Positions 1 to 64,000 of a DNA stretch of 64,000 nucleotides are shown here, in pieces (position 1 is the stretch's first letter; each line of letters begins with the position of its first letter). The stretch is from Cyanobium usitatum str. Tous. GTDB lineage: Bacteria; Cyanobacteriota; Cyanobacteriia; PCC-6307; Cyanobiaceae. Made by a program: the position numbers and the translations under genes. The notes under the pieces were generated by a model. That model ran no database searches. It was not told the origin of the DNA and saw only the letters and a list, made by a program, of their open reading frames with translations. The DNA lies in assembly GCF_003011885.1 (NCBI RefSeq), contig NZ_PXXO01000008.1, forward strand, positions 1-64,000. Reading direction: 5' to 3'.

Positions 1-195
1 ACCACCCTCGACGCCCTGCCGATCGACCAAGCCATGGCCGATCGCATTGTGGAGGAGGCCAACCACGCCTTCCACCTCAACATGACCATGTTCCAGGAAC
101 TGGAAGGCAATCTGATCGCCGCCATTGGCAAGGTGTTGTTTGGCTTCCTTACCCGGCGTCAGCGTTCGGGCAGCACGGAAGTGGCGGCGGCCTGA
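1..195 (+). CDS. ho1: Heme oxygenase, C-terminal fragment (5' end outside window)
   Basis: The first 65 codons read in frame from base 1 and end in TGA. The visible C-terminus contains EANHAFHLNM and FQELEGNL followed by a short basic tail, which matches the end of biliverdin-producing heme oxygenases of cyanobacteria. The family opens heme to biliverdin IX-alpha with ferredoxin as reductant, the first step toward phycobilin chromophores. Only the last quarter of a roughly 240-residue enzyme is present, so the proximal heme histidine cannot be checked. The assignment rests on the C-terminal motif only. Confidence 0.8.
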   Translation, partial: TTLDALPIDQAMADRIVEEANHAFHLNMTMFQELEGNLIAAIGKVLFGFLTRRQRSGSTEVAAA

Positions 196-228
196 GCCAG
201 AGTTGGCGGGCCGCAGCCTCTGAGTGTC

Positions 229-1278
229 TTGCGCCCCCTTCGCTTTTTGGTGCCTGGCACCAGCGGTCGCTACCGCTGCGGTGGCCTGCTGGTGGAGCAG
301 CAGACGGCCCGGCTGCTGGCAGAACTGGTGCCAACAGAACTGGTCACCTATCGGCAGCGGGAGCCTGGACTGCCCTACCTGGTTGATCTGCTACGGGCTG
401 AACCCCTAGGCAGCTCTGCCGCCACCGACTCCCTGTGGATCGTGAGCTGGGGCTTTGATGTGCCCCGCCAGTTGCGGGCGTTGCGGGGCCGGCCGGTGGC
501 TTACCACGCTCATAGCAGCGGCTACGGCTTCCGCTTGCCACCCGGGGTGCCGGTGCTGGCAGTGAGTCGCAACACCCTGGGCTACTGGGGCCAATGGGCC
601 AGCCGCAATCCGCTGTTCCTGGTGCCCAACGCCCTGGAGGCCAGTTGGATCGCCCGCGGTGATCGCCCCCACAACTGCGGCGCTGAGCCGGCGCCGAGCG
701 GCCGCTCGATTGATGTGCTGATCCAGCGGCGCAAGACCAGCACCTACGTGCTGGAGCAGCTGGTGCCAGCCCTGCGGGCCCGCGGGCTCACCGTGCTGGT
801 GCAGGACGGCTGGGTGGAAGATCTGGTGGGGCTGTTCAACAGCGCCAAGGTGGTTGTTTACGACTCCGCAGACCACTGGCGCTGCAGTGGTGTGAGCGAA
901 GGCTTTGGTCTGCCGCCGATCGAGGCCCTGGCCTGTGGCTGCGTGCTGTTCAGCAGCCTCAACCACGCCCTGGCTGACAACCTGGACCCCGGGGGCTTGG
1001 CCCACCAGATCGGTATGGGCAGCCTGGCCGCCGACGGGGAGCGGATCGCTGCGGCGGTGGCCGATCCAGCCGCCTGGCTGCCTGCGCCACGCCGCTTGGA
1101 AGAGCTGCTTGATGAGCTCAGTGAACCGCGGCTGCGCCAGCGCTGGCGCCAGGCCCTGGACGCGATCAACATCCACATCGATCGGCTGCAGGCCGGTGAG
1201 CCGCCCCTGCGGCCCCCTTCTCTGCTCCAGCTGCGCTTGGAGCGCTGGCGGCAGAGGTTGGCCCGTCGCCTTGCCTAG
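229..1278 (+). CDS. Glycosyltransferase, GT4-like (GT-B fold)
   Basis: A 349-residue protein with a TTG start. The C-terminal half carries the GT4-type nucleotide-sugar signature SEGFGLPPIEALACGC (about residues 223-238), including the two glutamates seven residues apart that retaining GT-B enzymes use. The N-terminal half is less conserved, as expected for the acceptor domain. It most likely adds a sugar to an envelope or capsular glycan; donor and acceptor cannot be read from sequence. It sits between heme oxygenase and uvrD with only 10 bp to the latter, so co-transcription is possible but no functional link is evident. The basic C-terminus (RLERWRQRLARRLA) could favour membrane association. 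Confidence 0.75.
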   Translation: MRPLRFLVPGTSGRYRCGGLLVEQQTARLLAELVPTELVTYRQREPGLPYLVDLLRAEPLGSSAATDSLWIVSWGFDVPRQLRALRGRPVAYHAHSSGYGFRLPPGVPVLAVSRNTLGYWGQWASRNPLFLVPNALEASWIARGDRPHNCGAEPAPSGRSIDVLIQRRKTSTYVLEQLVPALRARGLTVLVQDGWVEDLVGLFNSAKVVVYDSADHWRCSGVSEGFGLPPIEALACGCVLFSSLNHALADNLDPGGLAHQIGMGSLAADGERIAAAVADPAAWLPAPRRLEELLDELSEPRLRQRWRQALDAINIHIDRLQAGEPPLRPPSLLQLRLERWRQRLARRLA

Positions 1279-1288
1279 GGTCTCAGGA

Positions 1289-3685
1289 ATGAGCGCATTT
1301 CTAGCCGGCCTCAACGACGCCCAGCGCAAGGCGGTGGACCACCACACCGGTCCGCTGCTGGTGGTGGCCGGTGCGGGTAGCGGCAAAACCCGCGCCCTCA
1401 CCCACCGCATCGCCCACCTGATCGGCCACCACGGCGCCGATCCGGCCCATCTGCTCGCCGTCACCTTCACCAACAAGGCGGCCCGCGAGATGAAGGAGCG
1501 GCTGGAGCTGCTGCTGGCCCAGAAGCTGGCCCAGAGCCAGTTTGGCCAGCCCTGGAGCACCCTGCCGGCGGTGGAGCAGCGCCAGCTGCGCTCGCGCATT
1601 TACCGCGAGGTGATCAAGGAGCTGTGGATCGGCACCTTCCATGCCCTGTTTGCCCGGCTGCTGCGCTTCGACATCGACAAGTTCAAGGATCCCGAAGGGC
1701 TCAGCTGGACGCGCCAGTTCTCGATCTACGACGAGAACGATGTTCAGAGCTTGATTAAGGAGATCGTCACCCAGGAGCTGCAGCTAGATCCCAAGCGCTT
1801 TGAGCCCAAGAAGGTGCGCTGGGCGATCAGCAACGCTAAGAACCAGGGCTGGATGCCCGAGCAGTTGGAAGCCGATGCCGGCGGCCAGCGGGGCAAGTTG
1901 ATGGCGGAGACCTACCGGCGCTACCGGCGCGCCCTGGCTGCCAACAACGCCCTCGATTTCGACGACCTGCTGCTGCTGCCGGTGCAGCTGCTGCGCCAGA
2001 ACGAGCAGATCCGCAACTACTGGCACCGGCGCTTTCGTCATGTGCTGGTGGATGAATACCAGGACACCAACCGCACCCAGTACGACCTAATCAAGCTGCT
2101 GGTGACCAACGGTCGCGAACCCTCCGACTACGACGACTGGGATGGGCGCTCGGTGTTTGTGGTGGGTGACGCGGACCAGAGCATCTACAGCTTCCGCGCC
2201 GCCGATTTCACGATCCTGATGGGCTTTCAGGATGACTTCGGTGACGGGGCCGCCAGTGAGACCACCGCCACGATGGTGAAGCTGGAGGAGAATTACCGCT
2301 CCACCGCCACGATTCTGGAGGCGGCTAATGCCCTGATCGCCCACAATTCCGAGCGGATCGACAAGGTGCTGCGGCCCACCCGAGGTGAGGGTGAATTGAT
2401 CTCTCTCACCCGCTGCGATGACGAGATCGCCGAGGCCGAGGCTGTGGTGCACCGCATGCGCATGCTTGAAGCCGCCCACCCCGATCTCAGCTGGGGCGAT
2501 ATGGCGGTGTTGTATCGCACCAATGCCCAGTCGCGGGCGATGGAGGAGTCGCTGGTGCGCTGGGGCATCCCCTACATCGTGGTGGGGGGGCTGCGCTTCT
2601 ACGACCGGCGCGAGATCAAGGATGTGCTCGCCTACCTCAAGCTGCTGGTCAACCCCGCTGACACCGTCAGCCTGTTGCGGGTGCTCAATACCCCCAAGCG
2701 CGGCATCGGTAAAACCACGATCGAGCGACTCACCGACGCCTCAAACCAGCTCGGCATTCCCCTCTGGGAAGTGGTTCGTGATGCAGAAGCAGTGCGTTCT
2801 TTGGGCGGCCGCTCGGCCAAGGGGTTGCTGCAGTTTTGCGAGTTGATCAACGGCCTCCAGGCCTGTGCTCAAGACATCGCCCCTTCTGAATTGGTGCAGC
2901 GGGTGATGGAGCAGAGCGGCTACGTGGCTGAGTTGATCACCGAAGGCACCGATGAAGCCGAAGACCGGCGCCGCAACCTCAATGAGCTGGTGAATGCTGC
3001 CTTGCAATACCAGGAGGAAAACGAGGAGGGTTCCCTGGAGGATTTCCTGGCTTCGGCGGCTCTGGCTAGCGACGCTGACAGTAAGGACACCGAGCAGGAC
3101 CGCGTCACCCTGATGACCCTGCATGCCAGTAAGGGCTTGGAATTTCCGGTGGTGTATCTGGTGGGAATGGAGCAGGGTCTCTTCCCCAGCTATCGCTCCT
3201 TGGAAGACCCCTCGGCTCTCGAGGAGGAGCGCCGCCTCTGCTATGTGGGCCTCACCCGGGCCAAAGAGCGGCTGTTTCTATCTCATGCCAGTGAGCGGCG
3301 GCTTTGGGGTGGTATGCGCGAGCCGGCGGTGCCCTCGGTGTTTCTTTCGGAGCTGCCCAGCGCCCTGATCCAGGGGGACATTCCCCACAGCGGTGGAGCT
3401 TCCATTCGCCGTGAGCAGCGCCTGGATCGGCTCACCCGCGTGGATCGCGAGGATTCACGCCAGGTAGCTGGCGGCGGTGCGGCCGGTGCTCCCGCCAATG
3501 CGGTGCGGCGCCGGGCGGCCACCAAAACCTGGGCGGTGGGGGATCGGCTGCGCCACAGCAGCTTTGGCGAAGGTCAGGTGACCCACTTGTTTGGCAGTGG
3601 TGAGAAGGTGTCGATTGCTGTGAAATTTCAGGGGATGGGGCCCAAAATCCTTGACCCGCGCCTGGCGCCGATCGAGCCCGTCTAG
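1289..3685 (+). CDS. uvrD: ATP-dependent 3'-5' DNA helicase, UvrD/PcrA family
   Basis: A superfamily 1A helicase of 798 residues, the normal size for PcrA/UvrD. Visible motifs are Walker A GAGSGKT (about residues 29-35), the Walker B region DEYQDTN (about 255), GDADQSIY, and the C-terminal motif VGLTRAKERLF (about 653). The last 50 residues (FGEGQVTHLFGSGEKVSIAVKF region) resemble the small beta-barrel of PcrA that contacts RNA polymerase. Roles in the family are nucleotide excision repair, mismatch repair and clearing of transcription complexes. The ATG at 1289 was chosen because NDAQRKAVDH, the Q-motif, follows directly; an in-frame extension upstream only reads through the preceding glycosyltransferase gene in another frame. 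The next gene starts on the base after its stop. Confidence 0.95.
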   Translation: MSAFLAGLNDAQRKAVDHHTGPLLVVAGAGSGKTRALTHRIAHLIGHHGADPAHLLAVTFTNKAAREMKERLELLLAQKLAQSQFGQPWSTLPAVEQRQLRSRIYREVIKELWIGTFHALFARLLRFDIDKFKDPEGLSWTRQFSIYDENDVQSLIKEIVTQELQLDPKRFEPKKVRWAISNAKNQGWMPEQLEADAGGQRGKLMAETYRRYRRALAANNALDFDDLLLLPVQLLRQNEQIRNYWHRRFRHVLVDEYQDTNRTQYDLIKLLVTNGREPSDYDDWDGRSVFVVGDADQSIYSFRAADFTILMGFQDDFGDGAASETTATMVKLEENYRSTATILEAANALIAHNSERIDKVLRPTRGEGELISLTRCDDEIAEAEAVVHRMRMLEAAHPDLSWGDMAVLYRTNAQSRAMEESLVRWGIPYIVVGGLRFYDRREIKDVLAYLKLLVNPADTVSLLRVLNTPKRGIGKTTIERLTDASNQLGIPLWEVVRDAEAVRSLGGRSAKGLLQFCELINGLQACAQDIAPSELVQRVMEQSGYVAELITEGTDEAEDRRRNLNELVNAALQYQEENEEGSLEDFLASAALASDADSKDTEQDRVTLMTLHASKGLEFPVVYLVGMEQGLFPSYRSLEDPSALEEERRLCYVGLTRAKERLFLSHASERRLWGGMREPAVPSVFLSELPSALIQGDIPHSGGASIRREQRLDRLTRVDREDSRQVAGGGAAGAPANAVRRRAATKTWAVGDRLRHSSFGEGQVTHLFGSGEKVSIAVKFQGMGPKILDPRLAPIEPV

Positions 3686-4915
3686 GTGGAAATCCCTGGC
3701 ATTCCAGCGCCCCTGCTGACAGCCCTGAGCCGGTCAGGGGTTGGGCCGGTGGCATTGGTCGGTGGAGGGGTGCGGGATTTATTGCTGCACCGGGTGCATA
3801 ACGATCCCTGGCGGGGTCTGCCCGATCTGGACCTCGTGGTGCAGGGCCGGGCTTCAGAGCTGGTTAAGGAGTTGGTTGACGCCTTGGCTGGCCAGCTGGG
3901 TGAGGCTGTGGTGCAGCGCTGCCAGGAGCACGGCGCTTACGGCACCGTTGAGCTCGAACTCAACTTGGACGGCCAGCAGGTGCTGCTGGATGTGGCCACC
4001 GCCCGCTGCGAGACCTACCCGGTGCCAGCCGAAAATCCTCAGGTGAGCTTCGGCTCTCTGGCCGATGACCTGGCCAGGCGTGATTTCAGCGTCAACGCCA
4101 TGGCCTTGGATCTGGTCAGCGGCACCCTGCTCGATCCCCATGGAGGCCAGGCCGATCTGGAGCTGCGCCAGCTGCGCTTTTTGCATCACGGCAGCGTTCG
4201 CGACGATCCCACCCGGCTGGTGCGCGGCGCCCGCTATGCGGCGCGGCTGGGGCTGGAGCTTGACGGAGCTAGCGCCGATCAGGCCGCAGCTACCCTGGCG
4301 CAGTGGCCTTGGCCTTGGCGCCAGGGTGATGCGCCAGCTCAAGCACCGTCAGCCCTGGGCACGCGCCTGCGGATGGAGCTGGAGTTGCTTCTGGAGCGCG
4401 AGCCCTGGCTGGCAGCTCTGGGGGCACTGCAGCGCTGGGGCGCTCTGGCGCTGCTTGATCCGGAGCTGCAGGCGGATACGCAGTGGCCGCGGCGGCTGCG
4501 CTGGGCTGCTCGGCTGGGGTTGCCGCTGCTGGTGGCCCTGGTGGCGGGAGCGCGCCAACCCCTCGCCCTGGCGGAGCGGCTGCAGTTGCCCCACCGCCAG
4601 CACCGCCTGCTAGCGCAATGGTTGGAGTTGCGGCGCCGGCTGGTGGCGCAGCAGCTGGAGGGCTCTCTGGCGCTGCCCGAGCACTGGTGCGCCCTGCTGG
4701 AGGCTTCTGGCTGCAGTCCAGAAGCGGTGGCCCTGGCCCTGGCCTGTGGCAGTGGCCCGCGCCGGCCCCTGCTGCGCTGGCTGCTGCGCTGGCGCCAGGT
4801 CAAGGCCGAGCTCAGCGCCGCTGATCTGCTGGCAGCTGGCATGCGGCAAGGCCCCGAGTTGGGCCAGAGGCTGAGGGAGCTGCGGGCCGAGCGGCTGCGC
4901 TTGGAGCGGATCTGA
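3686..4915 (+). CDS. cca: CCA-adding tRNA nucleotidyltransferase
   Basis: A 409-residue class II nucleotidyltransferase beginning with GTG immediately after the uvrD stop. The head domain shows GGGVRDLL (about 27-34) and the metal-binding pair DLDLVV (about 49-54), followed by RRDFSVNAMALD and the DDPTRLVRGARYAARLGLEL block typical of CCA-adding and poly(A) polymerases. It restores the 3' CCA of tRNAs in the cytoplasm. The only tRNA in the window (48319-48391) does not encode CCA, so this enzyme would be required for its maturation. The C-terminal half is leucine- and arginine-rich and poorly conserved, as usual for the body and tail. Some cyanobacteria divide CCA and A addition; that cannot be excluded here. 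Confidence 0.9.
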   Translation: MEIPGIPAPLLTALSRSGVGPVALVGGGVRDLLLHRVHNDPWRGLPDLDLVVQGRASELVKELVDALAGQLGEAVVQRCQEHGAYGTVELELNLDGQQVLLDVATARCETYPVPAENPQVSFGSLADDLARRDFSVNAMALDLVSGTLLDPHGGQADLELRQLRFLHHGSVRDDPTRLVRGARYAARLGLELDGASADQAAATLAQWPWPWRQGDAPAQAPSALGTRLRMELELLLEREPWLAALGALQRWGALALLDPELQADTQWPRRLRWAARLGLPLLVALVAGARQPLALAERLQLPHRQHRLLAQWLELRRRLVAQQLEGSLALPEHWCALLEASGCSPEAVALALACGSGPRRPLLRWLLRWRQVKAELSAADLLAAGMRQGPELGQRLRELRAERLRLERI

Positions 4916-4945
4916 GTGCCGCAGACCCCTCGTTAGCGTGGGCGG

Positions 4946-5752
4946 ATGACTGATCAGATGTCTGCTCCCCGAGTGGTGGTGGCCGTACCGGCCCGGCTGG
5001 AATCGGCGCGGCTCCCAGGCAAGCTGCTCGCCGATATTGCCGGCAAGCCCGTGCTCCAGCATGTGTTGGAGCGCTGCCGGCAGGCCCAGGGTCTGGCGGC
5101 CGTGGTGGTGTGCACAGACAGCGACCAGGTGCGCTCTTTTGCCGAAGGCTGGGGCTTTCCGGTGCTGATGACCTCGCCCCATTGCAGCTCGGGCAGTGAA
5201 CGCCTGGCCAGCGTGGTGGCGGAGCTGGTGGCTGCTGCGGGGGGCGGGGCCTCTGATTTTGATGAAACCCTGGTGATCAACGTGCAGGGCGACCAGCCGC
5301 TGCTGGATCCGGCGATCATCGAGGCGATGGCGGCTCAGTTTGCCCAGCTGCAGCGGCCGCCGGTGCTCACGCCCGTCTATCCCCTTACCGCTGACAAGTT
5401 GCACGATCCCAATGTGGTGAAGGTGCTGCGGGCCCGCGACGGTCGCGCCATTACCTTCTCCCGCAGTGCCCTGCCCCATTTGCGCGGGGTGCCTCCCGAG
5501 CAGTGGGCTCAGCACAGCACCTATTGGGGCCATGTGGGCCTCTACGGCTATCGGGCCGACGTGTTGGCTGGCTGGGCGGCGCTGCCCCATTCCCTGCTCG
5601 AAGACCTGGAGAAGTTGGAGCAGTTGCGGCTTATCGACGCCGGCATTCCCCTGCTCACCTACGAGGTGGCGCATGACTGCCTCTCGGTGGATACCCCGGA
5701 GCAGCTGGAGCAGGCCCGGACCATTGCTCGCGCTGAGTTGGCCGGCGCCTAG
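4946..5752 (+). CDS. kdsB: 3-deoxy-manno-octulosonate cytidylyltransferase (CMP-KDO synthetase)
   Basis: Activates KDO with CTP to CMP-KDO for lipopolysaccharide assembly. The 268-residue protein starts with the family signature PARLESARLPGKLLADIAGKP (about residues 14-34) and contains the substrate-loop region DQPLLDP and the later SVDTPEQLEQA. The length is normal (about 250). It faces the kdsC-kdsA-kdsD operon: its TAG stop and the kdsC stop share four bases (CTAG, 5749-5752), so all four CMP-KDO genes lie together but on two strands. A GTG/ATG choice is not an issue; the ATG at 4946 directly precedes the conserved N-terminus by 13 codons. Confidence 0.93.
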   Translation: MTDQMSAPRVVVAVPARLESARLPGKLLADIAGKPVLQHVLERCRQAQGLAAVVVCTDSDQVRSFAEGWGFPVLMTSPHCSSGSERLASVVAELVAAAGGGASDFDETLVINVQGDQPLLDPAIIEAMAAQFAQLQRPPVLTPVYPLTADKLHDPNVVKVLRARDGRAITFSRSALPHLRGVPPEQWAQHSTYWGHVGLYGYRADVLAGWAALPHSLLEDLEKLEQLRLIDAGIPLLTYEVAHDCLSVDTPEQLEQARTIARAELAGA

Positions 5753-6309
5753 GCGTTGCCTTCTCGCCAGCCCTCGCGGTTGAGGCTTTGCAACAGCCCC
5801 CGCTGCTGCAGCAGGGCTTCAGCTAGTTCACGCACGGCCCCATCCCCCCCCCGGCGGTGCAGCACCCAGTCGGCCTGGCGGCGCAGGCCCCGGGCGCCGT
5901 CGGCGGGGCAGATCAGCAGACCAGTAGCCGGGCGCACTGTTAGGTCGTTGAGGTCGTCGCCGATGAAGGCGGTTTGCTGGCGCTCCAGCTGCAGGTGGGC
6001 CTGGAGCTGGCTTAGGGCGCTGAGCTTGTCGCCGACGCCCACCAGACAGTGATTGACGTGCAGATGTCGGGCCCGCTGCTCGATGGCGCCGCTGCGCCCG
6101 CCGCTGAGAAAGGCCACCTCAATGCCTGCTCGCTGCAGCATCCGGATCGCCAGGCCGTCGCGCACGTCGAAGCGCTTCACCACCTGGCCCTGCTCGTCGT
6201 AGTGCAAGCCGCCATCGGTGAGCACACCGTCAACGTCACAAACCAGCAGTTCGATCGCCGCAAGATCCCGGCGCCGCAGCAGGGTTCGTTGCAGCAGCTG
6301 GCGGATCAC
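5749..6309 (-). CDS. kdsC: 3-deoxy-manno-octulosonate-8-phosphatase
   Basis: HAD-superfamily phosphatase that converts KDO-8-phosphate to KDO. The 186-residue protein has the HAD motif [10 protein letters not shown] (about 23-31), the [12 protein letters not shown] motif II region, and GDDLNDL (motif IV). I start it at a GTG (6309-6307) that overlaps the kdsA stop as GTGA. This gives the normal KdsC length and an N-terminus only about 20 residues before motif I. The open frame continues 128 codons further upstream inside kdsA, but that extension looks like a low-complexity, arginine/proline-rich shadow. Coupled translation with kdsA and kdsD is implied by the four-base overlaps. Confidence 0.9.
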
Positions 6310-7136
6310 AGGCTGCTTGGGGCCACACCCGCTGCCACTACTTGACGCAGGGCCAGCAGCTGGCTGAGCAGGGCCTCGAGCCGGTGCAGCGGCACCATGT
6401 TTGGCCCGTCGCTGAGGGCGTTGTCGGGGTCTGGATGGGTCTCCATGAACAAACCGTCCACCCCCACGGCGACTGCAGCTCTGGCAAGCGGTGCCACAAA
6501 CTCCCGCTGCCCGCCGGTGCTGGTGCCACGGCCGCCGGGCTGCTGCACGGCGTGGGTGGCATCGAAGATCACCGGGCAACCCAGGGCTTGGAGCTGGGGG
6601 AAGCTGCGGTAGTCGACCACAAGGGTGTTGTAGCCAAAACTGGTGCCTCGCTCGGTGAGCCATAGGCGGCCGCTGGCGGGATCTAGCCCGCATTCCTGCA
6701 TCTTGTTCACCACCTGGGCCATGTCCCAGGGCGCCAGAAACTGCCCCTTTTTGACGTTCACCACCTTGCTGGTGCCGGCCACGGCCTTGGCGGCGGCTTC
6801 GAGCAGGTCGGTCTGACGGCAGAGAAAGGCGGGGATCTGCAGCACATCCACGGCCTGGGCCGCTGCCGCCGCCTGACAGCTCTCGTGGATGTCGGTGAGC
6901 ACGGGCACCCCGAAGCTCTGGCCCACCTCCTGCAGGATCTTCAGCCCCTCATCGGGGCCCGGGCCGCGAAACGACTTGCCGGAGCTGCGGTTGGCTTTGT
7001 CGAAGCTGGCTTTGAAGATGTAGCGGATGCCGACTCGAGCGCAGATCGTGCTCACCTGCTCGGCGATCTGAAGCACCAAATCGCGGCTTTCGATTACACA
7101 GGGCCCGGCGATCAAGGTGAAGGGAATGGCCGTCAT
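6306..7136 (-). CDS. kdsA: KDO-8-phosphate synthase
   Basis: Condenses phosphoenolpyruvate with arabinose-5-phosphate. The 276-residue sequence has the DAHP/KDO synthase signatures IAGPCVIES (about 9-17), [11 protein letters not shown] (about 43-53) and [15 protein letters not shown] (about 97-111), and ends normally. The cysteine in IAGPCVIE matches the position that binds metal in the metal-dependent KdsA class (a family inference). The ATG at 7136 overlaps the stop of kdsD (ATGA), and its own stop overlaps the kdsC start (GTGA). This indicates a tightly coupled kdsD-kdsA-kdsC operon. Confidence 0.95.
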
Positions 7137-8164
7137 GGGCGCTCCGCGGCGGTACTGGTGGTAAACCCAGCCTGCACCAGATCGTGCAGCCGTAGCAGGC
7201 CGAGCAACAGGCGAGGCTGGGCGGGATCCACAACTGGCAGCACTGAAATTGCCTGGTGGGGGTTGCGTTCCATCACTTTTAGAGCTTCTACAGCGAGCAC
7301 CTCTGGCGTCACCGTGATCGGGTTAGCAGTGGCCATGGAGCCGGCGCGGAGGTCAGCCCACTCCTCGGGGGCATGATGCTGCAAGCTGCGGCGCAGGTCG
7401 CCGTCTGTGATCAGCCCGGCCATCAGTTCGGGGTTTGCGCCGGCCCGCACCCAGGCGGCCCCAAGACTGCCCTTGCCGTTGCTGCCTTCGGTGAGCCGGC
7501 CGATCACCTCGGCCAGGGGCGCCTCGGGAGAGAGCCCCTCCAGCGCTGTTGCCGGCACCATCAGATCGGCCACGGTGAGGGTGAGCTGGCGGCCTAGGGA
7601 GCCGGCTGGATGGTTGATGGCGAAGTCTTCGGGCGAGATGCCTGCCCGCTCCATCCACACTGCCGCCAGGGCGTCGCCAATCGCCATAGCTACCGCCGTG
7701 CTGGCCGTGGGAGCCAGGTTTAGCGGGCAAACCTCCCGATCTACCGAGCCATCCAGCACTACATCGCAGCCAGTAGCCAGGCTGGATGCCAGGCGGCCCA
7801 CCAGGGCGATCCGGGCCGTGCCGCGGCGGCGCAGGTGGGGCAGGATCGCCAGCAACTCCTCTGTTTCACCGCTGTTCGAGAGCAGCAGGGCGACGTCGTC
7901 GGCCGCCACGATGCCGAGATCGCCGTGCAGGGCATCGACCGGATTGAGAAATACGGCCGTAAGGCCGATTGAAGAAAAGGTGGCAGCGATCTTGCGGGCA
8001 ACAATGCCGCTCTTGCCCACGCCGGTAAGCACAAGCTTGGCCCGGCGTTGGCGGCACCCCTCCAGCAGTTCCAGAGCGGCCTCCACCTGGCTGCTGCTGA
8101 GGCGCTGGGCAGCAGCTGCTATGGCAGCAGCCTCTTCCTCCAGGCAGCGGGTGAGGGCAGACAA
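7133..8164 (-). CDS. kdsD: Arabinose-5-phosphate isomerase, KpsF/GutQ type
   Basis: Interconverts ribulose-5-phosphate and arabinose-5-phosphate, the entry to KDO synthesis. The N-terminal SIS domain contains [17 protein letters not shown] (about 46-62), [11 protein letters not shown] (about 76-86) and SNSGETEE (about 95-102). Two CBS repeats follow in the C-terminal 140 residues. The length (343) fits the SIS-CBS-CBS family. The start is TTG at 8164, with no better in-frame ATG before the conserved region. First gene of the kdsD-kdsA-kdsC operon. Confidence 0.92.
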
Positions 8165-8217
8165 GATGCCGGTCTCGCAGATTCCCCATTCTCGCTGGCG
8201 GTTCGGCGCGTCGTCGT

Positions 8218-10299
8218 TTAGGTGTGCACCCGGCCGATCACAGCGGCTTCGCCAAAGCCTGCCTGCTGCAGATCGCTAAGGGCTGCTGCCAGCTGGTCGC
8301 CTGGAATCGCCGCCAGCAGCGGGCCGCAGGTCTGGGGATCAATCAGCAGGGCTTGATGAGCTGCATCGGTTTGCCCCTGGAGTTGAATCCGCTCCTCCAG
8401 TAGGGCCAGGGCGCTGGCATTAGAAGGGGCCAGGCTGCTGGCCCAGCCTGCGCTCAGCAGCGGTAAGGCCCCGGGCAGGGCCGGTATAGCTGCTGCCGCC
8501 AGCGTCACATGGCAGTTTTCTGGGCTGGCGGCCAGCATTTCGCCCAGATGGCCCAACAGCCCGAAGCCGGTCACGTCGGTGCAGGCGCGGCAACCGCGGC
8601 GGCTTAGCAGCTCCACCAGGCTTGCCTGGCATTGCTGCATCTGGGCTAGGGCGGCGTCTATCCACTGGGGCTGGGCCGCTCCAGTCATGGCCGCGGCAAA
8701 CAGCACCCCCGTGCCGATGGGCCGGCATAGCAGCAGCCCATCGCCGCTGCGTAAGGGCCCCTTGCCCCAGTGCCGCCCAGCGGGTGCCCTGCCGTTCACG
8801 CTCAGCACCAAGCTCAGGCCTGCGGGGTTGGCCGGGTTGGATTGACTGTCGCGGGCCTCCAGGCTGTGGCCGCCGATCAGGCGGGCTCCGAGCGGTTGCA
8901 GCACCGATTGGATGCCGGCCAGGGTGTCGCTGAGCAGATCTGCCTGCAGGGCGGTAGCTAGCTCCGGCAGGGTGACCACCGCTTGCAGGCTTTCCACCTG
9001 GGCGCCACTGGCCCAGAGATCACTGCAGGCATGCAGGGTGGTGAGCCGGGCATTGAGCCAGGCATCGGCTACCAGCGCCGGAAAGCCATCGACGCTCTGC
9101 AGCAGCAGGGACCCATCGCCTGCCTGGGCGATCACCGCGGCGTCCTCGGCGCTGCCAGGGGTGCCGCCTCCGAGGCCATTGCGTGTCAGGGCGTCTTGCA
9201 GGGGGCTGGCGGCCAATTTGGCGGCGCAGCCCCGGCAGGCCATCGCTGCGCCCCCATCTAGGCCCATGGCCTTCAGCTCGCTGAAGCCGGCCATGAAGCG
9301 CCGATCCACGGTCTGCTTCCAGCGCCACAGCAGCGGGCTGGGGCCCAGGGCCCATGGACCCCAGAAGGCCACCGCCTGGGGCCTCGTGTTGCTGCCATCG
9401 CCCAGCAGCTGCAGCGCCCAGCGCTGGGGCCGCCAGGTTCGCAGCTCGCGGCCTGCAACCACTGCCTTCAAATTGTGGACCAGGGTTTGGGCGCAGCGCA
9501 CAGCCCAGACACCGGAGGCGGGCCTGGGCCTGCTGGCGATCACGCCGCAGTCGCCGCTGGCGAACAGCCTTGGCTGTCGCCATACCTGCAGGCTGGCCTC
9601 AGTGAGCAGGCGCCCCTCGCTGTTGCAGGCCAGGCCTGAGGCGGTGAGCCAGCGGGGTGCGCGGCTGCCAGTGCAGGCCAGGTCGGCGGCGGCGTCATCC
9701 GGGCAGTTGGCCTCGATGGCAATGCCGGCGCTTTCCAGTAGCTGCTCCCCCAATTTGTTGGCTGCCTTTGAGCCCAGATTCAGCTGGCTGCCGCGCAGCT
9801 GCAGCCTGGGCTGCTGGCCCCTCGCCCGAAGCGCCAGGGCCACCTCTACGGCCGCGGCGCCGCCACCCTGGATGCGAACGCTGCCTGATTTGGGCTGGCT
9901 GCACCAGAGCAAAAAGGGCTCCAGGGGCTTTACCGCCATGGCTGCATGGTTTGCGACGCCGGTTTCTGCGCCCACATCGAGGCTGAGCCAGTCCCAGCGC
10001 AGGTTGGGCCGCCCCGCCAGTGCCAGCTCCCGACCCTCGGGATCAATCGCCGTGATCTCTGCCTGTACGAAGGTCACCCCCGCCAGCAGGCAAAGGCGGC
10101 GTAGGTCGATGGCGCAGGCGGCTGGCTCATAAAGACCGGCGACCAGCCCCGGCACCATGCCCGAGTAGAGGGCGGTGCTGTGGCGGCTCACCAGGGTGAT
10201 CCAGGCGGCTGGCCGCTGCCGGTCCATGGCCCACATACGCAGCACCAGGGCGTGGCTATGGCCGCCACCGGCGAGCACCAGCCTTGCTTCAGCTGCCAT
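8218..10299 (-). CDS. selD: Fusion of NADH-dehydrogenase-like flavoprotein with selenide, water dikinase
   Basis: A 693-residue two-domain protein. Residues 1-340 form an FAD/NAD pyridine-nucleotide oxidoreductase like type II NADH dehydrogenase: LVLAGGGHSH at the N-terminus, LYSGMVPG, and an FASGDCGVI FAD motif near 250. Residues from about 350 are SelD, which makes selenophosphate from selenide and ATP. The catalytic cysteine and lysine of SelD map to GCAAK (C358, K361); GGHSLEARDS and DVTGFGLLGHLGEM are conserved. Such fusions are known in cyanobacteria. Selenophosphate here probably serves 2-selenouridine tRNA modification, although no selU or selA is visible in the window. The ATG at 10299 overlaps the end of galE by 11 bp, suggesting coupling. 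Confidence 0.88.
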   Translation of the reverse strand: MAAEARLVLAGGGHSHALVLRMWAMDRQRPAAWITLVSRHSTALYSGMVPGLVAGLYEPAACAIDLRRLCLLAGVTFVQAEITAIDPEGRELALAGRPNLRWDWLSLDVGAETGVANHAAMAVKPLEPFLLWCSQPKSGSVRIQGGGAAAVEVALALRARGQQPRLQLRGSQLNLGSKAANKLGEQLLESAGIAIEANCPDDAAADLACTGSRAPRWLTASGLACNSEGRLLTEASLQVWRQPRLFASGDCGVIASRPRPASGVWAVRCAQTLVHNLKAVVAGRELRTWRPQRWALQLLGDGSNTRPQAVAFWGPWALGPSPLLWRWKQTVDRRFMAGFSELKAMGLDGGAAMACRGCAAKLAASPLQDALTRNGLGGGTPGSAEDAAVIAQAGDGSLLLQSVDGFPALVADAWLNARLTTLHACSDLWASGAQVESLQAVVTLPELATALQADLLSDTLAGIQSVLQPLGARLIGGHSLEARDSQSNPANPAGLSLVLSVNGRAPAGRHWGKGPLRSGDGLLLCRPIGTGVLFAAAMTGAAQPQWIDAALAQMQQCQASLVELLSRRGCRACTDVTGFGLLGHLGEMLAASPENCHVTLAAAAIPALPGALPLLSAGWASSLAPSNASALALLEERIQLQGQTDAAHQALLIDPQTCGPLLAAIPGDQLAAALSDLQQAGFGEAAVIGRVHT

Positions 10300-11332
10300 A
10301 ACCTTCGGGATTGGCCTGCTGCCAGGCCCAGCCGTCGCGGCACATCTCCTCCAGGGAGCGGCGGGTGCTCCAGCTGAGCCGTTCAGTTGCCAGGCGCGGA
10401 TCGGCCACGGTGCTGGCGGCGTCTCCGTCTCGCCTTTCCACAACGGCGTACGGAACTGAACGGCGACTGGCGAGCTCAAAGGCCCTCACCACATCCAGCA
10501 CCGAGTGGCCCTGGCCGCTGCCCAGGTTGAGGCTGAGCAGCTGGGGGGGCTCGGCCAGCAGCACGTCCAAGGCGGCCCGGTGCCCCTCAGCGAGGTCCAT
10601 CACATGTATGTAATCGCGGACGCCGCTGCCATCGGGGGTGGGCCAGTCGCCGCCAAACACCTGCAGGCAGTCGCGACGCCCCACCGCCACCTGGCTCACA
10701 AAGGGGAACAGGTTGTTGGGTATGCCCCTGGGGTCTTCGCCGATGCGCCCACTGGGGTGGGCTCCCACCGGATTGAAGTAGCGCAGCCGGGCGATGCGCC
10801 AGCCGGGCTCACTGGCGACTAGGTCGGCTAGCAGCTGTTCCACGGCGGCTTTGCTGTGGCCGTAGGGGTTGATCGGCTGGATTGGTGCGCTTTCAGGGAT
10901 CGGTACTAGCTCCGGCATGCCGTAGAGGGTGGCGCTGCTGCTGAACACCAGGTTGCGGCACCCATGGGCCTGCATCACCTGCAGCAGCTGGCGCGAGCCA
11001 CAGAGGTTCACGTCCCAGTAACGCAGGGGCTCACGCAACGATTCACCCACCGCCTTGAGTCCGGCGAAGTGGACCACGGCTGTGATTGGCCGGCCGGTCG
11101 GGGTCGCCTTGAAGGCCCGCTCTAGATCTCCAGCGGAGCGAATGTCGCCCTCCACCACCTGCAGCCGGCCGGCTGCTGAGGGGCCGGCGAGTTCCAGCAC
11201 GCGCTTCAGGCTTTCCCGAGAGCTGTTGTCAAAGTTGTCCAGCACCACCAAGTTGTGGCCTGCCTCCAGCAGCACCAGACAGGTGTGGGTGCCGATGAAG
11301 CCAGCACCTCCGGTGATCAACAGGTGGGCCAT
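10289..11332 (-). CDS. galE: UDP-glucose 4-epimerase
   Basis: Extended short-chain dehydrogenase of 347 residues that interconverts UDP-glucose and UDP-galactose. The NAD-binding motif GGAGFIGTH (about 8-16), the FAGLKAVGES block, the catalytic YGHSKAAVE (Tyr and Lys of YxxxK) and NPVGAHPSGRIGEDP are all visible and specific for GalE. It is divergent from ugd; about 50 bp separate the two starts and must hold both promoters. selD follows with a small overlap. The product feeds LPS, exopolysaccharide or galactolipid synthesis. Confidence 0.94.
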   Translation of the reverse strand: MAHLLITGGAGFIGTHTCLVLLEAGHNLVVLDNFDNSSRESLKRVLELAGPSAAGRLQVVEGDIRSAGDLERAFKATPTGRPITAVVHFAGLKAVGESLREPLRYWDVNLCGSRQLLQVMQAHGCRNLVFSSSATLYGMPELVPIPESAPIQPINPYGHSKAAVEQLLADLVASEPGWRIARLRYFNPVGAHPSGRIGEDPRGIPNNLFPFVSQVAVGRRDCLQVFGGDWPTPDGSGVRDYIHVMDLAEGHRAALDVLLAEPPQLLSLNLGSGQGHSVLDVVRAFELASRRSVPYAVVERRDGDAASTVADPRLATERLSWSTRRSLEEMCRDGWAWQQANPEGYGS

Positions 11333-11384
11333 GGAGGTAATTCGTGCTTAAGGAATAGTCTCTCGTTGTGGCTATGTGAATTCC

Positions 11385-12800
11385 ATGGGATTGTCCACTA
11401 TCCGCTCCATCTGCTGCATTGGAGCGGGCTATGTGGGTGGGCCGACGATGGCGGTGATTGCAGATCGCTGCCCGGATGTGCAGGTGACTGTGGTGGACCT
11501 CAGCGCTGAGCGGATTGCAGCCTGGAATAGCGCCGATCTAAGCCGCCTGCCGGTGTATGAGCCGGGTCTCGATGCGGTTGTGGGCCGGGCGCGGGGCCGC
11601 AATTTGCACTTTTCCACGGCTGTGGAGGAGGCAATCGCTGCGGCGGATCTGGTGTTCATCTCGGTGAACACCCCCACCAAAACGAAAGGCCTGGGTGCCG
11701 GCCAGGCCAGCGACCTGAAGTGGGTGGAGGCGAGTGCCCGCACGGTGGCAAAAGCTGCCCAGGGTCACACGATCGTGGTGGAGAAGAGCACGCTGCCGGT
11801 GCGCACCGCTGAGGTGATTCAGCAGATCCTCTCCGCATCTGAGGGCAGTGGTGTAAGCGAAACCCAGCCGGCCAAGAGCTTTTCGGTGCTCTCCAACCCG
11901 GAGTTCCTGGCGGAGGGCACAGCTATTGCCGATCTGGAGAAGCCAGATCGGGTGCTGATCGGTGGCCAGGACCCCGAGGCGATCGAGGCCCTGGCGGCGA
12001 TTTACGGCCACTGGGTGGCGCCCCAGAAGATCCTGCGCACCAACCTCTGGAGCAGCGAGCTCTCCAAGCTCACGGCTAATGCCTTTTTGGCGCAGCGGAT
12101 CAGCTCGATCAACAGCATTGCGGCGTTTTGTGAGGCCACTGGCGCCAACGTGCGCGAGGTGGCCCGGGCGATTGGCGCCGACAGCCGCATTGGCGAGAAG
12201 TTTCTGCAGGCGGGTCCTGGCTTTGGCGGCAGCTGCTTTAAGAAGGACATCTTGAATTTGGTGTACCTGTGCCGCCACTACGGGCTGGAGGAGGTGGCGG
12301 CCTACTGGGAGCAGGTGGTGACGCTGAACCACTGGCAGCAGCAGCGCATAGCCCGGCTGGTGATCAGCAATCTGTTTGGCACGGTGAGCGGCAAGCGGAT
12401 CGGCGTGCTGGGGTTTGCGTTCAAGGCCGATACGAACGACACGCGGGAGTCGCCGGCGATCCGGATCTGCCGGGAACTGCTAGAGGAGGGAGCGGTGCTG
12501 CAGATCGTCGATCCCAAGGTGAGCGAGAGCCAGATGGCTAAGGATCTGGGTCAACCGGCCGGCGCTGGCGAGGGCGACGGAGATGGCAGCTGGCAGCGGG
12601 TGCCGGAGGTGCTGCAGGCGGCCAGCGGCGCCGATGCCCTGCTGCTGCTCACCGAGTGGCAGCAGTTTGCTGTGATCGACTGGCCGGCGGTGGCGGCCGT
12701 AATGCGCCAGCCGGCCTGGCTGTTTGATGCTCGCGCCAAGGCCGACGGCGCCTTAGCCCGTGCTGCGGGTCTGCAGGTGTGGACCGTGGGGGAGGGCTGA
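11385..12800 (+). CDS. ugd: UDP-glucose 6-dehydrogenase
   Basis: Oxidises UDP-glucose to UDP-glucuronate with two NAD+. Evidence: CCIGAGYVGGPTMAV Rossmann motif near the N-terminus, FISVNTPTKTKG, VEKSTLPVRT, NPEFLAEGTA, and the catalytic cysteine in GPGFGGSCFKKD. C-terminal domain GVLGFAFKADTNDTRESPA is intact. About 471 residues; insertions such as KTKGLGAGQASDLKW resemble the eukaryote-like UGDH form. I prefer ATG at 11385; a GTG three codons upstream (11376) is an alternative. Heads a run ugd-uxs-epimerase with gaps of 3 and -4 bp. Confidence 0.93.
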   Translation: MGLSTIRSICCIGAGYVGGPTMAVIADRCPDVQVTVVDLSAERIAAWNSADLSRLPVYEPGLDAVVGRARGRNLHFSTAVEEAIAAADLVFISVNTPTKTKGLGAGQASDLKWVEASARTVAKAAQGHTIVVEKSTLPVRTAEVIQQILSASEGSGVSETQPAKSFSVLSNPEFLAEGTAIADLEKPDRVLIGGQDPEAIEALAAIYGHWVAPQKILRTNLWSSELSKLTANAFLAQRISSINSIAAFCEATGANVREVARAIGADSRIGEKFLQAGPGFGGSCFKKDILNLVYLCRHYGLEEVAAYWEQVVTLNHWQQQRIARLVISNLFGTVSGKRIGVLGFAFKADTNDTRESPAIRICRELLEEGAVLQIVDPKVSESQMAKDLGQPAGAGEGDGDGSWQRVPEVLQAASGADALLLLTEWQQFAVIDWPAVAAVMRQPAWLFDARAKADGALARAAGLQVWTVGEG

Positions 12801-12803
12801 GCC

Positions 12804-13748
12804 ATGCCCGCCTCTCCCCCCCGCAACCTGATCACCGGCGGTGCCGGTTTTGTGGGTTCGCACCTGGTGGACCGGCTGATTGAAGCTGGCGAGGAGGTGA
12901 TCTGCCTCGACAACTTTTTCACTGGCCGTAAGGCGAATGTGGCCCAGTGGATTGGCCACCCGCGCTTTGAGCTGATCCGCCATGACGTCACCGAGCCGAT
13001 CCGGCTGGAGGTGGACCGGATCTGGCACCTGGCCTGCCCGGCCTCACCGGTGCACTACCAGCACAACCCGATCAAAACCGCCAAAACCAGCTTCCTGGGC
13101 ACCTACAACATGCTGGGCCTGGCGAGGCGGGTGGGGGCGCGGCTGCTGCTGGCCAGCACCAGTGAGGTTTATGGCGATCCGGAGGTGCACCCCCAGCCCG
13201 AGAGCTACCGGGGCTGTGTGAACACGATTGGCATCCGCAGCTGCTACGACGAGGGCAAGCGGATCGCCGAAACGCTGTGCTTCGACTACCGGCGCATGCA
13301 TGGGGTGGAGATCCGGGTGGCGCGGATCTTCAACACCTACGGTCCAAGAATGCTGCCCGACGACGGCCGGGTGGTGAGCAACTTCATCGTGCAGGCCCTT
13401 AAAGGCCAACCGCTCACCCTCTATGGCGATGGCAGCCAGACCCGCAGCTTTTGTTATGTGGATGATCTGGTGGAGGGCCTGATCCGGCTGATGAACGGCG
13501 GCCACACCGGCCCGATGAATATCGGCAACCCCGGTGAATTCACGATCCGCCAGCTGGCCGAGCTGGTGCGCGCGCGCATCAACCCCGACTTGCCGCTCAC
13601 CTGTCAGCCGCTGCCGGCGGATGATCCCCTGCAACGTCAACCGGTGATCGAGCTGGCGCAGCGGGAGCTGGGCTGGCAGCCGACGGTGCCGCTGGAGCAG
13701 GGGCTGGAGCCCACGATTGCCTACTTCCGGGAGATGTTGAATCGATGA
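12804..13748 (+). CDS. uxs: UDP-glucuronate decarboxylase (UDP-xylose synthase)
   Basis: Short-chain dehydrogenase of 314 residues. Motifs: [36 protein letters not shown], the catalytic SCYDEGKR (YxxxK), and [11 protein letters not shown]. This set is characteristic of UDP-xylose synthase, which oxidises and decarboxylates UDP-glucuronate. It uses the product of ugd three bases upstream. The stop overlaps the start of the next epimerase as ATGA, so the three genes are very likely one transcript. The product UDP-xylose would go to surface polysaccharide. Confidence 0.92.
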
Positions 13749-14764
13749 GTCGCCCCGTGTTGGTTACCGGTGCGGCCGGCTTTATCGGTGCGGCGGTGTG
13801 TGAGCGGCTTTTGGCCCGGGGTGAACGGGTGGTGGGGATCGATAACCTCAACAGTTACTACGACCCTGCCTTGAAGGAGGCCCGGCTGAGCCGGATCGAG
13901 GCCTCTGCCCCCAGGGAGTCCTGGAGCTTTCAGCGTCTGGAGCTGGAGGATGGATCTGCCATCGCGGATCTCTTCGCCCGCGACCGACCCCGACTGGTGA
14001 TTCACTTGGCCGCCCAGGCCGGGGTGCGTTACTCCCTCGAAAATCCTGGTGCTTACTTGCAGAGCAACCTGGTGGGGTTTGGCGCAATCCTCGAAGGCTG
14101 CCGCCACCACGGCGTTGTGCATCTGGTGTACGCCTCCAGTAGCTCGGTGTATGGCGGCAATACCAACCTGCCGTTCACGGAACATCAGTCCGTGAACCAT
14201 CCGGTGAGCCTGTACGCGGCAACTAAGAAAGCCAATGAATTGATGGCCCACACCTACAGCCACCTTTATGGGCTGCCGGCTACGGGGCTGCGCTTTTTCA
14301 CCGTGTACGGCCCCTGGGGCCGGCCCGACATGGCGCCGATGTTGTTTGCCAAGGCGATCCTGGCGGGGGAGCCGATCCGGGTGTTCAACCAGGGGCGCAT
14401 GCGCCGCGATTTTACCTACATCGACGACATCGTGACCGGGGTGATTGCCTGCGCCGATAAGCCGGCCAGCGCCGATCCCAGGTTTGACTCCGCGGCTCCA
14501 GACCCTGCCACCAGCTGGGCCCCGCATCGCTTGTTCAACATCGGCAACAGCGAGCCGGTGGAGCTGCTCCGCTTCATTGAATTGCTGGAGCAGGCGCTGG
14601 GTCGGCCGGCGATCCGCGACCTGCAGCCGATGCAGCCCGGCGATGTGGAGGCCACCGCCGCCGATACGAGCTTGCTCGAGGCCTGGGTGGGCTTCAGTCC
14701 CTCCACCTCGATCGAGGTGGGGGTTGAACGCTTCGCCCGTTGGTATCAAGCCAGCTACGCCTGA
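13745..14764 (+). CDS. NAD-dependent epimerase, probable UDP-glucuronate 4-epimerase
   Basis: A 339-residue SDR protein with [11 protein letters not shown] at the N-terminus, [15 protein letters not shown] (about 82-96), SSSSVYGGN, catalytic YAATKKANE, and [14 protein letters not shown]. The RYS and GPWGRPDMA elements are typical of bacterial UDP-glucuronate 4-epimerases (LpsL/Cap1J type), giving UDP-galacturonate. Position immediately after ugd and uxs supports a UDP-glucuronate substrate; so UDP-glucuronate has two competing fates in one operon. A closely related epimerase acting on another UDP-hexuronate or UDP-hexose cannot be ruled out. Confidence 0.82.
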
Positions 14765-14803
14765 GCGCCGGCAGGCAGACTCACCCAACTTGCTGCTTTC
14801 GGT

Positions 14804-16084
14804 TTGGCATCGCTGCAGAGCCTGCGTGGCATGGCCGATCTGCTGCCAGAGCAGATTCGCCTGTGGCAGCACGTGGAAGCCACGGCCCGCGAGCACTTCC
14901 GCCGCAGTGCCATCACTGAGATCCGCACCCCCCTGCTGGAGGTCACCGAGCTGTTTGCCCGCGGCATCGGCGAGGCCACCGACGTGGTGGGCAAAGAGAT
15001 GTACACCTTTCTCGACCGGGGTGAGCGCAGCTGCACCCTGCGGCCGGAGGGCACGGCGTCGGTGGTGCGGGCGGCGATCCAGCACGGCCTGCTGAGCCAG
15101 GGCCCCCAGCGCCTCTGGTATGGCGGGCCGATGTTTCGCTACGAGCGCCCCCAGGCGGGCCGGCTGCGTCAGTTCCACCAGATCGGACTGGAGCTGCTCG
15201 GTTTTGCCGATGCCTGCAGTGACGTGGAGGCCATTGCCGTGGCCTGGGATCTGCTGGCCGAGCTGGGGGTGGGCGGGCTGGAGCTGCAGCTCAATTCCCT
15301 CGGTAGCAGCGAAGACCGGGCCCGCTACCGCGAGCTGCTGGTGGCTTGGCTGGAGCAGCGGCGAGGCCAGCTCGATGCCGATTCCCAGGCCCGCATCCAC
15401 AGCAACCCCCTGCGGGTGCTCGATTCCAAGAACCCCGATACCCAGGCTTTGCTGGCGGAGGCCCCCAGCCTGGCGTCCGCTCTCAGCGACGCGAGCCAGG
15501 CCCGCTTTGCGGCGGTGCAGCAGTCCCTCAAGGCCCTGGGGATCCCCTTTGTGCTCAACCCCCGGCTGGTGCGCGGCCTCGATTACTACAGCCACACCGC
15601 CTTTGAGATCACCAGCAGCCAGCTGGGGGCGCAGGCCACCGTGTGCGGTGGTGGCCGCTACGACGGCCTGGTGCAGCAGCTAGGCGGGCCGGCCACGCCG
15701 GCGATCGGCTGGGCCCTCGGGATGGAGCGGCTGGTGTTGCTGCTCAGCCAGAACGAAGCTTCGGTGGCTGCCGCCCCAGCCCTCGATCTCTATGTGGTTA
15801 GCCGTGGCGAGGCCGCGGCAGCGCTGGCCCTGGCCCTGGCACGGCGCTGCCGCCAGGCTGGACTGGCTGTGGAGAGGGATGCCAGTGGCGCGGCCTTCGG
15901 TAAGCAGTTCAAGCGGGCCGACCGTTCCGGGGCCCGTTGGGCGGCGGTAATCGGCGAGCAGGAGGCGCTAGACGGGGTGGTGGGGCTCAAGGATCTGCGG
16001 GTCGATGGCGGCGAGCAGGTCGATAAGCGGCTCACTCCTGAAGCCCTCCTTGTGGCCCTCGCAGCGGGCCCGCCGAGGCCATGA
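14804..16084 (+). CDS. hisS: Histidyl-tRNA synthetase
   Basis: Class II aminoacyl-tRNA synthetase of 426 residues. Motif 2 region [16 protein letters not shown], histidine A motif [14 protein letters not shown] and motif 3 [11 protein letters not shown] are all present, and a C-terminal anticodon-binding domain follows from about residue 325. The start is taken at TTG 14804, because the sequence after it ([16 protein letters not shown]) aligns with usual HisRS N-termini; the next ATG would remove the conserved LRGM segment. Stands alone between the epimerase and lpxI, with about 90 bp on the downstream side. Confidence 0.94.
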
Positions 16085-16175
16085 CGCCACAGGACCTGTC
16101 CACCAGAGCAGGCCACTCCCGGGTGTTGGGCCTTTGACTGTGTTTTGACCCTTATGTGAAGCAAGCCCGGCCCTG

Positions 16176-17009
16176 ATGGGTGATCCGACCGTCGCGATCA
16201 TTGCTGGTGAGGGCGTGTTGCCTCGGATGCTCTCGGAGGCTCTCAGCCGTGCGGGGCGGACCCATATCGCCTGCTACCCCCACGGTCTGGAGGTGGAAGT
16301 GCCGGCGGCTGAGGAGTTTTTCTTCGAGCGCTCGATCGCCTTCATCAAGTCGCTGCAGCAGCGAGGCATCAAGCAGATCGTGATGGTGGGCAAGTTTGTG
16401 CGGCCGCGCTCGCTCAACCTGCTGCGCTTTGAAGGCTCCACCTTGATGGCCGCTCCCCGCATCCTGGCGTCGCTGCGCAATGGCGATGACGCCTCCCTGC
16501 GGGCCCTGGCCCAGATCATCGAGGAGCACGGCCTGAAGGTGGTGGGCATCGAAGATGTGGCGCCAAATCTGCTGCCGGAGCCAGGCTTGTATGCCAGCAC
16601 CGTGCCCAGCGATCTGGACCGCGCCGATGTGGAGCGCGCCGCATACATCGTGGAGGCCATCTCCCAGGTGGACGTGGGCCAGGGAGCGGTGGTGGCCAAG
16701 GGGCTGTGCCTGGCCACCGAAGCCCTGCCCGGCACCGACGCCATGCTCGAGTGGGTGGCTGCCACCCGCACCGATCGGCCGGAGACGGGACGCACCGGGG
16801 TGCTCTACAAGGCCCCCAAGCTCAACCAGGACCGGCGCATGGACCTCCCCGGCATCGGTCCCACCACCGTGGCCAAGGCCGCGGCAGCGGGGTTGGCAGG
16901 CATCGCCTGGGAAGCCCGCAGTGCCCTGTTGCTGGATGCTGAGCAAACGATGGCGGACGCCGAGAGGCTGGGGCTGTTTTTATGGTCGCGGGAGCCTGAT
17001 CAGGCCTAA
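16176..17009 (+). CDS. lpxI: LpxI-type UDP-2,3-diacylglucosamine pyrophosphatase
   Basis: The 277-residue protein belongs to the DUF1009/LpxI family, an alternative to LpxH that hydrolyses UDP-2,3-diacylglucosamine to lipid X in lipid A synthesis. Visible features: [11 protein letters not shown] at the N-terminus, [13 protein letters not shown], and the C-terminal [20 protein letters not shown], where the family's catalytic aspartate region lies. The length equals the family norm. This supplies the step before LpxB, which is encoded at 37.9 kb. The stop shares four bases (CTAA) with the convergent hisB. Confidence 0.88.
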
Positions 17010-17647
17010 GCCAGCACACCCTTGCTGCTCGGGACCGCACCCGCCCGGCGCGGATCGAGCTCCGTCGCCTGGCGCAGAGACCGGGCGAACGCCTTGAAGC
17101 AGGCCTCCACGATGTGGTGGGAGTTCACCCCATCCAGCTGGCGAATGTGCAGGGTGAGGCCACTGTTGTTGGCCACCGCCACGAAGAACTCCTTCACCAG
17201 CTCGGTGTCGTAGCAGCCAATCTTCTGGGCCGGGATCTTTAGCCCGTAGCTGAGGTGGGGCCGGCCGCTGCAGTCGAGGACCACCTGCACCAAGGCCTCA
17301 TCCAGCGGCGCCACGAAGTGGCCGAAGCGGTGGATGCCGCGCCGCTCGCCCAGGGCCAGGGCCAGGGCCTGGCCCACGGCAATGCCAACGTCTTCGTTGG
17401 TGTGATGATCGTCGATATGGGTGTCCCCCAGCGCCTTGATCTCCAGGTCGATCAGGCCGTGGCTACTGATCTGGTGGAGCATGTGGTCAAGGAAGGGCAC
17501 GCCGGTGTTCACCGTGCAGCAGCCGCTGCCATCGAGCCCCAGCGTCACGCGCACGTCGGTTTCGCCGGTGACGCGGTGGATGGTGCCGGTACGCATGGGG
17601 TTGCCCTCCTGGGCCTGCTTGGACTCTTGGCTCAGTGTGCCGCTCAC
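17006..17647 (-). CDS. hisB: Imidazoleglycerol-phosphate dehydratase
   Basis: Sixth step of histidine synthesis. The protein (213 residues from the GTG at 17647) has the two histidine-rich metal-binding motifs DDHHTNED (about 80-87) and the later [11 protein letters not shown], plus FLDHMLHQ near the N-terminus. Monofunctional, as in cyanobacteria. The GTG start overlaps the fabI stop as GTGA; a second in-frame ATG 17 codons later would give a shorter N-terminus beginning at the conserved [13 protein letters not shown] and is equally plausible. Confidence 0.93.
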
Positions 17648-18426
17648 ATCCCCGTGATGCAGTAGCCGGCGTCCACATAGATCACCTGGCCGGTGATGCC
17701 GGAGGCCAGGGGGCTGGCCAGGAAGGCGGCGGTGCTGCCCACTTCCTCCTGGGTAACGGTGCGCTGCAGGGGCGCTTTCGCTTCCACGTTGTGGATCATG
17801 TCGAGGATGCCGCCGATGGCGCTGCTGGCCAGGGTGCGGATCGGTCCGGCGCTGATGGCGTTGACGCGCACCTGCTTCTCGGGGCCAAGCTCAGCCGCCA
17901 AGTAGCGCACCGAGGCCTCCAGGGCTGCCTTGGCCACGCCCATCACGTTGTAGTTGGGGATGGCCCGCTCAGCCCCCAGATAGCTCAGCGTGATGACGCT
18001 GCCGCCTTCGTTGAAGAGCGGCTTGGCCCAGCGGCACAGGGGCGCCAGGGAGTAGGCGCTCACCTCCAGGGCCCGGGCGAAGCCCTCGGGGCTGATGGCG
18101 GAATAGTCGCCGATCAGCTCCTCCTTGCCGGCGAAGGCCAGGCAGTGCACCAGCACGTCGATCGAGCTCCATTGCTCCTTCACCCGCGCAAACACGGCTT
18201 CGATTTGGGCGGAGTCCTGCACGTTGAGGGGTTCAAACAGGCTGGGGGCCAGCGGCGCGGTGAGCTCGCGCACCTTGCCCTCGAAGCGGCCCTTCTCATC
18301 GGGCAGATAGGTCACTCCCAGCTCAGCCCCGGCGGCATGCAGCTGCTGGGCGATGCCCCAGGCGATCGATTTGTTATTGGCGATGCCGGTAACCAGGGCC
18401 TTTTTGCCGCGCAAATCGAGGAGCAT
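17644..18426 (-). CDS. fabI: Enoyl-[acyl-carrier-protein] reductase (NADH)
   Basis: Last reductive step of fatty acid elongation. 260 residues starting at ATG 18426 with [21 protein letters not shown], the FabI nucleotide-binding region. The catalytic pair is in [13 protein letters not shown] (Tyr-x6-Lys), and the [13 protein letters not shown] segment is the substrate-loop region targeted by triclosan in other bacteria. Upstream in-frame codons extend the frame by 17 residues with no homology, so the shorter start is preferred. Co-transcribed with hisB (overlap of stop and start). Confidence 0.94.
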
Positions 18427-18452
18427 GGGAGCAGTGGCCGGGAGCCGGAACG

Positions 18453-19289
18453 ATGCGATCGGGCGATTCTCTCCCACCCGGCGATCTGCCCCGCCAGTTC
18501 GCCAGCCGCGATGGGATGGAGGCGACCCTGCGCCAGCTGTTTCCCCAGGCCCCAGGTGGGTTGAGTCCCATTCAGGGCGGGCGCCGGGCGGCTGAAGCGG
18601 CCCTGGCTGCCATCGATCCGGCCGCTTATGGCCGCAGCCGCAACCACCTCGATGGGGCGGTGACGCGCCTGTCGCCCCATATCCGCCACGGCGTGCTCAG
18701 CCTGGTGGAGGTGCGTGAGGCTGTGTTCGCCTGGCTGGCGCGCAGCGGCCAGCCGCCGGTAGCGGCCCAAAAATTAATCAACGAGCTGGGCTGGCGCGAC
18801 TACTGGCAGCGGCTCTGGCGCCAGCTGGGCGATGGCATCTGGCGCGACCAGGAGCCGCTCAAGACCGGCCATCCCCCCGAGCGCTACGCCGCCGCGCTGC
18901 CGGACGATCTGCTCGAGGCCCGCACCGGCCTGGCCTGCATGGATGGCTTCGCCAGTGAACTGATCCACACCGGCTGGCTGCACAACCACGCCCGTATGTG
19001 GCTTGCGGCCTACGTGGTGCACTGGCGGCTGATCCAGTGGCAGGCGGGTGCCCGCTGGTTTCTGCAGCATCTGCTCGATGGCGATCCGGCCAGCAACAAC
19101 CTCAGCTGGCAGTGGGTGGCCTCCAGCTTCAGCAGCAAGCCCTACATGTTTAACCGGGAAAACCTGGAGCGTTTCAGCTCCGGCCGCTACTGCTCTGCTT
19201 GCGCCGCCGCTTCGGAGGGCACCTGCCCGTTTGAGGCCAGCTACGAGCAGTTGCAGGCGCACCTGTTCCCAGGAGCCAGCCCGTGCTGA
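18453..19289 (+). CDS. Photolyase/cryptochrome-like FAD-binding domain protein (stand-alone)
   Basis: Only the C-terminal, all-helical FAD-binding half of a photolyase is encoded here (278 residues). Recognisable elements are NELGWRDYWQRL (about 110-121), WLHNHARMWLAAYVVHW, LLDGDPASNNLSWQWVAS and the closing YMFNRENLERFS. These match the FAD cradle and substrate groove of photolyases. Unlike canonical enzymes, the chain ends with a cysteine cluster YCSACAAASEGTCPF (about 248-262). The alpha/beta antenna-type domain follows as a separate ORF overlapping by 7 bp, so domain order is reversed. Whether it repairs DNA or signals is unknown. The ATG at 18453 is preferred because DLPRQFASRDG precedes a leucine-rich start of the fold; ATG 18516 is an alternative. 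Confidence 0.8.
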   Translation: MRSGDSLPPGDLPRQFASRDGMEATLRQLFPQAPGGLSPIQGGRRAAEAALAAIDPAAYGRSRNHLDGAVTRLSPHIRHGVLSLVEVREAVFAWLARSGQPPVAAQKLINELGWRDYWQRLWRQLGDGIWRDQEPLKTGHPPERYAAALPDDLLEARTGLACMDGFASELIHTGWLHNHARMWLAAYVVHWRLIQWQAGARWFLQHLLDGDPASNNLSWQWVASSFSSKPYMFNRENLERFSSGRYCSACAAASEGTCPFEASYEQLQAHLFPGASPC

Positions 19290-19747
19290 AGCCCGTGCTT
19301 TGGATCCATGGCGAGGCCCTGGGGCCCGCCAATCCCGCCCTGGTGGCCCATCCGGGGGCGCCGGCGCTATTTGTGTTCGACCGGGAGCTCATCGAGACCC
19401 AGCGCCTCAGCCTCAAGCGGTTGGGCTTTCTCTACGAGTGTCTGCTGGAGCTGCCGGTGACCCTGCGCCACGGCGACGTGGTCGAGGAGGTGCTGAGCTT
19501 CGCTCGCCGCCATGGGGCTGATGGCGTGGTCACCAGCGCTGCGGTGGATCCGCGCTTTGGGCTGTTGCGGGAGCAGATTGCCGCCCAGTTACCGCTGCAG
19601 GTGCTGGAGCCTGAACCCTTCGTGGCCCTGCCGGAACCGCTGGATCTGCGCCGCTTCAGTCGCTATTGGCGCCGGGCTGAGCCGGTGCTGTGGGGGCGGG
19701 GTTCAGCAGCCGCTCCTCCTGCTCCAGCACAGCGTTGGGATCGCTGA
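19283..19747 (+). CDS. Photolyase N-terminal-like alpha/beta domain protein
   Basis: A 154-residue protein starting with GTG that overlaps the end of the FAD-binding ORF by 7 bp. The pattern (VLWIHGEAL, ALFVFDRELIETQRLSLKRLGFLYECL, LRHGDVVEEVLSFARRHGADGVVTSAAVDPR) follows the Rossmann-like domain of photolyases, where a strand-helix series begins with LxWxxx and continues with VFDxxxL and LRxGDxxxxL. On its own it would lack FAD. It presumably acts with the upstream ORF product as a two-chain flavoprotein. The last 92 bp overlap the convergent lipoprotein gene. Confidence 0.65.
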   Translation: MLKPVLWIHGEALGPANPALVAHPGAPALFVFDRELIETQRLSLKRLGFLYECLLELPVTLRHGDVVEEVLSFARRHGADGVVTSAAVDPRFGLLREQIAAQLPLQVLEPEPFVALPEPLDLRRFSRYWRRAEPVLWGRGSAAAPPAPAQRWDR

Positions 19748-20282
19748 GCAGGTCGGCTTCCTCCAGCAGCGGGTAGGGCTCCGGCTTGATTTCGGCGGCG
19801 TTGCGGGGGGGCTCCACCCAGCTGAAGCTGCTGCGCGGGGACTGTTGCAGGCAGAGGGCCTGGCTCTGCTGGCGCAGGGCCCGGCGCACGTCCTGGCGGG
19901 CTACGGCCTGGAAGTATTCCTGGCGCGGCGCCAGCCCCGAGCTGAACGGGGCCGTGCCATTGCCGTTGAACAGCCGGGCCGCATCGGCGCTCCAGCGGGG
20001 TTGGCAGCGCCCGCTCTGGCGGGTATCGGTGTCGATCCAGATGTGCAGGCCGTAGCCATCGGGCTGACTCACCACGGCTAGGCCGTCGTGGGCCATCCGC
20101 CTCTGCAGCGGATAGATCGCCCAGGTGGGGTGGCGGTGGGCCGGCACGCAGGCGCTGAGCAGCCCGGCGCCGAAGGCGGTGCTCAGGCCAGTGGCGAGGG
20201 CAGTGGCGAGGGCAGGACGGCTCCGGAATGGGGTCACAATCGGGGGCACAGGCCGGATGCCTGCTGCAAGATCAAGTGGCAT
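19656..20282 (-). CDS. Putative lipoprotein of unknown function
   Basis: About 208 residues, no family recognised. From the ATG at 20282 there is a basic N-region (PFRSRP), a hydrophobic stretch rich in Ala/Leu/Gly (about 24-42) and a lipobox LSAC with the modified cysteine at about residue 45, so it is probably membrane-anchored after export. The mature part contains GLHIWIDTDTRQSGRC and a glutamine/arginine-rich region, and the end is proline-rich. The final 92 bp run antisense to the photolyase-like ORF. A start at the in-frame GTG near 20249 would also keep a full signal peptide. Confidence 0.6.
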   Translation of the reverse strand: MPLDLAAGIRPVPPIVTPFRSRPALATALATGLSTAFGAGLLSACVPAHRHPTWAIYPLQRRMAHDGLAVVSQPDGYGLHIWIDTDTRQSGRCQPRWSADAARLFNGNGTAPFSSGLAPRQEYFQAVARQDVRRALRQQSQALCLQQSPRSSFSWVEPPRNAAEIKPEPYPLLEEADLLSDPNAVLEQEERLLNPAPTAPAQPGANSD

Positions 20283-20325
20283 CCTGGCCCCGAGATGGTG
20301 TGGTGGGCGACGTAAGTTGCTTGCC

Positions 20326-21561
20326 ATGCAAGTGCCCCCGTTCAGCCTCAGCGAGCAGATTCAGGAGCTGGGCGCAGCTCTCGATCAGGCTGTGCTCGAG
20401 GTTTTGCGCAGTGGTCAGTACATCGGCGGAGCCACGATCTCCCGCTTTGAAACCGACTTCGCCACGGCCTGTGGCGTGCCCCACGCCATCGGCTGCAACA
20501 GCGGCACCGATGCCCTGATCCTGGCCCTGCGGGGCTTGGGCATCGGTCCAGGCGATGAGGTGATCACGGCTTCCTTCAGCTTTTTCGCCACCGCCGAAGC
20601 GATCAGCGCCGTGGGCGCCACGCCGGTGTTTGTGGATGTAGAGGAGAGCAGCTACCTGATCGATCTCGATCAGCTGGAAGCGGCGATCACGCCGGCCACC
20701 CGGGCCCTGCTGCCTGTGCACCTGTTCGGGCGGCCCGTGGACATGGAGCGGGTATGTGCCATCGCTGAACGCCATGGCCTCAAGGTGGTCGAAGATTGTG
20801 CCCAGGCCACCGGTGCCAGCTGGGCGGGCCGGCCGGTGGGCAGTTGGGGGGATGTGGGCTGTTTCAGTTTTTTCCCCACCAAGAATCTTGGCGCCGCTGG
20901 CGATGGAGGGGCGATCACCTGCCGGGATGCCGAGCTGGCCCAGGTCATCCGGGAGCTGGCGGTGCATGGCATGCCCCGCCGCTATCTGCACACCGCCCTG
21001 GGCTACAACAGCCGCCTTGACGCCATCCAAGCCGCCGTGCTCACCGTGAAGCTGCCCCATCTGGGCCGCTGGGTGGATCGTCGTAGGGCTATCTCGGCCC
21101 TGTATCGCCAGCAATTGGCAGGCCTTGGGGGCGTGCATCTGCCTGAAGCGGGCCTCACTGGCCACAGCTGGAATCAGTTTGTGGTGCGGGTGCCAGGCAC
21201 CCCATCGGGGGTGAAAGCTTGCGCTGTGGCCTGTAATGGCTCTAACCAAGCGGCGGACTGTGTGTCTTCCACCGACAGCGCCGACTTCGGCCTGCCGGAA
21301 GCCTGCTGCCGGGATTGGCTCAAGCAGCAGCTCCAGAACGCTGGCGTCAGCACGATCATTTACTACCCGATCCCCATCCACCGCCAGCCGGCCTATGCCG
21401 AGCTGGGTTACGGGCCGGGCTCCTTGCCGATCACTGAGCGTCTCTGTTCCGAGGTTCTCAGCCTGCCGATCTTCCCCGAACTCTCAGTTGACCAGCAGCA
21501 GCAGGTGATTGCGGTGCTCGGTCAGCTGGTGGGCGCGGCTCAGTCGGCGGTTGCGGCCTGA
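20326..21561 (+). CDS. DegT/DnrJ/EryC1/StrS-family sugar aminotransferase
   Basis: PLP-dependent aminotransferase of 411 residues that typically aminates a nucleotide-linked keto-sugar for surface glycans. Evidence: NSGTDALILAL, DEVITASFSFFATAEA, VHLFGRPVDM, EDCAQATGA and the PLP lysine in FFPTKNLGAAGDGG (K186). The C-terminus has the usual IYYPIPIHRQPAY. Between about residues 291 and 328 there is an extra segment of roughly 30 residues with five cysteines that the family normally lacks. An ATG at 20326 fits the family N-terminus (PPFSLSEQIQ); the frame is open further upstream without homology. Confidence 0.88.
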   Translation: MQVPPFSLSEQIQELGAALDQAVLEVLRSGQYIGGATISRFETDFATACGVPHAIGCNSGTDALILALRGLGIGPGDEVITASFSFFATAEAISAVGATPVFVDVEESSYLIDLDQLEAAITPATRALLPVHLFGRPVDMERVCAIAERHGLKVVEDCAQATGASWAGRPVGSWGDVGCFSFFPTKNLGAAGDGGAITCRDAELAQVIRELAVHGMPRRYLHTALGYNSRLDAIQAAVLTVKLPHLGRWVDRRRAISALYRQQLAGLGGVHLPEAGLTGHSWNQFVVRVPGTPSGVKACAVACNGSNQAADCVSSTDSADFGLPEACCRDWLKQQLQNAGVSTIIYYPIPIHRQPAYAELGYGPGSLPITERLCSEVLSLPIFPELSVDQQQQVIAVLGQLVGAAQSAVAA

Positions 21562-21595
21562 GTAGGTCAAATTCGATGGGCGTTAACCACAGGCC

Positions 21596-22756
21596 ATGCA
21601 GCGGTTCTTGACCCGGGGATGGCTCATTCAGAGGACCTTCCGCCTACGGAAGAGACGGCTTTTTCTGCTGGGCGTATTGGTGCTTTGCTTAGCTCCACCG
21701 GCAGCTGCTCAGGATGTGTTGCGCATCGGCGTGGTAGATGATCAGGCTCCCTGCTCGGATGTGGTCAATAGGAGCTTTGAGGGCAGCGCTGTTGATGTCT
21801 GGTACCAGGTGGCCAGCAGGGCAGACCTGCTCCACACTTTCGTTGCGCTGCGCAAGCCTGATGAGGCAGTTCGCGCGGCTGCCAGAGGCCAGGTTGATCT
21901 GGTCGTGTCGTGCCTGAACATCACCCCGTTCCGGCTGTATGAGGCTGCCTTTACAACGCCATACAGCGACGACGGGCTCTCACTCCTGACTAGACGCGAA
22001 CAAAGCAGCTTTGCCACAATCATTAAAAATCTAAGGGCCAGTGCAATCATCCGAGACTCGATCGCTCTGCTGATTGGTCTCGGCCTTGGCTTCGCTCTGA
22101 TCCTCTGGATCACATCGCGAGAGTTCCAGCATCGCGACATTGTTGGAGACAACAAGCGAGCCACCTTCTACAAAGGCTGGATGATGCTTGCCATGGGAAC
22201 AGGCATCTACAAGATGGGCTCCGCACCATTGAGCATGTCGATCATTGCGCTCAATAATTTTGTCCGCTTGGTGATCACCTCGATCTTTGTGGCTGGAACC
22301 ACCAGCGTGGTGCTCAAGGTCTCCAAACCAGTAGACATCAGCAATGCGAAGGACCTGCACTCAGCTCTCGAGGACAAGATTGGAGTGGTCTCCGACTCCG
22401 TGGCCCAGGCGTGGCTGGACCGCTCAGCGGATGCATTTTTGACAGCCGAAGATCAGCTAAAAATGATTGTTCCTTTTGATAGCTCTAGCGCCATGGTGGC
22501 TAGCCTGGAGCAGGGCAATGTGGGCAGTGTTCTTGCCGACTCAGCCAGCATCGCTACAATGAAAAGAAAAATAATTCATCCCAACGACTATGAAATAGTT
22601 GGTGAAACGCTCTACCGCACTCCACAGGCTTTTGCTGTTGGAGCAAGACTTGATGAGAAGACGCTAAAGAAGGTCAATGTCGCCCTAGCCCAACTGAAGT
22701 TCGAAGGAGAGGTAGATCGCACCCTCAAACGCTGGCAACCGGCTCACAATCACTGA
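21596..22756 (+). CDS. Ionotropic-glutamate-receptor-like membrane protein with periplasmic-binding fold
   Basis: A 386-residue protein with, in order: basic N-region and signal peptide ending near APPAAAQ (about 34-39); first lobe of a solute-binding domain (about 40-140) with NITPFRLYEAAFTTPY, which matches the amino-acid-binding motif (arginine R113) of glutamate receptors and glutamine-binding proteins; a hydrophobic helix at about 154-172; a re-entrant-like segment GWMMLAMGTGIYKMG (about 194-208); a second helix at about 218-240; and the second lobe (about 250-380) with VLADSAS. This S1-M1-P-M2-S2 order is that of prokaryotic GluR0 channels. The canonical K+ filter TVGYG is absent. Base composition is visibly more AT-rich than neighbours. 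Ligand and ion are unknown; a sensor without conductance is possible. Confidence 0.7.
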   Translation: MQRFLTRGWLIQRTFRLRKRRLFLLGVLVLCLAPPAAAQDVLRIGVVDDQAPCSDVVNRSFEGSAVDVWYQVASRADLLHTFVALRKPDEAVRAAARGQVDLVVSCLNITPFRLYEAAFTTPYSDDGLSLLTRREQSSFATIIKNLRASAIIRDSIALLIGLGLGFALILWITSREFQHRDIVGDNKRATFYKGWMMLAMGTGIYKMGSAPLSMSIIALNNFVRLVITSIFVAGTTSVVLKVSKPVDISNAKDLHSALEDKIGVVSDSVAQAWLDRSADAFLTAEDQLKMIVPFDSSSAMVASLEQGNVGSVLADSASIATMKRKIIHPNDYEIVGETLYRTPQAFAVGARLDEKTLKKVNVALAQLKFEGEVDRTLKRWQPAHNH

Positions 22757-22771
22757 TTTCCGGCTTACTTG

Positions 22772-24259
22772 TTAGCCCTTGATCGTGGCGTAAAGCGCCT
22801 TGAAGCGCGCCTGCTGAACTTTGTGGTTCACCAGAGGCGCCGGGTAGCCGCGGCGCTCCAGCGGGGCGATCTCCCCACTGATCAGGTCGCGGGTGGCCAC
22901 GTGCCGCAGTTCCGGCAGCCAGGTGCGGATGTAGGTGCCCTCGGGATCAAACTTGCCTGCCTGGGTAGCCGGGTTGAAGATGCGCAGCGGTTTGGGGTCC
23001 ATGCCGCTGCTGGCGCTCCACTGCCAGCCGCCGTTGTTGGCGGCCAGATCGCCATCCACCAGGCGCGCCATGAAGGCCGCCTCGCCCCAGCGCCAGTCGC
23101 AGATCAGGTCCTTCACCAGGAAGGAGGCCACGATCATGCGGCAGCGGTTGTGCATCCAGCCGCTCTCGTTTAGCTGGCGCATGGCGGCATCGATGATCGG
23201 CATGCCCGTGAGTCCCTCGCGCCAGGCTTCAAACCAGCCGCTGTCGTTGTCCCAGGGGAAGGCGCGCCACTGGGGCCGGTAGGGCCCTTCAGCCAGCTCG
23301 GGAAAGTAAAAAAGTGCCTGCTGGTAAAACTCGCGCCAGGCCAGCTCCTGCTCCCACACCTGGATTGAGTACCGCTCCTCCTCGCTGCGGGCCAGCGGCC
23401 TGGCCTGCTGGGCGGCGGCCCAGGCCTGGCGGGGGCTGAGCGTGCCGAACTTGAGGGCGGCGCTGAGCCCTGAGGTGCCCGCTTCGCCGGGGATGTTGCG
23501 TCCCGGTTCGTAGCCAAGCAGCGAAATGGAGCGGCTATCGCCATCGCAGAAGGCTGCCAGCTGCTCTTGGGCCGCTTTTTCGCCAGGACGGCAGGGGCAG
23601 AGCTCAGCACCTCCAAAGCCGTGCTCCAAAAAGCCATGCTTCAGCTCCGGGTTGGTGAGCGGTAGGTCTGCCAGTGCTCCGGCGAGCTGGGCGGGATCAA
23701 GATCGATCAGGGCACTTGGCGGCGGCAGGGGGTCCAGGCCACCCGAGGCTGCTGTGCCGGTAGCGCTCGCCTCCTCCACCCAGCGGCGCCAACTGCGCCA
23801 GTAGGGCCCGTAGACCCGATAAGGGTCGCCAGCGCCTGTTTTGAGGGCTTCCGGCGCCACTAGGAGCTGGTCCCAATCGGCCAGCACCTTGCGGCCATCC
23901 GCCTGCAGCGCCCGCGCCACCCGCCGGTCGCGCTCGCGCCCGAAGGGTTCCACGTCCCGGTTCCAGGCCACCACCGCGGCGCCCAGGCCAGCGGCCAGGC
24001 GGGGCAGCAGCTCGGCTGGATCACCTCGCAGTACCACCAGCGTGCTGCCGGCCTGCTGCCAGGCCTGCTGCAGCTCCCGCAGGCTCTCAGAAAGAAACCA
24101 CAGCCTCGCTGGGGCCATGCTGGGATCCGAGAGGATGGCCGGATCCAGCACGAACACCCCGGTCACGGCAGGGGTGGCGGCGGCGGCCGCCGCCAGGCCC
24201 CGGTTGTCGGCCAGGCGCAGATCGCGGCGATGCCAAAACAGCCAGCGCTCCGGAGCCAT
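22772..24259 (-). CDS. phr: Deoxyribodipyrimidine photolyase
   Basis: Light-dependent repair of cyclobutane pyrimidine dimers. The 495-residue protein has a complete two-domain architecture: alpha/beta domain beginning LFWHRRDLRLADN, and FAD-binding domain with WRWGEAAFMARLVDGDLAANNGGWQW and RIFNPATQAGKFDPEGTYI. The segment around residues 37-60 resembles class I enzymes of Anacystis type that use 8-hydroxy-5-deazaflavin, but the antenna cannot be proved. Its ATG shares one base with the NUDIX stop (TAATG), so the two genes are probably co-transcribed. Confidence 0.93.
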   Translation of the reverse strand: MAPERWLFWHRRDLRLADNRGLAAAAAATPAVTGVFVLDPAILSDPSMAPARLWFLSESLRELQQAWQQAGSTLVVLRGDPAELLPRLAAGLGAAVVAWNRDVEPFGRERDRRVARALQADGRKVLADWDQLLVAPEALKTGAGDPYRVYGPYWRSWRRWVEEASATGTAASGGLDPLPPPSALIDLDPAQLAGALADLPLTNPELKHGFLEHGFGGAELCPCRPGEKAAQEQLAAFCDGDSRSISLLGYEPGRNIPGEAGTSGLSAALKFGTLSPRQAWAAAQQARPLARSEEERYSIQVWEQELAWREFYQQALFYFPELAEGPYRPQWRAFPWDNDSGWFEAWREGLTGMPIIDAAMRQLNESGWMHNRCRMIVASFLVKDLICDWRWGEAAFMARLVDGDLAANNGGWQWSASSGMDPKPLRIFNPATQAGKFDPEGTYIRTWLPELRHVATRDLISGEIAPLERRGYPAPLVNHKVQQARFKALYATIKG

Positions 24260-24819
24260 TAGATCCCCAGCAGTTGCTTGGCCCGCAGCCAGGCGGTGAC
24301 GCTTTTGCCATCGAGGTACTCGTCGCCGCTGGCCAGGGCCGCATCCAGTTCGCCGGGCTCCATCAGCAGCACCTCCAGGTCTTCGTCGTCGTCGCCGGCG
24401 GGCGGTTCGGCCAAGGGGCTGAGGTCGCGGGCCAGGAAAAGGTGAATCACCTCATCGGAGTAGCCCGGGCAGGGCAGCATCGCCCCCAGGGGATCCCAGC
24501 GGCTGGCGCTGTAGCCGGCCTCCTCCTGCAGCTCTCGCTGCATGGTGCTGAGGGGATCTTCGCCTTCATCGAGGGTGCCGGCCGGAAATTCCAGCAGGCG
24601 GGTGGCCACGGCGAAGCGGTACTGGCGCAGCACTACCACCCGGCCGTCGTCAAGCACCGGCACCGCCAGGGAGGCGCCGGGGTGGCGGATCAAGCCAAAA
24701 GTGCCCACCACGCCCATCGGCAGCTCGACACGGTTTACCTCAAAGCGGATCTTGCGGGCATCGAGCACCGCGTTGGTTTCCAGGTGACGCGAGGGCTCTG
24801 GAGCGGGGAGGGGCGCCAT
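24259..24819 (-). CDS. NUDIX hydrolase, probable ADP-ribose/ADP-sugar pyrophosphatase
   Basis: 186 residues. The NUDIX box is perfect: G-x5-E-x7-REL-x-EE-x-GY (about residues 80-102). The region before it (VVVLRQYRFAVATRLLEFPAGTLD) is characteristic of ADP-ribose pyrophosphatase-like members that hydrolyse ADP-sugars to AMP and sugar phosphate. The substrate is not determined by sequence alone. Lies 44 bp from folK and overlaps photolyase by one base; the same three-gene order folK-nudix-phr suggests one transcript. Confidence 0.87.
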   Translation of the reverse strand: MAPLPAPEPSRHLETNAVLDARKIRFEVNRVELPMGVVGTFGLIRHPGASLAVPVLDDGRVVVLRQYRFAVATRLLEFPAGTLDEGEDPLSTMQRELQEEAGYSASRWDPLGAMLPCPGYSDEVIHLFLARDLSPLAEPPAGDDDEDLEVLLMEPGELDAALASGDEYLDGKSVTAWLRAKQLLGI

Positions 24820-24862
24820 GGGTGGGCTTGTCGCGGGTCGGTGGGGCCAGCATCGCGCAGGG

Positions 24863-25447
24863 TTACCCCAGCTGCTCGGGCCAGCCGGGTCTGCCAGCTA
24901 GCGCTATCACCGCGCAGCCAGCTTCTGGGGCCAGGCCTGTCAGGGCAGCCAGCGGCGCCAGCACAAAGTCTCGCTGCCGCCAAAGCGGGTGGGGCAACTG
25001 GAGGCGGGGGGTGTGGCAGCTCAGATCCCCCCACCAGAGCAGGTCGAGGTCGATGCTGCGGGGGGCCCAGCGCGCCTGACGCTCCCGGCCGAAGTCATGC
25101 TCCAGCGCTTGCAATTGCTCCAGTAGAGCTTCACCGGCTGCTGTCCTTGCCCTATCTGCTCCCAGCCCTGCCACCAGGCCGTCCACCACTAGGACCGCAT
25201 TGATATAAGGCGGCTGGCCTGGGGGGCCGCCTACGGGTTCGGTCTCAAACAGAGGAGACCAGCGGAAGCCGGTAGGTCCCGAGCTGAGGCACTGGCCCCA
25301 CTGGCGCAGGCTTGCTTCGAGCAGGGGGCGCACGGCGATCAGGGTGGCGATCGGGCCACCGCAGCGGCTGGGCAGGTTGGCGCCTAGGGCGATGGCCAGG
25401 GTTGCCGCTTCACTGCCTCTGGGCTGATCAGCGAGACTGGCTGGCAC
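24863..25447 (-). CDS. folK: 6-hydroxymethyl-7,8-dihydropterin pyrophosphokinase
   Basis: Transfers pyrophosphate from ATP to 6-hydroxymethyl-dihydropterin in folate synthesis. Evidence in the 194-residue protein: IALGANLPS near the N-terminus, [22 protein letters not shown], and [19 protein letters not shown], which carries the metal-binding DxD and the arginines of the active site; [19 protein letters not shown] closes the fold. The start (GTG at 25447) lies only 23 bp from the divergent chlD start, so the shared promoter region partly overlaps the genes. Confidence 0.92.
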
Positions 25448-25470
25448 GTGAATCGGGTCTTAGCCCTCCC

Positions 25471-27570
25471 ATGGTTGCAAGCGGAGTTGCCAGTAGGGCC
25501 TTTCCCCTCGCCGCCATTACCGGCCACGGCACCCTCAAGTTGGCCCTGCTGCTCGCCGCGGTCGATCCAGGCCTGGGCGGGGTGGTGATCGCCGGTGGTC
25601 GTGGCACCGGCAAGTCGGTGTTGGCTCGCGGTCTGCATGCCCTGCTGCCGCCGATCGACGTGCTCGATGTGGGCGGCCAGGCCTTCAACATCGATCCCCA
25701 GAGGCCCGATGACTGGGACGAGGCAACCTGCATTCGGCTTACCGAATTGGGTGCCGATCCCACGGGAGTTGCTAGCAGCGCCCTGTTGCCCACCGCAGTG
25801 GTGCCGGCGCCCTTTGTGCAGGTGCCGTTGGGCATCACCGAAGACAGGCTGGTGGGGTCGGTCGATGTGACGGCTTCGCTGACCAGTGGCCAGGCTGTCT
25901 TTCAGCCAGGGCTGCTGGCTGAAGCCCATCGGGGCGTGCTCTATGTCGACGAGCTCAACCTGCTTGACGACAACGTCACAAACCTGTTGTTGGCGGCGGT
26001 GGGCAGCGGCGAAAACCGGATCGAGCGGGAGGGCCTCAGCCTGAGCCACCCTTGTCGCTGCCTGCTGATCGCCACCTTCAATCCTGAGGAGGGGCCGGTG
26101 CGCGATCACCTGCTCGATCGCTTCGCCATCTGCCTAAGTGCCAATCAGGTGCTGGCGCTTGAGCAGCGGGTGGAAATCACCCGCGCGGCGATGGATCAGG
26201 CCGAATCCAGCACCGACTTCGGTGCACGCTGGCAGGAGGAAACCGATGCCTTGGCCACCCAGCTGCTGCTGGCGCGGCAGTGGCTTCCGGATGTGCAGAT
26301 TGCCCGCGAGCAGATCGTTTATCTGGTGAATGAGGCTTTGCGGGGTGGGGTCGAGGGCCATCGCAGCGAGCTCTATGCCGTGCGGGTGGCCCGGGCCCAT
26401 GCAGCCCTCAGCGGCAGAGATCGAGTCGAGGCCGACGACCTTCAAGTAGCAGTTCGCCTGGTGATTGCACCTCGTGCCATGCAAATGCCGCCCCCCGATC
26501 CCGACCAGCCCCTTGAACCGCCGCCACCACCACCACCGCCCCAGGGGGAGCAGCCGCCTGAGGATCCCGACCAGCCTGAGAAAGAGCAGGAGCCTGACGA
26601 ACCAGACGACCAGGACGACGAACCTGAAGAAGACGAATCCCAAGACGACAGTCCTGAAGATCAGGCGCCGCCCCAGGTGCCTGAGGAATTTTTGCTGGAT
26701 CCGGAGGCCATCGCCATCGATCCGGATCTGCTGCTGTTCGCCTCGGCCAAGGCCAAAACGGGCGGCAGTGGCAGCCGGGCGGTGGTGTTCAGCGATTCCC
26801 GCGGCCGCTATGTGAAGCCGATGCTGCCCCGCGGCCCGGTGAAGCGCATCGCTGTCGATGCCACCCTGCGGGCGGCCGCCCCCTATCAGAAATCTCGCCG
26901 TGAGCGGCAGCCCCATCGCAAGGTGATCGTTGAAGACGGTGACCTGCGCGCCAAACAGCTGCAGCGCAAGGCCGGTGCCCTGGTGATCTTCCTGGTGGAT
27001 GCCAGCGGCTCGATGGCTCTCAATCGCATGCAGAGCGCTAAAGGGGCCGTGATTCGCTTGCTCACCGAGGCCTACGAAAATCGCGACGAAGTGGCCCTGA
27101 TTCCCTTCCGCGGCGAGCAGGCCGAGGTGCTGCTGCCCCCCACCCGCTCGATCACCGCTGCGCGCCGGCGTCTGGAGGCGATGCCCTGCGGCGGCGGCTC
27201 ACCCCTGGCCCACGGGCTCTCCCAGGCCGCCCGGGTGGGGGCCAACGCTCTGGCCACGGGCGATCTGGGCCAGGTGGTGGTGGTAGCGATCACCGATGGC
27301 CGCGGCAACGTGCCCCTCAGCCGCTCCCTGGGTCAACCCCAGCTGGAGGGCGAGGAGCCGGTGGACCTCAAGGAGGAGGTGAAGCAGGTGGCCAGCAAGT
27401 ACCGGGCCCTAGGCATCAAGCTGCTGGTGATCGATACCGAGCGCAAGTTCATCGGCAGCGGCATGGGCAAGGACCTGGCCGAGGCGGCCGGCGGCAAGTA
27501 CGTGCAACTACCCAAGGCCAGCGATCAGGCCATCGCTGCCATCGCCATGGAGGCGATCAACGGGATTTAG
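25471..27570 (+). CDS. chlD: Magnesium chelatase subunit D
   Basis: The AAA+ subunit of the ChlH-ChlI-ChlD complex that inserts Mg2+ into protoporphyrin IX, the committed step to chlorophyll. The 699-residue protein has an AAA+ domain ([14 protein letters not shown] about 47-60; [15 protein letters not shown] about 155-169), a central linker of proline runs and acidic residues (about 337-406) and a C-terminal von Willebrand A domain with the MIDAS motif DASGSM at about 510. The ATG at 25471 begins [18 protein letters not shown], the family start. The stop overlaps the convergent mlaD-like gene by 4 bp. Confidence 0.95.
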
Positions 27571-28493
27571 GGCTTTGTCTGCGCGGCCTTCTCTCGGGCG
27601 GCCTTGTCCCGGGCGACGTCGGTCTGGGCCGGGTACAGCTCATCGAAGAATTTGCCCAAGCCCACGGCCACGCTGCGGATGCCGTCCATGAAGCGGGGAT
27701 CGTCGGTGAGTTTGGTCACATCGCCCCCAACTGAATTCCATTTGGCGGTGAGCTGCTCGGCATTGCTGACGGTGGCCTTCAGCTCCTTCAGGGTCTGGGG
27801 ATTGTCTAGGGCGGCGATAATCCGGCGCAGGTGGTCACTGCTGCTGTTGAGATTGGTGATCGTGGGCTGGGCCGCTTTCACCGTCGATTCGAGCTCCTTG
27901 GCCAGGGACTGGCCTTCCTTCATGAAGTTGGAAGTGTCCTTGGCGGTGCGATCGAAGCTGCTGGCCGCGGTTGAGACTTTGCTCAGCAGTTTCATCTGGT
28001 CTGTTTCAACCAGCATCTTGTGCATCAGCGTGGTCACGCTGGTCAGACTTGGTCCCTGGATTCCCTCGATGGAGGAGCCATTGCAAATGGCTACGGTCGT
28101 GTTGCAGGCCTTGGAGCGAGGGTTGGCAGAGCCTGGCGGCAAGGGCGGGCCGCTGCTGATCAGAGCAACTTCGGCTTCACCACCTAGTAAGGAGGCTTCG
28201 CCGATCTCCGCCCTTGTAGGCCGAGCCAGATTCAGATCGGCATGGTTGATTTCCAGTTCAGCAACCACCGCCTCGGGTGTCACGGTTACGCGCCGCACGC
28301 TGCCAACTAAAACTCCTCTGTAGGTCACAGGTGAGCGCTCTGCCAGGCCAGATGCTTCGGCGAAGCTGGCTTTGACGCTCCAGTTTTGCCTGCTTAGGGA
28401 GATGCCGCGCAACCAGAAGGAGAGACCTACGGCACTGCCGATAGCGGCTAACAGGGAGAAGCCGACAACTGCTTCGCGGATGCTGCGGCGCAT
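27567..28493 (-). CDS. MCE/MlaD-family lipid-binding protein
   Basis: 308 residues. N-terminal transmembrane anchor at about 8-28, then an MCE domain at about 38-125 with [19 protein letters not shown], the hallmark of MlaD/Ttg2C and the chloroplast TGD2 protein. The C-terminal half is a long helical region with leucine/serine heptads. MCE proteins bind phospholipids or hydrophobic cargo and shuttle them across the envelope; in cyanobacteria the system is related to chloroplast lipid import. The ATPase partner lies 4 bp upstream. No MlaE-type permease is in the window. Confidence 0.85.
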
Positions 28494-28497
28494 GGAT

Positions 28498-29256
28498 TCA
28501 GAGCTCCGCAGGTTGCATCGGTCCGCGCAGACTACCGCTCCTGAACTGCACCACGTAGGGATCGCTGCAGCTGCGGTATTCCTCAACCGTGCCGCTCCAG
28601 CGGAATTGGCCGTCGTACAGCAGCACAACCCGTTCCGCAGAGCGTTCGATGGTGCTGTGCACATGGCTCACCACCACAGAGGTGGCCCGAGCTACTTCCG
28701 TGGTGCGCACGATTAGATCTTCGATTCGGGTACAGGCAATCGGATCCAGGCCGGCCGTGGGTTCGTCGAACAGCAGCAGGGGCATCTGTTCATTTGGCTT
28801 GGCCGGGTCGTCGATTAGGGCCCGGGCAAAGCTGACCCGCTTCTGCATGCCGCCGCTGAGCTCCGCAGGCATTTGCTCCTCGATGCCTTGCAGCCCCACC
28901 GCATGAAGTGCTGCGCCCACTCGCTCCCGTATCTCTCGTTCAGCTAGCCGGCCGTGGCGATAGAGCAGGAAGCCGACGTTTTCACGCACGGTTAGGGAGC
29001 CAAGTAGTGCCGGGTTCTGAAACACCAGTCGTACGTCCTGAGGCTGACGCTGATCTAGGCGCAAATAGGTCTGAGGGATGCCATGGAGACTCAAGCTGCC
29101 GCTGCTGGGCAGCTGCAGTCCTGCCAGCAGACGCAGGATGGTTGACTTGCCCGCTCCGGAAGGCCCAACCACCACTAGGCGCTCGCCGGCGGCGATCTGC
29201 AGATTTACCTGGTTAAGGATGCAGCGGCTGCCCCAGCGAACGCTGAGGTTCTCCAT
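28498..29256 (-). CDS. ABC transporter ATPase, MlaF/TGD3 type
   Basis: ATP-binding subunit of 252 residues. Walker A VGPSGAGKST, signature LSGGMQKRV, Walker B LLLFDEPTAGLDP, and the switch HVHSTIE are present. LSGGMQKRV and the extended P-loop match the MlaF group that energises MCE lipid transport; the gene is directly upstream of the MlaD-like one. I use ATG 29256, just before MENLSVRWG; an ATG at 29352 would add 32 residues without clear homology. Divergent from yvcK; both promoters lie between 29257 and 29381. Confidence 0.85.
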   Translation of the reverse strand: MENLSVRWGSRCILNQVNLQIAAGERLVVVGPSGAGKSTILRLLAGLQLPSSGSLSLHGIPQTYLRLDQRQPQDVRLVFQNPALLGSLTVRENVGFLLYRHGRLAEREIRERVGAALHAVGLQGIEEQMPAELSGGMQKRVSFARALIDDPAKPNEQMPLLLFDEPTAGLDPIACTRIEDLIVRTTEVARATSVVVSHVHSTIERSAERVVLLYDGQFRWSGTVEEYRSCSDPYVVQFRSGSLRGPMQPAEL

Positions 29257-29381
29257 TGCGGCCAGCGGTGGTGCTGAGGAAGCCAGAGGGAGCCTATGAA
29301 GAAGTTTCCATCCTGGCTGTTTGCGGTGCCGATGGCACTCCTTAAAGTTCACCCAATTGCGGCAGCGTCCTCCCCCGCCCT

Positions 29382-30812
29382 TTGCGCTCCTCCGCTCCGG
29401 TTTCTCGATTGCGGCGCTCCCGCCGACCGCTGCCGAAACCGGGTTGGCTGGGCCGCGGAGATCTGCGCCGCAAGGACCTGGTGAGTCGCTCCCGGCGAGC
29501 GGCCCGCTGGTTGCAGCCAGGTCTGGTGGTGAAGCGCTGGGTGCTCACCTCCGGGTTGGGGTTATTGGTGGCCCTGCTCGGCGCGGCGGTGTGGGCCGAT
29601 TTGCAGCCGATCTACTGGATGCTCTCCAGTATTCAATGGCTGCTGGCTCAGGTCACCGGGGTGTTGCCTCGCAAGTTCACGGGCCCGTTGGTGTTGCTGG
29701 TTGGGGCTGTGCTGATCTGGCTGGGCCAGAGCCGCAGTTTCGGTTCCATTCAGCAGGCTTTGGCCCCGGAAAAGGACACATTGTTAGTGGATGCCCTGCT
29801 GGCTCAGGGGCGCCTCAACCGCGGCCCAAGCATCGTCGCCATTGGCGGCGGCACCGGCCTGTCCACCCTGCTCAGTGGACTAAAGCGCTACAGCAGCAAT
29901 CTCACGGCCATCGTTACGGTTGCTGATGACGGCGGCAGCAGCGGGGTGCTGCGGCGGGAGCTGGGCGTGCAACCACCCGGCGACATCCGCAACTGCCTGG
30001 CCGCCCTGGCTCGGGAGGAACCCCTGCTGACCCGGTTGTTCCAATACCGCTTCAAGGCCGGCAGCGGTCTGGAGGGCCACAGCTTCGGCAACTTATTCCT
30101 TTCAGCTCTCACGGCGATCACTGGCAATCTGGAATCGGCGATCACCGCCAGCAGCAGGGTGTTGGCGGTGCAGGGGCAGGTGGTTCCCGCCACCAACGCC
30201 GACGTGCGTTTGTGGGCTGAGCTTGAGAACGGCGAACGGATCGAAGGCGAGTCGAAGATTGGCCACGCCCCCAGCCCAATCGTGCGGCTGGGCTGCACGC
30301 CCGAGCGACCGCCGGCCCTACCCCGAGCCCTGGAGGCCATCGCAAATGCCGATTTGATTGTGCTTGGCCCGGGCAGCCTCTACACCTCACTGCTGCCCAA
30401 CCTGCTCGTACCCGAGCTGGTGCAGGCCATCCGTCGCAGCAAGGCACCGCGCCTTTACATCTGCAACCTGATGACCCAGCCGGGCGAAACCGATGGGCTC
30501 GATGTAGAGGGACATTTGCGGGCCCTTGAGGCCCAATTGGCCAGCCTCGGGGTGGAGGAGCGACTATTCACCGCCGTGCTCGCCCAGGAAGATCTGGGCG
30601 ATTCCGCCTTGATTGACCATTACCGGCACCAGGGCGCCGAGCCCGTGGCCTGTGATACGCGCCAGCTGCGCCGCCAGGGCTACGAAGTGATGTTGGCACC
30701 GCTCCAAGGAGCTAGGCCTACGGCCACGTTGCGCCATGATCCCCGCAGCGTCGCCCTAGCGGTGATCCGTTTTTACCGTAATCACCAGCGGGGCAGCGGC
30801 TCCGCGTCCTAG
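29382..30812 (+). CDS. yvcK: YvcK/CofD-like protein with N-terminal membrane anchor
   Basis: 476 residues. The first 50 are basic; two hydrophobic helices follow (about 53-72 and 99-117). The globular part from about 145 has [42 protein letters not shown] and [16 protein letters not shown], which define the YvcK family (gluconeogenesis factor, binds UDP-sugars in Bacillus and affects cell shape). The membrane anchor is common to cyanobacterial members and absent from Bacillus. The TTG start at 29382 is uncertain; GTG or later TTG codons before the first helix are alternatives. Four-base overlap with convergent ndhJ. Confidence 0.85.
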
Positions 30813-31384
30813 TAGGCGTCCTGCATTTCGTAGAAATCGGGCTGCACGTAGTCCTTGCGCATTGGAAAGCCCTTCCAGTCTTCCGGCATCAACAGCCTTT
30901 TGGGATGGGGGTGGCCAGCAAACTGAATGCCGTACATGTCGAAGGTTTCCCGCTCCTGCCAGTCGGCACCGCGGAAAAGGCCATAAAGAGTGGGAATGGT
31001 GAGATCGCCGTCGCGCTCCAGAAATACCTTGATGCGCACTTCTTCAGGGGCTTCCCCTGGGGGCATCACTCCAGCAGTACAGCGATCTGAAAGGGCTGCC
31101 AGCTTGACCAGGTGGTAGAAGCTCACCAACCGGCCACCTGCCCCTTCGTCGTAGCCCCCTTGGCATTGCAGGTAATCGAAACCTTGGCTTTTGAGGGCCG
31201 TAGCGATTACGGGCAGAAACACCGCTTCCACGCCGAGCATTTCGATGCCGAGATGGTCGCGGCCAAGCGCAACATGATCAAAATCCTGGCTGGAAAGCCA
31301 GCTGCCAACCGCGCCGGGAGCTGGGGTTTCAAGCGCCGTGCTGCTGGAGTTGTCGCCGGCGTTGGTTTGGATTGCGTCAGGCAT
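30809..31384 (-). CDS. ndhJ: NDH-1 subunit J
   Basis: Peripheral-arm subunit homologous to the 30-kDa subunit (NuoC) of complex I. 191 residues with the family signature [22 protein letters not shown] near the C-terminus and [12 protein letters not shown] before it. Works in the thylakoid NDH-1 complex in cyclic electron flow, respiration and CO2 uptake. The ATG at 31384 lies 20 bp after the ndhK stop. Longer upstream frame lacks homology. Third gene of ndhC-K-J, the order found in cyanobacteria and chloroplasts. Confidence 0.95.
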
Positions 31385-31404
31385 GGCGGGCGTGGAGGAG
31401 GTGC

Positions 31405-32127
31405 TCAGGCTTCGACTGGTGCAGGGATGGCCGCAGCTGGTGCGGGCATGGGAAGGGAGCTGGCGGCGGCTAGGGCCTGTCTTTGGGTTTCGGCCGCTAG
31501 GTATTGGCCATTCACGATCGGGGCCACCGCTTTCATCTGGTGGGAGACCGTGCAATAGCGGTGCGATTGCTGCAGATTGCCGCGCTCGACCAAGGCTTCG
31601 TTGCCCACTTTTTTACGCAGTTTGATCACCGCATCAAAGATTGCTTCCGGGCGAGGAGGGCAGCCGGGCAGGTAGAGATCTACGGGGATCAACTTGTCCA
31701 CGCCCCGCACGGCGGTAGTGGAATCGGCGGAAAACATGCCGCCGGTGATGGTGCAAGCGCCCATGGCGATCACATATTTAGGCTCCGGCATCTGCTCATA
31801 GAGACGCACCAGGGCAGGGGCCATTTTCATGGTCACGGTGCCGGCCACGATCAGCAGGTCGGCCTGGCGTGGGCTGGAGCGGGGCACTAGACCAAAGCGG
31901 TCGAAATCGAAGCGGGAGCCAATCAGGGCGGCAAATTCGATGAAGCAGCAAGCCGTGCCGTAAAGGAGGGGCCAGAGACTCGAGAGGCGCGCCCAGTTGT
32001 GAATGTCATCCAGGGTGGTGAGGATGACATTTTCGGAGAGATCCGAGGTGATCGTTGGCGTGCCAACCGGGTTGCAGCTAGCCGCCCGCAGATCCTTTAA
32101 AGCTTCTATTGAGGGTGTGTTGGTCAT
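31405..32127 (-). CDS. ndhK: NDH-1 subunit K
   Basis: Fe-S subunit that holds cluster N2 near the quinone site. The four expected cysteines are in [20 protein letters not shown] and [10 protein letters not shown]. 240 residues from ATG 32127 ([13 protein letters not shown]). The C-terminal 30 residues, alanine/proline-rich, extend past the conserved fold, as in other picocyanobacteria. A 4-bp gap separates it from ndhC upstream. Another ATG/GTG six codons upstream would overlap ndhC. Confidence 0.95.
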
Positions 32128-32131
32128 GGGT

Positions 32132-32494
32132 TCAGCTCCACTCAAGGGCGCCTTTGCGCCAGGCGTATGCGAGAGCCACTACCAGGATGGCGATGAATAT
32201 AAGGGCCTCGATAAAGGCCAGCAGGCCAAGGCGGTGAAATGCCACGGCCCAGGGGTAGAGAAAGACGGTCTCAACGTCAAAGATGACGAAGACCAAGGCA
32301 AACATGTAGTAGCGGATGTTGAATTGAATCCAGGCGCCGCCAATCGGCTCCATACCCGATTCGTAGGTGAGCTCGCGCTCGCCTTTGCGGCTCTGGGGTG
32401 ACAGCAATTTGTTGGCCAGCAACGCCAGCACTGGCACCGCCGCTGAAATCAGCAGGAAGCCAACAAAAGCGTCGTAGCCGGAGAGCACGAACAT
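32132..32494 (-). CDS. ndhC: NDH-1 subunit 3
   Basis: Membrane subunit of 120 residues with three transmembrane helices (about 8-28, 60-82, 90-110). The conserved [20 protein letters not shown] and [13 protein letters not shown] form the mobile loop and core of NuoA/NdhC. ATG at 32494 gives the usual [14 protein letters not shown] start; an upstream ATG would add three residues. First gene of the ndhC-K-J operon; divergent from rubA, with 92 bp between starts. Confidence 0.95.
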
Positions 32495-32586
32495 TCGAGC
32501 CATACCAACCTCCCAGTCAGTCTGGCATCTGTGCCCGGGCCCTGGGGTGGCACCGATAAAGTGACTGAACCACCTGAGGCCCAGGG

Positions 32587-33018
32587 ATGAGTTCTGATCA
32601 AGTGCCTGGGCCCCAGCCCGAAGCCAGCGAACCCAGCGAGGTCATGGAGGCCGAGCCGGGCCCCCAAGCGGAAGAGGCGCTGTCAGTTGATCCAGTGGAG
32701 GATCCAGATACGCACCGATTTGAATGCCGCAGCTGCGGTTTCGTCTACGACCCGGATGAGGGGGTGCGCAAGCTGGCCATTGCCCCCGGCACGCCTTTTA
32801 GCCAGCTTGATCCGATCGGCTTCCGCTGCCCCGTCTGCCGCAGTCGGGTGGGGGCCTTTAAGGACATCGGTCCCCGCAACAAGCCCAGCGGCTTCGAAGA
32901 AAACCTCAACTTCGGGTTGGGCGTCAACAAGCTCACCCCAGGCCAGAAGAATGTCTTGATCTTCGGGGGCTTCGCTTTGGCTTTTGCCTTCTTCCTCTCC
33001 CTCTACTCCCTGCGCTGA
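32587..33018 (+). CDS. rubA: Membrane-anchored rubredoxin
   Basis: 143 residues: an acidic/proline-rich N-terminal stretch (about 1-40), a rubredoxin domain with [12 protein letters not shown] and FRCPVCRS (the CxxC pairs that bind one iron), and a C-terminal transmembrane helix (about 122-140). Known in cyanobacteria and chloroplasts to be needed for photosystem biogenesis. Its TGA overlaps the ATG of ycf48 (TGATG), so the two assembly factors are translationally coupled and precede psbEFLJ, a conserved order. Confidence 0.95.
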
Positions 33019-34040
33019 TGACCAGTCTTCCCCTGTCCCGCAAGCTTCAGGCCCTAATGCGGCCCCTAGTGAGCTTGCTGCTCGTTGCTGGGCTGGGCTT
33101 TGGCCTCTCCGGCTGTGTCACCACCGGGTTGCCTGTGGCAGCCGCAAGCCCCTGGCAAGCCGTGCCTTTGGCCACAAAGGCCAATCCCCTGGATGTGGCC
33201 TTTACCGATGACCGCCACGGCTTCCTGGTGGGTAGCAACAGGTTGATACTGGAAACCAACGATGGCGGTGCCAGCTGGGCTGAGCGGGCCCTCGATCTGC
33301 CGGAAGAGGAAAACTTCCGTTTGATCAGCCTTGATTTCCGCGGCGATGAGGGCTGGATTGCCGGCCAGCCTGGTTTGTTGCTGCACACCACGGACGGCGG
33401 CCAAAACTGGAGCCGTCTTTTCCTGGATACCAAGCTGCCAGGTGAGCCGTACTTGATCACGGCTTTGGGGCCAGATCAGGCCGAGCTGGCCACCAATGTG
33501 GGAGCGATCTACCAAACCCGTGATGGCGGCACCAATTGGCAAGCCGATGTGGATGACGCTGCCGGGGCCGTGCGGGAGCTGCGCCGCTTTGGCGATGGTC
33601 GTTATGTAAGCGTCAGCGGCCTGGGCAACTTCTTCTCCACTTGGAAGCCAGGGGATGGCACCTGGCAGCCCCACCAACGGATGAGCAGCCAGCGGCTCCA
33701 GTCGATGGGCTTCCAGCCCGACGGCTCCCTCTGGATGTTGGCCCGTGGAGCCCAGATCCGCTTCAACCCAGATGCCAGCAACGTTGAGGAGTGGGGCAAG
33801 GCGGTGGTGCCGATCACGAATGGCTTCGGTTATCTCGACATGGCCTGGGCCCCTGATGGCTCGATCTGGACCGGCGGCGGCAGCGGCACTTTGTTGATGT
33901 CTAGCGATGGTGGCAAAAGCTGGCAGAAAGATCCGGTGGGCGCCCAGCAGCCCTCCAACTTCACCCGCATCAGCTTTAAGTCAGATGGCAAGGGCTTCGT
34001 GCTTGGTGAACGGGGATCCCTGCTGCGCTGGGTGGGCTGA
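33018..34040 (+). CDS. ycf48: Photosystem II assembly factor Ycf48 (HCF136)
   Basis: 340 residues with an N-terminal lipoprotein signal ending in LSGC (about 29-32) and a seven-bladed propeller. Repeats bearing TNDGGASW, TTDGGQNWS, TRDGGTNW and SSDGGKSW mark the blades. Ycf48 binds the D1 precursor and early PSII modules on the lumenal side. It overlaps rubA and precedes psbE by 110 bp, an arrangement shared by most cyanobacteria. Confidence 0.95.
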   Translation: MTSLPLSRKLQALMRPLVSLLLVAGLGFGLSGCVTTGLPVAAASPWQAVPLATKANPLDVAFTDDRHGFLVGSNRLILETNDGGASWAERALDLPEEENFRLISLDFRGDEGWIAGQPGLLLHTTDGGQNWSRLFLDTKLPGEPYLITALGPDQAELATNVGAIYQTRDGGTNWQADVDDAAGAVRELRRFGDGRYVSVSGLGNFFSTWKPGDGTWQPHQRMSSQRLQSMGFQPDGSLWMLARGAQIRFNPDASNVEEWGKAVVPITNGFGYLDMAWAPDGSIWTGGGSGTLLMSSDGGKSWQKDPVGAQQPSNFTRISFKSDGKGFVLGERGSLLRWVG

Positions 34041-34121
34041 TCCCACCCCGTCCAGCTGCTGCGGTCGCCAACTTCTGTAACCAAGGCGCCATTCCGGCCC
34101 CGTCCTCCCCCGGCTCACCCT

Positions 34122-34127
34122 TAGGAT
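34122..34127 (+). promoter_or_regulatory. Possible -10 element for psbEFLJ
   Basis: TAGGAT lies 24 bp before the psbE ATG and matches four of six bases of the sigma-70 consensus. No clear -35 is present, which is common in cyanobacteria. The leader would be about 17 nt. Transcription from the rubA-ycf48 promoter may also contribute. Mapping of 5' ends would decide. Confidence 0.3.
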
Positions 34128-34150
34128 CTTTGAGCTGAACGCTTGTCGCT

Positions 34151-34399
34151 ATGGCTGCCGGCTCGACAGGAGAACGCCCGTTCTTCGAGATCATCACGAG
34201 CATTCGTTACTGGGTAATCCATGCGGTTACCCTGCCCGCCATCTTTTTGGCCGGTTTTATGTTCGTTTCTACGGGCTTGGCCTATGACGCCTTTGGGACC
34301 CCTCGCCCTGACGCCTATTTTCAGGCTCAGGAGAGCAAGGCTCCAGTGGTGAGTCGGCGTTACGAGGGCAAGACCCAACTTGACCAGCGCTTGCAATAA
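34151..34399 (+). CDS. psbE: Cytochrome b559 alpha subunit
   Basis: 82 residues with one transmembrane helix. The heme-ligating histidine is in [12 protein letters not shown] (H24 counting Met). The C-terminal lumenal tail with [19 protein letters not shown] is conserved. Forms the heme-bridged heterodimer with PsbF near the PSII reaction centre. First of four genes with gaps of 3, 21 and 30 bp. Confidence 0.97.
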
Positions 34400-34402
34400 G
34401 CC

Positions 34403-34540
34403 ATGACCCAAGCACCTGTTTCCACCACTCCCCGCAACTATCCGATCTTCACGGTTCGGTGGCTGTCGGTGCATGCCCTCGGCGTTCCTACGGTCTTTTT
34501 CCTGGGATGTCTTGCGGCTATGCAATTTGTCCGCCGCTGA
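34403..34540 (+). CDS. psbF: Cytochrome b559 beta subunit
   Basis: 45-residue single-helix protein starting 3 bp after psbE. It reads [20 protein letters not shown] and has the heme histidine in [10 protein letters not shown] (H24 counting Met), ending MQFVRR. Binds one side of the b559 heme in PSII. Confidence 0.97.
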
Positions 34541-34561
34541 GTCGGTAATCGCTCGTCAGCC

Positions 34562-34681
34562 ATGCAACGCTCTCCTAATCCCAATAATTTGCCGGTTGAA
34601 CTAAACCGCACCAGCTTGTTTTTGGGCTTGTTGTTCGTTTTCACGATCGGCATCCTTTTTTCAAGCTATTTCTTTAACTGA
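34562..34681 (+). CDS. psbL: Photosystem II protein L
   Basis: 39 residues, one transmembrane helix: starts [18 protein letters not shown] and ends SSYFFN. It lies at the monomer-monomer interface of PSII and stabilises QA and quinone exchange. The conserved [10 protein letters not shown] sequence and position between psbF and psbJ make the call certain despite its size. Confidence 0.97.
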
Positions 34682-34711
34682 CCCCTCTTCACGTAACCCG
34701 GAGAGCTCCCG

Positions 34712-34912
34712 ATGAGCGGCAAGAAGTCCAACCTGCCTGATGGCCGGATTCCAGATCGTCTGCCCGATGGTCGTCCTGCAGTTGCTTGGCGCTCTCGCTG
34801 GACCGAAGGGGTTTTGCCCCTGTGGCTGGTCGCAACGGCCGGCGGTATGGCGGTAATTTTTGTTGTTGGGCTGTTTTTCTACGGCTCATACGTGGGCGTT
34901 GGTTCCGCCTGA
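34712..34912 (+). CDS. psbJ: Photosystem II protein J
   Basis: 66 residues. The N-terminal 25 ([18 protein letters not shown]) are longer than in plant chloroplasts (about 40 residues) but usual for picocyanobacteria. The helix [21 protein letters not shown] and the ending [11 protein letters not shown] are conserved. Needed for PSII assembly and electron flow from QB. A hairpin terminator follows. Confidence 0.95.
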
Positions 34913-34938
34913 GTTGGCTTCCGATCTGATTCGTGATT

Positions 34939-34980
34939 CCCTGCAGAATTGCCGTTTTCGGCAGGTCTGTAGGGTTTTTT
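34939..34980 (+). terminator. Rho-independent terminator of the psbEFLJ operon
   Basis: Outer stem CCCTGCAGA (34939-34947) pairs with TCTGTAGGG (34966-34974), with one G-T pair. An inner stem TGCCG/CGGCA closes on a TTTT loop. Six thymines follow at 34975-34980. This is the clearest intrinsic terminator in the window and lies between psbJ and the next gene. Confidence 0.85.
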
Positions 34981-34991
34981 GATGGGTCGTT

Positions 34992-35651
34992 TTGGTGAAA
35001 AAACGAACCCTGCTCAATAACCGACTGCTGGCCAGCCTTGCCGGCGCTGCGCTCAATTGCTACGGGGAGCTGTTTGTGCGTACCTCGCGGATCCGCATTC
35101 AGGCCCATCCCGACACCTATCGGTTGGTTCAGGAACAGGGGACCGCAGTGATTTATGCCCTCTGGCATCGTCACGCTTTTTTTATACCCCTATTGCGTCG
35201 CTTTGATCGGCGCCGGGTGGCAGTGCTGCTCAGTAGCCATCGGGATGCCCAGATCGTTGCCGTGGCAGTGCGCTTACGCGGTTTGGAGGTGGTGGAGGGT
35301 TCCTCCACCCGTGGTGGCCTGCAGGCCTATCACTCACTGCGCCGGGCTCTGCAGCAATGCCAGCCTGTTTGCATCACCCCAGATGGGCCTAAGGGTCCGG
35401 CTGAGTTGGTCAAAAGTGGGGTGATTCATCTTGCCCAGCAATCGGGCTGCTCGATTGTGCCGGTTTCTGTTTCCTGCTCCCGCAGCTATCGCTTGCGCTC
35501 CTGGGACCGGTCGGTGTTGCCCTTGCCCCTGTCGCGAGTGGTTGTGCAGCTGGGCGAGCCGCTATGGCTGCACAACAGCTTGGTGGATAGCCAGGAGCTG
35601 CTGGCGGAGCGATTGCGCCATGGGGCCGACCTGGCTGGTGAGTGCCCGTGA
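34992..35651 (+). CDS. DUF374-family lysophospholipid-acyltransferase-like protein
   Basis: 219 residues. The motifs ALWHRHAFFIPLL (about 56-68), LLSSHRDAQIVA and ITPDGPKGPAELVKSG (about 129-144) are those of DUF374, related to LpxL/PlsC acyltransferases. Context before waaA, lpxK, lpxB and msbA suggests acylation of lipid A. Substrate is not proven. The start is TTG 34992 or GTG 34995. It overlaps the waaA start by four bases (GTGA), opening the lipid operon 34992-42360. Confidence 0.8.
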   Translation: MVKKRTLLNNRLLASLAGAALNCYGELFVRTSRIRIQAHPDTYRLVQEQGTAVIYALWHRHAFFIPLLRRFDRRRVAVLLSSHRDAQIVAVAVRLRGLEVVEGSSTRGGLQAYHSLRRALQQCQPVCITPDGPKGPAELVKSGVIHLAQQSGCSIVPVSVSCSRSYRLRSWDRSVLPLPLSRVVVQLGEPLWLHNSLVDSQELLAERLRHGADLAGECP

Positions 35652-36919
35652 AGCGAGCTAAGGCCTGGTTGCTGCTGGGGATCTATCGACTGCTCTCCCT
35701 TGGCCTGACCCCGTTCTGGCTGGTCTTGTTACTGGTCCGCCTGGCCCAGGCCAAGGAGGATCCCCGCAGGCTGGGGGAGCGCCTGGGCTGGCCCAGCCGC
35801 CGCCGCCCAGCTGGTCCGCTGCTGTGGTTTCACGCCGCCAGCGTGGGCGAACTCAACAGCCTGTTGCCCCTGTTGCGAGCGCTGGATCAGGTTGTTGGAG
35901 CGCCAGTGCTGCTGGTGACAACGGTGACACGCACCTCCGCCGCCCTGGCTGGCCGGGTATTGCCGCCTGCTGCGATTCACCAATACGTGCCGATAGATCA
36001 TTGGCTGGCCCTGTTGCCCTTTCGTTGCTATTGGCGGCCCTGTCTGGGGGTTTTGGCGGAGGCGGAGCTCTGGCCTGAGCTGGTGCAGGCGATGCCCCAT
36101 CTGCACTTGATCAATGCCCGCATGAGCCAACGCTCCTACCTGCGGCATCGGCGGTTCCCTGTTTATGCCGGCTGGTTGCTGGCGCGGGTGGAGGTATGCC
36201 TGGCCCAGTCCCAGGACGATGCCGAGCGTTTTCGGCGTCTGGGGGCCCGTGATGTGCGCGCCCTGGGCTCCACCAAGCTCGATGCCGATCCGCCGCCGGT
36301 CAATAGCGTTCATCTTGAGCTGGTGCAGCAGGTGTTTGCCGGCAGGTCGGTGCTGCTGCTGGCCAGCAGCCATGCCAGTGAAGAGCGGCAATGGCTTGAA
36401 GCCTGGGTGGAAAACAAGCTGACGCAGCGCCCATTTGGACTGCTGTTGGCACCGCGCCATCCCCAGCGGGCCCAGGAGGTGCTTGCACAGGCGCGGGAGC
36501 TGGGACTGTCGGCGGCGCTCTGGAGTGACCTGGCTGGCGGGGGCTTGGCTCCTAACCCCGATCTGCTTGTGGCTGATGTAATTGGCGAGATGGGCACCTG
36601 GATCAGCGCAGCGGCCGTGGTGGTGATGGGGGGTAGTTTTTATTCGCAGGGCCGGGCCCTTGGTGGCCAGAACCCCCTGGAGCCCGTGGCCCTGGGGCGT
36701 CCCGTGCTCTGCGGCCCCGATATGGCCAACTTTTCTGACCTGCTGGAGCCGTTGGTGGCGGCTGGCTGCCTCCAGCAGTGCGCCGATGTGGCAGCAACGC
36801 TGGCGGCTGCCCTGCCCCAGCTGGTTCAGCCATTGCCGCGGGGGCATGGGGAGGGCCTGCGCTTGCGCGGCCCCTCCCAGCTGCTTGCTTCACTGCTGCT
36901 GAAGCGGTGCAACTTATGA
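35648..36919 (+). CDS. waaA: 3-deoxy-D-manno-octulosonic acid transferase
   Basis: KDO transferase (GT30), about 423 residues. Membrane anchor near the N-terminus (about 9-32), then WFHAASVGELNSLLPLL with the catalytic glutamate, LLVTTVTRTS, and in the C-terminal lobe GEMGTWISAAAVVVMGGSF and GGQNPLEPVALGRPV (CMP-KDO binding). Puts KDO on the lipid A precursor at the inner membrane. The GTG at 35648 overlaps the preceding stop; a GTG two codons before is possible. Presence of this gene together with kdsABCD shows that KDO is used. Confidence 0.92.
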   Translation: MKRAKAWLLLGIYRLLSLGLTPFWLVLLLVRLAQAKEDPRRLGERLGWPSRRRPAGPLLWFHAASVGELNSLLPLLRALDQVVGAPVLLVTTVTRTSAALAGRVLPPAAIHQYVPIDHWLALLPFRCYWRPCLGVLAEAELWPELVQAMPHLHLINARMSQRSYLRHRRFPVYAGWLLARVEVCLAQSQDDAERFRRLGARDVRALGSTKLDADPPPVNSVHLELVQQVFAGRSVLLLASSHASEERQWLEAWVENKLTQRPFGLLLAPRHPQRAQEVLAQARELGLSAALWSDLAGGGLAPNPDLLVADVIGEMGTWISAAAVVVMGGSFYSQGRALGGQNPLEPVALGRPVLCGPDMANFSDLLEPLVAAGCLQQCADVAATLAAALPQLVQPLPRGHGEGLRLRGPSQLLASLLLKRCNL

Positions 36920-36934
36920 GATGCCAATGATCTA

Positions 36935-37954
36935 ATGCCATTAACTACGCCGCGTTTTTGGTATCAGCGCCGCCGTGGCTGGCAGGCCTGGCTGCTCTGG
37001 CCACTGGGCTGGCTTTATGGCTGCGCCGTGACTTTGCACCGGCGCGGTACTCGCCCATGGCGTTGTTCGGTGCCGGTGCTCTCGATAGGCAACCTCACCC
37101 TGGGGGGGACGGGCAAGACCCCTCTGGGGATTGCCTTGGCCCAGGGCCTTGAGAAGCGCGGCTGGCGGGTGGCGGTGCTGCTGCGTGGCTATGGCACCCG
37201 GCGCCGAAACTCGTGCCTGGTTTCTGCGACCAGCTCCTGCGCGGAGGTGGGGGATGAGGCCCTGGAGTACGCCCAAAGCCTCGGGGAGGGTGGGGTGTGG
37301 GTGGGCTCGAACCGCTGCCAGAGTGCGGCGTTGGCAGTGGCGGCTGGGGCCACTGTGATCTTGCTGGACGATGGTTTGCAGCACTGGCGTTTGGGCCGTG
37401 ATTTGGACCTGTCGCTGCTGGATCGAAAGCACGGACTGGGAAACCGTCTGGTGTTTCCGGCGGGCCCGCTACGCGAGCCCCTGGATCAATTGGCCCGGGC
37501 CGATGGGCTTGTGTTCACCGGTGCAGAGCCTGTTGAGCCGTTGCCGCCTATTCCCGTGGGTTGGCCGAGCCACAAGCCACGCTTTGCCGTGCGCTTCTGT
37601 TTACTGCCGCCGCCCCAACTCCAGCAGGAGCGTCTGGTGGCCTTCTGCGGTATCGGCTTGCCGGAGAAGTTTTTTTCAGCTCTGCGGGCCTGCGGACTCC
37701 AGCTGGTGGCAACGAAATCCTTCCCGGATCACCACGTTTATGCTGAATCAGACCTGAAGGGTTTGTTGGATTTGGCCCATGCCAATGGCGCACGGTTGGT
37801 CACCACCGTCAAGGATGGTCAACGCCTGCCCCACCGTTATCGCCAGGTGGTGAGCTTGGTGCCGCTTCAGGTGGACAGTGCCAGTCTGGCTCCCTTACTG
37901 AATTGGCTGGATCAGCGTCTTTGTGCTCTGTCAAAAGTTCGGTTCCATGGTTGA
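36935..37954 (+). CDS. lpxK: Tetraacyldisaccharide 4'-kinase
   Basis: Phosphorylates the lipid A disaccharide at 4'. 339 residues with the LpxK P-loop NLTLGGTGKTP (about 52-62), LLRGYG, GDEALEYA, LLDDGLQHWRLGRDLDL and the C-terminal FPDHHVY and TTVKD motifs. N-terminal membrane helix at about 18-34. Ends 8 bp inside lpxB. In the usual pathway LpxB acts before LpxK, so gene order does not follow reaction order. Confidence 0.92.
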   Translation: MPLTTPRFWYQRRRGWQAWLLWPLGWLYGCAVTLHRRGTRPWRCSVPVLSIGNLTLGGTGKTPLGIALAQGLEKRGWRVAVLLRGYGTRRRNSCLVSATSSCAEVGDEALEYAQSLGEGGVWVGSNRCQSAALAVAAGATVILLDDGLQHWRLGRDLDLSLLDRKHGLGNRLVFPAGPLREPLDQLARADGLVFTGAEPVEPLPPIPVGWPSHKPRFAVRFCLLPPPQLQQERLVAFCGIGLPEKFFSALRACGLQLVATKSFPDHHVYAESDLKGLLDLAHANGARLVTTVKDGQRLPHRYRQVVSLVPLQVDSASLAPLLNWLDQRLCALSKVRFHG

Positions 37955-39080
37955 TCTGGGACGGCGGCGGGTTTTGTTTGTGGCAGGTGAGGCGTCGGGA
38001 GATCTCCATGGCGGCTTCTTGGTGCGCGAGCTGCAGCGCCAAGTGCCGGGGGTAGAGATAGCAGGGGTGGGCGGTGACCAACTGCGCGCCTGCGGAATCG
38101 ACATCCTGGCCGACGTGCGAGTGCTTTCTGCGGTTGGCTTGGTGGAGATCATCGGTAGTCTTCGCCGTCACCACCGCGTGATGGAGTTGTTGAAGCATCA
38201 GATGGATAACCATCGCCCGGATGTGGTGGTGCTGGTTGACTATCCCGGTTTCAATATGTTTGTGGCTAAGGAGGCTAAGAAGCGCGGCATTCCTGTGTTT
38301 TTCTACATTGCGCCCCAGGTTTGGGCCTGGGGCCAGGGAAGGGCCAAAAAGATGGAGCGAATAATTGAGCGCCTGGCGGTAATTTTCCCGTTTGAGGAGC
38401 CCATCTTTAATGCCCATGGCCGCGACTTTGCTCGCTATGTGGGCCATCCACTAGTGGATGAGCTCCAAGTCAGTTGCTCCCGTGAGCAGACGCGGCTTCG
38501 CCATGGGTTATCTCTGGAGCAGTCCTTGCTTGTGTTGATGCCTGGCAGCCGCAGGGCTGAGGTGCGGATGCTGTTGCCCGCCATGCTGAAAGCTGCCAAC
38601 CAGCTCAAACTCGATGGTTGGCAGGTTGTCTTACTGAAGGCGCCCACCATCGATCGCTCCTATTTGGAGCAGGCGAATGGTGGAGAGGCACTGCCGGTTC
38701 CCCTGGTTGATGGCGACGCCCATAACCTGCTGCATGCTGCCGATGCTGGTGTGATCGCCTCTGGCACAGCCACCCTCGAGGCGGCCTTGCTGGGTTGTCC
38801 CCATGTGATTCTTTATCGCTTCTCCTGGCTTACCTATTTGATTGCCAGGCTGGTAATTGGCCAGCGCTCAATGGGTCTACCCAATGTTATTCTCGGGAAA
38901 CAGTTGTTTCCCGAGTTAGTTCAGAGGCATGTGACGGCTGACAAAATTGTGAGATCCCTCCACAGCCTTGAGCGTAATCGGGCCTTGTTTAATCAATCTG
39001 TGCAGGAGTTGCAGGCAACCATGGGCCCACCTGGCGCATCCAGGCGAGCGGCCGATGAATTAGTAGGCTTGCTTAAATGA
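37947..39080 (+). CDS. lpxB: Lipid-A-disaccharide synthase
   Basis: GT19 enzyme of 377 residues joining lipid X and UDP-2,3-diacylglucosamine. Evidence: FVAGEASGDLHGG at the N-terminus, VDYPGFNMFVAKEAK, FYIAPQVWAWGQGRAKKM, LMPGSRRAEV and SGTATLEAALLG. The ATG at 37947 overlaps the lpxK stop by 8 bp. The second half, and all of the next gene, are noticeably richer in A and T than the genes upstream. Confidence 0.93.
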   Translation: MVDLGRRRVLFVAGEASGDLHGGFLVRELQRQVPGVEIAGVGGDQLRACGIDILADVRVLSAVGLVEIIGSLRRHHRVMELLKHQMDNHRPDVVVLVDYPGFNMFVAKEAKKRGIPVFFYIAPQVWAWGQGRAKKMERIIERLAVIFPFEEPIFNAHGRDFARYVGHPLVDELQVSCSREQTRLRHGLSLEQSLLVLMPGSRRAEVRMLLPAMLKAANQLKLDGWQVVLLKAPTIDRSYLEQANGGEALPVPLVDGDAHNLLHAADAGVIASGTATLEAALLGCPHVILYRFSWLTYLIARLVIGQRSMGLPNVILGKQLFPELVQRHVTADKIVRSLHSLERNRALFNQSVQELQATMGPPGASRRAADELVGLLK

Positions 39081-40825
39081 GTGCACAAATTTATCAACGG
39101 CTGGCTTATTATGGCCGCCGCCATTTGTGGCCGAGCTTTTCTCTGGCTCTATTCTTTAATTTTCTGTATGGTGCGTCAACCGGCTTCGTGCCATTAGTAA
39201 TTCGCTACCTTTTTGATGATATTTTGCCTTCGAGTGATCGAAGTCGCTTGTATTTGGCGCCTGTAGCCATACTTGTGGTCATGGTACTTAGGGCGGCATC
39301 TCAATATTTAGGAGCCTATCTAACTGAGACTGTGGGCCAGTCAATCACGGCTGACTTGCGCCATCAGCTTGCTGAGCGAATATTAGATTTGCCCCAGTCC
39401 TATGTGGATCGCAATTCCTCCACCGTATTGGTGTCTCGAGTGCTCACTGATGTGTCACTCGTCAAGAGCGGAATTGTTGATGGTTTTTCATCTATATTTA
39501 AAGATTCCCTAACTCTCCTGGTTCTGGTTTGTGTGGCCTTTTATCAAGATTGGCTGCTGTCTTTGATCGCTTTCATCCTTTTCCCTGTAGCGATTTTACC
39601 GATTCTCAACTCATCTAAAAAAGTCAGGCGTCACTCTGGTAAAGGGCAGCTGAGTCTGGCCAAGTTGGCTTCATTCCTCCAGGAGTCGGTAATCGGCTTG
39701 CGGGTGGTCAAGATCTTCGGTATGCAGGCCTATGAGTTGTCGAGGTTTGATCAAGAGAATCAATCGGTTTTAAAGGCTGCCCTAAAGACCACTCGGGCCA
39801 AGCTTGCTAATCAGCCATTGATGGAAGTAATAGGTGCGATTGGTTTTAGTGCCGTTTTGGTATACGGTGGTGAAAACGTAATTGCCGGTACGCGTACGAC
39901 TGGTAACTTTTTTGCATTTTTAACATCTCTCTATCTGTGCTATGCGCCCTTTAAGGGGATTGCTAAGTCTAATTCAACATTGCAGCAAGGGGTTTCTGCC
40001 GCCAGTGATTTATTCAATATTCTCGATACTAAGCCTGAGCCTCCTGAGGCTTCCAGCCCCCAGTCCTTAAACAGCGTTTCCGAAGGCCTTGTGGCGAGGA
40101 ATGTCTCTTTTGCTTATGGCGATGATCTGGTTATCGATGACTTATCTTTAGAGCTGCCTTGCAGCAGCACTGTCGCATTGGTTGGATCTAGTGGTGGCGG
40201 CAAAAGTACCATAATTGATTTATTTTGTCGCTTTTACGACCCCAGCTCAGGGGTTATATCAATTGATGGCATTGATATTCGCCAGCTTTCGCTGGCGTCG
40301 CTGCGCTCCTTGATTTCAGTTGTTGATCAAAATACATTCCTTTTTAACGACACTGTTGCTAACAATATTGCCTATGGCTTGTCTTCGGCTTCCTCGTCCC
40401 AAATTGAGGCTGCTGCAAGGGCTGCGAATGCTCATGATTTCATTATTCAACTGCCCGAGGGCTATGCCACCCTTATTGGAGAAAACGGCACGATGCTCTC
40501 CGGCGGACAGCGTCAGCGGATTGCAATTGCGCGCGCATTAATTAAGGATGCGCCCTTGCTGTTTCTGGACGAGGCCACCTCTGCCCTCGACTCTGCCTCT
40601 GAGCAAGTGGTGCAAGAAGCCCTAGACCGATTGATGGCTGACCGCACCACCTTGGTAGTGGCCCATCGCCTCTCCACTGTGGTTAATGCCGACTGCATTT
40701 GTGTAATTGCGGGTGGTCGAGTGGTTGAGTCGGGAAATCACGCCACCCTGCTAGCTCGCGGCGGCACTTATGCCGACCTATTTTCGACACAATTCGCAAA
40801 CGCTGACGCGGGATCGCCAAGATGA
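39077..40825 (+). CDS. msbA: MsbA-type lipid flippase (ABC exporter)
   Basis: Half-transporter of 582 residues: six-helix membrane domain (about 20-320) and an ATPase domain with Walker A GSSGGGKST (about 371-379), signature LSGGQRQRIAIARAL (about 474-488) and Walker B LLFLDEATSALD. Starts with ATGA overlap with lpxB. Position after lpxB suggests that it flips lipid A/core or a related glycolipid across the inner membrane. Sequence alone cannot separate MsbA from other lipid or peptide exporters; the operon gives most of the specificity. AT-rich codon use compared with neighbours. Confidence 0.83.
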   Translation: MSAQIYQRLAYYGRRHLWPSFSLALFFNFLYGASTGFVPLVIRYLFDDILPSSDRSRLYLAPVAILVVMVLRAASQYLGAYLTETVGQSITADLRHQLAERILDLPQSYVDRNSSTVLVSRVLTDVSLVKSGIVDGFSSIFKDSLTLLVLVCVAFYQDWLLSLIAFILFPVAILPILNSSKKVRRHSGKGQLSLAKLASFLQESVIGLRVVKIFGMQAYELSRFDQENQSVLKAALKTTRAKLANQPLMEVIGAIGFSAVLVYGGENVIAGTRTTGNFFAFLTSLYLCYAPFKGIAKSNSTLQQGVSAASDLFNILDTKPEPPEASSPQSLNSVSEGLVARNVSFAYGDDLVIDDLSLELPCSSTVALVGSSGGGKSTIIDLFCRFYDPSSGVISIDGIDIRQLSLASLRSLISVVDQNTFLFNDTVANNIAYGLSSASSSQIEAAARAANAHDFIIQLPEGYATLIGENGTMLSGGQRQRIAIARALIKDAPLLFLDEATSALDSASEQVVQEALDRLMADRTTLVVAHRLSTVVNADCICVIAGGRVVESGNHATLLARGGTYADLFSTQFANADAGSPR

Positions 40826-42360
40826 CAGTTGCCGCTTCTCAGCCCACTGGTTTTCAGCCCGCCTATGAGCGTCACGATTGGTCCAGCGCCTTTCGCAACG
40901 TCGGTGTTGAACTAAGCGACGTTCCCTTAGAGCCCGTGCGTGGCACGATCCCGGCTGAGCTCAAGGGCACTTTGTTCCGCAATGGGCCAGGCCGGCTCGA
41001 GCGGGGTGGCCAGTGGGTTCATCACCCATTTGATGGCGACGGCATGATCAGCGCCTTCCGGTTTGAGGGGGGGCAAGCCCGACTCACCAACCGCTTTGTG
41101 CGCACCGAGGGCTGGCTGGCTGAGGAGCAGGCCGGTCGCTTCGTTTACCGGGGGGTCTTCGGCACCCAAAAGCCTGGAGGGCCCCTCGCCAATGCTTTTG
41201 ATCTGCGCCTCAAGAACATCGCCAACACCCATGTGGTGCAGCTGGGTGACCAGCTGCTGGCGCTCTGGGAAGCGGCCGAGCCCCACGCCCTTGATCCCCG
41301 CACCCTCGAGACCAGGGGGCTCTCGCGGCTCGAGGGTCTGCTCAAGCCAGGAGAAGCTTTCAGTGCCCACCCCCGCTTCGATCCAGGTCACCACGGCGAG
41401 CCCCGCATGGTCACCTTCGGTGTCAAGGCGGGCCCCACCAGCACCGTTCGCTTGATGGAATTTGCCAGCGCAGACCAGCCAGATGGTGTGCGCGCCGGCG
41501 ATCTGGTGGCTGACAGTCGCCACAGCTTTAAGGGTTTTGCCTTCCTGCATGATTTTGCGATCACACCCAGCTGGGCTGTGTTTCTGCAGAACGCTGTGGC
41601 GTTTAACCCCCTGCCGTTTGTGCTCGGGCAGAAGGGGGCGGCCCAATGCCTGGCTTCCAAGCCCGGTGAGGCCGGCCAGTTTTGGTTGGTGCCTCGCCAG
41701 CCGGGACATCACGCCGGCGCCCGCCCCCTGCTGCTACCTGCTCCTGAAGGCTTTGTGTTCCACCACCTCAATGCCTTTGAGGATCCGGCCACCGGCGAGG
41801 TGGTGGTGGATTCGATCTACTACGACGATTTCCCTTCGATTGGCCCGGAGGTTGATTACCGCGAAATCGATTTCGACTCGATACCTGAGGGCCAGTTGCG
41901 CCGTTGCCGGATAGACCCCAGCAGTGGCACGGTGCGGAGCGAGTGGTTGGAGCAGCGCTGCTGTGAGTTCGCCATGGTTAATCCGGCAAAGCAGGGCCTA
42001 AACGCCCGCTTCGCCTGGATGGCGGTAGCGCAGCGGGAGCGGGGTAATGATCCGCTCCAGGCGATTGAGAAGCTCGACTTGCAGACCGGCGAACGCCTGG
42101 TGTGGAGTGCGGCCCCCCGCGGTTTTGTCACCGAACCGGTGATGGTGCCCCGCTTAACTGATGACTCACCCGAAGAAGGGGCCGCAGAAGACATTGCTGC
42201 AGAAGACAGTGGCTGGGTGTTGGTGCCGGTTTGGAACGGTGCTCGCTGCGCTACGGATCTGGTGATCCTCAACGCTGCCGATATGACTGAGCAAGCCGTG
42301 CTCGAGCTTCCCCTCGCCATTCCCTATGGGCTGCACGGCAGTTGGTCTGCGACTGCCTGA
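40822..42360 (+). CDS. Carotenoid cleavage oxygenase (apocarotenoid oxygenase-like)
   Basis: 512-residue member of the retinal pigment epithelium/CCD family with non-heme iron. The four histidine ligands are visible in FSAHPRFDP, FLHDFAIT, VFHHLNAFED and LHGSW. Typical N-terminus: LKGTLFRNGPGRLERGG and HHPFDGDGMI. The family cleaves carotenoid or apocarotenoid double bonds; the best-studied cyanobacterial example gives retinal. A substrate cannot be assigned. It begins with ATGA overlap with the exporter, so it is last in the lipid operon. Ends abutting convergent rdgB with no gap. Confidence 0.88.
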   Translation: MTVAASQPTGFQPAYERHDWSSAFRNVGVELSDVPLEPVRGTIPAELKGTLFRNGPGRLERGGQWVHHPFDGDGMISAFRFEGGQARLTNRFVRTEGWLAEEQAGRFVYRGVFGTQKPGGPLANAFDLRLKNIANTHVVQLGDQLLALWEAAEPHALDPRTLETRGLSRLEGLLKPGEAFSAHPRFDPGHHGEPRMVTFGVKAGPTSTVRLMEFASADQPDGVRAGDLVADSRHSFKGFAFLHDFAITPSWAVFLQNAVAFNPLPFVLGQKGAAQCLASKPGEAGQFWLVPRQPGHHAGARPLLLPAPEGFVFHHLNAFEDPATGEVVVDSIYYDDFPSIGPEVDYREIDFDSIPEGQLRRCRIDPSSGTVRSEWLEQRCCEFAMVNPAKQGLNARFAWMAVAQRERGNDPLQAIEKLDLQTGERLVWSAAPRGFVTEPVMVPRLTDDSPEEGAAEDIAAEDSGWVLVPVWNGARCATDLVILNAADMTEQAVLELPLAIPYGLHGSWSATA

Positions 42361-42969
42361 TCAGCTGCCCAGCAGGGAGCGCAACTGGGGCTCCAGCTGG
42401 GCAAAAGCCCGGCCCCTGTGTCCGATCTCGCTTTTGAGGCCTTTGTCCATCTCGGCGTAGGTGAGCCCCGTCTGCGGCACAAAAAACACGGGGTCGTAGC
42501 CGAAGCCCCCACTACCCCGCGGTGTTGGCAGGATCAGGCCGGCGCAGCGGCCCTCCACCTCCAGCCGCACGCTGCCGCTCGGATCGGCCACCGCCAGGGC
42601 GGCGCTGAACTCGGCGCTGCGGTCGGTAGCGCCCTCCAGTTCTTGCAGCAGCCTGGCGATACGGTCTGTGTCGCTGCTTGCGTAGCGGGCTGAGTGCACG
42701 CCTGGCGCGCCGCCTAAGGCATGCACACTCAGCCCTGAGTCATCGGCCAGGGCCCAGCAACCGGTGGCGCTGGCCACTGCCACTGCCTTGAGGCGCGCGT
42801 TCTCGGCAAAGGTGCTGCCGGTTTCCTCCACCCCCAAGCCATCGGGCTGGGCCTCGATTGCAAGGTTGAGTCCGGCGAGCAGGTGCTGGAACTCGCGCAC
42901 CTTGCCGGCATTGCCGCTGGCGATCACCAGCTTGGTGACGGGTGAGCAGTCCATATCTGTTGTGTGCAT
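42361..42969 (-). CDS. rdgB: XTP/dITP pyrophosphatase (RdgB/HAM1)
   Basis: Removes non-canonical purine nucleotides (ITP, dITP, XTP) from the pool. Evidence: LVIASGNAGKVREF at the N-terminus, GSTFAENARLKA, ALADDSGLSVHALGG and GFGYDPVFF. 202 residues from the ATG at 42969, or 197 from 42954. Starts 5 bp after the phosphohexomutase gene and probably shares its transcript. Confidence 0.92.
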   Translation of the reverse strand: MHTTDMDCSPVTKLVIASGNAGKVREFQHLLAGLNLAIEAQPDGLGVEETGSTFAENARLKAVAVASATGCWALADDSGLSVHALGGAPGVHSARYASSDTDRIARLLQELEGATDRSAEFSAALAVADPSGSVRLEVEGRCAGLILPTPRGSGGFGYDPVFFVPQTGLTYAEMDKGLKSEIGHRGRAFAQLEPQLRSLLGS

Positions 42970-42973
42970 GGCG

Positions 42974-44443
42974 TCAGACCGATTCCGCTAGCTCGCGGGC
43001 CCAGCCCAGCACCTCAGCCACCCGGGCTTCGCTGGGGGCTTCGCAGTAGAGCCGCAGCAGCGGCTCGGTGCCGGAGAAGCGCAGCATCAGCCAGTGGCTG
43101 GGGCCCAGGCGCAGCTTCACCCCATCGGTGGTGATTACCTCCAGCACGGGGCTGCCGGCCACCTCGCTGGGCGGTGCTGCGGCCAGCTTTGCTTCGAGGC
43201 GCTCGCGGGCTGCCATGTCTGGCAGGCGTAGGTCGAGTCGGTCGTAGGCGGCAGCACCACCGCAGCGCTGCTGCAGGGCATCGATTCGCTCCCCCAGGGG
43301 CAGGCCCCCCTCCACCAGCGCTTCGATCAGCAGCAGGGCTGCAAAGGGAGCATCCCGCTCTGGCAGATGCATGCCGAAGCCCACGCCGCCTGATTCCTCG
43401 CCGCCCACCAGCACCTCGCCGCTCAGCATCTCTGCCGCGATGTATTTGAAGCCCACGGGCTTTTCCAGCACCCTGCGCTCCAGGCCTTCTGCCACAAGTT
43501 GCATCAGGTCGGAGCCGCTTACGGTTTTGATTACGCAGCCCGGCAGCTGGCGGGCCCGGGCCAGGTGGTCGATGAATAGGGGCATCAGCAGCTGGGTGCT
43601 GCAGAAGCGGCCGCGCTCATCCACGGCGGCGATGCGGTCGCCGTCGCCGTCAAACACGATCCCCATGGCGGGCCGGCCAGCTGCGGTGCTGGCGGTTACG
43701 GCCGTGATCAATTCCTGTAGGTAAGGGGCCAGCGGCTCGGGAGGGTTGCCGCCAAATAGGGGGTCCCGGTTTGCCCGAATTTCGCGGATGACGCCACTGG
43801 ATCTGGCCCCATCGCCCAGCAGGGCCGGCAGCACACCGGCTGCTGAGCCGTGCATTGGATCGACAATCACCGTGAGTCCCAGGCGCTCTAGGCCTGCCGC
43901 CAGGGCCGCAGTGTTCACCTTGGTCTGCAGGCCCGCCACGTAGGTGCCGAGGGCATCGAAGCGTTGGGGGTCGCCCGGGATCGGCACGGTGATGCCACCG
44001 GCTTCCAGGCGGGTTTCAACTCGGCGGGTGAAGTCACCTTCCACCGAGCCGCCGAACGGTCCCTTGATTTTTAAGCCGAGCCACTCCGGCGGGTTGTGGC
44101 TGGCGGTGATCACCAGGGCGCCCAGGGCCTGGCGCTGCACCACGGCCCAGCTGCTGGCAGGGGTGGGTGTGGCTGTGGCCGAAAGCAGGGGCTCGAGGCC
44201 GCAACCTCTAACGGCGCTGCAGATCGCCTCAGCTAGTTCGGGCGCCAGAAAACGGCGGTCGTAGCCGATCACCACCTCCCGGCTTTTCAGGCCTTCGGGG
44301 GCGTAGTGGGCCAGCTCCCGGGCTGCAGCTGCAGCTACCGGCAGAAGTCGATCCAGGGTGATGTCCACGCCGAGGATCCCGCGCCAGCCATCGGTGCCGA
44401 AGGCGATCGGGCTGGCCTCCAGGGGCAGGGGGGCTGAGGCCAT
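42974..44443 (-). CDS. Phosphoglucomutase/phosphomannomutase family protein
   Basis: Alpha-D-phosphohexomutase of 489 residues, with all four loops: FGTDGWRG (N-terminus), phosphoserine loop TASHNPPEW, metal loop FDGDGDRIA, sugar-binding GGEESGGVGFG and phosphate loop RFSGTEPLLR. Interconverts 1- and 6-phosphates of glucose, mannose or glucosamine; the specific sugar is not certain from sequence. The ATG at 44443 is preferred; 28 upstream codons read as low-complexity. Divergent from the nuclease gene. Confidence 0.88.
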   Translation of the reverse strand: MASAPLPLEASPIAFGTDGWRGILGVDITLDRLLPVAAAAARELAHYAPEGLKSREVVIGYDRRFLAPELAEAICSAVRGCGLEPLLSATATPTPASSWAVVQRQALGALVITASHNPPEWLGLKIKGPFGGSVEGDFTRRVETRLEAGGITVPIPGDPQRFDALGTYVAGLQTKVNTAALAAGLERLGLTVIVDPMHGSAAGVLPALLGDGARSSGVIREIRANRDPLFGGNPPEPLAPYLQELITAVTASTAAGRPAMGIVFDGDGDRIAAVDERGRFCSTQLLMPLFIDHLARARQLPGCVIKTVSGSDLMQLVAEGLERRVLEKPVGFKYIAAEMLSGEVLVGGEESGGVGFGMHLPERDAPFAALLLIEALVEGGLPLGERIDALQQRCGGAAAYDRLDLRLPDMAARERLEAKLAAAPPSEVAGSPVLEVITTDGVKLRLGPSHWLMLRFSGTEPLLRLYCEAPSEARVAEVLGWARELAESV

Positions 44444-44526
44444 GGGGGGTGGGCATGCCGAGCTGGAGCAATTCTGCGGTGCCGGCGGCGCTCCAGCCCT
44501 AGCGTCGGGGTCTGTGGACGCCAGCA

Positions 44527-46014
44527 TTGACTTCCCGGCCCCAAATTGAATGTTCAGGGCCCGAGCCGGCTCTCACTGATCGCTTGCTGCGCAGTTGGCT
44601 GCGATGCAGGCGCCGCGCCTGGCTGGATCGCTTTGGACTTGCCAGCGAGCGGCAGTGGAATGCCCACCGGGCCCTGGCCTTGAGCGACCAGCTGCGCAGC
44701 TTTCAGACCCTGCTGCCCCAGCGGCCCGGCCACGGCGAAGCGGCCTGCGCCGCAGGGGCGGCTGGGGTGGTGGGCTTGCGGCTGCGGGGGGCTGGTCCCC
44801 AGGGAGTGGGATTGGAATCCCATCCCTCCCTGCTGGAGCGCATCGCTGGCCAAAGCCGTTGGGGCGCCTATGCATACCGGCCGGTATTGGCTCGTCAGGG
44901 GCGACGTCTAACCCGCGAAGCTCGGGTGGTGCTGGCGCTTTGGGGGCGCCTGTTGGCGGAGCACCAGCAGGCACCAGTGCCCCATGGTCTGGTGGTGGCC
45001 GGTGAAGGCAGGTTCCTGCAGCGGGAGCGCCTGGCATTGGCTAGCGGCCTGCAGCACCAGCTCGATGAGAGCCTGCAGCGTCTCGCCGCTGATCTTGCCC
45101 AGTCCACGCCACCGCCCTTGGTGAGCGATCGCAAAAAGTGCACCCTGTGCAGCTGGCGAGGCGTCTGCGATAAGGAGGCCGCCGCCATGGGGCATCTCAG
45201 CGAGGTGAGTGGCATCGGCGGTAAGCGCCGCGAGATGTTGCTGGAGCAGGGGGTCACCAGCCTGCCGGACCTGGCTGCCCGCGATCCAGAGCTGTTGGCC
45301 GAGGCCCTGGCCGCCTATGGAGAGCAGCACCGCGAGATTGCCGCTGAGTTGGTGGCCCAGGCCCGGGTGCAGGCCTCTGGCCTGCCGCAGCGCCTTGGCT
45401 GTGGGCCGGTCTTGCCCGAGTTGGCAGCAGCACCTGGTGTGCTGCTCTACGACATCGAATCCGATCCGGATGCCCGCGATGATTTCCTGCACGGCTTTGT
45501 GGTGCTGGAGAGCGACGGGGCGGGGGGCTGGCTAGAGCAGTCCGCCCGCTACCAGCCCCTGCTGGCCTTGCAGGAGCATGGTGAGCAGCGCCTCTGGCAG
45601 CGATTGCAGCGTTTGCTCGCCCGCTATCCCGATTGGCCGGTGTTGCATTACGGCGAAACCGAGGTGATTGGCCTGGTGCGCCTGGCCCAGCGCCAGGGTG
45701 CCAGTGAGGCTGAGGTAGCCCGGTTGCGGGGCAGGATGGTGGATGTGCACGCCCGGCTGCGGCGCCACTGGCGCCTGCCGGTGAGCAGCTACGGGCTCAA
45801 GACGGTGGCCGGCTGGCTGGGCTTTGCCTGGAGCCAGAAAGGGGTAGATGGGGCCCGCTGCCTGCTTTGGTGGCGCCAGTGGCGTCAATGGCACCGCCAA
45901 GGCGGTAGCCGGGGCCAGGCCAGTCGCTATCAGTTGCAGCGGATATTTCTCTACAACCGCGATGACAGCCTGGCCACCTGGGCAGTGGTGCGCTGGCTAC
46001 TGGCTCAGCCCTAA
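44527..46014 (+). CDS. TM0106-type RecB-like nuclease with RNase H-like domain
   Basis: 495 residues, TTG start. Three parts: an N-terminal PD-(D/E)XK-like nuclease (about 15-200) framed by C27 (WLRCRRRAW) and the cluster CTLCSWRGVC (about 205-214), which resembles the four-cysteine iron-sulfur staple of Cas4/AddB; a helix-hairpin-helix segment (SEVSGIGGKRREMLLEQGVTSL split about 222-243); and a DEDDh-type RNase H-like domain from about 310 (LLYDIESDP). Family members are predicted DNA repair nucleases, largely uncharacterised. No cas genes are nearby. Confidence 0.75.
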   Translation: MTSRPQIECSGPEPALTDRLLRSWLRCRRRAWLDRFGLASERQWNAHRALALSDQLRSFQTLLPQRPGHGEAACAAGAAGVVGLRLRGAGPQGVGLESHPSLLERIAGQSRWGAYAYRPVLARQGRRLTREARVVLALWGRLLAEHQQAPVPHGLVVAGEGRFLQRERLALASGLQHQLDESLQRLAADLAQSTPPPLVSDRKKCTLCSWRGVCDKEAAAMGHLSEVSGIGGKRREMLLEQGVTSLPDLAARDPELLAEALAAYGEQHREIAAELVAQARVQASGLPQRLGCGPVLPELAAAPGVLLYDIESDPDARDDFLHGFVVLESDGAGGWLEQSARYQPLLALQEHGEQRLWQRLQRLLARYPDWPVLHYGETEVIGLVRLAQRQGASEAEVARLRGRMVDVHARLRRHWRLPVSSYGLKTVAGWLGFAWSQKGVDGARCLLWWRQWRQWHRQGGSRGQASRYQLQRIFLYNRDDSLATWAVVRWLLAQP

Positions 46015-46017
46015 CGC

Positions 46018-46052
46018 TTCAGGACTTCAGATTCAGGACTGAAGATTCAGGA
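46018..46052. repeat. 14-bp direct repeats with an inverted repeat between convergent genes
   Basis: TTCAGGA recurs at 46018, 46032 and 46046, exactly 14 bp apart; the first two units differ only in TTCAGGACTTCAGA versus TTCAGGACTGAAGA. CTTCAG (46025-46030) and CTGAAG (46039-46044) form a 6-bp stem. It lies between the nuclease (+) and ygfZ (-) stops and overlaps the last codons of ygfZ, so it could act as a weak bidirectional terminator. Confidence 0.55.
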
Positions 46053-46988
46053 TTTACGGCCGGCACCGACCGGTGGATCAACCCAGGCTGGTGGGCGAGA
46101 TAGCTCCAGCAGCGCGCCATCGGCATCGGGGCCGGCGCGCAGGCAGGTTTGTTGAAGCGACTGGCGGCGCACCAGGGCTAGGCCAATCCAGAGGCCATCT
46201 TCCAGGGCCAGGCTGGAGGTGATCAGACCCGCCCGGGGGCTGCTGGCCTCGTCGCCCGTCAAGACTGTGCCTGGCTCTCCAGGCTCCTGGGTTCCGCGCC
46301 AGAACCAGCGCCGCAGCTGTTGTTTAACGCCGTCGTAGGTGGCGAGTTTGGCCAGGGTTTCCTGGCCCACGTAGCAGCCCTTGCTGAGGCTCACCCGGTC
46401 GGCGAGCCCTACTTCGAAGGGGTTGGTGTCGTCGTTGATCTCACCTGGGGCCGCCGGCACCCCCTGCTGGATGCGCCAACGCTGCTGCTCCCTGGCCGGC
46501 AGGGGCGCTCGATCGGCTAGCCAGGCGGGCAGCTCGGCGTTTGTCAGCAGGACCAACTGGCGGCCCAGCAACCAACCGCTGCCATCTTCTAGAGAAATCC
46601 AGCTCCTATCAGCAACCTGGGGCAGGGCGTCGCTGCCATCCCCAAGCGGAGTGATCAAACGCACCGGAGTTACCGGACCCAGTTGCACTCGATCGGCGGG
46701 AAACAGCACCCGCTCAAGGCCCTGCCAAAGGGCGGTGCCATCAGCGCCGCGCAGCAGCAGCCAGGCCCCATCCCTATCCACCAACACCTCAGCGAGGGCT
46801 CGCAGACGACCGGTGGCTGTGGTGCAACAGCTGGGTATCCAGCTGCCGGGCTGCTGGCCTTCGATTGCCGAGCTGGTTTGGCCGTGTAGAAATCTGCCCG
46901 AATCTGGGCCATCCAGGCGGATCAGGTAGCCCGCTTGTTCGGTTCGAGACGGGCCGCTGGGCTGCCAGCCCCAGGGATCGGAGCTCAT
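46047..46988 (-). CDS. ygfZ: Folate-binding protein YgfZ/GcvT-like
   Basis: 313 residues. The diagnostic motif KGCYVGQE is at about residue 202-209. N-terminal [10 protein letters not shown] matches the tetrahydrofolate-binding fold. YgfZ proteins help maintain certain Fe-S enzymes. The ATG overlaps the pyrE stop (ATGA) so it is the distal gene of a pyrE-ygfZ transcript. Confidence 0.88.
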
Positions 46989-47605
46989 GAGTTGGCCAGG
47001 TCCGCGGCGGTGGCAGCCACCTCGTCCAGCAGAAACAGGCTGCGCAGCTCGAGCCCGGCAGCCGTCATCGCCTCGATCCCCCCCTCCTGGCGATCAACGA
47101 TTGTCACTACCCGGTTCACTGTGTAGCCAGCCTCCCGCAGCTGCTGCACGGCCTTTAGGGAAGAGCCGCCGGTGGTGACTACGTCTTCAAGCACGGTGAT
47201 GGTGCTTCCCGGTTCAGGCAGCGGCCCCTCCAGCCAGGCACCGGTGCCGTGGCCCTTGGCCTCTTTGCGCACGATCAGAGCATTGAGCTCCCGGCCCACC
47301 AAGGCAGCCATCATTGCCACTGCGCTCACCAAGGGATCTGCCCCCAGGGTGAGGCCGGCCACCGCCCGCGCTTCCGCTTCCACCTGCTCGAGCATTAGGG
47401 CGCCGAGCAGGGCCAAGCCGGTACCACTGAGGCTGACTGGCTTGCAATTGACGTAGTGGTGGCTGCTGCGCCCGGAGGCCAAGGTGAAGTTGCCGTGGCG
47501 GTAGGCCTGGGAGGCGAGCAGGGGAAGCAGGGCCAAGCGCATCTCTGCGGGGCTGGCAGTGAATGACGGGGCAGCCAGGGAAACGGTCGACAAGATCTGG
47601 TGCAT
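46985..47605 (-). CDS. pyrE: Orotate phosphoribosyltransferase
   Basis: Makes OMP from orotate and PRPP. 206 residues with the PRPP loop [24 protein letters not shown] and [21 protein letters not shown] at 47605; divergent from the exported repeat protein (53 bp apart). Confidence 0.93.
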
Positions 47606-47658
47606 TCGCGATTGGTTGATTAGTTTGCGACCATCACGACAGGATCAGCCCTGGGCTG

Positions 47659-48306
47659 ATGGGATCAATGGCTTACGGCACCAACTTAAGGTTCACTTTG
47701 GGTTTGGCCGTAGGCGCATGTTCCTCGGCAGTAGGCGCATGGCCCTCGGCCGTAGGCGCATGGTCTTCGGCCGTAGGCGCATGGTCTTCGGCCGTAGGCG
47801 CAATGTCTCTGGTAGGAGCCTTGGTCTCGAGCCCTGCAGCGGCGGGCCCAGTGGTTTGCACCACGACCTTGGAGGCCCCAAACAGCAGTGGGCAGGCACT
47901 CAATGGGGGAGCTGCCGGACCCGTTGAAGTTACCCGCTGTGGCGTCGTGCAGACCACGCCCCAGCTGATGGAGCAACGCTTTTTCAGCTACACGGCACCC
48001 TTTGCTCGCGGCGTGAGCCTCACCAATCAAATCACCGATCTATTCGGCATCGCCATGGGTGGTGGTGATGGCACCAGGGTGATGGGCTTCGGCTTCCCCG
48101 ATCAAACGATCATCTGGGATGGCACGGCAGTGGAAAATACTTATCAAGTGTTACTTCAGCAGCAGAGTGATCCCATGCCCTGGCGTACGGGGGATGTGTC
48201 AAACGGCTATTCCGGCAGCCTGGGATCCGCTGGCTCCCAGCCTGATGGCCCAGGCTGGCAGGATGGCGGTGCCAGCTACAGCGCTCCGGTGCGCGGCCTC
48301 TGGTAG
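47659..48306 (+). CDS. Exported protein of unknown function with heptad-repeat signal peptide
   Basis: 215 residues, no family recognised. Residues 1-62 look like a long signal peptide: one arginine near position 11, then five consecutive heptads of AVGA-x-x-S type (about 17-51), then LVGALVSSPAAAG with a plausible signal-peptidase site after AAA. The mature part has two early cysteines (VVCTTTLE; VTRCGVV), aromatic and glycine-rich stretches (FGIAMGGGDGTRVMGFGFPDQTI) and a glycine/serine-rich end. Likely secreted or periplasmic. The heptads are encoded by 21-bp DNA repeats. Confidence 0.6.
   Translation: MGSMAYGTNLRFTLGLAVGACSSAVGAWPSAVGAWSSAVGAWSSAVGAMSLVGALVSSPAAAGPVVCTTTLEAPNSSGQALNGGAAGPVEVTRCGVVQTTPQLMEQRFFSYTAPFARGVSLTNQITDLFGIAMGGGDGTRVMGFGFPDQTIIWDGTAVENTYQVLLQQQSDPMPWRTGDVSNGYSGSLGSAGSQPDGPGWQDGGASYSAPVRGLW
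47706..47810 (+). repeat. Five tandem 21-bp repeats inside a signal-peptide coding region
   Basis: Units start at 47706, 47727, 47748, 47769 and 47790. Units 3 and 4 are identical (GGCCGTAGGCGCATGGTCTTC); units 1 and 2 differ by a few bases and unit 5 diverges at its end. The length is a multiple of three, so copy-number change alters the hydrophobic core by seven residues without a frameshift. Confidence 0.9.
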
Positions 48307-48318
48307 CGCTGCTGGCGA

Positions 48319-48391
48319 GGGGGTCTAGCAATCTGGTGAATGCAGCGAACTCATAATTCGCCTTAGCCGAGTTCGATCCTCGGGACCCCCA
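48319..48391 (+). tRNA. trnM: tRNA-Met(CAT), probably elongator
   Basis: Cloverleaf by hand: acceptor GGGGGTC/GACCCCC (48319-48325 with 48384-48390) fully paired; D stem GCA/TGC; anticodon stem GCGAA/TTCGC with loop CTCATAA, anticodon CAT at 48352-48354; variable CTTAG; T stem CCGAG/CTCGG with TTCGATC loop; discriminator A48391. CCA is not encoded. The fully paired first acceptor pair argues against initiator tRNA, which has an unpaired first position. CAT could also be tRNA-Ile with modified C; the body resembles elongator Met of picocyanobacteria. Confidence 0.9.
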
Positions 48392-48480
48392 TTTCACCTT
48401 GGTTCAATCAACCCCTACGGTCTGATTGCCCAGCAACCCCTATCGTCAGAGCACTGCTGGCTCTCCTGGCGGAGCTTCCT

Positions 48481-49791
48481 GTGATTCAAGTCCTGGCGCT
48501 GGCCATTTTGCTGGCTCTGCTGGCTTTTTTTGCCGCTGGGGAATTCGCCCTGATTCGCCTGCGGCCTAGCCGGGTGCAGCAACTGCAGGAGGCGGGTGAG
48601 CCCGGTGCCCAAGCCGTTGCCAAGCTGCAGCATCGGCTCCGGCGAGTGCTGGTGGCTACCCAGCTGGGTACTGCGCTCGCTTTGGTGGCATTGGGCTGGG
48701 CCGGTCGCGGCTTGGCTGAACAGCTCGGCATAGCTATGGCCGCCAAAAGTGGTGCTGGAGCCATTCCCCAGGTTTGGCTTGATGCCGGTTTATTTCTTGT
48801 ACTGGTGTTGCTTGCCACCGTGCTGGGCGGCTTACTACCCAAGGCCTGGGTGTTGCATCGTCCCGAAAGCTCGGCTCTGCGACTGGCGCCGTTGCTGGCT
48901 GCGGTGAGTCGCAATCTGGCCCCCTTGCTTTCCCTGATTGAGCGTTGCAGCGGTGTGCTGCTGCACCTGCTCGGCTTACCCCGTAACTGGGATGAGCTGG
49001 TGCCTGCCCTGTCGGCTGGCGAGCTTGAAACCTTGATCGAAACCGGCAATGTCACCGGTCTGATGCCCGACGAACGCAACATTTTGGAGGGAGTCTTTTC
49101 GCTGAGGGACACCCTGGTGCGGGAGGTGATGGTGCCCCGATCCGGCATGGTCACCCTGCCCCTGGATGTGAGTTTTGCCGAGCTGATGCGCGAGGTCCAT
49201 GACACCGCCCACGCCCGCTTCCCGGTGATCGGCAGCTCCCTCGATGACGTGCGCGGCGTGCTGGACCTGCGGCGTCTTGCTGATCCCATTGCCAGGGGCA
49301 TGCTCAGCGCCGACACTCCCCTTGCTCCCTACATCACCCCCGTGGCGCTGGTGCAGGAGAGCACTTCCCTAGCGGAACTCCTGCCCCTGATTCGCAGTGG
49401 TCAGCCCCTGCTGGTGGTGGTTGATGAGCATGGTGGTACGGAGGGGCTGGTCACTGTGGCCGACCTCACCAGCGAGATTGTCGGAGAGGAAGAAGATTCC
49501 CTTGAGGCGGCCCAGGATCTGCAGAAACTCGGCGAAGGCTGCTGGTCGGTGGCAGGGGACCTGGAAATCTTCGAACTCAACAGGCAGCTGGCGCTGCAGT
49601 TGCCTGAGGCGGAAGGTCATCACACGCTTGCTGGCTTCCTGCTTGAGCGCTTGCAGCACATTCCCTCGGCAGGTGAAGGTTTGCGCTGGAAGGGCCACCA
49701 ATTTCGGGTGCTGGCCATGGATGGCCCGCGCATTGAGCGAGTACAGATCGAGCGTCCAGTCGTCGAACCGGAGCGCACCGAGGGCGGCTGA
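48481..49791 (+). CDS. CNNM/CorC (HlyC)-family transporter-like protein
   Basis: 436 residues from GTG 48481. DUF21 membrane domain (about 1-150; helices near 5-22, 58-80, 100-120) beginning LLALLAFFAAGEFALIRL, two CBS repeats (about 215-330; MVPRSGMVTLPLD, VVVDEHGGTEGLVTVADL) and a C-terminal CorC/HlyC domain (about 345-430). This family is implicated in Mg2+ or Co2+ efflux and is often misnamed hemolysin. The GTG start gives the usual short N-terminus. Confidence 0.85.
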   Translation: MIQVLALAILLALLAFFAAGEFALIRLRPSRVQQLQEAGEPGAQAVAKLQHRLRRVLVATQLGTALALVALGWAGRGLAEQLGIAMAAKSGAGAIPQVWLDAGLFLVLVLLATVLGGLLPKAWVLHRPESSALRLAPLLAAVSRNLAPLLSLIERCSGVLLHLLGLPRNWDELVPALSAGELETLIETGNVTGLMPDERNILEGVFSLRDTLVREVMVPRSGMVTLPLDVSFAELMREVHDTAHARFPVIGSSLDDVRGVLDLRRLADPIARGMLSADTPLAPYITPVALVQESTSLAELLPLIRSGQPLLVVVDEHGGTEGLVTVADLTSEIVGEEEDSLEAAQDLQKLGEGCWSVAGDLEIFELNRQLALQLPEAEGHHTLAGFLLERLQHIPSAGEGLRWKGHQFRVLAMDGPRIERVQIERPVVEPERTEGG

Positions 49792-49831
49792 TCAGCGGTC
49801 TGGGCCCCCGTACCCCCGATAATGCCCACAG

Positions 49832-50839
49832 TTGAGAGCCCCGGCCTTGAACCCTGTGCGCGTGGGTGTCATCGGCATCGGCAACATGGGTTGGCACCAC
49901 GCCCGGGTGCTGAGCCTGATCAAAGACGCCGAACTGGTTGGGGTGGCTGATCCAGATCGGAGCCGGGGACAGCTAGCTACCGAGCAGTTCGGTTGCCGCT
50001 GGTTCCCCTCCTACGAGGAAATGTTGCCCGAGGTGGACGCTGTTTGTATCGCCGTGCCCACCCTGCTTCACCATCGGGTCGGTTTGGCCTGCCTGAAGGC
50101 CGGGGTGCACGTGCTGATCGAGAAGCCGATCGCGGCCAGTCAGGAGGAGGCGGTTGAGTTGATCCATGCGGCTGAGCAGGCTGGTCGTCTGTTGCAGGTG
50201 GGCCATATCGAGCGCTTCAATCCCGCCTTCCGGGAATTGGTCAAAGTTGTGGCTAATGAGGAGGTGGTAGTGCTTGAAGCGCGCCGTCACAGTCCCAACC
50301 CAGACCGCGCTAATGACGTGTCGGTGGTGCTCGACCTGATGATTCACGACATTGACCTAGTGCTGGAGCTGGCTGGGGCGCCAGTGATTCGCCTGGCGGC
50401 GGCCGGCGGTCGCAGTGCTGAAGGGCCAATCGACTACGTCAACGCCACCCTGGCCTTTGCTAACGGTGTGGTGGCCAGCCTGACGGCCAGCAAGATGGCC
50501 CATCGCAAGATTCGCAGTCTTAGTGCCCACTGTCGCGGCAGCTTGGTAGAGACGGATTTTCTTAAGCGCACTTTGCACATTCATCGCCGCGCTCACGAGT
50601 CGGTGAGCGCAGATCACGGCGAGTTGGTTTACAGATCCGATGGAGTAATTGAAGAGGTCAGTACCACCTCCATTGAGCCCCTATACGCCGAACTAGAGCA
50701 TTTCCTCCAGTGCGTGCGGGGTGTTGAGACCCCAGCGGTTGATGGCTTGCAGGCTTCCCGGGCTTTGCAGCTGGCCGACCTGATTGAGCAGTGCGTCGAG
50801 CAGCCCAATCTCTGCATGAGCCTGGAGGCGCCGATCTAG
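49832..50839 (+). CDS. Gfo/Idh/MocA-family NAD(P)-dependent oxidoreductase
   Basis: 335 residues. Rossmann motif VGVIGIGNMGWHHARVL near the N-terminus, catalytic-site EKPIA (about 98-102) and GHIERFNPAF, then the alpha/beta substrate domain. Similar proteins act on sugar nucleotides such as UDP-N-acetylglucosaminuronate. The substrate is unknown. A good -10 hexamer GATAAT (49818-49823) lies so close to TTG 49832 that translation may start at TTG 49847 or GTG 49856 instead. The stop shares CTAG with the convergent giant gene. Confidence 0.83.
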   Translation: MRAPALNPVRVGVIGIGNMGWHHARVLSLIKDAELVGVADPDRSRGQLATEQFGCRWFPSYEEMLPEVDAVCIAVPTLLHHRVGLACLKAGVHVLIEKPIAASQEEAVELIHAAEQAGRLLQVGHIERFNPAFRELVKVVANEEVVVLEARRHSPNPDRANDVSVVLDLMIHDIDLVLELAGAPVIRLAAAGGRSAEGPIDYVNATLAFANGVVASLTASKMAHRKIRSLSAHCRGSLVETDFLKRTLHIHRRAHESVSADHGELVYRSDGVIEEVSTTSIEPLYAELEHFLQCVRGVETPAVDGLQASRALQLADLIEQCVEQPNLCMSLEAPI

Positions 50840-53800
50840 GTCGTCGAAGTTGCCCTTGCTACTGGGGTTATGTCCGGGCTAGTGAGCTGGCGCAGAGCTG
50901 CAAGCTGCCAGCGGCGGCAATCAGCTGGCGAAGCCAGATAAAATTGATCCCAGGCGTCTGCCTTATGCAGGCCGTATTGGGATTCAGGAATATTCGGGTG
51001 GCGTTGCTGCCAGCCCACCCGTACGGCGTGACCGATCACCACGTCTAACACCAGGTCGTCGTCAAATACCACCTCGGGATTAGCACCCATAAAGGTGATC
51101 AAGGTGAGCAGGGTTTCCGTGCATAGCTGGCGATAGTCCGGCGCTTCGATTTTGCTGAGTAGGTGATCGACAAGGGCGGCGAAATTACGTTCGCCAGGTG
51201 TCTTTTCACTCAATAGGGGACCGCTGTCCAGTCGGTTGCGCTTCTCCAGCTTGTCGCCGATGACGATGCCGTGGCAGTGGTGCAGTAGATCCCAGATGCC
51301 GGGATAGAAATCGCGGGGTACGCGCCCTAGGGCCCCGAGGCGCAGCCGGTGTTGCAACCAGCAGCCGCCCTTGGGTAGCTCTGCCAGGGGATCGGGAACG
51401 TCCCAACGCACCCGGCCGCTCACATGCAGTTGCTCCTGGCGCTGCAGGGAGGCTTTGGCATGTTCCAGGTCAGCCAGCACGGTCCGCAGCCGGCGCTGGA
51501 TGGCGTGGGGGGGTTGATCGCAAAGGGCCTCGAAGGCGTCGATGGGGTTGAGCCCGGCTTCGCTGGCCAGTTCGCCTGTCAGCAACAGCAGCAGCTGGCC
51601 CAGTTGCAGGGTGAGGCTGCCGCTCAGCAGGGCCGGCTCGTGGCGGGCCAGGCCGTCGAGGGCAAGTAGCAATTCCTGCTGCAGCATCCATTCACGGCCG
51701 TCTTCGCCGCTGTAGCGACGGATCATGGCGGCGATGCTGGCGCTGCCCTGGGGCTCGCTGATGCGCGAATCGCTGGTGTAGTTGCGACCTACCACCACCT
51801 GCTTCTGGCGCACCAGCAGGTCTGTGAGGGCATCTTCCAGCTGGGGATGGACCAGGTCCAGGGCGCCAGCCACCCGCCGCACCACGTTCCAGTCGGCTTC
51901 GGCCAGGGCGCGGCGGTAGACCTCCTCCAGCAGGTCATGCAGGCGTACTGGTTGGCTGCCGGCCGGTCCCTGCAGCCGGGAGTCGGGCCCTAGGCGCCGC
52001 ACCAGTTGCTCCAGCACTTCGCCCTGCTCTTCCAGGGAGGAGCTGCGCCAGAGCCGATCGGCGAGTTCGCCAATGCTGATGTCCTCGCGTTCGAGTTCTT
52101 GCTCCTCCTTGGCGCTAAGGGGGGTCTGGCTGGTACCAGCCCGCAACGGGGTGGGTATGGGTGCAGGCGGCAGAAGCACGGCCCCCGGCGCTTGGGCGGG
52201 CAGCTCCACCCAGCTGCCCTGGTCGATGAGTTCTGCCAGCGGGGCCAGCTGCACGGGGACGCCGTCCAGCAGGCCTGCCTGCAACTGCTGCCCCAGCCTT
52301 AGGAAGGCATCTGGGTTGGCCTGGAAGGCACCCTCGGCGATCGGCAGCAGCAGCAGCGGCGAGCCGCTTCCGCGCCAGTGGCGCTGCAACAGGCGCAGTT
52401 CGGCGGTCACGGCGTCCACGAGCTGCTCAGGATCGTCTGCCAGGTAGAAGGTGTCTTCCTCCAGCACGGCTGGGAAAAACGCAAAACAGCTGGTTCCCTG
52501 CCGGTAAAGGCGAGCCGTAGCCATGGTTTCCATCCGCACGGGTGGATGGCCGCTGAGGCCGAGGGCGGGGTTTGCACCTACCTGGGCCATCCGCATCGCC
52601 AGCTCCTGGGAGCCGCCGATGCGGATCGCCGGATTGGTACTGCTGGGGCCTGTGGTACTGCTGGGGCCATGGGCCAGGGGCAGTCCAGCTGCCTCCAGGC
52701 TGGCTGCGATAGCCGCGTTAGCTGGCACCAGCGCCACCAGCACCCGGTCGGCGCCAAGAGTGCTGGGCCGGCGTCGCCCGGTTGGATCTAGATCGTCTGG
52801 ACTTATTAATCCGGCTAGCAACAGGTCTGAGAGCCAGGTGAGGCTTTGGGTCCACAGCAAGGGCACGTTGGGGTTCGCCACTCGGCGCTGGCTGCCGGGC
52901 TGTTGCCGTTCGGCTGCTATGGCTGCTTCGGGAACGAGGTAGAGCTCGGGGAGCAGGGCGCCCTCCGCTTGCTCCAGGCTCACTTCATGGAGGCGCTGGC
53001 GCCATTGGCGGGCCTCTTCCCAGCGCTCTTCGCAGCAGGCCGTGATTAGTTCATAAGCCCAAAACAGGGGCCATTCGCATTCGATGTGCTCAAACTCCGC
53101 CAGTTCCTCCCGTTCGTAGTGCAGGCGGGTGTGGTCTTCGACCACGGTTTGGTGGCCATCTCGGCGGAAGCGTTTATATCCGTAGGCCCCACCCAGCTCG
53201 GCGCGAATCTTGGCGCGGGTGCGCCGCCTCAGCTCTGGGTCGTCCACGGCCCAGGCGGGATAGCCGATTACCGCTAGGCAGGCGCTGTCAACCTCCTTGC
53301 TCGCTGATTCCCGCGGCAGCAGGGCGTCCAGAGCCCGGCGCAGCCTCACGATGGCGTCGTGGGGGATCACCAGACAGCTGCGGCCATCACCGTGGGGTCC
53401 GTAGAGATCGAGTCCCTCCAGGGACTCCAGAGCGGCCTTGACCAGGCCAATCGAGCTGGCGTTGCGCTCTGGGAGGCCGTGGTTGCCTTTGTCGCCCCTT
53501 TCCCAAATGCCGTAGTCGGCTATGCGGTATGCACGGGCCACGTAGTACACCAGGTTTTGCACGAAGTCGCGCTCGTGGCTGCTTTGCACCACCACCAGGC
53601 CTGAGCGGGTCAGCTGGGCGAGTTGGAGCAGAAACAGCGCCGTGGCATCGAGTTGCAGATGCCCCCAGCCGTCATCGGCCACTACGGCAGCGCCGGTGGC
53701 CGTGTCGAACTTGGCGTGGATGGCATGCAGGCGATGCAGGCTGTGCTTGAAGCGCTCCACCTTCGGGGCCTGGCGCAGCATGGCGTTGAGCAGGCCGCGC

Positions 53801-54123
53801 ATCAGGTGCAGCACCCTCGCTTCAAGCTCGTATACGCGGCGACTGGCCCCCCGCAGGCGGCGATGGGCCAGGGCAAGTCCCCAGACGCATTGGATTGAAT
53901 AAACGCAGTCGCGCACCCAGGCGTCTGCGTAGTTGCCGTGCACGGTATTGGCGGTGCTGGCTGGCAGCAGTCCCGTAATCGGGTGTTGGCGGCTCAACAC
54001 CACCCGATCAATTTGACTATCCAAGTCTTGCAGCAGGACCCAGGCCTGAGCCGGATCCAAGGCGGCTGAAACGGCGGGTTCCGGCTGATGGGCCGGATTG
54101 TTCAGTGGCAGGGATTGCGCCAT
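50836..54123 (-). CDS. Large GH15 / phosphorylase-kinase alpha-like protein
   Basis: 1095 residues from ATG 54123. The first 330 residues (LPASTANTVHGNYADAWVRD, IECEWPLFWAYELI) fit the (alpha/alpha)6 barrel shared by glucoamylase (GH15) and the regulatory subunits of phosphorylase kinase. The later part (about 640-1090) is helical with no recognised catalytic motif and resembles the PhK alpha/beta C-terminal region. No eukaryotic-type kinase partner is nearby. Could be a glycogen-related hydrolase or a regulatory protein. A 6-residue repeat GPSSTTGPSSTN (near 490) is a low-complexity patch. Confidence 0.75.
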   Translation of the reverse strand: MAQSLPLNNPAHQPEPAVSAALDPAQAWVLLQDLDSQIDRVVLSRQHPITGLLPASTANTVHGNYADAWVRDCVYSIQCVWGLALAHRRLRGASRRVYELEARVLHLMRGLLNAMLRQAPKVERFKHSLHRLHAIHAKFDTATGAAVVADDGWGHLQLDATALFLLQLAQLTRSGLVVVQSSHERDFVQNLVYYVARAYRIADYGIWERGDKGNHGLPERNASSIGLVKAALESLEGLDLYGPHGDGRSCLVIPHDAIVRLRRALDALLPRESASKEVDSACLAVIGYPAWAVDDPELRRRTRAKIRAELGGAYGYKRFRRDGHQTVVEDHTRLHYEREELAEFEHIECEWPLFWAYELITACCEERWEEARQWRQRLHEVSLEQAEGALLPELYLVPEAAIAAERQQPGSQRRVANPNVPLLWTQSLTWLSDLLLAGLISPDDLDPTGRRRPSTLGADRVLVALVPANAAIAASLEAAGLPLAHGPSSTTGPSSTNPAIRIGGSQELAMRMAQVGANPALGLSGHPPVRMETMATARLYRQGTSCFAFFPAVLEEDTFYLADDPEQLVDAVTAELRLLQRHWRGSGSPLLLLPIAEGAFQANPDAFLRLGQQLQAGLLDGVPVQLAPLAELIDQGSWVELPAQAPGAVLLPPAPIPTPLRAGTSQTPLSAKEEQELEREDISIGELADRLWRSSSLEEQGEVLEQLVRRLGPDSRLQGPAGSQPVRLHDLLEEVYRRALAEADWNVVRRVAGALDLVHPQLEDALTDLLVRQKQVVVGRNYTSDSRISEPQGSASIAAMIRRYSGEDGREWMLQQELLLALDGLARHEPALLSGSLTLQLGQLLLLLTGELASEAGLNPIDAFEALCDQPPHAIQRRLRTVLADLEHAKASLQRQEQLHVSGRVRWDVPDPLAELPKGGCWLQHRLRLGALGRVPRDFYPGIWDLLHHCHGIVIGDKLEKRNRLDSGPLLSEKTPGERNFAALVDHLLSKIEAPDYRQLCTETLLTLITFMGANPEVVFDDDLVLDVVIGHAVRVGWQQRHPNIPESQYGLHKADAWDQFYLASPADCRRWQLAALRQLTSPDITPVARATSTT

Positions 54124-54182
54124 GGATGTCCCTATGCCAGTGGTAGGCCAGCCATATATTCTCCACCCCCACCTCACCCCTG

Positions 54183-54908
54183 ATGGCATCAACTGCAACT
54201 GAACCACTGCGCACCAGGGTTCTGGGGGTGCCGGTGAGCGTGTGTCCAGATGTGTTTGCAGCGGCCTTGGCCCTGCGGCAGCGGAGTGGTGGGCAGATCG
54301 TCACCCTGAATGCTGAGATGACGATGGCCGCTAAGGCCGATCCAGCCCTGGGGGCTGCCATCGCCGCGGCATCCCTGGTGATTCCGGATGGTGCCGGCGT
54401 GGTTTGGGCCCTAGGCCGCCAGGGCTACCGGGTGCGGCGCAGTCCTGGGATTGAGCTGGCCCGTGATTTGCTCACTCACGCGGCTTCCCATGGCTGGAGG
54501 GTGGCTTTGGTGGGCGCCTCACCGGAGGTGATGGAGCAGCTCACCGCGCGCTTGCGCCAGGAGCTTCCCGGACTAAAGCTGGTGCTCCATGCCCATGGCT
54601 ACCAACCGGCTGAAGCCTGGCCAGGCTTGGAGCAGCAGCTGCTGGCGGCTCGGCCTGACCTGGTGCTGGCCGCCCTAGGCGTACCCCGCCAGGAAACCTG
54701 GATTCAGCAGCTGCCTGGGCGCAGTGGCGGCCTCTGGATGGGCGTGGGCGGCAGCTTTGACGTTTGGGCTGGGGTCAAAAAAAGAGCCCCCGCTTGGATG
54801 GGAGCCCTGCAGATCGAATGGTTGTACCGGCTGATTCAGGAGCCCAGTCGCTGGCGCCGCATGCTCTCACTACCCAAATTTGCCTGGGAGGTGCTCAGGC
54901 AGGGCTGA
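54183..54908 (+). CDS. WecB/TagA/CpsF-family glycosyltransferase
   Basis: 241 residues of GT26. Signatures: VTLNAEMTMAAKADPAL, LVIPDGAGVVWALG, VALVGASPEVME and GVPRQETWIQQL, then GVGGSFDVWAG. Transfers N-acetylmannosaminuronate or a related sugar to a lipid carrier in envelope glycan synthesis; donor unknown. Divergent from the GH15-like gene (59 bp apart) and convergent with psbK (8 bp apart). Confidence 0.88.
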   Translation: MASTATEPLRTRVLGVPVSVCPDVFAAALALRQRSGGQIVTLNAEMTMAAKADPALGAAIAAASLVIPDGAGVVWALGRQGYRVRRSPGIELARDLLTHAASHGWRVALVGASPEVMEQLTARLRQELPGLKLVLHAHGYQPAEAWPGLEQQLLAARPDLVLAALGVPRQETWIQQLPGRSGGLWMGVGGSFDVWAGVKKRAPAWMGALQIEWLYRLIQEPSRWRRMLSLPKFAWEVLRQG

Positions 54909-54916
54909 GGCCGGAT

Positions 54917-55060
54917 TCAGCGAAAGCCGACGGATGCCTGCCACACGAAGGCAAGCAGCAGAAAGAACAGGGGAATGATCGGCAGGATGTCGACCAGTGG
55001 TCCGAAGGCTTGGTAGGCCTCGGGGAGTTGGGCCAGGGTTTGCAGGGCGTAGGTAGCCAT
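54917..55060 (-). CDS. psbK: Photosystem II protein K
   Basis: 47-residue precursor. Mature part begins near [19 protein letters not shown], followed by the helix [17 protein letters not shown]. The N-terminal 10-odd residues are removed in the family. Located directly downstream of tgt, a common cyanobacterial neighbour pair. PsbK is a single-helix subunit close to CP43. Confidence 0.95.
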
Positions 55061-55089
55061 CCCGGAATTCACTGAGCTAGGGGCGGACG

Positions 55090-56235
55090 CTACCACGTGT
55101 GGGCGGCTGGGGAGTCCGCTTCCCAGGGAGCGAAATCCTCTGCAAAACAGCCGTCCCGGATGGCCTGCCCCATGGCGGTGGAGAAGCGCACCAACTGGGT
55201 GATGTTGTGCAAGCTCAACAGAATCTTGCCCAGCAGCTCCTCGCTCTTGATTAGGTGGTGCAGGTAGGCCCTGCTGTGCTGGCGGCAGGCTGGGCAGGGG
55301 CAGCTGGCATCCATAGGGGTGTGGTCGTGGCGGAAACGGGAGTTCTTGAGGTTCCAGCGTTCGCCACCCACCAAGGCCGCGCCATGGCGGCCGAGGCGGG
55401 TGGGAATCACGCAATCAAACAGGTCGAAGCCGTTGGCCACGGCGATGGCCATTTCCCGCAGGGTGCCTATGCCCATTAGGTAGTGGGGTACGGCATCAGG
55501 CAGCAGCGGCCCCAGCTGGCGCACGATCCGATGCATTTCCTCGGTGGGCTCGCCCACACTCACGCCGCCCACGGCTATCCCGGGCAGGCCCATGGAGGCC
55601 ACCACCTGGGCCGACTCCTGGCGCAGGTGGGGGAAGCAGCCCCCTTGGACGATGCCAAACAGGGCCTGGTCGACCTTGGTGTGGCTGGTGATGCAGCGCT
55701 CCAGCCAACTGTGGGTGCGCCGGCAGGCGGCAGCCACGTCTGCCTCACTGGCGGGATAGGGGGGGCATTGGTCGAAGGCCATGGCCACATCGGCCCCCAG
55801 GGCCATCTGGATCGCCATCGAGCGCTCGGGGGTGAGTTCGATGCGGGCGCCGTCGCGCGGTGAGCGGAACACCACGCCGTGGTCGTCGATGGTGTTGATG
55901 TCGCCGAGGCTGAAAACCTGGAAGCCGCCGGAATCGGTGAGCATCGGCCCGTCCCAACCCATGAATCGGTGTAGACCACCGGCATCCGCCACGATCTGCT
56001 CGCCGGGCTGCAGATGTAGGTGATAGGTGTTGGAGAGCACCATCTGGGCGCCGGTGTCCCGCAGTTGGGACGCTGTAACCCCTTTCACCGTGGCCAGGGT
56101 GCCCACGGGCATGAATCGGGGCGTGGTGACATCGCCATGGGGGGTGTGAAAGCAGCCGCAGCGAGCCCGGGTGCGGCTGCACTGGGCTGTGATGTCGAAG
56201 GAGAACGCTGGTGGGAAGCTGATTGCGCCGAACAG
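55090..56235 (-). CDS. tgt: tRNA-guanine transglycosylase (non-canonical start likely)
   Basis: Exchanges G34 for preQ1 in tRNAs with GUN anticodons. Visible: [23 protein letters not shown], the nucleophile in [12 protein letters not shown], and the zinc site [17 protein letters not shown]. The only ATG/GTG/TTG that opens the frame is at 56112, inside the conserved [14 protein letters not shown]. Homologous codons continue upstream ([20 protein letters not shown]) without a stop to past 56205. I therefore place the start at CTG 56235, preceded by GGAA; ATC at 56223 is another candidate. Confidence 0.88.
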
Positions 56236-56272
56236 GTGCTGTTCCGACGCTAGGTGTCGCTTGCTAGAGCCC

Positions 56273-57052
56273 GTGCCGAAGTCTTTTTCTGGGGCGATTC
56301 CCGGCTGGTTGGGCGATCTGGCCGGTGCCTGGGTGTTTTATTCCGTGCTGCCCGCCTGGCCAGGAGTGCCGCCGCGCTTTGAGCGCATTGCCCGCTTCGC
56401 ACCCCTGATCGGCCTGGTGCTGGGCGGGCTGCAGGGCCTTTTCTGGTGGCTTGCCGCTGGCTGGTTGCCCCTTGGAGCCCAGGTGGCCTTGGTGCTGGCG
56501 CTCGGGTTGGTGCTTACAGGCGGCTTGCACGTTGATGGCGCAATGGATACGGCCGATGGCTTGGGCGCCGGCCCTAGGGCCTTGGAGGCGATGGCAGATA
56601 GCAGGGTGGGCGCATCGGGGGTGCAGGCCCTGGTGGTGGTGCTGCTGCTCAAGGCAGCAGCCCTGCTTTGCCTAGGGGCCGCTGCCCCGCTGGCCATGCT
56701 CTGGGCAGCTTTCTGGGGCCGGGTGTCACCCCTTTTGGCCATGCAGTGGTTTCCATATTTGAGGCAGCAGGGCAGTGCTGCTTTTCACCGGCAGCACTGG
56801 CGGGGTCTGGCCGCGGAACTGGTGCCGGCCCTGCTGGTGTTCGCCCTGGCCCTGGGGCTAGCGGCCTGGACCCGCTGGCCCTGGCCCCAGGGGGTGGGTT
56901 TGCTGCCAGCGGTTCTCGTGCCTCTATGGCTCGGCCGCCGTCTCGGCGGCCACAGCGGCGATAGCTACGGAGCCTGTGTCGAATGGACAGAAGCTCTGGC
57001 CCTGCTGCTCATGGCCCTGCTGCTGGGCTTGGGACCGCGGCTGGCAGCCTGA
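56273..57052 (+). CDS. cobS: Adenosylcobinamide-GDP ribazoletransferase (cobalamin synthase)
   Basis: Joins adenosylcobinamide-GDP and alpha-ribazole in corrinoid assembly. About 259 residues with multiple hydrophobic helices; motifs [13 protein letters not shown] (metal-binding, about 83-95), and [18 protein letters not shown]-terminal [13 protein letters not shown] is the family close. Start at GTG 56273; TTG 56261 is possible. The last 44 bp overlap the convergent histidine kinase gene. Confidence 0.9.
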
Positions 57053-58145
57053 GGCAAAAGGCGTTGCCCCGCTCGGGCAGTTGCTGGGCAACGGCTGCCG
57101 GCGGCAACACCAGGTTGAGCTCGCCACCGAGGCTGCGGGCCAGATCCCTGGCCAGGGCCAGTCCCAGCCCCGTCCCCGGCCGCCCCTGCCCCTGCCGCCC
57201 CCGGAAACCCTGCTCAAAGATGGCCTGGCGCTCGTTTTCGGCGATCGGCTCGCCGCCATCCCACACCGTCAGTTGCCAGTCCCCAGACGCCAGGGCTTGG
57301 CAGTCCAGGCCGATGGCCGTGCCGCTGGGGCTGTATCGGAAGGCGTTGTTCAGCAGGTTGGCCAAAATTTCAGCCACGGCACCACTGTCCCCGTGCCAGT
57401 TGGGCAAGCAGGATGGCGGATGCCAGGGGCGGCCCTGCAGAGAGGCCGTGGCAGCAGCCCGCTGCACCAAGGGCTGAAGCCAGTCGAGCAGGGGTTGGCC
57501 CTCGGGCCCCACCAGCCCGGGGGGAAGTAGCAGGGGCGGCGCCGCTTCGCCGCTGACGGCGGCTTGTTCGTGGCGCCCCAGCTGGCTGAGGGCATCCACG
57601 TAACGGTTGAGCTGGCGCTCTTCCGCCAGCAAGCCTTCCACCAGCGGTCGGTTCTGCTGGTCCTGTTCGAGGCGCCGCAGCAGTAGTTGGCCGAAGGTGC
57701 GCAGCGCGGCGAGGGGGTTGCGCAGCTGGTGCAACAACAGGCTCAATTCGGCTTGCTGTTGCTCGAGGGTCTGCTGCAGTTGCTGTTGTTCCAGATCAAG
57801 GCAGAGCGCTTCTGTCAGACACAGGGCGACGGCCTGGAGCCGCTGCCCCAGGCTGTCTGGCCAGGGCACCACGCTGGTTTCCACCTGGATCGCGCCCAGC
57901 AGCACCCGTTGGTGGCGCAGCGGCAGCCAGCGCCGCTCCTCCGCTGGCAAGCTCAGCGGACTGCCGGCTTCGACCGCAGGCAGGGCTCGGCCATCACTGG
58001 GCCATTGGCCGATTGGTACCAGGATGGGGGCGTTGGCTTCACCGGGCTGGGTGACGTAAACCACCAGGGAGCTGAGGTCGCTGCGATCAGCGAACTGGGC
58101 TAGCTGGAAGCGCAGTAGGGCGAGAAAGCGGTTGGAGACTTGCAT
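57009..58145 (-). CDS. Sensor histidine kinase (no visible response regulator)
   Basis: 378 residues. N-terminal 110 residues may be a GAF-like sensory domain; a glutamine-rich coiled segment (about 118-132) leads to the H box LLLHQLRNPLAALRT (phospho-acceptor H139); N box EILANLLNNAFRYSP, then GTGLGLALARDLARSLGG form the HATPase. No transmembrane helix, so it should be cytosolic. No regulator gene adjoins it. It overlaps cobS by 44 bp on the opposite strand. Confidence 0.87.
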   Translation of the reverse strand: MQVSNRFLALLRFQLAQFADRSDLSSLVVYVTQPGEANAPILVPIGQWPSDGRALPAVEAGSPLSLPAEERRWLPLRHQRVLLGAIQVETSVVPWPDSLGQRLQAVALCLTEALCLDLEQQQLQQTLEQQQAELSLLLHQLRNPLAALRTFGQLLLRRLEQDQQNRPLVEGLLAEERQLNRYVDALSQLGRHEQAAVSGEAAPPLLLPPGLVGPEGQPLLDWLQPLVQRAAATASLQGRPWHPPSCLPNWHGDSGAVAEILANLLNNAFRYSPSGTAIGLDCQALASGDWQLTVWDGGEPIAENERQAIFEQGFRGRQGQGRPGTGLGLALARDLARSLGGELNLVLPPAAVAQQLPERGNAFCLRLPAAVPSPAAGP

Positions 58146-58576
58146 CTGCTGCCCTCAGCCCCGGCCCTCTTCCAATAAGTTTGGATAAGGGGTGGGAAAA
58201 CCAGAAAAAAGTCTTAAGATGAGCGGTATCGACCAATACGGCGCGGTCCGCAAGCGGGCAGCGGCTCGTCGTCGTGACGCCCTCACCCTTTGTTGCCCAT
58301 TCAGGCAATTCAGGCTACAGCAGTAACAGATCCAACTTTCGCCGATCTTGCTTCCTGTTGTTCTGCACCCCGAATGGGCGGGGTGTGGCGTCACTGACCC
58401 CTGGGCCTGCTGACTCTCTCGGACAACAGAACGTTTGGGCGTCGCCCTGCTCTCCAAATTTTGGGGGGTGCGGGTGGGCTGAGTCACGGACCCTGCGCAT
58501 GTTTTGCGCTCCCACTGTCCGTTCCCCCTCCGGTTTCTTTTCCTTCTCCTAATTCCTCCTTCTCGGGAGCAGTTCA
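58146..58576. other. 431-bp intergenic region with predicted RNA structure
   Basis: The longest non-coding gap in the window. It holds a perfect 7-bp hairpin CACCCCG-AATGGG-CGGGGTG (58366-58385), and a two-storey stem 58487-58521 (CGGAC/GTCCG outside, GCGCA/TGCGC inside). A 35-codon ATG reading frame (58219-58326) is possible. No tRNA, rRNA, tmRNA, RNase P or SRP RNA signature was recognised. Confidence 0.5.
58219..58326 (+). CDS. Small open reading frame (35 codons), doubtful
   Basis: ATG 58219 to TAA 58324-58326. Product starts MSGIDQYGAVRKRAAARRR, has CC at about 25-26 and ends in glutamines. Strongly basic, no family recognised, and no good ribosome-binding site. It could be a leader peptide or chance. 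Included because it fills part of an otherwise empty region. Confidence 0.2.
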   Translation: MSGIDQYGAVRKRAAARRRDALTLCCPFRQFRLQQ

Positions 58577-58948
58577 ATGTCCAAAAAGCGCAAGCGGATT
58601 AGCCGTCGCCGGCTCGCGGGCCAGCGGGTGCTGGCGCATGTTCCCACCTTCAATCTCGAGACCGGCTCCCACAAGCCGGTCACGGCAGCACGCCGCTTCA
58701 TTGCTGAGGAGCTGTTGGTGCCCCCAGCAATTCTCAACGTGCGCCGCAACGAGCACACCACTGATCGCTTCTTCTGGGGCGAAAAGGGTCTGTTCAGCGC
58801 CCAGTACGCCGAGGAAAACCATTTCCTGTTTCCTTCACTGCGCACGATCGTCGACCGCATCGGTGAGGAGGTGCTTTTCGAAGGCATCGAAGCCCTCGCC
58901 GCCGACGACTGGGAAGAAATGGAGGAGTACGAATACGCCTTCGTTTGA
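58577..58948 (+). CDS. DUF3155 domain protein
   Basis: 123 residues, a cyanobacteria-specific family of unknown function. Very basic N-terminus (SKKRKRISRRRLAGQRVL) and a conserved core VRRNEHTTDRFFWGEKGLFSAQY with ENHFLFPSL; acidic C-terminus (DDWEEMEEYEYAF). The split of a basic N-terminus and acidic tail suggests binding to nucleic acid or a protein partner; this is inference. Preceded by the structured region, which may be its 5' leader. Confidence 0.85.
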   Translation: MSKKRKRISRRRLAGQRVLAHVPTFNLETGSHKPVTAARRFIAEELLVPPAILNVRRNEHTTDRFFWGEKGLFSAQYAEENHFLFPSLRTIVDRIGEEVLFEGIEALAADDWEEMEEYEYAFV

Positions 58949-58991
58949 GCTTGGCTTTGCCCTGGCGGAACTCAGGTGGGCCAGTGGTTGT

Positions 58992-59621
58992 TCAGCATGA
59001 CCACTGGCTGGCCAAGTAGCTCCGCAGGGCAGGAAACAGGCAGCTATCAATTGTGTGGCCGCCTGTAAAGCCAACCAGTTCGGTGTCGATGCCACCGAGT
59101 TGCAACTGCTCTTTTAGGGCCTCACTGGCTCCGTAGGGCACCACAGGATCCTGTTCGCCATGGGTGAGCAGGATTTTTGGCAGGCATGCTGCGGTTGGTT
59201 GCCAGCCGGGATGGGGGTAGCCGCTGCAGCCGATCAGGCCGGCCAGGGGTAGGCCGCTGCCGGCTGTGGCCACATCAAGGGCCATTGCGGCGCCTTGGGA
59301 GAAGCCCAGCAGAGCCGTTTGCTGCAGGGGCACCTCTACAGCTAGGGCCAGGAGCCGCTCTAGCAGCTGGGTTCGAGCGGCAGGTAGCTGGGGCCAATTT
59401 GGCTGTTGCAGGTCGTACCACTGGCGGCCGCTACCGCTTGGATGCGGCAGTGGTGCCCGCAGGGCCACCACGCTCACCGCTGGCCCCACCAGCACCTCGG
59501 CCAGGTCGAGCAGATCGTCGGCATCCGCTCCCCAGCCGTGCAGCAGCACAAGGCGCCGGTCGCACAGGTCCGGGCCACTGCGGATCAGTTGGTCGTTGGG
59601 CTGGCTGGTTTGGCTACTCAT
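58992..59621 (-). CDS. Alpha/beta hydrolase, carboxylesterase/phospholipase family
   Basis: 209 residues from ATG 59621. Oxyanion-hole region [11 protein letters not shown], nucleophile elbow GFSQGAA, Asp in [13 protein letters not shown], and His in FTGGHTID make a complete Ser-Asp-His triad. Related to bacterial carboxylesterase/acyl-protein thioesterase-like YpfH proteins. Natural substrate unknown. Start candidates up to 59708 overlap purH. Confidence 0.83.
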
Positions 59622-59667
59622 GGCGGGGGATCGATTGCTGCGTAGGTTGGCCCTTATACCTGCACTT

Positions 59668-61236
59668 ATGGCAGCCATGGCCCCCACGGCCCTTCTAAGC
59701 GTCTCCAATAAGGAGGGCCTGGTGCCCTTGGCCGAGGGGCTGCTGGAGGCTGGCTATCAGTTGATTTCAAGTGGCGGCACCGCTGCGGCCCTCAAGGCGG
59801 CCGGGCTTGAGGTCACCAAGGTGGCGGAGCACACCGGGGCCCCTGAGATCTTGGGCGGCAGGGTCAAGACCCTGCACCCACGCATCCATGGCGGCATCCT
59901 GGCTCGCCGCTGCGAGCCCAGCCACCAGGCTGATCTGGAGGCCCAGGGCATTGCCCCGATCGACGTGGTGGTGGTCAACCTCTACCCATTTCGAGAAACC
60001 GTTGCCAACCCCGAGGTGGCATTCGATACCGCCATCGAGAACATCGATATCGGTGGACCGGCAATGGTGCGGGCAGCGGCCAAAAATCACGCCGATGTGG
60101 TGGTGCTGACCAGCCCCAGCCAATACGAACCCTTTCTTGAGTGCCTGCGCACCGGAGCCATCAGCGCTGCCCTGCGGCGCCAGCTGGCGCTGGAAGCCTT
60201 CCAGCACACCGCCAGCTACGACACGGCGATCAGCAGCTGGCTGGCAGCCCAGCTGGCCGGCGCAGCCGAGCTTCCATCAGCGGTGGCGGCGCCCCTGCGA
60301 CTGGAACTGCCCGCCCGTCAGAGCCTGCGCTACGGCGAAAACCCCCACCAACAGGCCACCTGGCACAGCGAGCCCGCTGCCGGCTGGGGCGCCGCGGTGC
60401 AACTCCAGGGCAAGGAGCTCAGCTACAACAACTTGATTGATCTGGATGCGGCCCTAGCCACCGTGCGGGAGTTTGGCTACGGCCCCGGGGCCCAGCCCGC
60501 GGCGGTTGTGGTCAAGCACACCAATCCCTGTGGTGTGGCCATCGGCCACAGCGGCGCCGCTGCCCTCAGCCGGGCCCTTGACGCCGATCGGCTCTCAGCC
60601 TTCGGCGGCATTGTGGCTATCAACTGTGTGGTGGATCTAGCCACCGCTGAATTGCTGACCAGCCTGTTCCTTGAATGTGTAGTGGCGCCTGGCTTTGATG
60701 GACCGGCATTGGAGCGGCTGGCCACGAAAGCCAATCTGCGCCTGCTGGAATTGAATCCTGCGGCGATCGCTATGGCGTCCAGGCGCCAGCTGCGCACCCT
60801 GCTGGGCGGGGTACTGGTACAGGAGTTAGACGATCAACCGGTTGATGGAGCGGCCTGGCAGGTGGTTAGCGAACGCCAGCCCACAGCCCAGGAGCTCGAC
60901 GACCTCGGTTTTGCCTGGAAGCTGGCCCGCCACGTGCGCTCCAATGCCATCACCGTGGCCAAGGGTGGTCAGAGCCTGGGCATTGGCGCCGGCCAGATGA
61001 ATCGGGTTGGCTCGGCCAGGCTGGCCTTGGAAGCGGCCGGAGATCGGGCCCGCGGTGCGGTGCTTGCTAGCGATGGCTTCTTCCCCTTCGATGACACCGT
61101 GCGGCTGGCCGCTGGTCAAGGCATCACTGCTGTCATTCAGCCTGGCGGCAGCGTGCGCGACGCCGATTCGATCACTGCCTGCAATGCCCTTGGCTTGGCG
61201 ATGGTGGTAACCGGTCGACGTCATTTTCTGCATTGA
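59668..61236 (+). CDS. purH: Bifunctional AICAR formyltransferase/IMP cyclohydrolase
   Basis: Last two steps of purine synthesis. 522 residues with the N-terminal IMPCH fold ([29 protein letters not shown]) and C-terminal AICARFT ([24 protein letters not shown] and [12 protein letters not shown]). Start at ATG 59668; ATG 59677 is an alternative. A GC hairpin (CGCCC/GGGCG, 61237-61252) follows and may terminate it. Confidence 0.95.
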
Positions 61237-61331
61237 CGCCCTTGCTGGGGCGCAGTGAGTTGTAGTTTCGCTCCATAAGTCCTGTTCTGCTGCGCACTTG
61301 CCGCAGCCTTCCCTTGGCCCCCTCTGACGCC

Positions 61332-61796
61332 ATGCCCGAAGCCCTCGCCTACAACCTCAACTTCCTCCATCCCCTGTTGATGCTGGGTCTGCTGGCCCTC
61401 TCCAGTTATGGGATGCTGCTTGGCATCAAGGCCAAGAAAACCCGCACCGCAGATGCTGAGACCCGCAAGCAGCTGATCAAGGGTCAATTCGCTAAGCGCC
61501 ATTTCCAGATCGGCAGCCTGATCCTGGCCCTCACCGTGCTGGGTACCTTTGGCGGAATGGCCGTCACCTACCTCAATAACGGCAAATTATTTGTAGGCCC
61601 CCACCTGCTTGTGGGCATTGGCATGACCTGCTTGATCGCCCTGGCGGTGTCGCTTACCCCACTGATGCAGCAGGGCAATTTGATCGCCCGCAAGGTCCAT
61701 GTGGGCCTCAACATGGCAATGATGACCCTGTTTCTGTGGCAGGCGGTGAGTGGCTTTCAGATCCTCAACAAAATCTGGGAAAACCGCCCTGCTTGA
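61332..61796 (+). CDS. DUF4079 membrane protein
   Basis: 154 residues with about four transmembrane helices (near 12-30, 57-77, 86-106, 122-142) and conserved histidines at helix ends (FLHPLLMLG, RHFQIGS, GPHLLVGIG, KVHVGLNM), a pattern that resembles b-type heme-binding membrane proteins. Family is found in cyanobacteria and plastids. Function unknown; heme binding is inference. ATG 61332 fits the family start. Confidence 0.8.
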   Translation: MPEALAYNLNFLHPLLMLGLLALSSYGMLLGIKAKKTRTADAETRKQLIKGQFAKRHFQIGSLILALTVLGTFGGMAVTYLNNGKLFVGPHLLVGIGMTCLIALAVSLTPLMQQGNLIARKVHVGLNMAMMTLFLWQAVSGFQILNKIWENRPA

Positions 61797-61834
61797 GTGC
61801 TGGCTTCGGGGCTAGGTCTCAAGTTTGAAAGACT

Positions 61835-61857
61835 GCCCAGTTGATTTAGAACTGGGC
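61835..61857. terminator. Hairpin between convergent genes
   Basis: GCCCAGTT (61835-61842), a 7-nt loop and AACTGGGC (61850-61857) form a perfect 8-bp stem. On the minus strand AGTCTTTC follows, weakly T-rich. Includes the DUF1997 stop codon. Could serve transcripts from both sides. Confidence 0.5.
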
Positions 61858-62523
61858 GCTTCGCCGGGGTGGGCACTCCAGATCGTGGCTGCCGTGGAAA
61901 TCTTCCTGCACCTTCCAGGTGAGCCGGCGAGAGATCTGCCTCACGATTTGACGGAGCAGGTGGTCGCCGCTCGACTGCACTAGCCCGTCAGGCAGCAGGG
62001 TGATCACTCCGGGTAGGCGTATCCAGACGCTCAGGTCGAGCTGCCAGCGCACCAGAGTCTGGGGGCGAGGATCGTCGGAAGCGACGGTATCCTCATTGGC
62101 TTGGTCGAGCTGCAGCGAGGCGTTGAACTCGACGTCGTAGAGCCCTTCGAGGTTGGGATCGCCTCCGGGGTGGGGAACGGTCAAAATTCGGTATAGGCCT
62201 TGGTCTTGGGGCAGCAACTCCAGGCCGATGGTGGGCTCCACTTCGAAGCCGAAGTTGCCAAAGGTGCCCAGAGTCAGCGCGTAGCCCCGCTTGCCGAGGG
62301 GTTCCACAGTCATCGGGGCAGCACAACGGCGAAACCAACCCTCGTGGTGATCGAGGTATTCGGAGACAACGGGCGCGCTAGCCCGCATTTCCATCACGTC
62401 GGCAAAGGCACTGGCATAGCGCCTCACCCGCGGATCATCGCTGTGGCGCAGCAGCAGCAGACCGGAGCCCAGCTCTCCCTTGGACGACGGATGGGCTGGT
62501 GCGGTTGACAACGACAAAGGCAA
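61846..62523 (-). CDS. DUF1997 domain protein
   Basis: 225 residues from a TTG, cyanobacterial/plastid family of unknown function. Conserved parts: YLDHHEGWFRRCA (about 56-68), GNFGFEVEPTIGLELLPQ, and WKVQEDFHGSH near the end. The predicted beta-rich fold with a hydrophobic core suggests a lipid- or pigment-binding cup similar to START-like folds; this is inference. Start could be an internal TTG a few codons later. Confidence 0.78.
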   Translation of the reverse strand: MPLSLSTAPAHPSSKGELGSGLLLLRHSDDPRVRRYASAFADVMEMRASAPVVSEYLDHHEGWFRRCAAPMTVEPLGKRGYALTLGTFGNFGFEVEPTIGLELLPQDQGLYRILTVPHPGGDPNLEGLYDVEFNASLQLDQANEDTVASDDPRPQTLVRWQLDLSVWIRLPGVITLLPDGLVQSSGDHLLRQIVRQISRRLTWKVQEDFHGSHDLECPPRRSAQF

Positions 62524-62648
62524 CTACTGGCGTTTGACCAGCCCTGGCAGCAAGATGCCGGGCTTGTTCAAGGCGTTCTTGAATCAATGTAAAGCCCCTG
62601 GTGGACCCAAGTGCCGCCGGCTGTGACACCCGGACACCTTGGTTCGGC

Positions 62649-63845
62649 TCAGGCTTCGCAGAGTTCGATCAGCCGCTCGATCACGTCTTCCACCACCCGG
62701 TCTGGAGTGGAGGCCCCGGAGGTGATGCCCACTCGGATTGGACCTTCGGGCAGGAAGGGCAGCTCGATTTCGAGCTCGCCCCCTAGGGGCATGTGCTCGA
62801 TGCGGTTGCCAGGGCCAATGCGCTCGGGGGTGTCGATGTGGAAGGAGCGGATGCCGCGGCTGACGGCGATCTCCTGCAGGTGGGTGGTATTAGACGAGTT
62901 GTAACCGCCGATCACCACCATCAGGTCGAGGGGCTCATCAACTAAGGCGAAAATGGCGTCCTGGCGCTCCTGGGTGGCGTCGCAAATGGTGTTGAAGGCC
63001 AAGAAGTGCTCATTGAGCTCAATGGGGCCGAAGCGCTGCAGCATGGTGCGCTCGAACAGGCGGCCAATCTCTTCGGTTTCGCTCTTCAGCATGGTGGTCT
63101 GGTTTGCGACTCCCACCCGGATCAGATCGCGGTCGGGGTCAAAGCCGGGCGAGCAGGCTTTGGCAAAGCGGGCCATGAACGATTCCCGATCGCCATTGCC
63201 GAGGATGTATTCGCTCACCATTTGGGCTTCGGCCAAGTCGAGCACAACCAAGTAGGTGCCGGCGAAGCTGCTGGTGGCGAGGGTTTCCTCGTGCTTGACC
63301 TTGCCGTGGATGATCGAGGTGAAGGAGTGCTTTTTGTGCTTTTCCACCGTGTTCCACACCTTGGAGACCCAGGGGCAGGTCGTATCAACGATGTGGCAGC
63401 CCCGCTCGCTTAGCAGCTGCATCTCCTGAACGGTGGCGCCGAATGCGGGCAGTATCACCACATCACCGCTGGCAACCTCCGAAAAATCTTTCATGCCGTC
63501 TTCCACGGAGATGAACAGCACGTTCATGTCGCGCAGGTGATCGTTGACCGAAGGGTTGTGGATGATTTCGTTGGTGATCCAGATCCGTTCAGTGGGGTAG
63601 TGGCGCCGAGTTTCGTAGGCCATCGCCACTGCCCGCTCTACGCCCCAGCAGAAACCAAAAGCTTCAGCCAGCCGCACGGTGAGGCGGCCGCTCTCGAGCG
63701 AGTAGCCGCTTTCCCGCAGCTTGGCGATCAGATCGCTTTGGTAGGCCTGCTCCAGGCTGCCTGCCACCTCATTGCCCAAGCCGAAGCCTCGGCGGTTGTA
63801 ACGCTCCGAGTGGTGCAAGGAGCGTTTGAAGGCGCGGGTATCCAC
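62649..63845 (-). CDS. ispH: 4-hydroxy-3-methylbut-2-enyl diphosphate reductase
   Basis: Last MEP-pathway enzyme giving IPP and DMAPP for carotenoids, phytol and quinones. 398 residues, larger than E. coli IspH (about 316) as usual for cyanobacteria. The three Fe-S cysteines are in [23 protein letters not shown] and [14 protein letters not shown] 63845 gives the N-terminus [21 protein letters not shown] typical of cyanobacteria; TTG 63869 would add eight residues. Confidence 0.94.
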
Positions 63846-63882
63846 AGCGTCGAGGTCTCGGTGAATCAACTCTATGGGCCAC

Positions 63883-64000
63883 TTAGGTCAGAGCTGCGGC
63901 TCCCAGGGTCATCTGGTGGAGGCCCTCAATTCCTTGCCAGCCCAGATAGACCCCCAGCACTAGGGCGAACACCCCCACCAGCCATTCCGCCCGATGCACA
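63883..64000 (-). CDS. End of a small membrane protein (5' end outside window)
   Basis: Reading leftward from the window edge, codons translate to a hydrophobic stretch ([15 protein letters not shown]) and end at TAA (63885-63883) after [14 protein letters not shown] single helix is visible, so it is either a small membrane protein or the tail of a larger one. It precedes ispH by 37 bp on the same strand. Identity unknown. Confidence 0.45.

Follow-up and report, generated by a model that had tools for sequence, protein, structure and literature searches.

A predicted GluR0-like receptor of Cyanobium usitatum with a different, constrained pore loop and no potassium filter

A 64,000-nt stretch of the Cyanobium usitatum str. 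Tous genome (contig NZ_PXXO01000008.1, positions 1 to 64,000; hereafter the window) encodes a predicted receptor that, judged from its sequence, keeps the S1-M1-P-M2-S2 order and the ligand-binding arginine and acid of GluR0, but has a different, constrained loop and no potassium filter. Our best explanation, to which we give an even chance, is that the protein is an iGluR-like, ligand-gated channel of the plasma membrane that is not potassium-selective. The receptor type and filter-less prokaryotic members are already known (Ger et al. 2010). The filter-less subfamily to which the protein belongs, with a cysteine pair in S1, Gln344, an arginine in M2 and mostly a G-x-G in the loop, looks new, and a claim of a new channel family is at this stage a modest one pending conductance. 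In the literature searched, the potassium-selective GluR0 was the one cyanobacterial receptor of its kind with a measured function. A family with a different conserved pore is natural material for studying how the potassium pore relates to the non-selective iGluR pore, and if the explanation is true, ion flow set off by amino acids would be a form of sensing new to common planktonic cyanobacteria.

Architecture of the predicted receptor

The earlier note had read the gene as a GluR0-type receptor with a signal peptide, an amino-acid-binding arginine in its first half lobe and MGTGIYKMG where GluR0 has TVGYG, and all of these points were borne out (Table 1). Hydropathy averaged over 19 residues peaked at residues 33 (signal peptide), 164 (M1) and 231 (M2). 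The putative signal peptide, assigned by eye, has a basic n-region, a hydrophobic core and a cleavage-like AAAQ end. Pfam SBP_bac_3 gave a single match to residues 42-381 (E 4.9e-17) that was split in two, which points to separate S1 and S2 halves. The solute-binding domain is divided by the membrane part as in the GluR0 type (Group 1), and S1 and S2, carrying Arg113 and Asp315 respectively, lie on either side of two helices and a pore-loop-like segment as in prokaryotic iGluRs in the wide sense. A linker joins M1 to the pore-loop segment, and S2 closes the protein. Arg113 lies in NITPFRLYEAAF (residues 108-119). MGTGIYKMG was found at residues 200-208, within a pore segment reading AMGTGIYKMG, and TVGYG was absent from the window protein and from 9/9 members of alignment A1, which covers branch A, the motif-defined group to which the protein belongs.

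Table 1. Features of the receptor gene and its neighbours in the window
Feature	Position	Strand	Remarks
DegT-type aminotransferase, upstream neighbour	20299..21561	+	name by recognition
Receptor ORF, branch A of the filter-less picocyanobacterial family	21596..22756	+	ATG start, 386 aa
Signal peptide, residues ~1-38	21596..21709	+	read from sequence; hydropathy peak
S1 half of ligand-binding domain, residues 42-140	21719..22015	+	Pfam SBP_bac_3
Cys53, first of S1 cysteine pair	21752..21754	+	70/71 family rows, 0/45 potassium-type
Cys106, second of S1 cysteine pair	21911..21913	+	defines 71-row family; 0/45 potassium-type rows
Arg113, predicted ligand alpha-carboxylate contact	21932..21934	+	79/79 filter-less, 44/45 potassium-type rows
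M1 membrane helix, residues ~154-174	22055..22117	+	hydropathy; low-confidence model helix
Pore-loop segment TFYKGWMMLAMGTGIYKMGSA, residues 190-210	22163..22225	+	top-conserved in branch A; low dN
G201-T202-G203, loop G-x-G	22196..22204	+	66/71 rows of cysteine-defined family
M2 inner helix, residues ~217-241	22244..22318	+	hydropathy; low-confidence model helix
Arg224 in M2	22265..22267	+	69/71 family rows, 0/45 potassium-type
S2 half of ligand-binding domain, residues 242-382	22319..22741	+	Pfam SBP_bac_3; profile comparison
Asp315, predicted ligand alpha-amino contact	22538..22540	+	Asp/Glu in 78/79 filter-less rows
Deoxyribodipyrimidine photolyase, downstream neighbour	22772..24259	-	name by recognition

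Profile comparison also agreed with the proposed order. The branch A and potassium-filter profiles gave a colinear alignment (E 2.6e-24) that starts ahead of S1 and extends to the end of S2. That of branch B, a second filter-less group, aligned over nearly full length with both branch A (E 4.7e-49) and the potassium type (E 7.7e-32). In a search of solved structures S1 matched the binding domain of GluR0 (Slr1257, 1iit; E 1.4e-6), and the window protein matched the kainate 3 receptor weakly over residues 98-380 (E 0.0048). The branch A profile of nine relatives matched plant GLR3.4 in one stretch that spans S1, the membrane part and S2 (E 3.8e-9).

Chance origin was rejected because full-length relatives occur in many genomes and the pore segment is highly conserved. 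An ORF artefact was ruled out by the full-length relatives in other genomes, and a pseudogene by the open frame together with low dN in the pore. Rfam gave no match at gathering threshold within the 64-kb window. In 21400-22900 the repeats consisted of two short direct pairs within the gene, with no inverted pair and no mobile-element likeness, and all promoter-like consensus sites lay inside the gene.

Ger et al. 2010 (PMC2950845), in its account of prokaryotic receptors, describes 22 of S1-M1-P-M2-S2 topology with the arginine in S1 and the aspartate in S2 conserved; 12 with a potassium filter form Group 1, which includes proteins named 'Possible ligand gated channel (GIC family)', and 10 with unrecognised pore regions form Group 2. 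GluR0 (Slr1257 of Synechocystis sp. PCC 6803) is of Group 1. Its membrane orientation has been measured, with both termini outside, and it rescues a potassium-uptake-deficient E. coli strain (PMC13099474). The window protein has in common with GluR0 the domain order, the ligand arginine and aspartate, two membrane helices and a cyanobacterial host. Unlike the GluR0 type, which has TVGYG and whose relatives match channel models, it has AMGTGIYK, matches no channel model and carries the S1 cysteine pair, the arginine in M2 and Gln344. With Group 2 it shares the topology and a pore without recognised selectivity. The bilobed ligand domain interrupted by a channel is also the plan of eukaryotic iGluRs (kainate, AMPA, NMDA and plant GLR); however, the window protein is without their amino-terminal domain, M4 and SYTANLAA motif, and its M2 reads TSIFVAGTTSVVL.

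A filter-less subfamily and its distribution

We aligned 143 rows (114 + 29) and kept 124; the other 19 were duplicates, fragments or broken frames. Among those dropped are two truncated potassium-type genes (L109 and L129) and the divergent receptor gene L023, which is interrupted by stops; its genome, G234, carries a branch B gene and a potassium-type gene as well. Potassium-type rows were defined by TVGYGD or TIGYGD (45 rows) and the filter-less family by a cysteine at the Cys106 position (71 rows); 8 rows had neither. This survey of the pore across homologs, an approach the earlier note had favoured, thus placed 71 of the 124 rows in the filter-less subfamily. By pore motif the 71 rows divided into 9 of branch A ([MV]G[TS]G[IT]YKM), 55 of branch B ([TS]G[PES]G) and 7 divergent rows (L032, L036, L024, L040, L041, L072 and L039), which have the cysteine pair and loops unlike those of branches A and B; L024 and L040 come from one genome.

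The family and the potassium type differed at several positions. Cys53 was present in 70 of 71 family rows, the exception being a fragment, and in none of the 45 potassium-type rows; the S1 cysteine pair is perhaps a disulphide. Gln344 was invariant in the family (71/71), where the potassium type has tyrosine in 44 rows and phenylalanine in one. Arg224 was found in 69/71 rows, compared to serine, threonine, alanine or glycine in 45/45 potassium-type rows, and Val232 in 64/71, compared to threonine in 45/45. The G-x-G at 201/203 was kept in 66 of 71 rows, a count made on the cysteine-defined family because branches A and B are assigned by a pore motif that itself contains G-x-G; it is not in itself a family difference, since the potassium type carries its own G-Y-G. 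The predicted ligand contacts were retained, with Arg113 in 79/79 filter-less rows, in agreement with the arginine assigned in the earlier note, and aspartate or glutamate at 315 in 78/79. Branch B, for example L002, shares the cysteine pair, G-x-G, M2 arginine and Gln344 with the window protein; its pore loop, ATGPGTNT, is unlike the window's. Four rows (L082, L084, L085 and L086) represent a second, separate picocyanobacterial filter-less type with the pore LVGGADNK and without the cysteine pair.

The pore columns were left out of a quick tree of the 124 rows, on which the cysteine family formed one side of a branch (1 change) and the potassium/non-potassium label required 2 changes compared to a shuffled mean of ~37. 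The branch separating 52 potassium-side rows from the remainder had an SH-aLRT of 94 and was not starred, and the fork that would separate the very long row L116 was drawn open. A single branch likewise set off branch B but not the 9 motif-defined branch A rows (2 changes), among which the divergent L024 and L040 fell. Fine placements are unsure because several long branches meet.

A full-text search of openly licensed literature, which returned mostly listings, found no description of a cysteine-pair, M2-arginine subfamily, and no electrophysiological recording or functional test of a member was found in the literature searched.

The window's own genome has a full-length paralog of branch B (L002, 26% identical), a gene (L003) that reads as an ABC binding-protein/permease fusion, and no potassium-filter relative at E up to 1. 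Within the genus 7 of 16 genomes matched at E 1e-5; among them branch A was found only in the window's genome, and the other full-length matches were 25-28% identical to the window protein. In the bacterial family 96 of 300 sampled genomes matched at E 1e-8. Classified rows came from 93 of these, with branch B in 55, branch A in 9 and the potassium type (TVGYGD) in 31, the last an under-count because the query was the window protein. The other three genomes contained a branch A-like fragment (G116; L030, too short for alignment), a branch B-like fragment (G136) and a TVGYGD gene (G228). The rows L011-L014 come from Cyanobium and Synechococcus and coincide with loci of genomes G061, G206 and G091, and on this ground we took the sampled family to be picocyanobacterial. 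It had been stated that picocyanobacteria are not known for such receptors; the matches in 96 of 300 family genomes indicate that they do carry them. Two of the GIC-family entries of Group 1 presumably come from marine picocyanobacteria. The listings of Ger et al. 2010 likewise go against the statement.

Outside the bacterial family, a search of the phylum with branch A and branch B profiles (386 genomes) found 46 matching genomes. Mostly five candidates were scored per genome and mostly the best match of each genome was read, giving 48 outside-family rows (16 + 32) with at least one from each of the 46 genomes. None of the 48 had a cysteine at 53 or 106 or an arginine at 224, and none had a glutamine at 344, where two short rows were unscored. 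The cysteine-pair subfamily is therefore confined to picocyanobacteria among the rows examined. The 48 rows comprised 32 with TVGYGD or TIGYGD, two with FGYGD and fourteen with a shortened QADEMP-like pore. The FGYGD rows (L184 and L196, from other cyanobacteria) read TFGYGD. The shortened rows (L140, L142 and twelve among L172-L190, also from other cyanobacteria) adjoin potassium-type rows on the tree where they were placed, and are possibly Group 2 of Ger et al. L140 and L142, which we assign to Group 2 by inference, differ from the window protein in falling with the potassium-type rows and not with branch A, and have phenylalanine/alanine at the cysteine positions, alanine/glycine at 224 and tyrosine at 344. 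A scan of viral contigs with profiles of branch A, branch B and potassium-type receptors found no relative.

The pore loop and what the receptor may do

Conservation was highest in the pore segment of branch A, where the mean pairwise identity was 0.78 for residues 190-210, compared to 0.51 for S1 and 0.40 for S2. No 21-residue stretch of the mature protein was more conserved than this segment (rank 1/326, nine branch A relatives), and its conservation was reached by 0 of 2000 column permutations; the set of nine includes one fragment and two sequences close to each other. Against the three nearest relatives pore-segment dN was 0.00-0.04, compared to 0.12-0.46 for S1 and S2, with a dS of 1.50 against L011, saturation against L013 and only 0.29 against L012. 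M1 and M2 were equally conserved between the window protein and L012 (dN 0.02 and 0.00). Against five farther branch A relatives loop dN was 0.08-0.26, still below S1 and S2 (0.47-0.94). Low dN where synonymous change is present argues against a decaying pore, and as the most conserved stretch the branch A loop probably keeps a role. The branch B loop was not unusually conserved (rank 28/321, reached by 1591 of 2000 permutations), which limits the constraint argument to branch A.

The membrane part alone was more difficult to compare. Branches A and B still matched (E 4e-6). Branch A against the potassium type aligned M1 only (E 0.028, probability 1.8%), and branch B against the potassium type gave a marginal match (E 0.0024, probability 12%) with GPG under GYG. 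A membrane-part profile of A + B (20 rows) searched against solved structures gave a best E of 0.84, with M1 only. The Pfam channel models PF00060 and PF07885 (Lig_chan and Ion_trans_2) both matched 8/8 potassium-type relatives, but 0/9 branch A and 0/11 branch B sequences at E 0.1. Since the channel models were unmatched and the membrane-part alignment was weak, the pore loop is identified by its position between S1 and S2. For the same reason, the membrane part alone having no significant alignment to the potassium type, the register of the loop against TVGYG is uncertain. Three registers were considered, set by a tryptophan anchor from hhalign, by the multiple alignment and by a G-x-G anchor, which is the one hhalign chose for branch B. 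They differ in the residues that they set against TVGYGD, and as significance does not separate them we claim no residue-to-residue assignment to the filter. An AlphaFold2 monomer from 5 sequences (mean pLDDT 44.6, pTM 0.31) had helices at 150-176, 187-200 and 213-240, with 187-200 placed like a pore helix, at a confidence too low to use.

The preferred reading of a ligand-gated channel would work as follows. By analogy with GluR0 and iGluRs, the two periplasmic lobes would use Arg113 and Asp315 to bind an amino-acid-like ligand, and closure of the lobes would pull on M2 in a tetramer and open the pore, with the AMGTGIYK loop predicted to form its narrow part. Potassium selectivity would have been lost: most of TVGYGD is replaced in any register and M2 carries the basic Arg224, so that the pore is probably not potassium-selective. 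Against this reading stand the lack of a significant alignment of the membrane part to the potassium type, the unmatched channel models, the poor AlphaFold2 model, the ordinary conservation of the branch B loop and the loop dN against farther relatives. In addition, the inner helix carries a basic residue, and this could block the pore.

This last point leads to the main rival, that the protein is a ligand-binding receptor that does not conduct, its loop and Arg224 packed in a closed core and its signal passed on by a change of shape or as a partner of another protein. It would fit the near-invariance of Arg224 where the potassium type has small residues, the loss of matches to the Pfam channel models, and the result that at E up to 1 the window's own genome yielded no potassium-filter relative with which mixed channels could be built. 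However, the branch A pore loop is more constrained than the ligand domain, G-x-G is kept in most family rows, and the protein, ending with S2, has no cytoplasmic output domain. We consider this rival possible though rather unlikely. The suggestion in the earlier note that conductance was lost is accordingly weakened for branch A by the constraint on the loop, and stands as one of the possible readings.

A bolder version of the channel reading is that the subfamily is a separate picocyanobacterial class of GluR0-related channels whose loop carries G-x-G and whose inner helices form an arginine ring, and which are either non-selective or permeable to anions; we regard this as doubtful. The M2 arginine ring would then be a bacterial counterpart of the arginine-edited pore known from animal AMPA receptors, and arginine-edited AMPA-type pores also pass some chloride. 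The parallel to the GluA2 arginine is loose because Arg224 lies in M2 and not in the loop. In the GluA2 pore the glutamine-to-arginine change lowers calcium permeability (PMC3483616). Acidic residues in 190-236 averaged 0.44 in branch A, 0.36 in branch B and 1.00 in the potassium type, and the net charge of 175-212 was +3.0, +4.1 and +3.5, respectively; that the net charge is not strikingly different argues against a simple anion channel.

A potassium channel of GluR0 type whose filter is degenerate yet still selective is improbable. A G-x-G survives, and other genomes of the bacterial family have true TVGYGD receptors, two of them alongside a branch A gene, but most TVGYGD residues differ in all three registers and the potassium-type rows are, by definition, TVGYGD or TIGYGD in 45/45. 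The least probable alternative, that the protein is a membrane-anchored binding protein passing amino acids to an ABC transporter without any channel, draws on the best Pfam and NCBIfam matches, which are indeed ABC-type binding proteins, and on the fusion L003 in the same genome. By reading, however, L003 has a continuous binding domain followed by its membrane part, whereas in the window protein, as in GluR0, the helices interrupt the binding domain and separate S1 from S2. No permease model matched the window protein at E 1, and the genes on either side look like an aminotransferase and a photolyase, not like transporter genes.

Locus and origin of the gene

The receptor gene is more AT-rich than its surroundings, as had been noted from the letters, with a GC of 54.2% compared to 64.2% for the window and a GC3 of 62.0% compared to 76-83% for four neighbouring genes. 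Its closest relatives were likewise poorer in GC than their surroundings (L011, 54.0/70.0%; the fragment L012, 56.5/70.4%; L013, 52.9/62.2%). We searched 15 genus mates for the flanking genes and found both in 13, and in all 13 the receptor site was empty. The gap between aminotransferase and photolyase in these mates was 0-64 bases by match coordinates, compared to ~1.2 kb with the receptor in the window genome. The same junction was occupied in two other genera. In G061 the receptor gene L011 lies between both flanks, and in G206 (L014/L012) the junction is split over two contig ends with one flank on each. L013 is located elsewhere, between genes reading as htpG and shikimate dehydrogenase.

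The two flanks pointed to different nearest relatives when 8 of the 13 mates were compared. The window aminotransferase gene was nearest to those of G014, G012 and G011 (85.6-86.6% DNA identity) and the photolyase gene to those of G007 and G015 (89.6-89.9%); the photolyase genes of G014, G012 and G011 were only 74% identical to the window's. From these identities the locus (20299-24259) looks like a recombination mosaic, which fits acquisition through homologous recombination across the aminotransferase gene. Acquisition of the receptor gene by transfer, raised in the earlier note, is plausible given the empty site and the AT-rich gene, and the empty sites in genus mates may also come from repeated loss. 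Elsewhere in the window, GC drops to 47-57% in 38001-41000, a region that takes in the last part of an ORF resembling lipid-A-disaccharide synthase and an ORF for an MsbA-like ABC transporter (39077-40825), both named by recognition.
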